Source: Acidimicrobiaceae bacterium
GTDB taxonomy: Bacteria; Actinomycetota; Acidimicrobiia; Acidimicrobiales; Ilumatobacteraceae
DNA length: 37,464 nucleotides
Assembly: GCA_024641005.1 (NCBI GenBank)
Contig: JAHEDX010000029.1
Span: 2,532-39,995 of the forward strand
Reading direction: 5' to 3'
This document shows positions 1 to 37,464 of the stretch, piece after piece; position 1 is the stretch's first letter; each line of letters begins with the position of its first letter. The notes beneath the pieces were generated by a model, which saw only the letters and a program-made list of their open reading frames with translations, was not told where the DNA came from and ran no database searches. The translations under genes were made by a program, and so were the position numbers.

Positions 1-121
1 TCAACTACGTCGCCGGCCAAGTCGTGCCCAACGCCGTGCTCGTCAAAATCGGCACCGCCGGCAAGGTGTGCATCTACACCTCAGCCGCCACCCACATCGT
101 CACCGACGTCAACGGCTACGT
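1..121 (+). repeat. Direct repeat copy A (121 bp, perfect)
   Basis: Positions 1-121 are identical base for base to 388-508, including third codon positions. The offset of 387 bp equals one 129-residue protein unit. The copy may extend left of the window. Confidence 0.95.
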
Positions 122-515
122 ACCCGCCGGCGGCTCACCGTCGGCAGTGGTGCCCGCACGTGTGTTGGAGACCAGGTCCGGTCCGAAGGACAAGACCTTC
201 GACGGCCAGTTCCAAGGGATCGGCGCACGCGGCGCCGGCACCACCACCGAACTCACCGTCGCCGGCCGAGCCGGTGTGCCCTCAAACGCAGCATCCGTGA
301 TGCTCAACGTCACCGCCGTCACCCCGGCAGCCGCCGGATACCTGACGGTCTACCCCTGCGGCACCACCAAACCACTGGCCTCCAACGTCAACTACGTCGC
401 CGGCCAAGTCGTGCCCAACGCCGTGCTCGTCAAAATCGGCACCGCCGGCAAGGTGTGCATCTACACCTCAGCCGCCACCCACATCGTCACCGACGTCAAC
501 GGCTACGTGAAGTGA
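3..515 (+). CDS. Secreted/surface repeat protein, C-terminal fragment
   Basis: The reading frame is open from the left edge, so the start lies outside the window; 170 residues and the TGA stop are visible. The protein is built of 129-residue units. One complete unit and the last 40 residues of the preceding unit are seen, and the 40-residue ends are identical. Each unit contains phrases such as LNVTAV, GYLTVYPCG, VCIYTS and VTDVNGYV, is rich in Thr, Val, Ala and Gly, and has two Cys (in YPCG and KVCIY) that could form a disulfide. Units of this kind are found as C-terminal tails of exported actinobacterial proteins. I do not know a firm domain name, and the N-terminal part that would reveal the function is missing. 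An exported or wall-exposed beta-rich role is an inference. No sorting signal follows; the protein ends directly after the repeat. Confidence 0.75.
   Translation, partial: NYVAGQVVPNAVLVKIGTAGKVCIYTSAATHIVTDVNGYVPAGGSPSAVVPARVLETRSGPKDKTFDGQFQGIGARGAGTTTELTVAGRAGVPSNAASVMLNVTAVTPAAAGYLTVYPCGTTKPLASNVNYVAGQVVPNAVLVKIGTAGKVCIYTSAATHIVTDVNGYVK
388..508 (+). repeat. Direct repeat copy B (121 bp, perfect)
   Basis: Second copy of the repeat at 1-121. It stops two codons before the stop of the repeat-protein gene, where the sequences diverge (gtgaagtga here, gtacccgcc after copy A). Confidence 0.95.
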
Positions 516-521
516 AGGTCG

Positions 522-554
522 GGTGACGCCGGGCGCATTCCGCCCGGCGTCACC
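522..554 (+). terminator. Strong hairpin after the repeat-protein gene
   Basis: A perfect 14-bp stem (ggtgacgccgggcg at 522-535, cgcccggcgtcacc at 541-554) with a 5-nt loop (cattc) starts 7 nt after the stop codon at 513-515. There is no following T-tract, which is common in high-GC actinobacteria. Position and stability suggest transcription termination or mRNA 3'-end protection. Confidence 0.7.
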
Positions 555-989
555 GCGAAGACGACCGGTCGGCGTACATCGCACCCGTCCTGATCGACCT
601 CGGTCGCTCCGGACCGCGCTCGACTCGACATGGCCGGCGCGATCGATGGTGACGGCAACCGAGGGGATGTAGCGCTGGATCACCGAAAAAGGGGAACCCG
701 ACCAGGTACTCTCCGAGTAGTCACCCGGCGCCTGCGATCCGCCTCGCGGGCGCCGGGTGACACCACTCGATCGCTCACCACCGAGCGCGCCCAGCGACTG
801 CGTCCCAAGGCACTCGCGCACCGGCCCTGACCGCCGCCGGCATGACTCCCAGAGCCTGGTCATCCGACGACCACGATGCCCGCCACGTCACGAGCTGATC
901 ACCTGGATCGCTGATCGTATGCACCCGGTCGGGCCTGCCACGGGCGCTACCACTAGCTTTCCGATGTTCGCCGACTGGGAGGAGAAGAC
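555..989. other. Non-coding stretch before the DUF7065-like gene
   Basis: About 435 bp without a convincing gene. The open frames here (for example 630-830 plus and 468-863 minus) encode Arg/Pro/Gly-rich sequence with no domain and no ribosome binding site, as expected for chance frames in high-GC DNA. The only clear structure is the hairpin at 720-761. The stretch should also contain the promoter of the gene starting at 990; I could not place it with confidence. Confidence 0.5.
720..761. other. Long near-perfect hairpin in non-coding DNA
   Basis: Arms 720-737 (gtcacccggcgcctgcga) and 744-761 (tcgcgggcgccgggtgac) form an 18-bp stem with one G-T wobble and a 6-nt loop (tccgcc). It lies about 200 bp after one gene and 230 bp before the next, so it is not obviously the terminator of either. 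It could be a terminator or processing signal of a small transcript, or a symmetrical protein-binding site. It shares the core CGCCGGG/GTGAC elements with the hairpin at 522-554. Confidence 0.6.
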
Positions 990-2039
990 GTGACCGAGCG
1001 CAAGATCGTGACCGTGCTGGAGCCGGAGGACGAGTACACACATGTCCCTGACGACTCGTCCAACTACAACGAATCGATGTATCTGAACGGCTTCGATCTG
1101 CAACGCGAGGTCGGCGGATGGTTCCGGCTGGGCAACCGTGTCAACGAGGGCTACGCCGAGATGACGGTGTGCCTGTACCTGCCGGGCGGCCGGGTCGGAT
1201 TCATGTACCAGCGTCCGCCGATCTCGGAGAACAGTGAGATGCGCGCCGGCGGGCTGCACATCGAGGTGATCACCCCCTTCGAGGAACTGCGGGTCGCCTA
1301 CGACGGCGAGGTCTGCCTGCTCGACGATCCGCTGCAGATGGCGGACCCGCGCCAGGCGTTTCGCGACAACCCGCGCGTCGCGTGCACCGTCGATCTGACG
1401 GTGCGAGGTATGTCGCCGATGTACGGCGGGCGAGCCGTCTATTCCGATGGAGGTGACATCCCCGTCGATCCCGATACGAGCTTCGCCAAGGCCCACTACG
1501 AACAACACACTCGGGTGTCCGGCGTGATCACGGTCGGTGAGGAAGTCATCGAACTCGACGGCTTCGGGCTGCGCGACAAGTCGTGGGGACCCCGGTACTG
1601 GCAGGCGATCACGTGGTATCGCTGGCTGCCGATCATGCTCGGGCCCGATCTCGCGATGATGCTGTCGGTCATCGGTGACCCGGCGGGCGGCGAGCCTCGG
1701 CAGGGAGGCATGGTGCTCAGCAACGGAGAGTATCGGCGCTTCACCGAGGTACAGATCGAGAGCGAGTTCGACGACGCCGGCCATCAGACTGCGATGCGAT
1801 GCCGTGCGCGCACCGAACAAGGTGACGTCTATGACGTCACCGGCGAGGTGATCTCATTGATCCCACTTCGCAACCGCCGGGTCACACCCGACGGCGACGA
1901 GCTCGTAACGAGGATCACGGAGGCGATGACCCGGTACCGATGCGACGGGTACGTCGGGATCGGGATGTCCGAGTACCTCGACCAGGTCGTCGACGGCCGA
2001 CCGATCGGCCCCGACATCACGCCCCGGCCACCGAAATGA
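990..2039 (+). CDS. DUF7065/DUF7064-like beta-rich protein of unknown function
   Basis: 349 residues with GTG start, preceded by a good ribosome binding site (ggaggag at 978-984, 5 nt spacing). The sequence has the layout of a family common in mycobacteria and other actinobacteria: an N-terminal phrase with NYNESMYLNGFD and REVGGWFRLG, a middle region with HYEQHTRVSG, then DGFGLRDKSWGPRYW and a tail ending in RYRCDGYVGIGMSEYLDQV. These proteins are annotated DUF7065/DUF7064 and are thought to fold like AttH/CrtC-type beta-barrels. No enzyme activity is established. The RDKSWG motif is a conserved loop and a candidate ligand or active-site region. There is no signal peptide or membrane segment. 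Family assignment is from memory of motifs; function is unknown. Confidence 0.8.
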   Translation: MTERKIVTVLEPEDEYTHVPDDSSNYNESMYLNGFDLQREVGGWFRLGNRVNEGYAEMTVCLYLPGGRVGFMYQRPPISENSEMRAGGLHIEVITPFEELRVAYDGEVCLLDDPLQMADPRQAFRDNPRVACTVDLTVRGMSPMYGGRAVYSDGGDIPVDPDTSFAKAHYEQHTRVSGVITVGEEVIELDGFGLRDKSWGPRYWQAITWYRWLPIMLGPDLAMMLSVIGDPAGGEPRQGGMVLSNGEYRRFTEVQIESEFDDAGHQTAMRCRARTEQGDVYDVTGEVISLIPLRNRRVTPDGDELVTRITEAMTRYRCDGYVGIGMSEYLDQVVDGRPIGPDITPRPPK

Positions 2040-2162
2040 CCGTCCGCTCGAGATGCCGTTTCGACCTCGGCGGCGGACGCACGACGATCCGGAAGTTCCC
2101 ACCGGCCTAGTCTTGACGAACACCGAACGCCAGGACGCACGAGGTGAGAGAGGGGAACCGAA

Positions 2163-2852
2163 ATGGCCGAACTCGACTTACTCGACCGGGGTTATGCGGC
2201 AGTGATGCGGCGGGTGATCGACACCGGGCAGGCACAGCACTACACCGAGCTGGCCACCGAGCTCGGGATCGAGCTGGCGGCAGCACGCGACCTGGTCCAC
2301 GAGTTGGTCGCGGTCACCCCTGGCTGGACCCATCCCGGCACCGACCATCTCGCGTCGTTCCCACCGTTCAACATCCAGCCGACCCAGTACCGCGTCACGA
2401 TCGACGGTGAGCAACGGTGGTTCGCGCAATGCGGATTCGAAGCACTTGCCACGCGCTGGCTGGTACCCGGCAAGCAGGTGCGCATCGATGCGCCGTGCCT
2501 GTGTTGCGGCGAGCCGATCGCGATCGAGATGCGCGACGACGACATCACAGCGATCGAACCCGAGCAGACGGTCGGTTACACGAGCTGCGAAATCGGAGGT
2601 GACGCTGCCAGCAGACCGTTCAGATGAATGAACATGAATCTCTTCCGGTCGGAAGAGCACGCACGCAACTGGGACGGCTACGACGATTCGATGGTCTCAA
2701 GCCTGATGCCTGTCGCCGTATGGGCCGACATCTTCTCCAATCCGTTCTTTCGCGAACGCGGCCGCATCGACTACATCTCGTGGACACGTTCCGAGGCCGG
2801 CGCGGACGCGTTCACCTCGTTGAGAGCCCTGCTCCCGCGGGCCAGCGGCTGA
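2163..2852 (+). CDS. MerB-like (alkylmercury lyase family) candidate selenoprotein with in-frame UGA
   Basis: Read through the TGA at 2625-2627, the frame gives 229 residues with Sec at position 155. The upstream part (154 residues) stops at TGA, and the next codon is ATG in the same frame, continuing with NLFRSEEHARNW and a C-terminal domain that belongs to the same family. The layout follows MerB: an N-terminal helix-turn-helix-like region (about 11-50), then FAQCGFEAL (C90 and E93 at the positions of MerB C96 and D99), then C112/C114/C115 and IEPEQTVGYTSC. The UGA lies 65 residues after C90, where MerB has C158/C159 63 residues after C96, just before the conserved FFAS/LFRS segment. C159 is a catalytic cysteine in MerB. 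A SECIS-like hairpin follows at 2640-2657. Ribosome binding site: gaggggaa about 7 nt before the ATG. MerB cleaves carbon-mercury bonds; the substrate here is unknown. Alternatives are a nonsense mutation or two coupled half-genes. The second half alone would lack a ribosome binding site and a complete fold. Confidence 0.75.
2640..2657 (+). promoter_or_regulatory. Candidate bacterial SECIS hairpin of the MerB-like gene
   Basis: Perfect 7-bp stem ctcttcc (2640-2646) / ggaagag (2651-2657) closed by a GGTC tetraloop. The loop starts 19 nt after the TGA at 2625-2627. The fdhF SECIS of E. coli has its GGUC(U) apical loop about 18 nt after the UGA, and SelB contacts the G and U of that loop. Stem, loop sequence and spacing all fit. 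The same bases encode LFRSEE, which is conserved in the family, so some of the sequence is also constrained by protein. Confidence 0.7.
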
Positions 2853-2868
2853 TACTCGCACGACGCAG

Positions 2869-3975
2869 CTAGAGGCGTGCCATGACCTGCGCTGCGACGG
2901 ATCGGATCACGTTCTCCTTCTCGGCGAGTGGCGGAAGCAACACGATCTGATCGAGACCGGCAGCGTCGAGCGCCCGCACCCGGTCGACGAGTTGGCCGGC
3001 GGTACCGACCAGACACGACCGTTCGATCAGCTGTGCCGTCACGAACTGCTCTTCCTGCGGAAGCACCCAGCAGTTGTGGCCGAGGTGCACGCGCTGGTGC
3101 CGGCGATCGGCAGGCACGTCCTCGACGAGCGCGACGTAGTCGTCCCAGAACTCGGCCATGTGGGCAGGTGGACGTCGTCCGTACTGGCGAAACTGGTCGT
3201 AGGCATAGTGGACGCCGGCGATCGCGAAGGCGCCACACTCACGACGTGATCGCTCGCTGTCGATCGGCTCCCCCTCGTCGAGCACCACCATCGTGGTCAG
3301 CGTCGACACCTCGTAGTTCGACCGTGTGAGCTGCCGCCCCGCCGTTGCTCCGATCGTCTCGACCCCCGCACGCAGGCCGGCGATCACCTCGGGTACGGGT
3401 GGTGCCGAGGTGATCAGACCATCGCCATGGCGAGCGGCCAGCTCCATCGAACGCGGCCCGAACGCAGAGACATGAACCGGCACTCTGGGTTCGAACGCGA
3501 CGAATCCGTGGTCGGGCATCAAGTGCCGCACCGGCGTTTCGACGCCGTGCCAGGCAACCATGGTCTCCTCACCGCGCAAGAGCGGCCCGAGCTCGGTGAG
3601 GTATCGATCGAAGTCCGCAATGCTCATCGGCTTGTGCCCCATGATTCGCATCGCCGTGTTGCCCGACCCGATACCGCAAAACGTTCGACCTGGAGCGAGC
3701 TGGTTGATCGTCGCCATTGCGGCGGCGGTGACCGGGGCCGGCCGCAGACCTGCCACCGCCACCCCCGTGCCGATCGACATGGTCGTCGTGCGGTCGGCAA
3801 CGAGTGCCAACAGCGCGTACACATCCGACCAGATCATCTGGCTGTCTGCCATCCAACAGTGTGTGAATCCCAACGATTCGGCCTCGACGACGTAGTCGAG
3901 GTCGGCTGGACGTGACGCGACACAGATCCCGAATTGCATGCTGCAGCATCTCAGGTCGACGGACAGATGGTCCAC
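2869..3975 (-). CDS. LLM-class (luciferase-like) F420-type oxidoreductase
   Basis: 368 residues from a GTG at 3975, which has a good ribosome binding site (aggggag, 7 nt spacing). An internal ATG at 3939 (MQFGICVASRP) is where most family members begin and is an alternative start. The protein has the TIM-barrel bacterial luciferase-like pattern: FGICVAS, LDYVVEAESLGFTHCWMADSQ, SIGTGVAVAG, FCGIGSGNTAMRIMG, and GLITSAPPVPE. In actinobacteria such proteins usually use coenzyme F420 rather than FMN to reduce or oxidise a substrate, often behaving like methylene-tetrahydromethanopterin-reductase relatives. The substrate cannot be told from sequence. It is the last gene of a minus-strand run that begins with PBP1A, 45 bp after the phosphatase gene. 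Confidence 0.85.
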   Translation of the reverse strand: MDHLSVDLRCCSMQFGICVASRPADLDYVVEAESLGFTHCWMADSQMIWSDVYALLALVADRTTTMSIGTGVAVAGLRPAPVTAAAMATINQLAPGRTFCGIGSGNTAMRIMGHKPMSIADFDRYLTELGPLLRGEETMVAWHGVETPVRHLMPDHGFVAFEPRVPVHVSAFGPRSMELAARHGDGLITSAPPVPEVIAGLRAGVETIGATAGRQLTRSNYEVSTLTTMVVLDEGEPIDSERSRRECGAFAIAGVHYAYDQFRQYGRRPPAHMAEFWDDYVALVEDVPADRRHQRVHLGHNCWVLPQEEQFVTAQLIERSCLVGTAGQLVDRVRALDAAGLDQIVLLPPLAEKENVIRSVAAQVMARL

Positions 3976-4020
3976 CGCGACGCTCCCCTGGCCCGACCGG
4001 TCGGAACTCGGGTCAACGGC

Positions 4021-4590
4021 TCAGACGATGGGAGCTTGTTCGTTGAAACTGTGCAGCAGCGGACCGAACTTGCCCATGTCGACACGACAGAGGCTCGCCT
4101 GCGACAAGTGACAATGGAACATGATGTCCGTCGTCGCGTTGAGCGCCCACCCGACAGCGGCCTTGATCGGTGACACATGGCTGACGACGACGACATTCGT
4201 GCCGTGGATCCGATCGGCGAGGTCGGCACATGCCGAACGCACCCGCGCATCGAGGGCGCCGAAACTCTCTCCGCCCTTGGTCGCGAACATCGAATTGGTC
4301 TTCCACGACTGCCACACCTCAGGAGGCACCTCGCCCGCGGGCATTCCCTCGTACTCGCCGTAGGCCAGCTCGATCCAGCGATCATCGATCGCAACCTCGC
4401 GTTCGAAGTAGGCGGCCGTCTCGACCGCCCGCACGAGCGAACTCGAGATCACCTCGTCGACATCACCGATCATCGCCGCGATCGCAGATGCCTGTCGGCG
4501 ACCGATCGCGTCGAGCGGCGGATCGAGGCGACCTTGCAGCAGACCTCTCGCGTTGGCGTCAGTACGGCCGTGGCGAACGAGGTAGAGCAC
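4021..4590 (-). CDS. Histidine phosphatase family protein (phosphoglycerate-mutase-like)
   Basis: 189 residues. The N-terminal LVRHGRTDAN is the RHG motif with the phosphate-accepting His. SSSLVRAVETA, the acid ELAYGEYEGM and the second catalytic His in VVVVSHVSPIKAAVG complete the histidine phosphatase pattern. Family members include phosphoglycerate mutases, alpha-ribazole phosphatases and general phosphatases. In mycobacteria the counterpart next to the COG1579 zinc-ribbon gene is fused to RNase H (Rv2228c); here there is no RNase H domain. The gene sits 24 bp after the membrane-protein gene and lacks a clear ribosome binding site, consistent with translation within an operon. Substrate unknown. 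Confidence 0.85.
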   Translation of the reverse strand: MLYLVRHGRTDANARGLLQGRLDPPLDAIGRRQASAIAAMIGDVDEVISSSLVRAVETAAYFEREVAIDDRWIELAYGEYEGMPAGEVPPEVWQSWKTNSMFATKGGESFGALDARVRSACADLADRIHGTNVVVVSHVSPIKAAVGWALNATTDIMFHCHLSQASLCRVDMGKFGPLLHSFNEQAPIV

Positions 4591-4614
4591 GACGCCAGTG
4601 AACCACAGATCGGG

Positions 4615-5097
4615 TCATCGCAACGGCAAGTCGAGCTGCCCGGTGCGCCGGAACAGCTCACGACGATCGGGTCGGCGTAGCTCTGCACGCTGCACGACCC
4701 ACCAACACAGGCCGAGCCCGATCACCTCGAGTGGCAGGTTCCACCAGCCTCGTTCGGCGACCGGGTGAGGCGCGTCGTCGAAGCCGAAACCGAAGAACGG
4801 CCACCAGAAGACCTTGGTGTCGGTCCAGGCTCCCGTGAACACGAGATACAGCAATGTGCCGACCGGCAGGCCCAGGAGCATCTTGCGGATCGGTTTACGG
4901 CCAGGGGTCACCAGCATCAGCACCGCGAGCAGGACGATGCTGAACGTGATGCTGTGCAATACGCGGGCTCCGCCGAACAAGGCATCGACCGTCGGTGGCA
5001 GCACCGACCCGACCAGCAACAACCGATAGTCGAAGGCCGGGTCTCGAAAGACGAACCACACGGCGACGACCGCTGTGCCGATGAACCAGAAGAACAT
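4615..5097 (-). CDS. Integral membrane protein, distant DUF457/YdjM-like
   Basis: 160 residues starting at ATG 5097 (MFFWFIGTAV), 5 bp after the stop of the zinc-ribbon gene, so probably translationally coupled. A longer open frame to 5208 overlaps the upstream gene and is Arg-rich, so it is rejected. There are about four membrane segments (near residues 3-18, 25-35, 45-65 and 75-95) and one near the C-terminus. The phrases GSVLPPTVDALFG, HSITFS and the late WWPFFGFGF recall the D/H pattern of DUF457 'membrane-bound metal-dependent hydrolase' proteins (LPDxD, HRxxTHS, PF), but the match is incomplete. No firm function. Confidence 0.7.
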   Translation of the reverse strand: MFFWFIGTAVVAVWFVFRDPAFDYRLLLVGSVLPPTVDALFGGARVLHSITFSIVLLAVLMLVTPGRKPIRKMLLGLPVGTLLYLVFTGAWTDTKVFWWPFFGFGFDDAPHPVAERGWWNLPLEVIGLGLCWWVVQRAELRRPDRRELFRRTGQLDLPLR

Positions 5098-5102
5098 CGC
5101 CG

Positions 5103-5804
5103 TCAGCGCAGCAGTATTCGGCCGCACTGCGGGCAGTCGGCGACTCCGTTCGCAGCGATCTCGTCCTTGACGTCGTCGACCTCGTGAGCGGACAGGTCGA
5201 GATGACAACCCTCACAACGCGAGCCGGACAATGTCGTTGCGGCGACCACGAGATGACCGCGCAGCCGGTCGTAACGCTTCAACAACGCTGGGTCGACCTC
5301 GGCCCGTAGCCCGTCGAGGCGATCCGCGATGCGCGTCAGTTCACCGTCGATATCGGTTGCGACCGCGTTCAGCGCCGCATCCGCGCTGATGAACGCGTCG
5401 CGAAGCGTCTGCTCCTGCCCCAGCAATGCGGTCAGGTCGTCCTCGATACGCGTCTGGTCCTCGAGGGCAGCCAGCTCTGCGTCGTCGAGTTGGCTGCGTC
5501 GCTCGCTCAAGGTCGTGATCTCGCTCTGCAGCGCCTCGGCCTCGCGCGGTGCGATCACCGTCTTCAGTTGCGCCTCGAGTTTGGCGCGGTGCTTGTCGAT
5601 CTCGCGGCCGTCTGCCTCGCTCTCTTCGATCTGTTCGGCGAGCTCGTCGAGCCGCTGATGCATCAACGAACGGGCTTGGTCCCAACGGATCAGTTCGTTG
5701 CGGGCCGCCTGCACCTGGTCGCGCTCGACGAGGCGCTCACGTCGATGCTTGAGCTGGTCGGCCATCGTTTCGGCGGCCTGGAGTTCGAGAATGGGATGGC
5801 TCAT
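5103..5804 (-). CDS. COG1579-type coiled-coil protein with C-terminal zinc ribbon
   Basis: 233 residues. Residues about 10-170 form a long charged coiled coil (heptads such as RLDELAEQIEESEADGREI). The C-terminus has two CxxC pairs, CEGC and CPQC, that make a C4 zinc ribbon. This is the COG1579 family, thought to be a nucleic-acid-associated or adaptor protein; the M. tuberculosis counterpart is Rv2229c, next to an RNase H/phosphatase gene. Here it lies 9 bp after PBP1A and 5 bp before the membrane-protein gene, in one operon with a histidine phosphatase. Its precise role is not established. Confidence 0.88.
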   Translation of the reverse strand: MSHPILELQAAETMADQLKHRRERLVERDQVQAARNELIRWDQARSLMHQRLDELAEQIEESEADGREIDKHRAKLEAQLKTVIAPREAEALQSEITTLSERRSQLDDAELAALEDQTRIEDDLTALLGQEQTLRDAFISADAALNAVATDIDGELTRIADRLDGLRAEVDPALLKRYDRLRGHLVVAATTLSGSRCEGCHLDLSAHEVDDVKDEIAANGVADCPQCGRILLR

Positions 5805-5813
5805 GCCACGAGC

Positions 5814-8111
5814 TCAGGGACACGGCCCCACGAGTTGGTCGAGCGGCACTGATGGCAGAGGAGCTGTGGGATCGAGGACATCCGGAGGGATCGTAGTGCC
5901 GCTTTCCATCGGGCCGAGGATCGGCACGGGCGGCAGCGTCGTCGTGGTGGTCGTCGGAGTGGTGTCCGGCACGGTGGTCGCCGGCGGCGTCGTCACCGGC
6001 GGGGCCGGGCTCGTCGTCGGCGTGGCGGCTGGAAGACGGAAGCCCTCCGGCGCTGCAGGCGCATCGGCGATCGTGGTCGTCGGCACTTCGTACCCGACGA
6101 TCTGGAACAGGCACTCGTTGCCCGGCAGGTACAACCGGGCGGATGGCCTGGGCTGCGGCCCGGGCCGCTCCCAGTCGGTGAACTCGAATTGTTCGAGCCC
6201 GACGTTCTCCATGTACGCCCCCCAGATCCGAGCCGGGAAGGTGCCACCTTGGACGCGACCCACCCCGACGGCGCTGAACTCGGGGATGTCCGTCATGGGC
6301 GTGTACCGATCGGGATCGCGCACCATCACCGCTGTCGAGAGTTCGGGTGTGGCGCCCACGAAGAAGGCCGTCCAGTTGTTCTGCTGCGTTCCGGTCTTGC
6401 CGAACGCCGGTCGCCGGCTCGCGAAGTCGGCCAGCGCTGCTCGCGCCGTACCCCCGGTGAGTACGCCCTTGAGCACGTCGACCGCGGTGAGAGCAACCTG
6501 CCGGTCGAGCACCTCCACACCCGGATCGAAGTGGGTGTAGAAACGGTTTCCCGAGGCATCGTCGATGTAGTCGACGTAGTACGGCTGCCGATGTATACCT
6601 TCGTTGGCGATCGACTGGATGCCCGACGCCATGTCGAGCGTGCTCATCTCGTTGGCGCCGGTCGCAAACGCGGAGAACGGCTGGATCGGTTCACGCTGAC
6701 CAGCGGGCTGGCCGGTGTAGAGGTACGGGCTGCTCGCCATCCGGTACACGGTGTCGACCATGCGGTTGAGCCCGACGATCTGTGACGTGCGAGCGAACGC
6801 ACAGTTGATCGATCGAACGGTGTGTCTGCGAAGCGTGTCGAGCCCACCGTTGACCCCGCCCCGGATCTCGAAGAATGGTTCGTTCGGGTTGCCCTCGTTC
6901 GGCAACCGACAGGGATGGGTGCCGTCGATCAGATCCTCTGGTGTCGCGCCTGCCTGCAGCGCAGCGGCGAGGATGAACAACTTGATGCTCGAACCGGTCT
7001 GGCTGGGCGCCAACGCCAAGTTCAGCTCGTTCTGGCCGGGCACGAACCCCTTTCCTCCCACCATCGCCCTGATCGCCCCCGTCTTCGTGTCGAGCGAGGT
7101 GATCGCGGCGTCGATACCGGCTGTGTTGTCGGGCAGTTCGTTGCGAGCCTGCTCGGCCTTGATCTGCAGATTCGGGTCGAGCGTCGTATGGATCCGCAGA
7201 CCACCCCGGTGCAACAAGGTGTACCGCTCTTCGTAGGTGTCGCCGAGGATGTCGCTGCGATTCAACAAGTAGTCGCGCAACGCCTCGGTGAAGTAGGTGC
7301 GTTCGGTCGCCCGTTCGGCCCTGCGCCGAACGCGCTCTGGCAGCACGAAGGTCTCGGTGGCCGCAATTCGCTCGTCCTCGGTGATCAGCTCGTCCTCCTC
7401 CAACCGGTCGAGGACCTGCAAGAAGCGGGCGCGACTGCGCTCGGGATTGATGATCGGGTCGTAGCTCGACGGCGCTTGCACCAGCCCGGCGAGGAACGCC
7501 GCCTCGATGAAGCTGAGCTGTTGCACGGGCTTGCCGAAGTAGGTCTCGGCCGCGGCACCGATCCCGTACGAGTTCTGCCCGAAGAACACCGTATTGAGGT
7601 AGCGCTCGAGGATCTCGTCCTTCGTCTTCTGCTTCTCGAGCCGAACGGCGTACGCGACCTGCAACAGCTTGTAGCGACCGTCTCGCTCGAAACCTGCCAT
7701 GTAATCGTTCTTGACCACCTGCATGGTGATCGTCGACGCCCCTTGGATCGGACCTTCGGATGCAAAGTTCGACAGGGTCGCCCGAAACAGGCTGCGAACG
7801 TTCACCCCGTGGTGCACCCAGAACTCGTTGTCCTCCACGGCGAGGAATGCGTCGATCACGACGGAGGGCACATCGCTGATCTCGACGGGCTGGCTGTTCT
7901 GCACCTCGAACACCGCGATCTCGCGGCCGGAGAGGTCGTAGACGTAGGACCGTTGTGCCAGATCGGCGAAGTCGGGAAGGGCGACGGGCTCTTCGGAGTG
8001 AGCATTGGCGATGCGCCAGAGCCGCGGTGCGATCGCAGCCACGGTCGCGGTCGTCAACAGCGCACCGGCGGCGACCACCAAGGCCAATCGAAGAACCCAG
8101 CTGAGGCGCAT
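5814..8111 (-). CDS. Bifunctional class A penicillin-binding protein (PBP1A/1B-like)
   Basis: About 765 residues; ATG at 8111, with a GTG one codon upstream also possible. A signal-anchor membrane helix occupies residues about 5-30. The glycosyltransferase (GT51) domain shows the catalytic-Glu motif AVEDNEFWVHHGVN near residue 94 and GASTITMQ. The transpeptidase domain shows SxxK in GSSIKLF (about 375), SxN in RSINCAF, and KTGT near 570. The C-terminus has a Pro/Thr-rich linker (TTTTTTLPP) typical of actinobacterial PBPs. It polymerises lipid II and cross-links peptidoglycan outside the membrane. It is the first gene of the minus-strand run down to 2869 and is divergent from the oxidoreductase gene at 8177. 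Confidence 0.95.
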   Translation of the reverse strand: MRLSWVLRLALVVAAGALLTTATVAAIAPRLWRIANAHSEEPVALPDFADLAQRSYVYDLSGREIAVFEVQNSQPVEISDVPSVVIDAFLAVEDNEFWVHHGVNVRSLFRATLSNFASEGPIQGASTITMQVVKNDYMAGFERDGRYKLLQVAYAVRLEKQKTKDEILERYLNTVFFGQNSYGIGAAAETYFGKPVQQLSFIEAAFLAGLVQAPSSYDPIINPERSRARFLQVLDRLEEDELITEDERIAATETFVLPERVRRRAERATERTYFTEALRDYLLNRSDILGDTYEERYTLLHRGGLRIHTTLDPNLQIKAEQARNELPDNTAGIDAAITSLDTKTGAIRAMVGGKGFVPGQNELNLALAPSQTGSSIKLFILAAALQAGATPEDLIDGTHPCRLPNEGNPNEPFFEIRGGVNGGLDTLRRHTVRSINCAFARTSQIVGLNRMVDTVYRMASSPYLYTGQPAGQREPIQPFSAFATGANEMSTLDMASGIQSIANEGIHRQPYYVDYIDDASGNRFYTHFDPGVEVLDRQVALTAVDVLKGVLTGGTARAALADFASRRPAFGKTGTQQNNWTAFFVGATPELSTAVMVRDPDRYTPMTDIPEFSAVGVGRVQGGTFPARIWGAYMENVGLEQFEFTDWERPGPQPRPSARLYLPGNECLFQIVGYEVPTTTIADAPAAPEGFRLPAATPTTSPAPPVTTPPATTVPDTTPTTTTTTLPPVPILGPMESGTTIPPDVLDPTAPLPSVPLDQLVGPCP

Positions 8112-8163
8112 CACAGTGAAACCGACACTACCGACGGCTCGGACGCGGAGGGTGGCAGGCGTC

Positions 8164-8169
8164 TACGGT
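8164..8169 (+). promoter_or_regulatory. Candidate -10 element of a leaderless gene
   Basis: TACGGT followed by 7 nt and then the ATG at 8177. There is no ribosome binding site before this ATG. The arrangement fits leaderless transcription, which is frequent in actinobacteria. No clear -35 was seen. Confidence 0.35.
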
Positions 8170-8176
8170 GATCTTC

Positions 8177-9121
8177 ATGACGAGCGAGCACCGCCCCTTT
8201 CGATTCGGTATCCAAGCAGGCGCACTGAGCGACCGACGCGACTGGACGGAGATGGCACGCAAGGTCGAGGCGAACGGGTACTCCACACTCACGATGCCCG
8301 ACCACTTCGGAGACCAGTTGGCGCCGGTGCCTGCCCTTCAGTGTGCCGCCGACGCAACCTCGACGCTGCGGCTCGGCGCATTGGTGTACGACAATGACTA
8401 CAAACACCCGGTCGTGTTGGCCAAGGAACTTGCCACGATGGACGTGCTGTCGGAAGGCCGGGTCGAGATCGGGCTCGGCGCCGGCTGGATGGTGAGCGAC
8501 TACGAACAGTCGGGCATCACCTACGACCCACCTGGCGTGCGGGTCAGCCGCATGATCGAGGGACTCGCCGTCATCAAGGGAGCGCTGGGAACCGACCCGT
8601 TCTCGTTCGCCGGGGACCACTACACCGTGACCGGCTACAACGGGCTGCCCAAACCCATCCAGTCGCCACCCCCGGTTCTGATCGGCGGCGGCGGCCCACG
8701 CGTGCTGCGGTTCGCTGCCCGGGAAGCCGACATCGTGGGCATCAACGCGACCCTCACGTCGGGAGCCGTCGATGCTTCGACGTTCGCCTCGATGACAGCA
8801 GAACAAGTCGACCAGAAGGTCAGGGTCGTCCACGACGAGTCGGCCGCTGCCGGCCGCCTGGCCGACATCGAGATGAACATCCGGGCGTTCATGGTGTTCG
8901 TCACCGATGATGTGGATGCTGCACTCGACACGCTCGTCGCGTTCACGGGGGCACCGAAGGACGTCATCGCCCAATCGCCGTTCGCTCTGGTCGGCCCACC
9001 GACCAAGATCATCGACGAACTTCGGGAGCGACGCGACCGATGGGGATTCAGCTACATCATCGTCGGCGAGAACGACATCGAGCCGTTCGCTCCGGTGGTC
9101 GCTGCTCTCGCCGGCACCTGA
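8177..9121 (+). CDS. TIGR03621-like F420-dependent LLM oxidoreductase
   Basis: 314 residues from ATG 8177; an in-frame GTG at 8168 would add three residues but overlaps the proposed -10. Motifs: RFGIQAG, DHFGDQLAPVPAL, LGALVYDNDYKHPV, GRVEIGLGAGWM, GLPKPIQSPPPVLIGGGG and VLRFAAREADIVGIN. These match the subfamily named after MSMEG_2516, predicted to bind F420 in a TIM barrel. It probably transfers hydride to or from a small organic substrate that cannot be named from sequence. It is divergent from the PBP1A gene and convergent with glgC. Confidence 0.88.
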   Translation: MTSEHRPFRFGIQAGALSDRRDWTEMARKVEANGYSTLTMPDHFGDQLAPVPALQCAADATSTLRLGALVYDNDYKHPVVLAKELATMDVLSEGRVEIGLGAGWMVSDYEQSGITYDPPGVRVSRMIEGLAVIKGALGTDPFSFAGDHYTVTGYNGLPKPIQSPPPVLIGGGGPRVLRFAAREADIVGINATLTSGAVDASTFASMTAEQVDQKVRVVHDESAAAGRLADIEMNIRAFMVFVTDDVDAALDTLVAFTGAPKDVIAQSPFALVGPPTKIIDELRERRDRWGFSYIIVGENDIEPFAPVVAALAGT

Positions 9122-9162
9122 GGGTCGAGCGCAGCGTACGGCCACACATCGACGTCCCGGGG

Positions 9163-10389
9163 CTAGCGAGGAATGACCTGGCCCTTCTTCACTACGACGA
9201 TGCCGTTGGGGCTGATCGTGAAGCGCTTGGCGTCCTCGTCGGGGTCGAGGCCGATACGGGCCCAGTCGGGCACGATCACGTTCTTGTCGATGATGCAGCG
9301 CTGCAACCGCGCCCCCGAGCCGATGTGAGCGCCTTCCATGACGATCGAGTCGATGACGTGTGCGTCGTGGTCGATGAACACGCTGGGACTGATGATCGAA
9401 CGCTCGACGTGCGACCCCGACACGATCGACCCTTGGCACAGCAGTGAGCCGTCGACGAACGACGGCTCACCTCCGACACCGCGCGACACCTTCGCCGGCG
9501 GTAGCGCCTTTCGGTGCGTGTAGACGGCCCAGTGGTCGTTGTACAGGTTGAACACCGGAACCGGGGCGATGAGGTCCATGTTGGCCTCGTAATACGAGTC
9601 GAGCGTGCCGACGTCGCGCCAGTAGCCCCGCTCACGCTCGTCCTGGCCGGGAACGACGTTGGTGGAGAAGTCGTAGACGTGCGCCACACCTTGACGGGTG
9701 AGCGCCGGGATCACGTCGCCACCCATGTCCATCAGCGGATTCGTCTGGTCGGGTGTGACGATGTCGATCAACGTCTGGGTGTCGAAGACATAGTTCCCCA
9801 TGCTCGCCAAACACCGGGTGTCGTCGCCGGGCATGGTGGGCGGGTTGGCGGACTTCTCGTGGAACTCGATGATCTTGCCGTCGGCGTCTGACTCGATCAC
9901 GCCGAAATCGGTCGCCTCACGCCGGGCGACGGGGATCGCTGCGACCGTGACGCCGGCACCGCTCTGGAGGTGATGATCGACCATCTGACGCGGGTCCATC
10001 CGGTAGATGTGGTCGGCACCGAAGACACAGACGATGTCGGGGCGTTCATCGGTGATCAGATTGAGGTTCTGGTAGATCGCGTCGGCGGAGCCTTGGAACC
10101 ACTGCGGACCACGTCGCATCTGGGCCGGGACCGTTGCGACATAGTTGTCGAGCTGGTCGGAGAACCGCCAGGTCTGGCTGATGTGGCGGTCGAGGCTGTG
10201 ACTCTTGTACTGCGTCAGCACGACGATCTTGAGATATCGGGCGTTTGCGAAGTTCGAGAGAGCGAAATCGATGATGCGATACGTGCCGCCGAACGGCACC
10301 GCCGGCTTGGCCCGGTCGTTGGTGAGGGGTTGCAGGCGTTTGCCTTCGCCACCGGCGAGCACCATCACGAGCACTTTGGGATCAGCCAT
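9163..10389 (-). CDS. glgC: Glucose-1-phosphate adenylyltransferase
   Basis: 408 residues from ATG 10389 (MADPKVLVMVLAGGEG); an upstream in-frame GTG is possible but lacks support. The N-terminal nucleotidyltransferase has LAGGEGKRLQPLT, the effector/substrate-loop AKPAVPFGGTYRIIDF, QGSADAIYQN, FGADHIYRMD and the Glc1P-binding FHEKSANP. A left-handed beta-helix follows (IDHDAHVIDSIVMEG, GARLQRCIIDKNV). It makes ADP-glucose, the committed step of glycogen synthesis, and in this family is usually allosterically regulated by glycolytic intermediates. It is divergent from ppc. A TACCCT element 7 nt before the ATG suggests a leaderless mRNA. Confidence 0.96.
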   Translation of the reverse strand: MADPKVLVMVLAGGEGKRLQPLTNDRAKPAVPFGGTYRIIDFALSNFANARYLKIVVLTQYKSHSLDRHISQTWRFSDQLDNYVATVPAQMRRGPQWFQGSADAIYQNLNLITDERPDIVCVFGADHIYRMDPRQMVDHHLQSGAGVTVAAIPVARREATDFGVIESDADGKIIEFHEKSANPPTMPGDDTRCLASMGNYVFDTQTLIDIVTPDQTNPLMDMGGDVIPALTRQGVAHVYDFSTNVVPGQDERERGYWRDVGTLDSYYEANMDLIAPVPVFNLYNDHWAVYTHRKALPPAKVSRGVGGEPSFVDGSLLCQGSIVSGSHVERSIISPSVFIDHDAHVIDSIVMEGAHIGSGARLQRCIIDKNVIVPDWARIGLDPDEDAKRFTISPNGIVVVKKGQVIPR

Positions 10390-10396
10390 CAATCGC

Positions 10397-10402
10397 AGGG
10401 TA
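10397..10402 (-). promoter_or_regulatory. Candidate -10 element of glgC (leaderless)
   Basis: On the minus strand, TACCCT is followed by 7 nt and the glgC ATG at 10389. No ribosome binding site lies between. No clear -35 is seen. Confidence 0.35.
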
Positions 10403-10485
10403 CACACCGGCCGGGCCCGCTACATCGACACGGCGACGACGAGACACTGTCCGCACCGCGACATCCCGGTGCAGACTGGTCGGCG

Positions 10486-13239
10486 ATGAGCAGCACCAGT
10501 GGGGCAGACGCGAGCGACGACATCCGGTTGCTCGGAAGGATCGTCGGCGACGTGTTACGGGATCAGGCCGGCGACACGACGTTCGAACTCGTCGAGCACG
10601 TCCGGCGCATCGCCGTCGACGCCCGCCGCGAAGGCCGGGATCCGACCGCTCCCCTCACGATGGTGCTCGGTACCGCCGATGTCGCGGAACAACTGCACGT
10701 CATCAGGGCGTTCGGCTGGTTGTCGCTGCTGGCCAATACCGCCGAGGATCTTCACCAGGAACGACGACGGCGACATCACCGGGACACCGGGTCGGCCCCC
10801 CAGGAGGGCAGTCTCGAGGCAACGCTCGACCGATTGATCGCCCGCGGGGTCTCGATCGACAGGATCGTTGCGGAACTCGGAGACCTGACCGTCTCCCCGG
10901 TGATCACGGCCCATCCCACCGAGGTGCGGCGCAAGACCGTTCTCGATCGCATCGACGCTGTGTCGAAGCTGCTCGACCGGCGAGCCCGCTCGGCAAGCAG
11001 TCGGAGCGAACTGGCAGACATCGATGCGGAGCTGCGATTGGAGATCCTGACGTTGTGGCAGACAGCAATACTGCGGCTCTCGAAGCTGCGGGTACGCGAT
11101 GAGATCAACGAGGCCCTTCGGTACTACCGCTCGAGCATCTTCGCGACCGTGCCGCGGTTGCAGCACGACTTGGAGCATCTGGTGGGCGACCGACTCGGCG
11201 CAGCGGTGCACAACCCGCGTGCGATAGCGATGGGCTCGTGGATCGGAGGGGACCGCGACGGCAACCCGTTCGTGAACGCAGCCGTCCTGCGTCTCGCTGT
11301 CGAATCGCAAGCGGCCGAGGCGTACCGGCACCACCTGGTGGCGCTGCACGACCTGTCCCGAAGCCTGTCGATGTCGAACCGTCTCATCACGCCGACGCCG
11401 GCGCTGCTGTCGCTCGCCGATGCGTCCACCGACGACTCACGATTCCGTGCCGACGAGCCCTACCGGCGAGCGCTGCGCGGTATGCATTCGCGATTGTGGT
11501 CGCTGGCCGAGACCGTGCTCGACGAGGTTCCCGGACCGGCGCCCCACGCCGCTCTCCCGGCCTACGGTTGTGTCGACGACCTCGTCGACGACCTCGAGGT
11601 GGTCTCCCGATCACTGCGTTCCCACGGCGCGGGAGCGGTCGCCGAGGCACGTGTCGACCCCGTTCGACGAGGCGTCGAGATCTTCGGCACCCACCTGTGC
11701 GGGCTCGACATGCGGCAGAACTCGGCGGTGCACGAAGCGGTGCTCGACGAACTGTTCCGAGTCGCCGGGGTCGACGACGACTACCTCGCCTTGGCCGAGT
11801 CGGACCGGATCGCTCTGCTCACGAGAGAATTGCAGGGCCAGCGGCCATTGGCCAGTGAGTTCGTGACATATTCCGACACGACGACCGGTGAGCTCGAGGT
11901 GCTACACGAAGCGGCGGCAGCACACCGGCGGTTCGGTCCTCGATCCGTGCCCCACTACGTCATCTCGATGGCGACATCGGTCAGCGATGTACTCGAAGCC
12001 GCCGTGTTGCTCAAAGAAGTCGGGCTCGTGCGGGTCGACCCGGCAACCGGAACCATCTCGAGCGCGCTCGACATCGCTCCCCTGTTCGAGACCATCGACG
12101 ACCTGCGCGCCGCCGGCGGCACCTTGTCTGCCCTGCTGGGTCATGAGCGTTACGGGCAACTCGTCGACAGCCGCGACGGTTGGCAGGAGGTGATGATCGG
12201 CTATTCGGACTCGAACAAAGACGGTGGCTACGTAGCGTCACAGTGGGCGTTGTTCGGTGCCCAGCGCTCGCTCGTCGCCGCTGCCGAGCAGTCCGGGGTC
12301 CGCATCCGACTGTTCCACGGGCGCGGCGGCACCGTCGGACGGGGCGGCGGTCCCGCCTACCAGGCGATCCTCGCCCAACCGGCTGGTTCGGTGCACGGAG
12401 CGCTCCGCATCACCGAGCAGGGCGAGATGGTGTCCGCCAAATACGCGAAGCCGGCCTCGGCGCGCCGCAACCTCGAGACTCTCATGTCGGCGACGCTCGA
12501 GGCCAGTTGCCTGGACGCCCAACAACTCGGCGACGACGAGGATCGATTCACCGCAGCGATGGAAGCGCTCGCATCACACGCACTCGACTCGTACCTCGAT
12601 CTGATCGACGGCTCGTCCGAGCGGTTCGTGAACTTCTTCAGGTCGATCACGCCAATCGGCGAGATCGCCAGCCTCAACGTCGGAAGCCGGCCGGCGTCGC
12701 GGCGCAACACGGGCCGCATCCAGGATCTGCGAGCGATCCCGTGGGTGTTCGGATGGAGCCAATGCCGACTCAACATCCCCGGCTGGTTCGGTGCCGGGAG
12801 CGCCTTCGAAACCTTCGCAACCGACGCCGAACACGAAGCGACGTTGACGGCGATGCACGATCGGTGGCCGTTCTTCCGAGCGATGCTCAACAACATGGGC
12901 ATGGTGTTGGCGAAGACCGACTTGGGCGTGGGGCGCTGTTATGCGGACGGATTGGTGGCGGATGTGGCCGCCCGTGACGAGATCTTCGGCGTGATCGAAC
13001 GCGAATACTCGTTGGCCTGCCACTGGCACGCTCGTATCACCGGGTCGAGCGACCCGCTCGCCGACAATCCGGTACTGGCTCGCAGCATCCGCAACCGATT
13101 CCCGTATCTCGATCCGCTGCACGTCATGCAGGTCGACCTGCTGCGCCGATACCGGGCAGGCGAGCAGAACGAACTCGTCGAACGGGGCATCCAGCTCACG
13201 CTCAACACGATTGCCACGGGGCTCCGCAACAGCGGCTAG
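10486..13239 (+). CDS. ppc: Phosphoenolpyruvate carboxylase
   Basis: 917 residues from ATG 10486 (MSSTSGADASDDIRLLG). The frame is open farther upstream, but that part overlaps glgC on the other strand and is not PEPC-like. Motifs in order: catalytic-His VITAHPTEVRRK (about 139-150), GSWIGGDRDGNPFV (about 249), IGYSDSNKDGGY (about 571), and FHGRGGTVGRGGGPAY (about 609). The C-terminus has NELVERGIQLTLNTIATGLRNSG, with the usual carboxy-terminal NTG replaced by NSG. It carboxylates PEP to oxaloacetate in the cytoplasm (anaplerosis). The normal length is about 900 residues, so it is complete. Confidence 0.97.
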   Translation: MSSTSGADASDDIRLLGRIVGDVLRDQAGDTTFELVEHVRRIAVDARREGRDPTAPLTMVLGTADVAEQLHVIRAFGWLSLLANTAEDLHQERRRRHHRDTGSAPQEGSLEATLDRLIARGVSIDRIVAELGDLTVSPVITAHPTEVRRKTVLDRIDAVSKLLDRRARSASSRSELADIDAELRLEILTLWQTAILRLSKLRVRDEINEALRYYRSSIFATVPRLQHDLEHLVGDRLGAAVHNPRAIAMGSWIGGDRDGNPFVNAAVLRLAVESQAAEAYRHHLVALHDLSRSLSMSNRLITPTPALLSLADASTDDSRFRADEPYRRALRGMHSRLWSLAETVLDEVPGPAPHAALPAYGCVDDLVDDLEVVSRSLRSHGAGAVAEARVDPVRRGVEIFGTHLCGLDMRQNSAVHEAVLDELFRVAGVDDDYLALAESDRIALLTRELQGQRPLASEFVTYSDTTTGELEVLHEAAAAHRRFGPRSVPHYVISMATSVSDVLEAAVLLKEVGLVRVDPATGTISSALDIAPLFETIDDLRAAGGTLSALLGHERYGQLVDSRDGWQEVMIGYSDSNKDGGYVASQWALFGAQRSLVAAAEQSGVRIRLFHGRGGTVGRGGGPAYQAILAQPAGSVHGALRITEQGEMVSAKYAKPASARRNLETLMSATLEASCLDAQQLGDDEDRFTAAMEALASHALDSYLDLIDGSSERFVNFFRSITPIGEIASLNVGSRPASRRNTGRIQDLRAIPWVFGWSQCRLNIPGWFGAGSAFETFATDAEHEATLTAMHDRWPFFRAMLNNMGMVLAKTDLGVGRCYADGLVADVAARDEIFGVIEREYSLACHWHARITGSSDPLADNPVLARSIRNRFPYLDPLHVMQVDLLRRYRAGEQNELVERGIQLTLNTIATGLRNSG

Positions 13240-13240
13240 C

Positions 13241-13272
13241 GAGCGTCCTCCGGGGCACCCGAGGGTACGCTC
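13241..13272 (+). terminator. Hairpin after ppc, overlapping the selW-like promoter
   Basis: gagcgt (13241-13246) pairs with acgctc (13267-13272), and inside it cctc (13247-13250) pairs with gagg (13261-13264), leaving a 10-nt loop and a 2-nt bulge. It begins one base after the ppc stop. It probably acts as the ppc terminator. Its right arm contains the TACGCT proposed as -10 of the next gene. Confidence 0.45.
13266..13271 (+). promoter_or_regulatory. Candidate -10 element of the SelW-like gene
   Basis: TACGCT is followed by 6 nt and the ATG at 13278, with no ribosome binding site. This fits a leaderless transcript starting at the ATG. Confidence 0.35.
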
Positions 13273-13277
13273 GGACC

Positions 13278-13547
13278 ATGGCGAGACACAGCGTGAGCAT
13301 CACGTACTGCGTTCCTTGAGACTATTCGGAGCGCGCCGTGGGCGCTGCACGAGATCTCGTTCACGACTACCAGCACATCATCGCCGATCTGGCGTTGGTG
13401 ATGGGTTCCAAAGGGGTGTTCGACGTCGTCGTGGACGGCCGGACTCTGTACTCGAAGCACGAGACCGGCCGCCACGCCGAACATGGTGAGGTGTTGGCGT
13501 TATTCCGGGAGCACTACGCCACCGACGTCACGCCGTACGAACGCTAG
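13278..13547 (+). CDS. SelW/Rdx-family selenoprotein (CxxU redox protein)
   Basis: 89 residues when the TGA at 13317-13319 is read as Sec (position 14). The N-terminus is MARHSVSITYCVPU, giving C11-V-P-U14, the CxxU/CxxC redox motif of SelW/SelT/SelH-like Rdx proteins placed, as usual, at the end of the first beta strand. After the UGA the frame continues without interruption through ARDLVHDYQHIIADLALVMG, GVFDVVVDGRTLYSKHETG and a C-terminal HGEVLALFREHYA. This is the Rdx thioredoxin-like fold with its DGxxLYSK and xxGEVxxLF elements. Standard calling starts at the GTG at 13338 and loses the active site. Rdx proteins are thought to be thiol-disulfide or glutathione-linked oxidoreductases. A SECIS-like hairpin lies 15 nt after the UGA. 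Nothing else in the 89 residues looks decayed. Confidence 0.85.
13326..13352 (+). promoter_or_regulatory. Candidate bacterial SECIS hairpin of the SelW-like gene
   Basis: AGCGC (13330-13334) pairs with GCGCT (13342-13346) around a 7-nt loop GCCGTGG, which can tighten by a C336-G341 type pair to expose CGUG. The stem can extend with bulges: tcgg 13326-13329 to 13348-13352. The loop begins 15-17 nt after the TGA (13317-13319) and has G at its first position and an internal GU, as expected for bacterial SECIS elements. Confidence 0.55.
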
Positions 13548-13574
13548 AAGCGTCCGCAGCCAGAAGGGGTCAGG

Positions 13575-13775
13575 TCAGACGACCTTGACGCCGACCGCTT
13601 CCGGGCCCTTGCGCCCGGCAGCGATCTCGAATTCGACCTTCTGGCCGTCGAGGAGGGTGCGTCGTCCGGTGCCTTCGATGTTGCTGAAGTGCACGAAGAC
13701 GTCATCACCGTCGTCGCGGCTGATGAATCCAAAGCCCTTCTGATCGTTGAAGAACTTCACTGTGCCGATGGCCAT
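13575..13775 (-). CDS. cspA: Cold-shock domain protein
   Basis: 66 residues, the normal length of a stand-alone CspA-type protein. It has RNP1-like KGFGFIS and RNP2-like VFVHFS. These five-stranded OB-fold proteins bind single-stranded RNA or DNA and act as RNA chaperones. The start [11 protein letters not shown] is canonical. It is divergent from fbaB; the 282 bp between them should contain both promoters and a csp 5'UTR. That gap includes a 12-bp perfect palindrome, gtcggcgccgac (13879-13890), of unknown meaning. Confidence 0.95.
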
Positions 13776-14057
13776 TGCTGTACTGCTTTCTGTATTCGCC
13801 AGCCGCCACTGTGGCAGCAGACGGAAGAAACGTTATCGAAGTGTCGGCGGGAATGCTCGGTGAGGCGCCCGCGATTGTGTCGGCGCCGACGTGCGGACCG
13901 TTGCCGCACCGGACGCCCTGCCCGGTCCGTGCGGGACTTCCGGCCGTATCAGCGGCCCGAAGGGCTGCAGTACGATTCGTCTCGTGAGGCCCTTCGTGAC
14001 GCCGACCAGTCGCGCCAGACCGGCACACCACTTCACCCCCAACTCAGGAGGGACCCC

Positions 14058-15116
<1,059 letters not shown>

Positions 15117-15128
15117 GAAGGAGCGGAT

Positions 15129-16277
15129 ATGCGGATCGGAATCCTGACCGGTGGCGGCGATGTCCCCGGCCTCAACGCGGCGATCAAGGCCGTCGTCAAC
15201 CGGGCCAGCGAACACGGTCACGAAGTCCTCGGACTCAGGCGCGGTTGGGCCGGCCTGTTGTACGTCAATCCGGACGACCCGGCGTCCATGGCCGAGTTCT
15301 CGCAACCGATGAACGAGTCCTGGGTGCGCACCATCGATCGCACGGGTGGCACCGTCCTGCACAGCTCACGCACCCACCCGGGCAAGGTGAAGGTCGGTGA
15401 CGTTCCCGACTTCCTGGATGTCCCTCCCGACGCCGAGGCCCCCTACGACTTCACGCCGCACGCGTTGCGGGTGGTCGAGGCTCTCGGCATCGACGTGCTG
15501 ATCCCGATCGGCGGTGACGACACGCTGTCGTACGGTCTGCGCCTTCACGAGGAAGGCGTCCCCGTGATCGCGATCCCCAAGACGATGGACAACGACGTCC
15601 ACGGCACCGACTACTGCATCGGCTTCTCGACCGCTGTCACCCGGGGTGTCGAGTTCATCAACAACCTACGCACGAGCACCGGGTCCCACGAACGCATCGC
15701 GGTCGTCGAGTTGTTCGGCCGATACAGCGGTGAGACGTCGTTGATCACCGCCTACCTCGCCGGCGTCGACCGTGCCGTGATCTCGGAGGTGCCCGTCGAC
15801 ATCGACCGGCTCGCCGGGTTCCTGGTCGCCGACCGCAGTGCGAATCCGAGCAACTACTCGATGGTGACGATCTCGGAGGGAGCCGTCGTCGAGGGTGGAT
15901 CGTTGTCGCTGCGAGGCGATGCCGATGCATACGGGCATCGCAAACTGGGCGGTATCGGCGAACAGGTGGGTGCGATGCTCAAAGAAGTGACGGGCGTCAA
16001 CATCATCAACCAGACCATCGGTTACCTGATGCGATCCGGCAGCCCCGACTCACTCGATCTGATGGTCGCCAACAACTATGCCGTGATGGCCGCCGACCTC
16101 GCCATGGAGGGCCAATCGGGCCGGATGGTCGCCCTGCGCGGCGGCACCTACACCAACGTCCCGATCTCGCTGATCGGTGAGGGTGTCAAGCGGGTCGACG
16201 TCGGCGAGATGTACGACGTCAAGGCATATCGCCCCAAGATCCGCCATGTCGGGGGCAAGCCGATGTTCCTCTACTGA
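15129..16277 (+). CDS. pfp: Phosphofructokinase, PPi-type signature
   Basis: 382 residues; ribosome binding site aaggag just upstream. It has [14 protein letters not shown], then [11 protein letters not shown] and [13 protein letters not shown]. The second Asp of GGDD (position of E. coli Gly104) with Lys in PKTMDND (position of Gly124) is the classical signature of pyrophosphate-dependent PFKs; ATP enzymes have GGDG. Further motifs are GFSTAVTRG and [15 protein letters not shown]. It phosphorylates fructose 6-phosphate with PPi, reversibly, so it can serve glycolysis and gluconeogenesis. It follows fbaB and is followed by a second PFK gene. Cofactor is inferred from these two residues only. 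Confidence 0.88.
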
Positions 16278-16346
16278 GTACCGTCGCCCCGTGCACCCCC
16301 CATCCGACCACCCGTCCGACCACCCACCAGACACTGAGGAGCGCAG

Positions 16347-17366
16347 TTGAGCGTCATCGGAGTACTCACCGCCGGCGGCGACTGCCCCGGCCTCAACGCT
16401 GTCATTCGCGGCATCGTCGTGCGAGCGCACGAGAATCACGACGCAGAAGTCGTCGGAATCATGAACGGCTGGGAAGGGCTGATGGATGGGGACGTCAAGT
16501 TGCTCGGCCCCCGCGATGTCAGCGACATCCTCGCCAAAGGCGGCACGGTCCTCGGCACCTCCCGCAAGGATCCGTACGTTCACGGTGACGGCTATGCGAG
16601 CATCGCCAAGACCATCAAGCGCAACGACATCGACACCCTGATCGTCATCGGCGGCGACGGCACACTGCGTACGGCGCTCCGCCTCAGCGAGGACGGCGCC
16701 AAGGTCGTCGGGGTCCCCAAGACGATCGACAACGACATCAACGGCACCGATTTCACCTTCGGGTTCAACACCGCCGTCCAGATCGTCACCGATGCCATCG
16801 ACCGGCTCACCACCACGGCCGAGGCTCACAACCGGGTGATCCTCGTCGAGGTCATGGGGCGCACCAAGGGATGGATCGCCACGTATGGCGGCATCGCCGG
16901 TGGTGCGCAGGCGGTCCTGATACCCGAGGTGCCCTACGACCTCGACGAGGTGACGGCGTTGATCCGCCGTCGTCATCGTCGAGGCAAGAACTATTCCGTG
17001 GTCGTGGTGGCCGAAGGCGTCGAGCCACCACAAAAGGTCGAACATCAAAAGGACATCTTCGGTTTCGACCGGCTCGGGGGCGTCGCATACCAGTTGGCCC
17101 CGGTCATCGAACGCCTCACCGGCTACGAAACGCGGGTCACCGTGCTGGGCCACCTACAGCGTGGGGGCACACCGAGCGCCTTCGATCGCGTCCTCGCCAC
17201 CCGCCTGGGCACGAAGGCCGCCGACCTCGCCGCAGAGGGTCAGCACGGCACCATGGTGGCGATGCGCGGCGCCGACATCGTCGCAGTTCCGCTCGCTGAA
17301 GGCTGCGCCGAGATACGCGGCGTCGACCAACCCCTGTACGACGTCGCCCAGACGTTCTTCGGCTGA
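16347..17366 (+). CDS. pfkA: 6-Phosphofructokinase, ATP-type signature
   Basis: 339 residues. The start is TTG at 16347, chosen because tgagga lies 6 nt upstream and the protein begins exactly at the family's VIGVLTAGGDCPGLNA. It has VIGGDGTLRTA (Gly at the E. coli 104 position) with VPKTIDNDINGTD (Lys at 124). The G104/K124 combination is known from ATP-using PFKs of Streptomyces and relatives. Other motifs are EVMGRTKGWIA, IPEVPYDL and LGHLQRGGTPSAFDR. It makes fructose 1,6-bisphosphate with ATP. It is probably co-transcribed with fbaB and pfp (69 bp gap). Confidence 0.9.
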   Translation: MSVIGVLTAGGDCPGLNAVIRGIVVRAHENHDAEVVGIMNGWEGLMDGDVKLLGPRDVSDILAKGGTVLGTSRKDPYVHGDGYASIAKTIKRNDIDTLIVIGGDGTLRTALRLSEDGAKVVGVPKTIDNDINGTDFTFGFNTAVQIVTDAIDRLTTTAEAHNRVILVEVMGRTKGWIATYGGIAGGAQAVLIPEVPYDLDEVTALIRRRHRRGKNYSVVVVAEGVEPPQKVEHQKDIFGFDRLGGVAYQLAPVIERLTGYETRVTVLGHLQRGGTPSAFDRVLATRLGTKAADLAAEGQHGTMVAMRGADIVAVPLAEGCAEIRGVDQPLYDVAQTFFG

Positions 17367-17477
17367 TCGACCGGCCCGGCGCCGACTGGTCACCGTCGAC
17401 GACCGTGTAGTGATCACCCTGTCCAGACGCACCTCAACGATCCCTGGGGTGGCGTCGCAGGACGCGATGCCGGCACG

Positions 17478-18899
17478 TCACAATCTCACATAGTCGTAGT
17501 CGACGGGCTGCTGATGGATGCCGGTCGAGGGCGGCGCCAGCCAGCCGGCGATGCGGCCGGGCTCGGTGACCCCGGCCATGAGCGATTCGACGTGGGCCCG
17601 ATCGTGCGCCGTGGGCAGCCAATTGGCGACGTCGGCGTTCCATTCGGCATCGCTCAGCAACCGACCGTCGGGACTCACATGGTGGTCACGGAAGTTGCCC
17701 ACCGCCCGATTGAACCCGATGTGGGGCAGCTTCAGCTCTCGGCCGACCTCTGCCAAGGTTCGGTTCCAGCGGTTCAAGCCGCCGACACAGTCATCGGCAT
17801 AATCCTCACGAAGTGTCTCGTTGAGCGCGGTCAACATCGGCGCCTCGCGTTGAGTGATCCGGTCGTCGACGACTTCGGGCACCATGCGGGTGAGATCGTG
17901 CAGGAGGTGGTCGTCGGCCCGCGACTCTTCCTTGAACCGACCCTTCAGCCCGGCGGCGAAATAGTTCGCAGCATTGGTCGACGTCTCGGCGCCGAACAGA
18001 TCGAGCGAGACGCTGAAGTGGAAGTTGATGTACTTCTGCAACGTGTCGACGTCGATGCCGCCGTACCGGCTGATGTCGTCGGTGTCGTGATCTTTCATCA
18101 GCTGCACGGTTCGTTCGACCACACGGCCGACCCCGGTCGCGCCGACGAACATGTGGTGGGCTTCCTCCTTCAACATGAAGTCGCAAGTGCGCGACAGCGG
18201 GTCGAAGCCGGATTCACGCAACGAGGCGAGCTGGTACTTCCCGTCGCGGTCGGTGAAGTAGGTGAACATGTAGAACGACAGCCAGTCGGGCGTCTGCTCG
18301 TTGAAGGCACCGAGAATCCGAGGATTGTCGAGATCGCCCGAATGGCGTTCGAGCATCTCGTCGGCGTCGTCGCGGCCGTCGCGGCCGAAATATCGGTGCA
18401 GGAGGTACACCATCGCCCAGAGGTGGCGGCCCTCTTCGACGTTGACCTGGAACAGGTTGCGCATGTCGTACAGCGACGGCGCCGTCAGGCACAGGTGGCG
18501 TTGCTGTTCGACCGATGCCGGTTCGGTGTCGCCCTGCACGACGAGGAGGCGACGCAGATCGGAGCGGTACTCGCCCGGGACCTCCTGCCACGCCGCGTCG
18601 CCCCGGTGATCACCGAACGCGATCGTGCGGTCCGGTTCGGGGTCGGCGAGGAAGACACCCCATCGGTACTCGGGCATCGAGACGTGGTCGAAGTTGGCCC
18701 ATCCGTCTCGCCCGACCGAGACGGCGGTTCGCAGGTAGACGGGGTTCTCCTTGAAGGCCACCGGGCCGAGGTCGCGCCACCATTGGAGAAACCGGGGCTG
18801 CCAGTTCTCGAGTGCACGCTGCAGGCGCCGATCGTCGGCGAGGCCGACATTGTTCGGGATCTTGGCATCGATGTCGACGGGGGTGAATGCGCCACTCAT
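17478..18899 (-). CDS. boxB: Benzoyl-CoA 2,3-epoxidase, oxygenase component BoxB
   Basis: 473 residues, the usual BoxB length. It begins MSGAFTPVDIDAKIPNNVGL and contains VNVEEGRHLWAMVYLL, LLHRYFGRDGRDDADEMLERHSG and MLKEEAHHMFVG (about 245), with the Glu and His ligands of a ferritin-like diiron centre, and NRWNRTLAEVGRELKLPHIGFNRAVG near the C-terminus. With the reductase BoxA it forms 2,3-epoxybenzoyl-CoA using O2. The ATG is 2 bp after the boxC stop, so the two are translated together. BoxA and a benzoate-CoA ligase are not in the window. Confidence 0.94.
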   Translation of the reverse strand: MSGAFTPVDIDAKIPNNVGLADDRRLQRALENWQPRFLQWWRDLGPVAFKENPVYLRTAVSVGRDGWANFDHVSMPEYRWGVFLADPEPDRTIAFGDHRGDAAWQEVPGEYRSDLRRLLVVQGDTEPASVEQQRHLCLTAPSLYDMRNLFQVNVEEGRHLWAMVYLLHRYFGRDGRDDADEMLERHSGDLDNPRILGAFNEQTPDWLSFYMFTYFTDRDGKYQLASLRESGFDPLSRTCDFMLKEEAHHMFVGATGVGRVVERTVQLMKDHDTDDISRYGGIDVDTLQKYINFHFSVSLDLFGAETSTNAANYFAAGLKGRFKEESRADDHLLHDLTRMVPEVVDDRITQREAPMLTALNETLREDYADDCVGGLNRWNRTLAEVGRELKLPHIGFNRAVGNFRDHHVSPDGRLLSDAEWNADVANWLPTAHDRAHVESLMAGVTEPGRIAGWLAPPSTGIHQQPVDYDYVRL

Positions 18900-18901
18900 G
18901 C

Positions 18902-20599
18902 TCAGACTCGATTCGTGTCGTATGCGGGCCGGGATCCGGTACCGAAGCGCTGGAGTGCGCCCGCCTCACCGACCGCGTTGGGACGCTGGAACACCCAGTT
19001 CTGCCAGGCGGTGAGTCGGGCGAAGATCTTCGACTCGACGGTCTCGGGACCGACGAACCGGTAGTTGGCCTCCATGCCGGTGAGCGCGTCGGGCGAGAAG
19101 CTGGCGCGCTCGGCGATCATGACCGGCACCTCGTCGTCCCAGTCGATGTCGTCCATCGCGAACGTGATCAGCTCGGCCGACGCAGCTGCCGTCGCGTCGA
19201 GGTCCTTGCCCATCAGATCGCGTACCGCCGCGTAGGCGTCACCGCGCCCCCAGAAGCGGCTCGCGATGCGCGACAACCCGTTCGACATCGGGTACCAACC
19301 GAAGTTGGCGTCGGTCACCACGATCATCGGCGCAGACACCCCACTCCCTTCTCGCTGCCCGTCGAGCATGATCGAGCGATCGGCAGCCAGGGCGAGTTCG
19401 GCCAGCGAGCCGGCGAAACAGCTCCCCTCGTCGATAAGTGCGAAAATCGATCGGGAGGACAGATCGAGACGCTTGAGGGTGCGGACCCAGAGCAGGCGCA
19501 CCTCGCGCACGAACCAGTGCTCGGGCTCTCGTTCGATCACCGCTTCGGCAGCGACGACTGCGTCGCAGTCACCCTCGGTGCGCATCAGCCAGGTACCGAT
19601 CTGCGTCTCGTTGAGGCGCAGGTGCAACATCGCGTGATCGAGCTCGAGAGCGGTGGCGAGCAACCATCCTTCGGCGCCGGCTTCGACGAGCTGCTCTGCC
19701 GTGCCCGGCTGCGGCGTCGAGGGGCCGCGCACCACGAATGTCGCCGAACCGGCGTCGCGGTCGATCGACACGTCGACATACCTGCTCGTCAGACGATCGC
19801 CCTCGATCGTGGTCGTGCTCCCGAACACGGGCAGGGCGACACCCGGACATCCATCGGGTCGTGGCGACTCGGCCGATCGTTCGGCTGCCCGCTCGGCTAC
19901 CAGCGCGGTGAAGGCGGTCTTCGGGGCGATCGCATCGACGAGACGCCACTCGACGGCTTGTTTACCCTTGACACCCTCGGAGCGGGTGGTGAAGACGTCG
20001 GCCAGGTCGCGTCGCACGTGTCGCTTGTCGACGACCCTCGTCAGCCCACCGGTACCTGGCAGCACGGCGAGCAATGGCACCTCCGGTAACGACACTGCCG
20101 ACGCGAGATCGTCGACGAGCAGAATCTCGTCGCAGGCCAATGCCAACTCGTAACCGCCGCCGGCGGCAGTGCCATTGACCGCCGCGATCCAGGTCTGGCC
20201 CGAATGGGCGCTCGCATCCTCGATCGAGTTGCGTGTCTCGTTGGTGAACTTGCAGAAGTTCACCTTGTGTACGTGGGTCGAGCCGGCGAGCATCTGGATG
20301 TTCGCACCGGCGCAGAAGATCTTGTCGAGACCACCCGTCAACACCACCGCCTTGACGCCCGGGTACTCGAATCGAAGGCGCTGCACGATGTCGTGCAGCT
20401 CGATGTCGACGCCCAGGTCGTACGAGTTCGTCTTGAGTTCGTAGTCGTCACGCAGCCCGGCCTCGGGGCTGACCGCCATCGTGACCGTGGCGACTCGGCC
20501 ATCCACGGAGACGGACCAATGGCGGTAGTTGGATGGATCGACACCGAACTCGACCACCGGCTCGGTGGGCGAACCGACACTTCCGCCTATCTGGTTCAT
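18902..20599 (-). CDS. boxC: Benzoyl-CoA-dihydrodiol lyase BoxC
   Basis: 565 residues from ATG 20599, which has a good ribosome binding site (gaggag, 5 nt spacing); a GTG at 20605 overlaps that site and is rejected. It is a two-domain crotonase-superfamily protein: VVLTGGLDKIFCAGANIQML and AAVNGTAAGGGYELALACDE in the first half, and the second half with STLKR-like LWVRTLKRLDLSSRSIF and SRFWGRGDAYAAVRDLMGK. It opens and cleaves the epoxybenzoyl-CoA ring with loss of formate. It is the first gene of boxCB and is divergent from a monooxygenase gene across 243 bp, in which no clear operator was found. Confidence 0.94.
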   Translation of the reverse strand: MNQIGGSVGSPTEPVVEFGVDPSNYRHWSVSVDGRVATVTMAVSPEAGLRDDYELKTNSYDLGVDIELHDIVQRLRFEYPGVKAVVLTGGLDKIFCAGANIQMLAGSTHVHKVNFCKFTNETRNSIEDASAHSGQTWIAAVNGTAAGGGYELALACDEILLVDDLASAVSLPEVPLLAVLPGTGGLTRVVDKRHVRRDLADVFTTRSEGVKGKQAVEWRLVDAIAPKTAFTALVAERAAERSAESPRPDGCPGVALPVFGSTTTIEGDRLTSRYVDVSIDRDAGSATFVVRGPSTPQPGTAEQLVEAGAEGWLLATALELDHAMLHLRLNETQIGTWLMRTEGDCDAVVAAEAVIEREPEHWFVREVRLLWVRTLKRLDLSSRSIFALIDEGSCFAGSLAELALAADRSIMLDGQREGSGVSAPMIVVTDANFGWYPMSNGLSRIASRFWGRGDAYAAVRDLMGKDLDATAAASAELITFAMDDIDWDDEVPVMIAERASFSPDALTGMEANYRFVGPETVESKIFARLTAWQNWVFQRPNAVGEAGALQRFGTGSRPAYDTNRV

Positions 20600-20842
20600 G
20601 CACACTCCTCTGAGGGACTCGGATCGATTCTACGTTCCGACAGTGGTCAGCTCGGGTGCCCGGCCGATGGGCCGACGGCGCGAGCCGACCACGTCGCCGA
20701 GTCTCGACGCACCACACGATCGGGCGGCACAATCCCGTCGACCGATGCGACGGGCTGTCCATCGATGCGCGACTGGGGCCCTTCGCCTCTGGTCACGAGC
20801 ACGAGAACAGAGTGCCCTGGAGCGAACGAGGAGGACCACCTG

Positions 20843-22363
20843 ATGACTTCGGCCCCGGCCACGACCGAACACCCTGCCGACAGCGATCCGTCACGACCCG
20901 AACACACCGACGTGCTCGTAGTCGGGGCCGGCATCTCCGGAATCGGAGCCGCGTATCACCTGCGGCAGCAATGTCCCGACAAGCACTACATCGTGCTCGA
21001 GAGCCAGGACGACTTCGGCGGCACGTGGCGCACCCACAGGTACCCGGGTATCCGCTCCGACAGCGATCTGTACACGTTCGGCTATCGCTTCAAGCCATGG
21101 ACCGGCAAGCCGATCGCCACCGCGCAGGAGATCCTCGACTACCTGTCAGAGGTGATCGACGAGAACGATCTGGCGCCCCACATCCGGTACGGCCACGACA
21201 TCGACACCGCGGTCTGGTCGAGCGACGACCGGAGGTGGACGGTTCAGGGCACGCGCTCCGCCACCGGCGACCGGTTCACGATCACCGCATCGTTCCTGTA
21301 CATGTGCCAGGGCTACTACCGCCATTCGCAGGGTTACACCCCGACCTGGCCCGGAATGGACCGGTTCCGGGGAACGATCGTGCACCCGCAAACCTGGCCG
21401 GATGATCTCGACTATCAGGGGAAACGGGTGATCGTCATCGGGTCCGGCGCCACTGCCGCGACGATGATTCCGGCGATGGCACCAGATGTCGAACACATCA
21501 CGATGGTGCAGCGTTCGCCGACCTATTTCATCTCGGGGCGCAATGTGAACGAACTCGCCGACACCCTGCGGGACCTCGATGTCGACGAGGCGTGGATCCA
21601 CGAGATCGTCCGCCGCAAGATCCTGTTCGATCAGGCGGCGTTCACGAGGCGATGTTTCACCGAACCCGAGGCGGTGAAGGCCGAGTTGCTCGGCGACGTG
21701 CGTGCGCGGTTGGCCCCCGAGCACTCCGAGGTCGTCGATACCGCCTTCACGCCCAGCTATCTGCCCTGGCGCCAGCGGATCGCGTTCGTGCCGGATGGCG
21801 ACCTGTTCGAAGGCATCAACAACGGCAAAGCATCGGTGGTGACCGACGAGATCGACACGTTCACCGAGACCGGGCTGGCGCTTGCGTCGGGCGAGACGAT
21901 CGACGCCGACATCATCATCACGGCGACCGGCTTCAACCTGAACGTGCTCGGCGACATCGCGTTCACGATCGATGACGAGCCGATCGACTTCTCGGAGACC
22001 GTTGCCTACCACGGCACGATGTTCACCGGCATTCCGAACATGGCGTGGGTGTTCGGGTATTTCCGTGCCAGCTGGACGCTGCGGGCCGACCTGATCGCCG
22101 ACTTCGTGTGTCGCCTGCTCCATCACATGGACGACAGCGGAGCGGACATCGTGGTTCCGCGACTGCGCGCCGGCGAGGAGAACATGCCACTGCTGCCATG
22201 GGTCGACCCCGAGAACTTCAATCCCGGCTACCTGCAACGAGGGATGCACCTGCTCCCCAAGCAGGGAGACCACGAACCGTGGCGCCACACCCAGGACTAC
22301 TGGTCGGAGAAAGACATCATGCCGACCGCCGACCTCGACGACGGCGCGCTCGTCTTCGAGTGA
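20843..22363 (+). CDS. Flavin-binding (Baeyer-Villiger-type) monooxygenase
   Basis: 506 residues from ATG 20843, with ribosome binding site gaggagg. The frame is open to 20204 but overlaps boxC there. It has the FAD-binding VVGAGISGIGAAYHL (about 26-40), GGTWRTHRYPG, the Baeyer-Villiger fingerprint FRGTIVHPQTWP (about 174-185, matching FxGxxxHxxxWP), the NADPH-binding IGSGATAATMIPAM and the ATGF motif ATGFNLNVLG. It inserts oxygen next to a ketone, or oxidises a heteroatom, using NADPH and O2. The substrate is unknown. Divergent pairing with boxCB hints at aromatic or ring-compound catabolism, but this is only proximity. Confidence 0.92.
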   Translation: MTSAPATTEHPADSDPSRPEHTDVLVVGAGISGIGAAYHLRQQCPDKHYIVLESQDDFGGTWRTHRYPGIRSDSDLYTFGYRFKPWTGKPIATAQEILDYLSEVIDENDLAPHIRYGHDIDTAVWSSDDRRWTVQGTRSATGDRFTITASFLYMCQGYYRHSQGYTPTWPGMDRFRGTIVHPQTWPDDLDYQGKRVIVIGSGATAATMIPAMAPDVEHITMVQRSPTYFISGRNVNELADTLRDLDVDEAWIHEIVRRKILFDQAAFTRRCFTEPEAVKAELLGDVRARLAPEHSEVVDTAFTPSYLPWRQRIAFVPDGDLFEGINNGKASVVTDEIDTFTETGLALASGETIDADIIITATGFNLNVLGDIAFTIDDEPIDFSETVAYHGTMFTGIPNMAWVFGYFRASWTLRADLIADFVCRLLHHMDDSGADIVVPRLRAGEENMPLLPWVDPENFNPGYLQRGMHLLPKQGDHEPWRHTQDYWSEKDIMPTADLDDGALVFE

Positions 22364-22406
22364 CCTGGGGTTCACCACCTCCGCTGCACTGAGCCATGAT
22401 GAGGTG

Positions 22407-22709
22407 ATGATCGTGCTGCTGTCCCCCACCGCTGCGCCGGCGCTCGTCGATGCCGATCGGCTCGACCGACTGCACGCCGAGTGCCCCGGCGTGATCGGTG
22501 ACATGCAGTTCGGTGACCTGTGCGCACGTGGCGACGACGACCAACACGTCTGGCTGTCGATCGAGGGACTTCGATCGGCCGGCGTTGCCGAATCCGATGA
22601 CGAATCCTTCGTGACCGCGTTCGACGGCATGATCGCCTATGCAGGTTCGAAAGGCTGGTTGAACCAGGACGCCACGATGGTGCGGGCCCACGTCGAGACG
22701 ACCGGCTGA
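22407..22709 (+). CDS. Small hypothetical protein
   Basis: 100 residues from ATG 22407 (a GTG one codon upstream is the alternative). I do not recognise a domain. It is acidic (SDDESFV, RGDDDQHVW), begins MIVLLSPTAAPALVDADRLD, and has predicted alpha/beta character without a membrane segment. Codon use is like the neighbours, with GC-rich third positions, which supports a real gene. It follows the monooxygenase gene by 43 bp and converges with ftsH. It may be co-transcribed with the monooxygenase, but no functional link can be shown. Confidence 0.6.
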   Translation: MIVLLSPTAAPALVDADRLDRLHAECPGVIGDMQFGDLCARGDDDQHVWLSIEGLRSAGVAESDDESFVTAFDGMIAYAGSKGWLNQDATMVRAHVETTG

Positions 22710-22803
22710 CGACCTGGCTGGCAGGTGCCGAGCGGCTTCTCAGGGTCGGGTCACTGTGTCGGATCGTTGTCCGCGCACCGCTGCCAACTGTGGGTCTGTC
22801 CCG

Positions 22804-24735
22804 TCAGCCGGCCACGACGTCGAAGGGCAGCTGAGCCGCGCCGTGCGCCGTTCGGTTGCCGGAGATGATCGCCTCGACCTCGCTGCCGGCCAGCGTCTCG
22901 CGTTCGATCAGCCGTAAGGCGATCGAGTCGAGCGCGGTGCGGTGGCGGCGCAACACTGCCAACGCTCGACGCGCCTGCTCGCCCAGGATGCGTTCGGTCT
23001 CCTCGTCGATCACGCGGGCGGTCTCGTCGGAGTAATCGCGGGTGTGCACCAGGTCCTCGCCCAGGAAGACGGCCCCCTGCGACCCCCAAGCCAGATGGCC
23101 GAGACGTTCGGACATACCCCACTCCCGCACCATCGTGCGCGCCAGCTGCGTCGCAGCGACGAGATCGTCCTGAGCGCCTGACGAGGCTTCACCGAACACC
23201 AATTCCTCCGCTGCCCGACCTCCCAGCCGAACCGCGAGCGCATCATCGAGTTCTGGCCGGCGGTGCAGATGACGTTCTCGGATCGGAAGTTGGTGGGTGG
23301 CGCCCAATGCGACCCCGGCGGGCAGGATCGTGACCTTGTGGACCGGATCGGCGTGAGCGAGCACCTGGGCCAGCAGCGCATGACCGGCCTCGTGATAGGC
23401 GACGACCTGCTGTTCGCCCTCGTCGAGCACCAGCGACGTACGCCGGATTCCCATCAGGATCCGATCGCGAGCGGTTTCGAGATCTACGCCGGTGATCTCG
23501 CCGGCGCCCCGCCGGACTGCTGCCAGCGCCGCCTCGTTGACCAGGTTGGCCAGTTCGGCACCACTCATTCCGGGGGTTCCCCTGGCGACGACGTCGAGGT
23601 CGACGGCCGTGCCGAGCCGCTTGTCGCGGCAATGAACTGCCAGGATCTGGGCGCGCTCACCCTGCGTCGGCAGCGGCACCACGATCTGACGATCGAATCG
23701 CCCGGCTCGCAGCAGCGCGGGGTCGAGGATGTCGGGCCGGTTGGTGGCAGCGAGCACGACGATGCCCTCGGTCGATTCGAATCCGTCCATTTCGGCGAGC
23801 AGCTGGTTCAACGCCTGCTCGCGCTCGTCGTGGCCGCCGCCGAGACCGGTGCCGCGTTTTCGACCGATCGCATCGATTTCGTCGACGAACACGATGCACG
23901 GTCTGCTCGACCGGGCGGTCTCGAACAAATCGCGCACGCGGGCGGCGCCGACCCCCACGAACATCTCGAGGAACTCCGAGCCCGTGATCGACAAGAACGG
24001 CACGGCGGCCTCGCCGGCGATCGCTCGGGCCAGCAGCGTCTTGCCGGTGCCCGGTGGCCCGACCAGCAGAATGCCCTTCGGGATCCGGGCCCCGACCTCT
24101 CGGAAACGTTCGGGCGACTTGAGGAAGTCGATCACTTCAGCGATCTCTTCCTTGACGCTCGCACATCCGGCCACGTCATCGAGCGTGATGTCCGTGCGCG
24201 CCGCGGTGTGCACGCGGGCCTTGCTGCGAGAGAACGACGTCACTCCGGTGAGCTGGCTCTGTGTCCGTCTCGACAGCCACACGAACGCGCCCACGATCAG
24301 CAACACCGGGAGCAGCGTGAGCAGCAGCGTCGGGATCCAGTTCGACGAGGAGGCCGCGTACTCCCGTTCGACGTCGGCGGCGTCGAGTCGCGCCAAGTCG
24401 GAGTCAGGTATGCCGTCGCTGGGCCCCTGGACCACGTAGGTGGTCTCGTTCGTCCGGACGACATCGATTGCGCCGCTGTCGGGATGCACCGTCACCGATG
24501 CGACGAGTCCGTCGTCGACCTCCTGCAGGAATGACGCGTATCCCGCCTCGTCGGCCGCCGGCAACGGCAGGAACATCGACAGCCCCATGACGAGGCCGAT
24601 CAGCAGCAGGGGGACGAACCACCACCGACGACGCACCGGCCCGGGAGACGGTGGCGCTGGTCGGCCCTGACGTCGGCTCTGACGTCGATTCAGCGGTGGC
24701 GGCGGTGGGAGTGAACCCTTCGGTCTCTGTGACAT
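22804..24735 (-). CDS. ftsH: ATP-dependent zinc metalloprotease FtsH
   Basis: 643 residues. A basic, Pro-rich N-terminus is followed by membrane helix 1 (about 39-58), an extracytoplasmic domain, membrane helix 2 (about 135-154), an AAA module with Walker A GPPGTGKT (226-233), Walker B IVFVDE (281-286), pore motif [15 protein letters not shown] and the arginine-finger region RAGRFDR, then the protease domain with HEAGH (448-452) and SGAQDDL carrying the third zinc ligand. It degrades membrane and soluble proteins. It differs from canonical FtsH at GCASVKEEI (usually GVDEAKEEL) and LGATHQLP (usually LGYTMQLP), so it may be a paralogue rather than the housekeeping copy. Confidence 0.94.
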
Positions 24736-24886
24736 GGCACTCGACGATCGGCTCGCGGGAACGCCTGCAGGCGTCTCCCACCGTCATGATGCCGTCGAGC
24801 GCGGCGGATCCGCCAGGGGCGAACGGCCTACCGACCCGACCGGCCTCCGCGACCGGCGCTACACGCCGACGAACGCGCGACCCGGC

Positions 24887-25924
24887 TCACGGCCTGATCG
24901 CGTGCAGGGCTGCGAGCGCAGACCCCCTGGCCCCGGCCATGTCGAGGTCGGAGACCAGAGCGAACTGGGTGGCCGCGAGCTGCTCGTCACGCAATGTGGT
25001 GGATTCGCGGACCGTGTCGATGAACCAGGTTCGGAAATGTGGTTCGGCCTCGATCACTCCACCACCGACGAAGTACGCGTCGGGGTCGGTGAAGTTCGCG
25101 GCGATGGTGAAGAGACGTCCGATCGCGCGGGCTTGTTGTGCGAAGATCTGCAGCGCCATCTCGTCGCCCTGCTCGCCGTACGAGCGGATCTGGCGAGCGG
25201 CGTCTTTGAGCGGTAGAGCGGCCACCGGGTGATCCGGGTATCTCGTCAACCAGAACGGCAGCAGGTTGCGCTCGAGGCCCGAGAGCGACGCGACGCTCTC
25301 GGCATCGCCGACGAAGCCGCAGTTGCAGCTGGGCATCGGTTGGCCGTCGCCGAGCAGGCCGTCCATCGGGATGTGTACATGCCCGAGCTCACCGGCCATG
25401 CCCGTCGCTCCCCGGATGACGTGACCCAGCTCGATGACACCTCCCCCGAGCCCCGTGCCGACGATCGCTGAGACCGACGATCGCCGATGCGCCTCGTCGG
25501 CAAAGAGTTGATCATGGGCGTACAACGCAGCGGCGTTACCGTCGTTGTTGTAGATCACGGGAAGGCCGAGGTGTCGTTCGACTGCGGTCCGGAAATCGAA
25601 ACCCCACCATTCGGGCTGCGAGAAATTGGTCGCACCGCGGGCGGCGATCACTCCATTCGCACTGGCCGGACCCGGGGTGTCCAGGCCGACAGCACGTACC
25701 GCGACGGCCGACGTACCCGCTGCATGCAGCACGAGCTCGAGCACGGCACGGATGGCGTCGAGCGCTGCTTCGGGGCCATCGCCCACCCTGCTCGGGGTCT
25801 CGATCATGCGGTCGACCAGGAACCGACCGTGTTCGTCGAGCACGGTGGCGTTGGTCTTGGTTCCCCCGACGTCGAGCCCGACGACGACAGCGGTGATGCC
25901 CGAGTTGCTCGCAGTGGTAGCCAT
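24887..25924 (-). CDS. ROK-family sugar kinase (glucokinase-like)
   Basis: 345 residues. It has the ATP-binding VGLDVGGTKTNA at the N-terminus, catalytic-Asp region VIYNNDGNAAAL, IVGTGLGGGVI, and GELGHVHIPMDG. The ROK zinc motif is CNCGFVGDAES, where the canonical CxCGxxGCxE has Asp in place of the third Cys. ROK kinases phosphorylate glucose or other hexoses with ATP; a glucokinase role would fit the glycolytic and glycogen genes in the window but is not proven. There is no N-terminal helix-turn-helix, so it is not a ROK repressor. It is divergent from the TetR gene across 110 bp. Confidence 0.88.
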   Translation of the reverse strand: MATTASNSGITAVVVGLDVGGTKTNATVLDEHGRFLVDRMIETPSRVGDGPEAALDAIRAVLELVLHAAGTSAVAVRAVGLDTPGPASANGVIAARGATNFSQPEWWGFDFRTAVERHLGLPVIYNNDGNAAALYAHDQLFADEAHRRSSVSAIVGTGLGGGVIELGHVIRGATGMAGELGHVHIPMDGLLGDGQPMPSCNCGFVGDAESVASLSGLERNLLPFWLTRYPDHPVAALPLKDAARQIRSYGEQGDEMALQIFAQQARAIGRLFTIAANFTDPDAYFVGGGVIEAEPHFRTWFIDTVRESTTLRDEQLAATQFALVSDLDMAGARGSALAALHAIRP

Positions 25925-26001
25925 GACGATCCATCAGGTTAGCGATCACGTCACACTCGCCCGTGGGGCGGGCGGACCGAGGTCGGCGATGACCAGCATT
26001 G

Positions 26002-26031
26002 GACAACCTAACGGTCGTTAGGTAGGTTGTC
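26002..26031. promoter_or_regulatory. Nested palindromic operator at the TetR promoter
   Basis: Outer arms gacaaccta (26002-26010) and taggttgtc (26023-26031) are perfect inverted repeats. An inner palindrome cctaacg (26007-26013) / cgttagg (26016-26022) with a 2-bp spacer overlaps the left outer arm. TetR-family dimers bind such symmetric sites, so autoregulation is likely. TAGGTT (26023-26028) lies 6 nt before the ATG at 26035 and is a good -10 for a leaderless mRNA; TTGGAC (25999-26004) could be a -35 with 18-bp spacing. The operator would then cover the whole promoter. Confidence 0.75.
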
Positions 26032-26034
26032 GGC

Positions 26035-26637
26035 ATGGCCGCCACGGAGACAGCTGATGCACCCGTCGACTCGGGCCGCGATCGCATCATGGACGAGGCC
26101 GCCACCTTGTTCCTCAACCGGGGATACGAGGCCACGTCGCTGCGCCAGCTCGCCGACGTCGTCGGGATGAAGGCCGGATCGATCTACTACCACTTCGCCT
26201 CCAAGGACGACCTGCTGGCCGAGATCCTGCGTCGCGGGATCGATGTGATGCAGGTGGCATTCGACCAGGCAGAGTCAGTCGCTCGCAGCACTACACCGGC
26301 GACACGCATCGAGGCGCACGTCCGGGCGCACCTGGCGGCGTTGTACGAGAACGGCCCCTACACCGCGGCCCACGTCATGACGTTCCGAACCGCTCCCGCC
26401 TCGGTGCGCGAGCAGATCGTGCCCATTCGCGACGCCTACGAGGCGCGCTGGACCCAACTGCTGCGAGAGCTCCAGGCCGACGGGGCGATCGCGCGAACCA
26501 TCGACGTCAATGTCAGCCGCCTGGTCCTGTTCGGAGCCATGAACTCATCGGTCGAGTGGTTCGACCCCAGCCGGGGCAACCTCGACCGATTTGCCACAGC
26601 CATCACCCATCAGTTCTGGAACGGAGTCGCGGCATGA
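26035..26637 (+). CDS. TetR-family transcriptional regulator of the acyl-CoA operon
   Basis: 200 residues. The N-terminal helix-turn-helix has RIMDEAATLFLNRGYEATSLRQLADVVGMKAGSIYYHFASKDDLLAEIL, the full TetR pattern (quoted in part: SLRQLADVVGM, SIYYHF). The C-terminal ligand domain is of the KstR2/TetR_C type with IDVNVSRLVLFGAMNSSVEWF. It likely represses the downstream carboxylase/dehydrogenase genes and responds to an acyl-CoA; both points are inferred from position. It overlaps the next gene by ATGA, so it is in the same transcript, and the nested palindrome at 26002-26031 would give autoregulation. Confidence 0.9.
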   Translation: MAATETADAPVDSGRDRIMDEAATLFLNRGYEATSLRQLADVVGMKAGSIYYHFASKDDLLAEILRRGIDVMQVAFDQAESVARSTTPATRIEAHVRAHLAALYENGPYTAAHVMTFRTAPASVREQIVPIRDAYEARWTQLLRELQADGAIARTIDVNVSRLVLFGAMNSSVEWFDPSRGNLDRFATAITHQFWNGVAA

Positions 26638-28259
26638 GACCGATCGAGTCGAAGATCGACACCTCGTCCGAGCAATTCGCTACGAACGTCACAGCGAACA
26701 CCGGCGAGGCGAGAACGCTGAGCGAGCGGCAACGATGGGCGATCGGCGGCGGACGCGGGCGCGACAGGTCGATCGAGCGTCATCTGTCGCGCGGCAAGAT
26801 CATGGTCCGCGACCGGATCGACATGGTGATCGACGAGGGCACTGCGTTCATGGAGCTCTCGACGCTCGCCGGATGGGGGCAGTACGACGACGAGGTCCCC
26901 GGTGCCGGCATCGTCACCGGTGTCGGTGTCGTCCACGGCGTGCCGTGGATGTTCATCGCCAACGACGCCACCGTGAAGGGTGGCTCGCTGGTGCCGATGG
27001 CGATCAAGAAGCACGTCCGCGCCCAGGACATTGCACTCGAGAACGACCTCGGCGTGATCTACCTCGTCGACTCCGGCGGCGCGTTCCTGCCCCTCCAGGA
27101 CGAGATCTTCCCCGACAAGGACCACTTCGGTGGCTCGTTCTACCGGCAGGCGAGACTCTCGGCGGCCGGACTCCCCCAGCTGTCCGTCGTGCTCGGTGGC
27201 TGCACGGCCGGCGGCGCCTACGTGCCCGCCCTGTCCGACGAGGTGATCATGGTCGAGGGCATCGGGCGGATCTTCCTCGGCGGCCCCCCGATCGTGAAGG
27301 CCGCGCTCGGCGAGATCATCGAACCCGACGACCTCGGCGGCGCGCGGCTCCACACCTACACCTCCGGCGTCAGCGACTACCTCGCCCAGACCGAGCGCGA
27401 GGCATACGGAAAGCTGCGCGAGATCTGCGAGACCACGTCGCGTCGCCGTCTCGGCGACCGCCAAGCGTGGCTCGACTGGACATCCGACGCCGAACCGCCC
27501 GCCCACGAAGTCGCCGAGCTGTACGGGGTCATCTCCGCCGACGACCGCGTCCCGTTCGAGGCGATCGAGGTGATCGCCCGCATCGTCGACGGTTCGCGGT
27601 TCCACGAGTTCAAGCCCGATTGGGGCGAGTCGATCGTCACCGGCTTCGCCCGCATCCACGGCCATCTCGTCGGCATCATCGCCAACAACGGCATCATCTT
27701 CTCGGAGGCTGCGCTCAAGGCCACCCACTTCATCGAGCTGTGCGAGCAGCGCCGGGTACCACTGGTGTTCCTGCAGAACACGTCCGGCTACATGGTGGGC
27801 CGTGAGTCCGAGGCCGGCGGCATCGCCAAGCACGGCGCCAAGATGGTCGCCGCGGTCGCCAACGCGACCGTACCGCGCTACACGGTGCTGACGGGCGGGG
27901 CCTACGGGGCGGGCAATTACGGCATGTGCGGGCGCGGTTTCCAGCCCCGCTTCCTCTTCGCGTGGCCGAACTCACGGATCGCCACGATGTCGGCCCAGAC
28001 CGCCGAGACGGTGCTGGTCGACATCCGGCTCGCCGGCATGAAGGGCCACGAGACCACCGACGACGAGATCGCCGCACTGCGGGCCGAGGTGCGCGAGCAG
28101 TACGAGACGCAGTCGAACCCCTACTACGCGACGAGCCGCCTCTGGGACGACGGCCTGATCGACCCCGGGCAGACCCGCGATGTCCTCGGCCTGTGCCTCG
28201 CGCTCGCCGCCCGCCAGGACGAGCCCGCGCCCGGCCGTGGCCTCGTGTACCGGATGTGA
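26634..28259 (+). CDS. Acyl-CoA carboxylase beta subunit (methylcrotonyl-CoA carboxylase-like)
   Basis: 541 residues from ATG 26634, overlapping the TetR stop (ATGA). It is a carboxyltransferase with both crotonase-like halves: GVGVVHGVPWMFIANDATVKGG, YLVDSGGAFLPLQDEIFPD, GGCTAGGAYVPALSDE in the first, and GIIANNGIIFSEAALKATHFI, LVFLQNTSGYMVG and GGAYGAGNYGMCGRGFQPRF in the second. The LQDEIFPD and AGNYGMCGRGF phrases are typical of methylcrotonyl-CoA carboxylase beta rather than propionyl-CoA carboxylase. With the alpha subunit it carboxylates 3-methylcrotonyl-CoA in leucine breakdown. Counterpart in M. tuberculosis: AccD1 (Rv2502c). Confidence 0.93.
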   Translation: MRPIESKIDTSSEQFATNVTANTGEARTLSERQRWAIGGGRGRDRSIERHLSRGKIMVRDRIDMVIDEGTAFMELSTLAGWGQYDDEVPGAGIVTGVGVVHGVPWMFIANDATVKGGSLVPMAIKKHVRAQDIALENDLGVIYLVDSGGAFLPLQDEIFPDKDHFGGSFYRQARLSAAGLPQLSVVLGGCTAGGAYVPALSDEVIMVEGIGRIFLGGPPIVKAALGEIIEPDDLGGARLHTYTSGVSDYLAQTEREAYGKLREICETTSRRRLGDRQAWLDWTSDAEPPAHEVAELYGVISADDRVPFEAIEVIARIVDGSRFHEFKPDWGESIVTGFARIHGHLVGIIANNGIIFSEAALKATHFIELCEQRRVPLVFLQNTSGYMVGRESEAGGIAKHGAKMVAAVANATVPRYTVLTGGAYGAGNYGMCGRGFQPRFLFAWPNSRIATMSAQTAETVLVDIRLAGMKGHETTDDEIAALRAEVREQYETQSNPYYATSRLWDDGLIDPGQTRDVLGLCLALAARQDEPAPGRGLVYRM

Positions 28260-28275
28260 ACGGAAGGTCGATGCC

Positions 28276-30273
28276 ATGAGAATCCTGATCGCCAACCGCG
28301 GTGAGATCGCCCGCCGCGTGATCCGCACCGCCCGCCGGCTCGGTCACCAGACGATCGCCGTGTTCGGCGACCCAGACCAGCACGCGGCCCATGTCCAGGA
28401 GGCCGACATCCGGTACCGGCTCGGCCCGGCGTCCCTCGCCGAGTCGTACCTGTCGCATGAGCGCCTGCTTGCCGCGATCCGTGAGACGCAGGCCGACGCG
28501 GTGCACCCGGGGTACGGGTTCCTCGCCGAGAACGCGGCGTTCGCCCGCGCCGTCGTCGATGCCGGCGCGCTCTGGATCGGGCCACACCCCGAGGCGGTCG
28601 AGCGGATGGGCTCGAAGATCGAGGCGCGCCGCATCGCCGCCGACGCCGGTGTCCCGATCATCCCCGGCTACGACGCCTCGCAGCATCCTGACGACCTCGC
28701 GGCGGCAGCCGAGCGGATCGGCTTCCCCGTGCTGGTGAAAGCGGCCGCGGGCGGAGGCGGCAAGGGCATCCGGATCGTCCACGACGCCTCGCAGTTCGCG
28801 TCGGCACTCGCCGAGGCGTCCACCGAGGCTCAACGCAGTTTCGGCGACGGGGCGATGATCGTCGAGCGGTACATCCAGCGTCCGCGCCACGTCGAGGTCC
28901 AGATCGTCGGCGACCGGCTCGGCAACGTGCTCCACCTCGGCACCCGCGAGTGCTCGGTGCAGCGCCGCTACCAGAAGGTGCTCGAGGAGGCCCCGGCACC
29001 GAACCTCCCCGACGCCACCCGGTTGGGCCTGCACGACGCCGCCCTCTCCCTCGCCGCTGCGATGCGGTACGACTCGGCAGGCACCGTCGAGTTCATCGTC
29101 GACGACACGACCGGCGACTTCTACTTCCTCGAGATGAACACCCGGCTGCAAGTCGAGCACCCGGTCACCGAGGAGGTCACCGGGCTCGACATCGTCGAGC
29201 TGATGATCCGTTCGGCACAGGACGAACCGTTGCCGATCGGGCAGCACGAGGTCACGTTCACGGGCCACGCGTTCGAGTGCCGCATCAACGCCGAGAATCC
29301 GGCAGACGGCTTCACGCCCGACATCGGCACGATCGAGCGCTTGGACGTCGGTTTCGCGCGCCTGTTCAGCGGCCCTCCGACCGGTCGGTTCCGCTGGGAC
29401 GCCGCCGTCCGCGACGGCGACGACGTCACGCCCTTCTACGACTCGATGATCGCCAAGCTGATCGTCTGGGACGACGACCGCCCGGCTGCGCTCGAGACCC
29501 TGCGGGGGTACCTCGACGGGCTGCACATCGAGGGACTGGTCACGACCGCTTCGTTCCACCGGTGGCTCGTCGACCAGGAGCCGGTCGTCGAGGGTCGTGT
29601 CACCACCCGCTTCCTCGACGAGACCCCGATCCCGGCCGACCCGGTACCAGCCGTACCGTTCGCCGCCCGCGCGTGGGGCGGCACCTCGTCGACCCACAGC
29701 TGGACGGTGTTCGAGCAGCTCGCCGACCTGCGCTTGACGCCCCACCGCCCGGACGTGCCACTCGTAGTTCGTTCGATCGACGGCGCACTCCATGAGGCCA
29801 AGCCGTCAGAGTGGGCCGCAGCGGCCGCGGTGGTCGTCGAGGGTTATTCGGCATACCCCGGCGCATACGACCCGGATACAGCGGCCGGCGGCGCGACCCG
29901 TCGCACCCGCACCAAACTCGACCGCGGTCGCCGCGCCGTCACGGTCACCCTCGATGGATACCCACACCACTTCACGGTGCCCGATCGATCGGAGATCTGG
30001 GCGGGCGATGCTGTCAGCGGCGCAGCGCACGGTGACGAGGTCCTCGCACCGTTCCCCGGTGTCGTCGCCGAGGTCCGCGTCGCGACGGGCCAAACGGTCA
30101 CCGCCGGCGACACGTGCGTCGTCATCGAGGCGATGAAGATGCTCCACTCCCTGACCTCACCGGTCGACGGCACGGTTGCCGATGTCACCGTCGCAGTCGG
30201 CGATCAGGTCGATTCCCAACAAGTACTCGTCACGTTCCAATCGCCGCCACACTCGGAGGACACCGCACCATGA
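28276..30273 (+). CDS. Acyl-CoA carboxylase alpha subunit (biotin carboxylase + BCCP)
   Basis: 665 residues from ATG 28276 (MRILIANRGEIARRVIRTAR). Biotin carboxylase domain: HPGYGFLAENAAFA, ATP-grasp loop KAAAGGGGKGIRIV, RHVEVQIVGD, FLEMNTRLQVEHPVTEEVTG. The C-terminal biotin carrier has VIEAMKMLHSL, with the biotinylated Lys near residue 620. It carboxylates biotin with bicarbonate and ATP and feeds the beta subunit encoded just upstream (16 bp gap). Size and layout match the alpha subunit of methylcrotonyl-CoA carboxylases (AccA1, Rv2501c). The stop overlaps the next ATG (ATGA), showing coupling. Confidence 0.94.
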   Translation: MRILIANRGEIARRVIRTARRLGHQTIAVFGDPDQHAAHVQEADIRYRLGPASLAESYLSHERLLAAIRETQADAVHPGYGFLAENAAFARAVVDAGALWIGPHPEAVERMGSKIEARRIAADAGVPIIPGYDASQHPDDLAAAAERIGFPVLVKAAAGGGGKGIRIVHDASQFASALAEASTEAQRSFGDGAMIVERYIQRPRHVEVQIVGDRLGNVLHLGTRECSVQRRYQKVLEEAPAPNLPDATRLGLHDAALSLAAAMRYDSAGTVEFIVDDTTGDFYFLEMNTRLQVEHPVTEEVTGLDIVELMIRSAQDEPLPIGQHEVTFTGHAFECRINAENPADGFTPDIGTIERLDVGFARLFSGPPTGRFRWDAAVRDGDDVTPFYDSMIAKLIVWDDDRPAALETLRGYLDGLHIEGLVTTASFHRWLVDQEPVVEGRVTTRFLDETPIPADPVPAVPFAARAWGGTSSTHSWTVFEQLADLRLTPHRPDVPLVVRSIDGALHEAKPSEWAAAAAVVVEGYSAYPGAYDPDTAAGGATRRTRTKLDRGRRAVTVTLDGYPHHFTVPDRSEIWAGDAVSGAAHGDEVLAPFPGVVAEVRVATGQTVTAGDTCVVIEAMKMLHSLTSPVDGTVADVTVAVGDQVDSQQVLVTFQSPPHSEDTAP

Positions 30274-31427
30274 CCCATCGCAACATCTACATGACCGACG
30301 AACTGCAGGCGATCTACGACCAGACCGTCGAGTTCGTCGCGAACGAGGTCGTTCCCCACGGCGATCAGTGGGAGGAGGACGGCAAGGTACCCCGAGAGGT
30401 GCTCCGACAGATGGGTGCGCTGGGGATGTTCAGCCTGCGGGTCCCCGACGAACTCGGTGGACTCGGGATGGGCATGCTCGCTTCGGCAACGTTGGCCGAG
30501 GCGCTCGGATCGTCCACGTACGCCGGATTCGACGTGACGGTGCTCGTGCACACCGACATGGCGGGCCCACATCTGGTGCACTCGGGTTCTCCCCAGCAGC
30601 ACGAGCGGTGGCTGCCTGGCATGATGTCGGGAGAGACGATCTTGTCGATCGGGGTCACCGAGCCCGACGCCGGCAGCGACGTGGCGGGCATCCGCACCAG
30701 CGCGGTCAAGGACGGTGACGGCTGGCGCATCAACGGCACCAAGACCTTCATCACCAACGCCGTGTACGGCGACCTCACGATCGTCGCTGCCAAGACCGAT
30801 CCCGGCAACAGGTACGGCATCACGATGTTCCTCGTACCGGCCGGAACCGAGGGTTTCTCGGTGGCGAAGAAGCTCGACAAGCACGGCTGGCGTTGCAGCG
30901 ACACCGCCGAACTGGTGCTCGACGACGTCTGGGTGCACGACGACCAGGTGTTGGGCACCGTGCACCGCGGCTTCTACGAGACGATGCGAAACTTCCAGAA
31001 CGAGAGAATGGTGCTGATCGGCATGGGGACGGGGGCGGCGCAGGCCGCGATCGACCAGACGCTGGCCTACACCCAAGAGCGCAAGGCGTTCGAGGGTCAT
31101 CTTTACGATCTCGGCGCGATTCGCCAACGGATGGCCATGAACCAGGCCAAGCTCGACGCCGTTCGCTCCTCGATGTACCACGCTGCATGGTTGGGCGACC
31201 AGGGCATCGACAACGTGAAGGAGATGTCGGGCGTCAAGGCGTTCGGTGCAGAGGCGATCAACCAGATCATGTACGACTGCGTGCAGTTCCACGGCGGCAT
31301 GGGATACATGCGCGAGACCCCGGTCGAACGGATGTATCGCGATGCTCGGATCCTGCCGATCGGCGGCGGCGCCACCGAGGTGATGCTGGAAGAGGTCGCC
31401 AAGCGGTCGATGGTCGGCGGCTCGTGA
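30270..31427 (+). CDS. Acyl-CoA dehydrogenase (isovaleryl-CoA dehydrogenase-like)
   Basis: 385 residues from ATG 30270, overlapping the alpha-subunit stop. It has the ACAD signatures LSIGVTEPDAGSDVAGIRT, INGTKTFITNA, YTQERKAFEGHL and QFHGGMGYMRETPVERMYRDARI. At the classical catalytic position (YEG in medium-chain enzymes) it has GGG in PIGGGATEVM, about residue 365, so that Glu is absent. Instead NERMVL supplies Glu245, the position of the base in isovaleryl-CoA and long-chain acyl-CoA dehydrogenases. It oxidises an acyl-CoA with FAD and passes electrons to ETF. Context (MCC subunits upstream, CitE-like lyase downstream; FadE19 in M. tuberculosis) supports a branched-chain substrate such as isovaleryl-CoA. 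Confidence 0.92.
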   Translation: MTHRNIYMTDELQAIYDQTVEFVANEVVPHGDQWEEDGKVPREVLRQMGALGMFSLRVPDELGGLGMGMLASATLAEALGSSTYAGFDVTVLVHTDMAGPHLVHSGSPQQHERWLPGMMSGETILSIGVTEPDAGSDVAGIRTSAVKDGDGWRINGTKTFITNAVYGDLTIVAAKTDPGNRYGITMFLVPAGTEGFSVAKKLDKHGWRCSDTAELVLDDVWVHDDQVLGTVHRGFYETMRNFQNERMVLIGMGTGAAQAAIDQTLAYTQERKAFEGHLYDLGAIRQRMAMNQAKLDAVRSSMYHAAWLGDQGIDNVKEMSGVKAFGAEAINQIMYDCVQFHGGMGYMRETPVERMYRDARILPIGGGATEVMLEEVAKRSMVGGS

Positions 31428-32272
31428 AACGAATCGGCCGGCTGCGTTCGCTGCTGTTCGCCCCGGCGGTCCGACCGGACTTCGTCGTGAAGTTGGCCGA
31501 ACGTGGAGCGGATGCCGTCGTGATCGACTGTGAGGACGCCACTCCGGCGAACGCCAAGGCCGAGGGTCGTTCCAACGCCAGGAGGTTGGCCCCACAGCTG
31601 ACCGCCGCTGATTGTCAGGTGATGGTGCGCGTCAACGGTCAGCCGACCAAGTGGTTCCTCGACGACATTCATGGCGGGCTCACTGCACATCTGACGGCCG
31701 TGGTGGTACCGAAGATCGAGACGATCGGCGGACTCGACGCCGTCGCTCGAGCACTCGACCTCGCCGGGTTCCCCGATCTGGGCGTGCTGGCAGGTCTCGA
31801 AACGGCGCTCGGCGTCGCCGATGCACGCTCGCTGTTGGCCCATCCCCGAGTGATCGCGGGCTACTTCGGAGCCGAAGACTTCATCGCCGACATGGGCGGT
31901 GCGCGCACCCACGACAACCAGGAGGTGCTGTACGCACGTTCAGCCGTGGCGCTGGCGGGCCGGTTGGCGGGTGTGCCCGTACTCGATCAGGTCGTGACCG
32001 ACTTCCGCAACGACGAGCGGTTCACGCGAGAAGCGGTCGAGGCGCGGGCAATGGGGTACGCCGGCAAGCTCTGCATCCACCCCGGCCAGGTGCAGATCGC
32101 CAACGATTCGTTCGTGCCGACGGCCGACGAGGTCGACCGCGCCCGGCGCCTCCTCGCCGCCTACGAGAAGGCCTCGGACGCCGGAGTGGCGGCGATCGAC
32201 TTCGAGGGGCAGATGGTCGACGAGCCGCTCGCCACCCAGGCCCGTCGGGTCATCGCCCTCGGGGACACCTGA
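31424..32272 (+). CDS. CitE-like CoA-ester lyase (HMG-CoA / citramalyl-CoA lyase type)
   Basis: 282 residues from GTG 31424, overlapping the ACAD stop (GTGA). It is a HpcH/HpaI-CitE TIM barrel: RSLLFAPAVRPDFVVKLAERGADAVVIDCEDATP, MVRVNGQP, VVVPKIETIGGLD, GYFGAEDFIADMGG and GKLCIHPGQV (quoted in short pieces). The ED of FGAEDF and Glu of PKIET are metal and CoA-ester binding residues in the family. Position after MCC and FadE19-like genes matches Rv2498c, reported as a bifunctional (R)-HMG-CoA / (S)-citramalyl-CoA lyase in leucine and itaconate catabolism. The same role is inferred here; other short-chain 3-hydroxyacyl-CoA lyases are possible. Confidence 0.88.
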   Translation: MKRIGRLRSLLFAPAVRPDFVVKLAERGADAVVIDCEDATPANAKAEGRSNARRLAPQLTAADCQVMVRVNGQPTKWFLDDIHGGLTAHLTAVVVPKIETIGGLDAVARALDLAGFPDLGVLAGLETALGVADARSLLAHPRVIAGYFGAEDFIADMGGARTHDNQEVLYARSAVALAGRLAGVPVLDQVVTDFRNDERFTREAVEARAMGYAGKLCIHPGQVQIANDSFVPTADEVDRARRLLAAYEKASDAGVAAIDFEGQMVDEPLATQARRVIALGDT

Positions 32273-32275
32273 GCG

Positions 32276-32758
32276 TCAGGCCTGATCGTCCGCCGACGGG
32301 CGCTTGTGCATCAGCGCGTCGCGGACTGCCCGGCACACCAGGGTGCCGTGTTGGTCGAACGCACGGTGCTCGAAAGTGACGATTCCCTGTGACGGACGCG
32401 ATCTCGACTCGCGCGCCGAGCGCACCTCGGTCTCGACGCGCAGCGTGTCACCGTGGAAGAGCGGCGCGGGAAACACGACCTCGCTGAATCCGAGATTGGC
32501 GACGGTGGTACCGAGCGTGGTCTCGTGCACGCTGATGCCGATCACCATCGCGATCGTCAACATCGAGTTGACGATCGGCCGGCCGAACTCGGTCTCGTTC
32601 TCCGCGTAGTCGAAATCGAGGTGCAACCAGGCAGGGTTCATGGTCATCGACGTGAACATCACGTTGTCCGACTCGGTGATGGTGCGCCGAATCGCGTGTT
32701 GGATCACGCGTCCTGGTGTCAACTCCTCGTACCACTTGCCGGTGTAGGCCCGTTCCAT
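32276..32758 (-). CDS. MaoC-like hot-dog hydratase
   Basis: 160 residues from ATG 32758 ([20 protein letters not shown]); the frame is open to 33130 but that part overlaps the P450 gene and is Arg-rich. Motifs: [29 protein letters not shown] (hydratase-type Asp and His region), [20 protein letters not shown] and [13 protein letters not shown]. It probably hydrates a 2-enoyl-CoA. In M. tuberculosis the MaoC gene Rv2499c sits in the same operon as the CitE-like lyase and is proposed to act on itaconyl- or methylglutaconyl-CoA; here it is on the opposite strand, converging with the lyase gene (3 bp apart) and 5 bp after the P450. Confidence 0.88.
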
Positions 32759-32763
32759 GCTGC

Positions 32764-34005
32764 TCAACCCTTCAGCTCGTAACGAATCGGCAGCGTCTTG
32801 TGGCCGCCCACGAATGTGCTCTTCATCGTGCTCGGGTCGCCGGCCAGTTCGATCCACTCCAGACGTGGCACCAGATGCGAGAACAACGACCTCAGTTCGT
32901 TGCGGGCGAGCTGAGCACCGAGACAGAAATGCACGCCGTAGCCGAACGACACCTGCTTGTCGGCGTTGGGCCGGGTGATGTCGAATCGCAACGGATCGTC
33001 GAACACCTTCGGGTCGAGATTGGCGGCCTTGTACGACAGGTACAACCAATCGCCCGCCTTGATCTGCTGGCCACACACCTCGGTGTCCTCCTGCGCGGTG
33101 CGCATGAAGTGTCGCACCGGTGCCGTCCAACGGATCATCTCCTCGACGGCATTGGGCAACAGATCCGGCTCGGCCTGCAGGCGGGCCAGTTGTTCGGGGT
33201 GGTCGATCAGCGCCTGCATACCGCCGGCCATAGCGCTGGAGGTCGTGTCGTGGCCAGCAGTCGCGACGATCGTGTAGTAGCCCATCGTCTCGAGATCGGG
33301 CATCGGTTCCCCGTCGATCCGCCCGTTGGCGATCAGTGTGGCGAGATCGTCGGTGGGCGCAGAGCGACGGTCGGAGGTGAGCGCACTGAAATAGCCGTAG
33401 AAGTCCATCAGCACTTCGGCCACCACCTCAGGTGTCGGCGCATCACGCTGCAGATCGGGGTCCTCTCCCCCGAACAGCTGTTGCGTGAGCATCAACATGC
33501 GCGGGTAGTCCTGCTCGGGCAAGCCCAGGATCCTCAGGATCACCTGGAGTGGGTACGGCAGAGCGATCTCGGTCGCGAAGTCGCATTCGCCGCCGAGCGC
33601 TTCGAGCTTGCCAACGGCTTCACGACTCAACGAGTCGAGGCGGTCGCCGAGCCGCTTGATGCTCGCGGGTTTGAACCAGTCGGCGGTGAGACGCCGGTAC
33701 TTGAAGTGTTCGGGAGCATCCATGTGGATGAGCGTCTTGATCTCCATCAACCGGGAGTCGATCGCTGCTCGTGCAGCGAGCACGGGCTCAGGTCCGTTCG
33801 TGAACATGGCCGGGTTGCGCTCGATGCCGAGAACTGCGGCGTGGTCGACGACCGCCCAGAACGGGCTGAATCCGTCGCGTTCGATGCGATGGATGCCGCC
33901 TCGCTCGTGCAGAGCGACCGCCGAACGATTCCAGTCGTCGAGATCTCCCCACCGCTCGTTGTCGGTGAAGATGTCATAAGGAGCCGGTGCCCCGATCGCC
34001 TGCAT
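32764..34005 (-). CDS. Cytochrome P450
   Basis: 413 residues from ATG 34005 ([20 protein letters not shown]); an upstream extension to 34080 is possible but lacks family similarity. I-helix motif [11 protein letters not shown], ExxR in EEMIRW, and heme-binding [15 protein letters not shown] with the Cys near residue 358. Length and style are those of soluble bacterial class I P450s, close to actinobacterial CYP families acting on terpenoid, fatty-acid or sterol-type substrates. It needs ferredoxin and reductase encoded elsewhere. The MaoC gene lies 5 bp downstream, so both are likely one transcript. Confidence 0.93.
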
Positions 34006-34107
34006 TCCCCGATCGTGGCACGCCGCCCGGTCGACCGGCGAGGTCGGGCGCGACAGGGCCGAGGTCGCGGTCGGCGCCACTTGCCCGTACCCTCGCTGGT
34101 GATCTCG

Positions 34108-35022
34108 ATGACGAAGGATGTGCGCTCACCCGTTCCGCCGCTGTCGCCACGGGCGCTGCTCCGGTGGCTGTGGCACCTGGCAGTCGACGTCTGGAACGAG
34201 TACCGGGACGACAAGGCAGGCGACCTCGCCGCCTCGATCACGTTCTGGACGATCCTGTCCATCCCGGCCGCCGCCCTGGCCCTGGTGAGCACGCTCAGCT
34301 CGTTGGAGGCCGTCGCCGGTACCTCAGTGGCGAGCGATGTCGAGACCGGGATCCAGGAATACGTCGCCGACACGTTGGTCGACTCGAAGACACTCGCGTC
34401 CGCGATCACCGAGTTGTTCGACGGTTCGAATGCTCGGGTCGCAACGATCGCAACGATCTTGGCGCTGTTCACCTTGTCGCGGGCGTTCGCCGGGCTGATC
34501 AGGGCGATGGACGTCGCCTACGAGGTCGACGACGGTCGGTCGTGGTGGGAACTTCGGCTGACGGCGATCGGGCTCGGGATCGGCACGATCGTGGTGGCCG
34601 CAGGATCGGCGACCATCCTGGCGGTCCTGCCGTCGCTGCCGCTGAAGGACATCACCCGATGGCTCACGGTTCCCGCGGTGTTCGTCGGCGTGGTGTTGTG
34701 GTGCACGACCCTGTTCCACGTCGGGCCGAATCATCGGACACCCTGGAGATACGACCTGCCCGGAGCGATGGTCACGGCACTCGGCTGGATCGTCGCGAGC
34801 CAGTTGTTCGCTCTGTACGTGCGATTCGCCGGGAACGCCAATCAGGTGCAGTCGAGTGTCGGGGCCATCTTGTTGGCGCTGAGCCTCGTGTACGTCCTCA
34901 GTCTCGTCCTGGTGATCGGCGCAGAGGTCAACGACGTCATCGCCCGCCGCGCCGAAGTGGTGCAACATCCGAGATCGATACGTTCACGCGCCCGCGCCTG
35001 GCGTTCTCGAACCGCCGACTGA
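34108..35022 (+). CDS. YihY/BrkB-family membrane protein
   Basis: 304 residues from ATG 34108; a GTG three codons upstream is an alternative. The frame is open to 32716 but overlaps the P450 and MaoC genes. It has an N-terminal DDKAGDLAASITFWTILSIPAA, LFTLSRAFAGLIRAMDVAYEV, and LGWIVASQLFALYVRFAGN, all typical of YihY (formerly 'ribonuclease BN') proteins. About six membrane helices are visible, and the C-terminal tail is basic and cytoplasmic. The function of the family is not known; transport or envelope roles are suggested. It is divergent from the P450 gene. Confidence 0.88.
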   Translation: MTKDVRSPVPPLSPRALLRWLWHLAVDVWNEYRDDKAGDLAASITFWTILSIPAAALALVSTLSSLEAVAGTSVASDVETGIQEYVADTLVDSKTLASAITELFDGSNARVATIATILALFTLSRAFAGLIRAMDVAYEVDDGRSWWELRLTAIGLGIGTIVVAAGSATILAVLPSLPLKDITRWLTVPAVFVGVVLWCTTLFHVGPNHRTPWRYDLPGAMVTALGWIVASQLFALYVRFAGNANQVQSSVGAILLALSLVYVLSLVLVIGAEVNDVIARRAEVVQHPRSIRSRARAWRSRTAD

Positions 35023-35029
35023 TCATCGG

Positions 35030-35796
35030 CGAACCGCATCGGTTCAGGCGGCGCATGCGTTGTCACACGAGGTCTACGGTGGATTCGAGGCAGCACTACC
35101 GGCCATGGCGCTCGATCCCGAGGTTCGGACCGTGATGATCACCGGCGCAGGCGGCGCCTTTTGTGCCGGCGGCGACGTGAAAGGCATGAACGAGTCGCAT
35201 CGCACCGGGTTGCGCGCTCAGGGCAGGCGACCGCGCCGGAGGACCGAATCGCTCAGCTTCGCAAATGACAGCGTTCGGTATCGCTCGGTGTACACCTGTT
35301 CCCCAAGCCCGTGGTCGCTGCGCTGCCGGGTGCTGCTGCGGGCGCTGGGCTCTCGATCGCCCTCGCTGCCGACATCCGCATCGCCGCCGAACGAGCCGTG
35401 CTGGTGACAGCGTTCGCCGGTGTCGGCGCCTCAGGAGATTTTGGCGGGTCCTGGTTCCTCACTCAGCTGGTCGGCACCGCCAAGGCGAAAGAGCTGTACT
35501 TCACCTCTCCTCGCCTGTCGGCGAACGAAGCCCGCGAGCTCGGCATGGTCGATCAGGTACTCCCCAAACGAGGGCTTCGAGCAAGCGGCCCTGTCATCGT
35601 GCCAGGCGCTGGCCGACCGTGCGCCGATCGCCACCAGGCTGATGAAGGAGAACCTCAACGCGCGATCACCTGCGACCTGGGGACCGCACTCGACGGCGAG
35701 GCGGCGAACATGGTTCGGTCGATGTCGACCGCCGACCACCGGGCGGCCGCTGCAGCCTTCGTCGAGAAACGCAGCCCCGTCTTCCGCGGCGAGTGA
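35030..35796 (+). pseudogene. Decayed enoyl-CoA hydratase/isomerase gene
   Basis: Crotonase-family phrases occur in order but in different frames. Frame of 35060: ALSHEVYGGFEAAL, ITGAGGAFCAGGDVKGM. Frame of 35221: APEDRIAQLRK, then TGA (35266-35268), then QRSVSLGVHLFPKPVVAAL, AAGAGLSIALAADIRIA, LGMVDQVLP. Frame of 35060 again near 35575-35655: EGFEQAALSSCQALADRAPIATRLMKENLN. Back to the frame of 35221: AITCDLGTALDGEAANMV, VEKRSPVFRGE. The start region is also lost. At least three frameshifts and one nonsense codon rule out a functional product. Enoyl-CoA hydratases hydrate trans-2-enoyl-CoA in beta-oxidation. All other genes in the window are intact, which argues against general sequencing error. 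Confidence 0.85.
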
Positions 35797-35846
35797 GCGG
35801 CGTCATCACCCCGACGTGACCGGCCACCGCCACCGTCGGGGCCGCT
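35796..35846. terminator. Bipartite hairpin between convergent genes
   Basis: agcggc (35796-35801) pairs with gccgct (35841-35846), and inside it cccgacg (35810-35816) pairs with cgtcggg (35834-35840). It lies in the 48 bp between the enoyl-CoA hydratase remnant and the VOC gene and could stop transcription from both sides. No T-tract is seen. Confidence 0.45.
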
Positions 35847-36546
35847 AGGGGGCGACCAACTCGAAGGTGCAGCCGCAGATCGTCATGCGTCCGGCGTGCT
35901 CGGCGTCGGCAGCTTGTAGCACGAACCCGGCGACGCCTTCCCCGCGATCGCCCGCTGCAACGAATCGGATCTCGCCCTCGTCGAGCACGATCGTGCGGCC
36001 CATGGCCTCACGGCCGAGGACACTCGCCCAGCGAGAGGACATCGCATCGGGGTCGCCGGCCTCGATCTCGACGGCGAGCACCTCGGTGACGACGTCGCGT
36101 CGCACGTGATCTCGCCAATCGGGCCCCGCCCAGGGCCACTCGCCCCACTCGTCGGTTCGGTCGACCGACAAGATCGCACCGCCGACATCGGCCGGGTGCA
36201 GGTGCAGGCCGACGATGCCGTCCGCGACCGCCTCGAACACGACCCGCGCACCGATCGTGTCGAACAGATCGCGCAACGGACCCAGATCGTCGACCTCGAG
36301 GATGACCATGTAACCGCCGTCACCGCCCCGCTTGTCGAGCAGGCGACCGGCCGTCGTGCCGTCCTGTGTGGGAGACACGATCTCGAGCAGCTTGTCGCCG
36401 ATCGGGAACAGAGCGTTTCGGAGACCGAACGCAGCCACGCCCGGGTCTCGATAACACAGCTCGACACCCAATTCGGTCTCGACACGGCGTTCAGCAGCTT
36501 CGAGGTCGGCGGCGACCATCACGATCTGGCGAAGACGCATGCGCAT
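35845..36546 (-). CDS. Two-module VOC (glyoxalase-like) protein
   Basis: 233 residues; ATG at 36546 (a second ATG two codons in is possible). The first VOC module begins RLRQIVMVAADLEAAERRVETELG and includes LFPIGDKLLEIVSPT; the second begins TEVLAVEIEAGDPDAMSSRWASVLG and ends CGCTFELVAP. VOC proteins are metal-dependent enzymes (glyoxalases, dioxygenases, epimerases) or binding proteins. Metal-ligand residues are not clear enough to say which. GLHLHPADVGGAILSVD is typical of actinobacterial members of unknown function. It is 51 bp downstream of the serine hydrolase gene and likely co-transcribed with it. Confidence 0.82.
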   Translation of the reverse strand: MRMRLRQIVMVAADLEAAERRVETELGVELCYRDPGVAAFGLRNALFPIGDKLLEIVSPTQDGTTAGRLLDKRGGDGGYMVILEVDDLGPLRDLFDTIGARVVFEAVADGIVGLHLHPADVGGAILSVDRTDEWGEWPWAGPDWRDHVRRDVVTEVLAVEIEAGDPDAMSSRWASVLGREAMGRTIVLDEGEIRFVAAGDRGEGVAGFVLQAADAEHAGRMTICGCTFELVAP

Positions 36547-36597
36547 TCGTCGAGTCTGCCCGGCCTCGCCATCGGTGGCCGAGTCGGGGTGACGAAC

Positions 36598-37464
36598 TCA
36601 GTCGACGATCGCGCTGTAGACCAAACTGCGAAGCTGACCGCGGAAGTCGAACGAGATCGATGGCATCACCTGGGTCAGGAAGATCACCCACATGTCCTCG
36701 ATCGCGTCGACCCAGAAGACGGTCGAGGCCGCCCCACCCCAGTAGAAGTCGCCTCGGGTCAGCGCCCCGGTGGCGACCTGGTCGACCGTGGAGGCGAAAC
36801 CCAACCCGAAACCCACTCCGACGCTGCCATACGGAGTGAGCAGATCGACATCGAGCGAAGCGAGATCCTGACCTCCCGGTAGATGATTCATCCTCATGAG
36901 CTCGAGCGTTCTCGGCCCGATGATGCGTTGGCCATCGAGCTCACCGCCGCGCCGCAACATCTCACAGAATCGGATGTAATCGGCCATCGTGGAGGTGAGA
37001 CCACCACCGCCGGAGGTGAATGCCGGTGGGCGCGTGAACGCGCTCGTGATCGGGTCGTCGAACAAGGTGGTCGTCTTGTCGGGGTTGCGGCTGTAGTTCG
37101 CGGCGAAGCGGGGGACTTTCTCGGAGGCGACCTGGAACGAGGTGTCGACCATGCCGAGCGGCCCGAAGATGTTGTGTTGCAGATAGTCGGCAAACGGAAC
37201 ACCCGAGATCAACTCGACCAGGGCCCCGCATGCGTCGGTTGCGAGCGAATACATGTACGCGGTGCCTGGCTGGAACCGCAACGGGACCCGTCCGAGCTTG
37301 TCCATGAACTCGGGCATCGTCATCTCGACGCCGATGCCGCGGATCTGCATCGAGCGGTACACGACATCGACCGGGTGCTGATCACCCAACCCGGGCAACA
37401 TGCCGCCGTACGTGAGGCCACTGGTGTGGGTCAGCAGATCGCGAAACGAGATCGGCCGGTGGGC
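36598..37464 (-). CDS. Serine hydrolase, beta-lactamase/DD-peptidase fold (N-terminus missing)
   Basis: 288 residues are visible and the gene continues past the right edge, so the catalytic SxxK is not seen. The visible part starts AHRPISFRDLLTHTSGLTYGG, the LLTHTSG phrase of class C beta-lactamase-like (Pfam Beta-lactamase) enzymes. It then has the second-motif YMYSLATDACGALVELISG, FGPLGMVDTSF, GGGGLTSTMADYIRF, and a C-terminal GDFYWGGAASTVFWVDAIEDMWVIFLTQ (motif quoted in part) in which the WGG is in the third-motif region. Family members are esterases, peptidases or transesterases. In catabolic neighbourhoods they are often esterases; that is inference. Confidence 0.9.
   Translation of the reverse strand, partial: AHRPISFRDLLTHTSGLTYGGMLPGLGDQHPVDVVYRSMQIRGIGVEMTMPEFMDKLGRVPLRFQPGTAYMYSLATDACGALVELISGVPFADYLQHNIFGPLGMVDTSFQVASEKVPRFAANYSRNPDKTTTLFDDPITSAFTRPPAFTSGGGGLTSTMADYIRFCEMLRRGGELDGQRIIGPRTLELMRMNHLPGGQDLASLDVDLLTPYGSVGVGFGLGFASTVDQVATGALTRGDFYWGGAASTVFWVDAIEDMWVIFLTQVMPSISFDFRGQLRSLVYSAIVD

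Follow-up and report, generated by a model that had tools for sequence, protein, structure and literature searches.

A probable MerB-like selenoprotein of Acidimicrobiaceae with selenocysteine at the catalytic Cys159 position

The window analysed here, a stretch of 37,464 nucleotides from an Acidimicrobiaceae bacterium, very probably contains a gene for a relative of MerB that carries selenocysteine (Sec) in place of a key mercury-binding cysteine. Judging from sequence comparison, we consider it likely that the gene product is a selenoprotein and a lyase of the MerB fold, with Sec at the catalytic Cys159 position. The Sec reading is supported by conservation of the UGA codon across phyla, a minority of homologues with cysteine at the site, a covarying hairpin and the full Sec machinery.

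A MerB-family frame interrupted by one TGA

The features of the window gene are as follows.

2163..2852, plus strand: read-through coding sequence of the putative Sec-containing MerB-like protein (154 residues, Sec, 74 residues, stop TGA at 2850-2852)
2430..2432, plus strand: C90 codon TGC, aligned with MerB Cys96 (TGA in eight relatives)
2439..2441, plus strand: E93 codon GAA, aligned with MerB Asp99
2625..2627, plus strand: in-frame TGA, read as putative selenocysteine U155 from the frame and its alignment with MerB Cys159
2640..2657, plus strand: predicted SECIS-type hairpin, from folding and comparison (stem 2640-2646 / 2651-2657, loop GGTC 2647-2650)

As the first-pass annotation had stated, the MerB-family frame at 2163-2852 was broken by TGA alone. 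The codon at 2625-2627 was the only interruption before the natural TGA at 2850-2852, and the same frame went on for 74 residues past it. A purine-rich stretch resembling a ribosome-binding site, GAGAGAGGGG, lies 5' of the ATG. A DUF7065/DUF7064 gene (window 990-2039) on the same strand ends 123 bases 5' of the start, and co-transcription of the two genes is possible.

MerB fold and catalytic residues

The read-through protein matched Pfam MerB (PF03243) with 68.8 bits and the part before the TGA with 48.1 bits, both above the gathering cut-off of 27 bits. The 74 residues after the TGA had no Pfam match by themselves; the higher score of the read-through protein indicates that they contribute family signal. 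In the HMMER alignment to MerB 1s6l, with residue numbers counted along the printed chain, U155 aligned with Cys159, C90 with Cys96, E93 with Asp99 and C112 with Cys117, and MerB2 (5c17) had cysteine at the UGA position of the window gene. The pairings of C90 with C96 and E93 with D99 in the first-pass annotation were borne out, and its placement of the UGA on or next to C158/C159 was narrowed to Cys159, the neighbouring MerB cysteine being Cys160.

In a predicted model, the structural match to the MerB fold covered most of the chain, and a single continuous fold spanned residue 155. Structural alignments with classical MerB (R831b, PDB 1s6l, 3f0o) and MerB2 (5c17) gave 16-20% identity. The window protein scored 36.5 and 34.4 bits with the classical MerB profiles NF009710 and NF033555, below their curated cut-offs of 193 and 200. 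Cys96, Asp99 and Cys159 are called essential in classical MerB in one study (PMC8261052). This triad is incomplete in the window protein, which has C90 at the Cys96 position but E93 for Asp99 and a UGA codon for Cys159; where classical MerB has Cys159 and Asp99, it would have Sec and Glu. Unlike classical MerB, genes of the window type also lie mostly in genomes without MerA.

Relatives and the codon at the Cys159 site

Relatives were collected by a scan of genome contigs (48 loci), a search of 200 genomes of the same family (matches in 17) and a profile run against 396 genomes from the phylum (matches in 31). The contig scan and family search together yielded 61 loci, window locus included, with TGA at the aligned codon in 60; the sole non-TGA locus was a broken gene (L084). 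The first-pass annotation had proposed a check for homologues with cysteine or TGA at residue 155. A profile over all loci gave 92 aligned records, and the site was TGA in 85 and TGC/TGT in seven (L032, L102, L103, L110, L112, L114 and L116), with no other residue and never TAA or TAG. The same codon being TGA in 85 of the 92 records argues against chance. Two of the 85 are duplicates (L087 of L020, and L107 of L035), and the TGA records comprise 81 distinct downstream sequences, whose genes ended in TGA (55), TAG (23) or TAA (2), with one end off the contig. The counts exclude a weak match in G289 (one TGA, E 9.3e-4) and the second gene copies of G484 and G421. After the UGA, dN was lower than dS in 13 of 13 pairs, which were hand-picked and included several saturated dS values.

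The named hosts belonged to Acidimicrobiia, Rokubacteria, Methylomirabilota, Nitrospinota, Tectomicrobia and Myxococcota, together with one bin labelled Burkholderiales. Most relatives came from metagenome bins, and single taxon labels may be wrong because all named records of the contig scan are titled as such bins. More TGA-bearing MerB-like branches, mostly with Asp at the Asp99 position, were seen among L023-L031, L033-L038, L091-L101 and L104-L111, ranges that include some non-TGA loci; their flanking motifs were FTUSTMNLF, UxTIxFLRSED and UANMLLFRSEEH. A C-terminal extension of ~145 residues beyond the MerB domain was present in L049-L055, and the L050 copy of it had no Pfam match. Gene copies with frame breaks occurred in two metagenome bins (L084 and L085).

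A SECIS-type hairpin downstream of the UGA

A search for a SECIS element, also proposed in the first-pass annotation, revealed a covarying hairpin of this type 3' of the UGA. In the window gene it begins 12 nt after the UGA and has a 7-bp stem closed by a loop of 4 nt (CUCUUCC-GGUC-GGAAGAG). Folded alone, it was not significant (z -1.31; -0.44 and 0.20 for longer stretches), and the argument for the hairpin therefore rests on comparison. Among the 81 distinct sites, all seven stem pairs formed in 60, six in 18 and fewer in three, namely L100, L106 (a gene with a second stop) and L080 (which holds N), and the GGUC loop was present in 76. In a group of marine Acidimicrobiaceae the hairpin reads UUGUUCA-GGUC-UGAACAA, both sides of the stem having changed, and a Glu-to-Gln change retains pairing. 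In an alignment of 35 sites chosen out of the 81 (A3), 94.5% of cells paired, whereas sliding gave 42-60% and shuffling a mean of 83.2%; six of the seven stem pairs had changes on both sides.

Since the stem lies within codons, expected values were taken from synonymous recoding that followed the codon usage of each site (79 of the 81 distinct sites; L062 and L080, which hold N, were left out). GGUC was kept in 74 of the 79 sites versus 16.0 expected, Watson-Crick pairs numbered 6.49 versus 4.50 expected, and the mean energy was -13.9 versus -10.4 expected; only 23 of the 79 sites fell within the best 5% by folding energy. Where the ninth codon after the UGA encoded Glu, it was GAA in 64 of 82 cases, compared with 345 of the 1081 Glu codons at other positions of the genes. 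Among the seven Cys forms, L116 formed six pairs and the others two to five, and none had the GGUC loop.

Selenocysteine machinery

Absence of selA, selB, selC and selD had been named in the first-pass annotation as grounds against the selenoprotein reading. We found all of them in the window genome: selA, selB, selD and tRNA-Sec (selC, anticodon tca) each scored above its cut-off. Among 54 genomes, of which G008 and G123 were without a demonstrated TGA gene, selA exceeded the cut-off in 52, the misses being G228 and G230; the baseline was 152 of 200 genomes in the family and 236 of 396 in the phylum. In the phylum sample selA was found in 20 of the 22 genomes with a TGA gene, and the two misses were 68% and 73% complete. 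Among near-complete genomes (rounded values), selA was present in 15/15 with a TGA gene versus 181/301 overall (one-sided p 3.8e-4, relatedness ignored). Hosts of Cys forms mostly had selA too, with the exception of G611.

The window genome also provided a positive control for Sec decoding in a protein unrelated to the window gene product.

G000:C44:3819-5090, minus strand: molybdopterin enzyme (L124) with one in-frame TGA and a GGUC-loop hairpin

From its motif SCNRTUHAPSV we take this enzyme to be a Sec-type formate dehydrogenase. Like the window gene, it has an in-frame UGA followed by a hairpin (GUGGUC-GGUCU-GGCCAC), with GGUC at nt 22-25, compared with 23-26 in the window gene.

Relatives with a second TGA at the Cys96 position

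In eight loci (L021, L045, L046, L047, L086, L088, L089 and L090) TGA also occupied the Cys96 position, and Glu stood at the Asp99 position in all eight. From their sequences, these loci appear to encode candidate double-selenocysteine MerB proteins, with Sec at both metal-binding positions. A 6-bp hairpin with GU at nt 22-23 followed the Cys96-position TGA in 8/8, compared with 14/88 loci with cysteine there; this is weaker evidence than the first hairpin because a conserved Val codon forces the GU.

A tree was built from 84 of the 103 profile hits, after removal of L061, L087, L106, L107, pieces below 140 residues and hits not carrying Cys or Sec at both sites; it held five of the seven Cys forms, some on very long branches. 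On this tree the double-Sec label required three changes, forced by supported branches, which may represent one gain and two losses. The window gene fell in a 10-row clade, four members of which are double-Sec, and C90 may therefore have reverted from Sec.

In L021, L088, L089 and L090 about 360 residues follow the second UGA. The extension of L090, the one tested, gave a weak AAA match (24.0 bits, cut-off 21.2). L090 lies in G558, a one-contig actinobacterial genome, with merA 3.2 kb and a MerR-family gene about 2.5 kb away.

L117:5441-7503 and 10032-11588: region of merA, MerR-family gene and double-Sec merB in G558
L117:10515-11588: C-terminal part of the double-Sec protein (weak AAA ATPase match for L090)

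Proposed mechanism and the question of mercury

In the proposed mechanism, SelB would bind the hairpin and bring Sec-tRNA. By analogy with MerB, the metal would sit between residues 90 and 155, held by the selenolate of U155 and the thiolate of C90; the organometal would most probably be methylmercury or another organomercurial. E93, replacing Asp99, would donate a proton and so release the hydrocarbon, and the Se/S pair would retain the metal ion until cellular thiols took it over. Selenium would aid capture of a very dilute substrate.

The mercury part of this proposal is weak, because MerA exceeded its curated cut-off in only two of the 56 genomes holding a TGA gene and the window neighbours tested with Pfam included no mer gene. 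The best MerA score in the window genome was 323.7 bits, below the cut-off of 454.45. The neighbours, as chosen ORFs tested with Pfam, encode DUF7065/DUF7064, a luciferase-like monooxygenase, a histidine phosphatase, a zinc-ribbon protein, a penicillin-binding protein and central metabolism genes. A conserved operon partner was sought by clustering the ORFs around the loci; most of the clusters listed consisted of spurious high-GC ORFs or derived from genomes that are close relatives, and no mer partner was recognised among them. Searched against 99 locus records, some of which overlapped and whose flanks differed in length, merA of L117 matched L117, the Cys-form loci L112, L114 and L116, and L056 and L077 at 32-38% identity; merA adjoined three of the seven Cys-form loci. 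Five plasmid records matched, all annotated merB, at 25.8-32.0% identity.

It is quite possible, if somewhat improbable, that the gene encodes a selenoprotein with the MerB fold whose substrate is not organomercury; the protein would then bind or cleave a different organometal or an organometalloid, or serve in metal sensing or buffering. The scarcity of MerA, window neighbours unrelated to metals, loci with no conserved mer partner nearby, Glu in place of Asp99 and the C-terminal extension of four double-Sec relatives, with its AAA match where tested, are consistent with such a role. However, both metal ligands and Cys117 are retained or replaced by Sec, subfamilies with Asp at the Asp99 position (32 loci) exist among the relatives, and G558 has merA and merR 2.5-3.2 kb from its double-Sec copy.

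Readings without selenocysteine

It is very improbable that translation terminates at the UGA and resumes at an AUG close by, so that two separate genes encode two subunits. In 76 of the 85 records the third codon past the UGA was indeed AUG, and the window gene also has AUG directly after the UGA, but the other nine records had ATC as that third codon. The stop at the site was never TAA or TAG, though these end 25 of 81 genes, and the Cys homologues run uninterrupted through it. A restart would need no covarying hairpin or fixed spacing, and the predicted model is continuous across residue 155.

A pseudogene or a sequencing error at the TGA, for which the relatives broken elsewhere in the gene (L084, L085) might speak, is contradicted by comparison among relatives, in which 81 distinct sites share the TGA codon and dN was below dS downstream of it in all 13 hand-picked pairs, and is almost certainly wrong. 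Equally negligible is a code in which UGA specifies an ordinary amino acid such as Trp: the frame would be open under it, but the window gene and 55 of its 81 distinct relatives end at TGA, the homologues have Cys and not Trp at the site, and tRNA-Sec, selA, selB and selD are present. We set these three readings aside. The selenoprotein reading, already advanced in the first-pass annotation, gains support from TGA or Cys at the site, the sel genes, the covarying hairpin and the dN/dS comparison.

Relation to known systems

The suggestion in the first-pass annotation that such a protein may be undescribed was only partly right. A Sec-containing MerB-like protein is listed in two reviews (PMC13188914, PMC9312934), the later of which gives SaoL with motif CU and one Sec. 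SaoL (NCBIfam NF040728) belongs to the SAO system and is a MerB-like organometallic lyase (PMC13188914, citing Haft and Gwadz 2023). Both SaoL and the window protein are MerB-related with one Sec (putative in the latter). The window protein scored 36.5 bits with NF040728, whose curated cut-off is 140, while 37 of the 38 relatives in A1 matched the profile (best E 2.2e-14). Residues 14-135 of the window protein matched positions 18-141 of the 159 in the profile, the end of which falls near residue 153; this hints that the Sec of SaoL may lie at the same site as U155. SaoL has CU, whereas the window protein has RU, with Arg before U155, and Cys preceded U155 in 0/85 records. No SAO partner was found by name among the window neighbours scanned with Pfam. 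MerB is unmentioned in the main texts of PMC2398784, PMC5029168 and PMC12013277. The literature covered, with most subscription journals outside its scope, held no report of a Sec-containing MerB for Acidimicrobiia or Rokubacteria and none of a double-Sec MerB.

Implications

Standard-code annotation would truncate Sec-MerB proteins at the UGA, and one marine survey drops merB without Cys-96, Asp-99, Cys-117 or Cys-159 (PMC12874090); together, these would cause such genes to be missed in estimates of methylmercury breakdown. We tentatively propose, on a balance of evidence that falls just short of persuading us, that a large Sec-MerB family, distributed over Actinomycetota, Rokubacteria, Nitrospinota, Myxococcota and further groups, breaks carbon-metal bonds at a selenium site, in most cases without MerA. 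Two of its groups would have both ligands as Sec (U90, U155), one with an added AAA-like domain; surveys requiring Cys159 would miss them all, and the known set of methylmercury demethylators would thus be incomplete. Mercury binds far more tightly to selenols than to thiols, which would make a MerB carrying one or two selenols a natural test of the effect of selenium on carbon-metal cleavage. The exchange of Cys and Sec at the Cys96 position among relatives would offer ready natural variants for enzymology.
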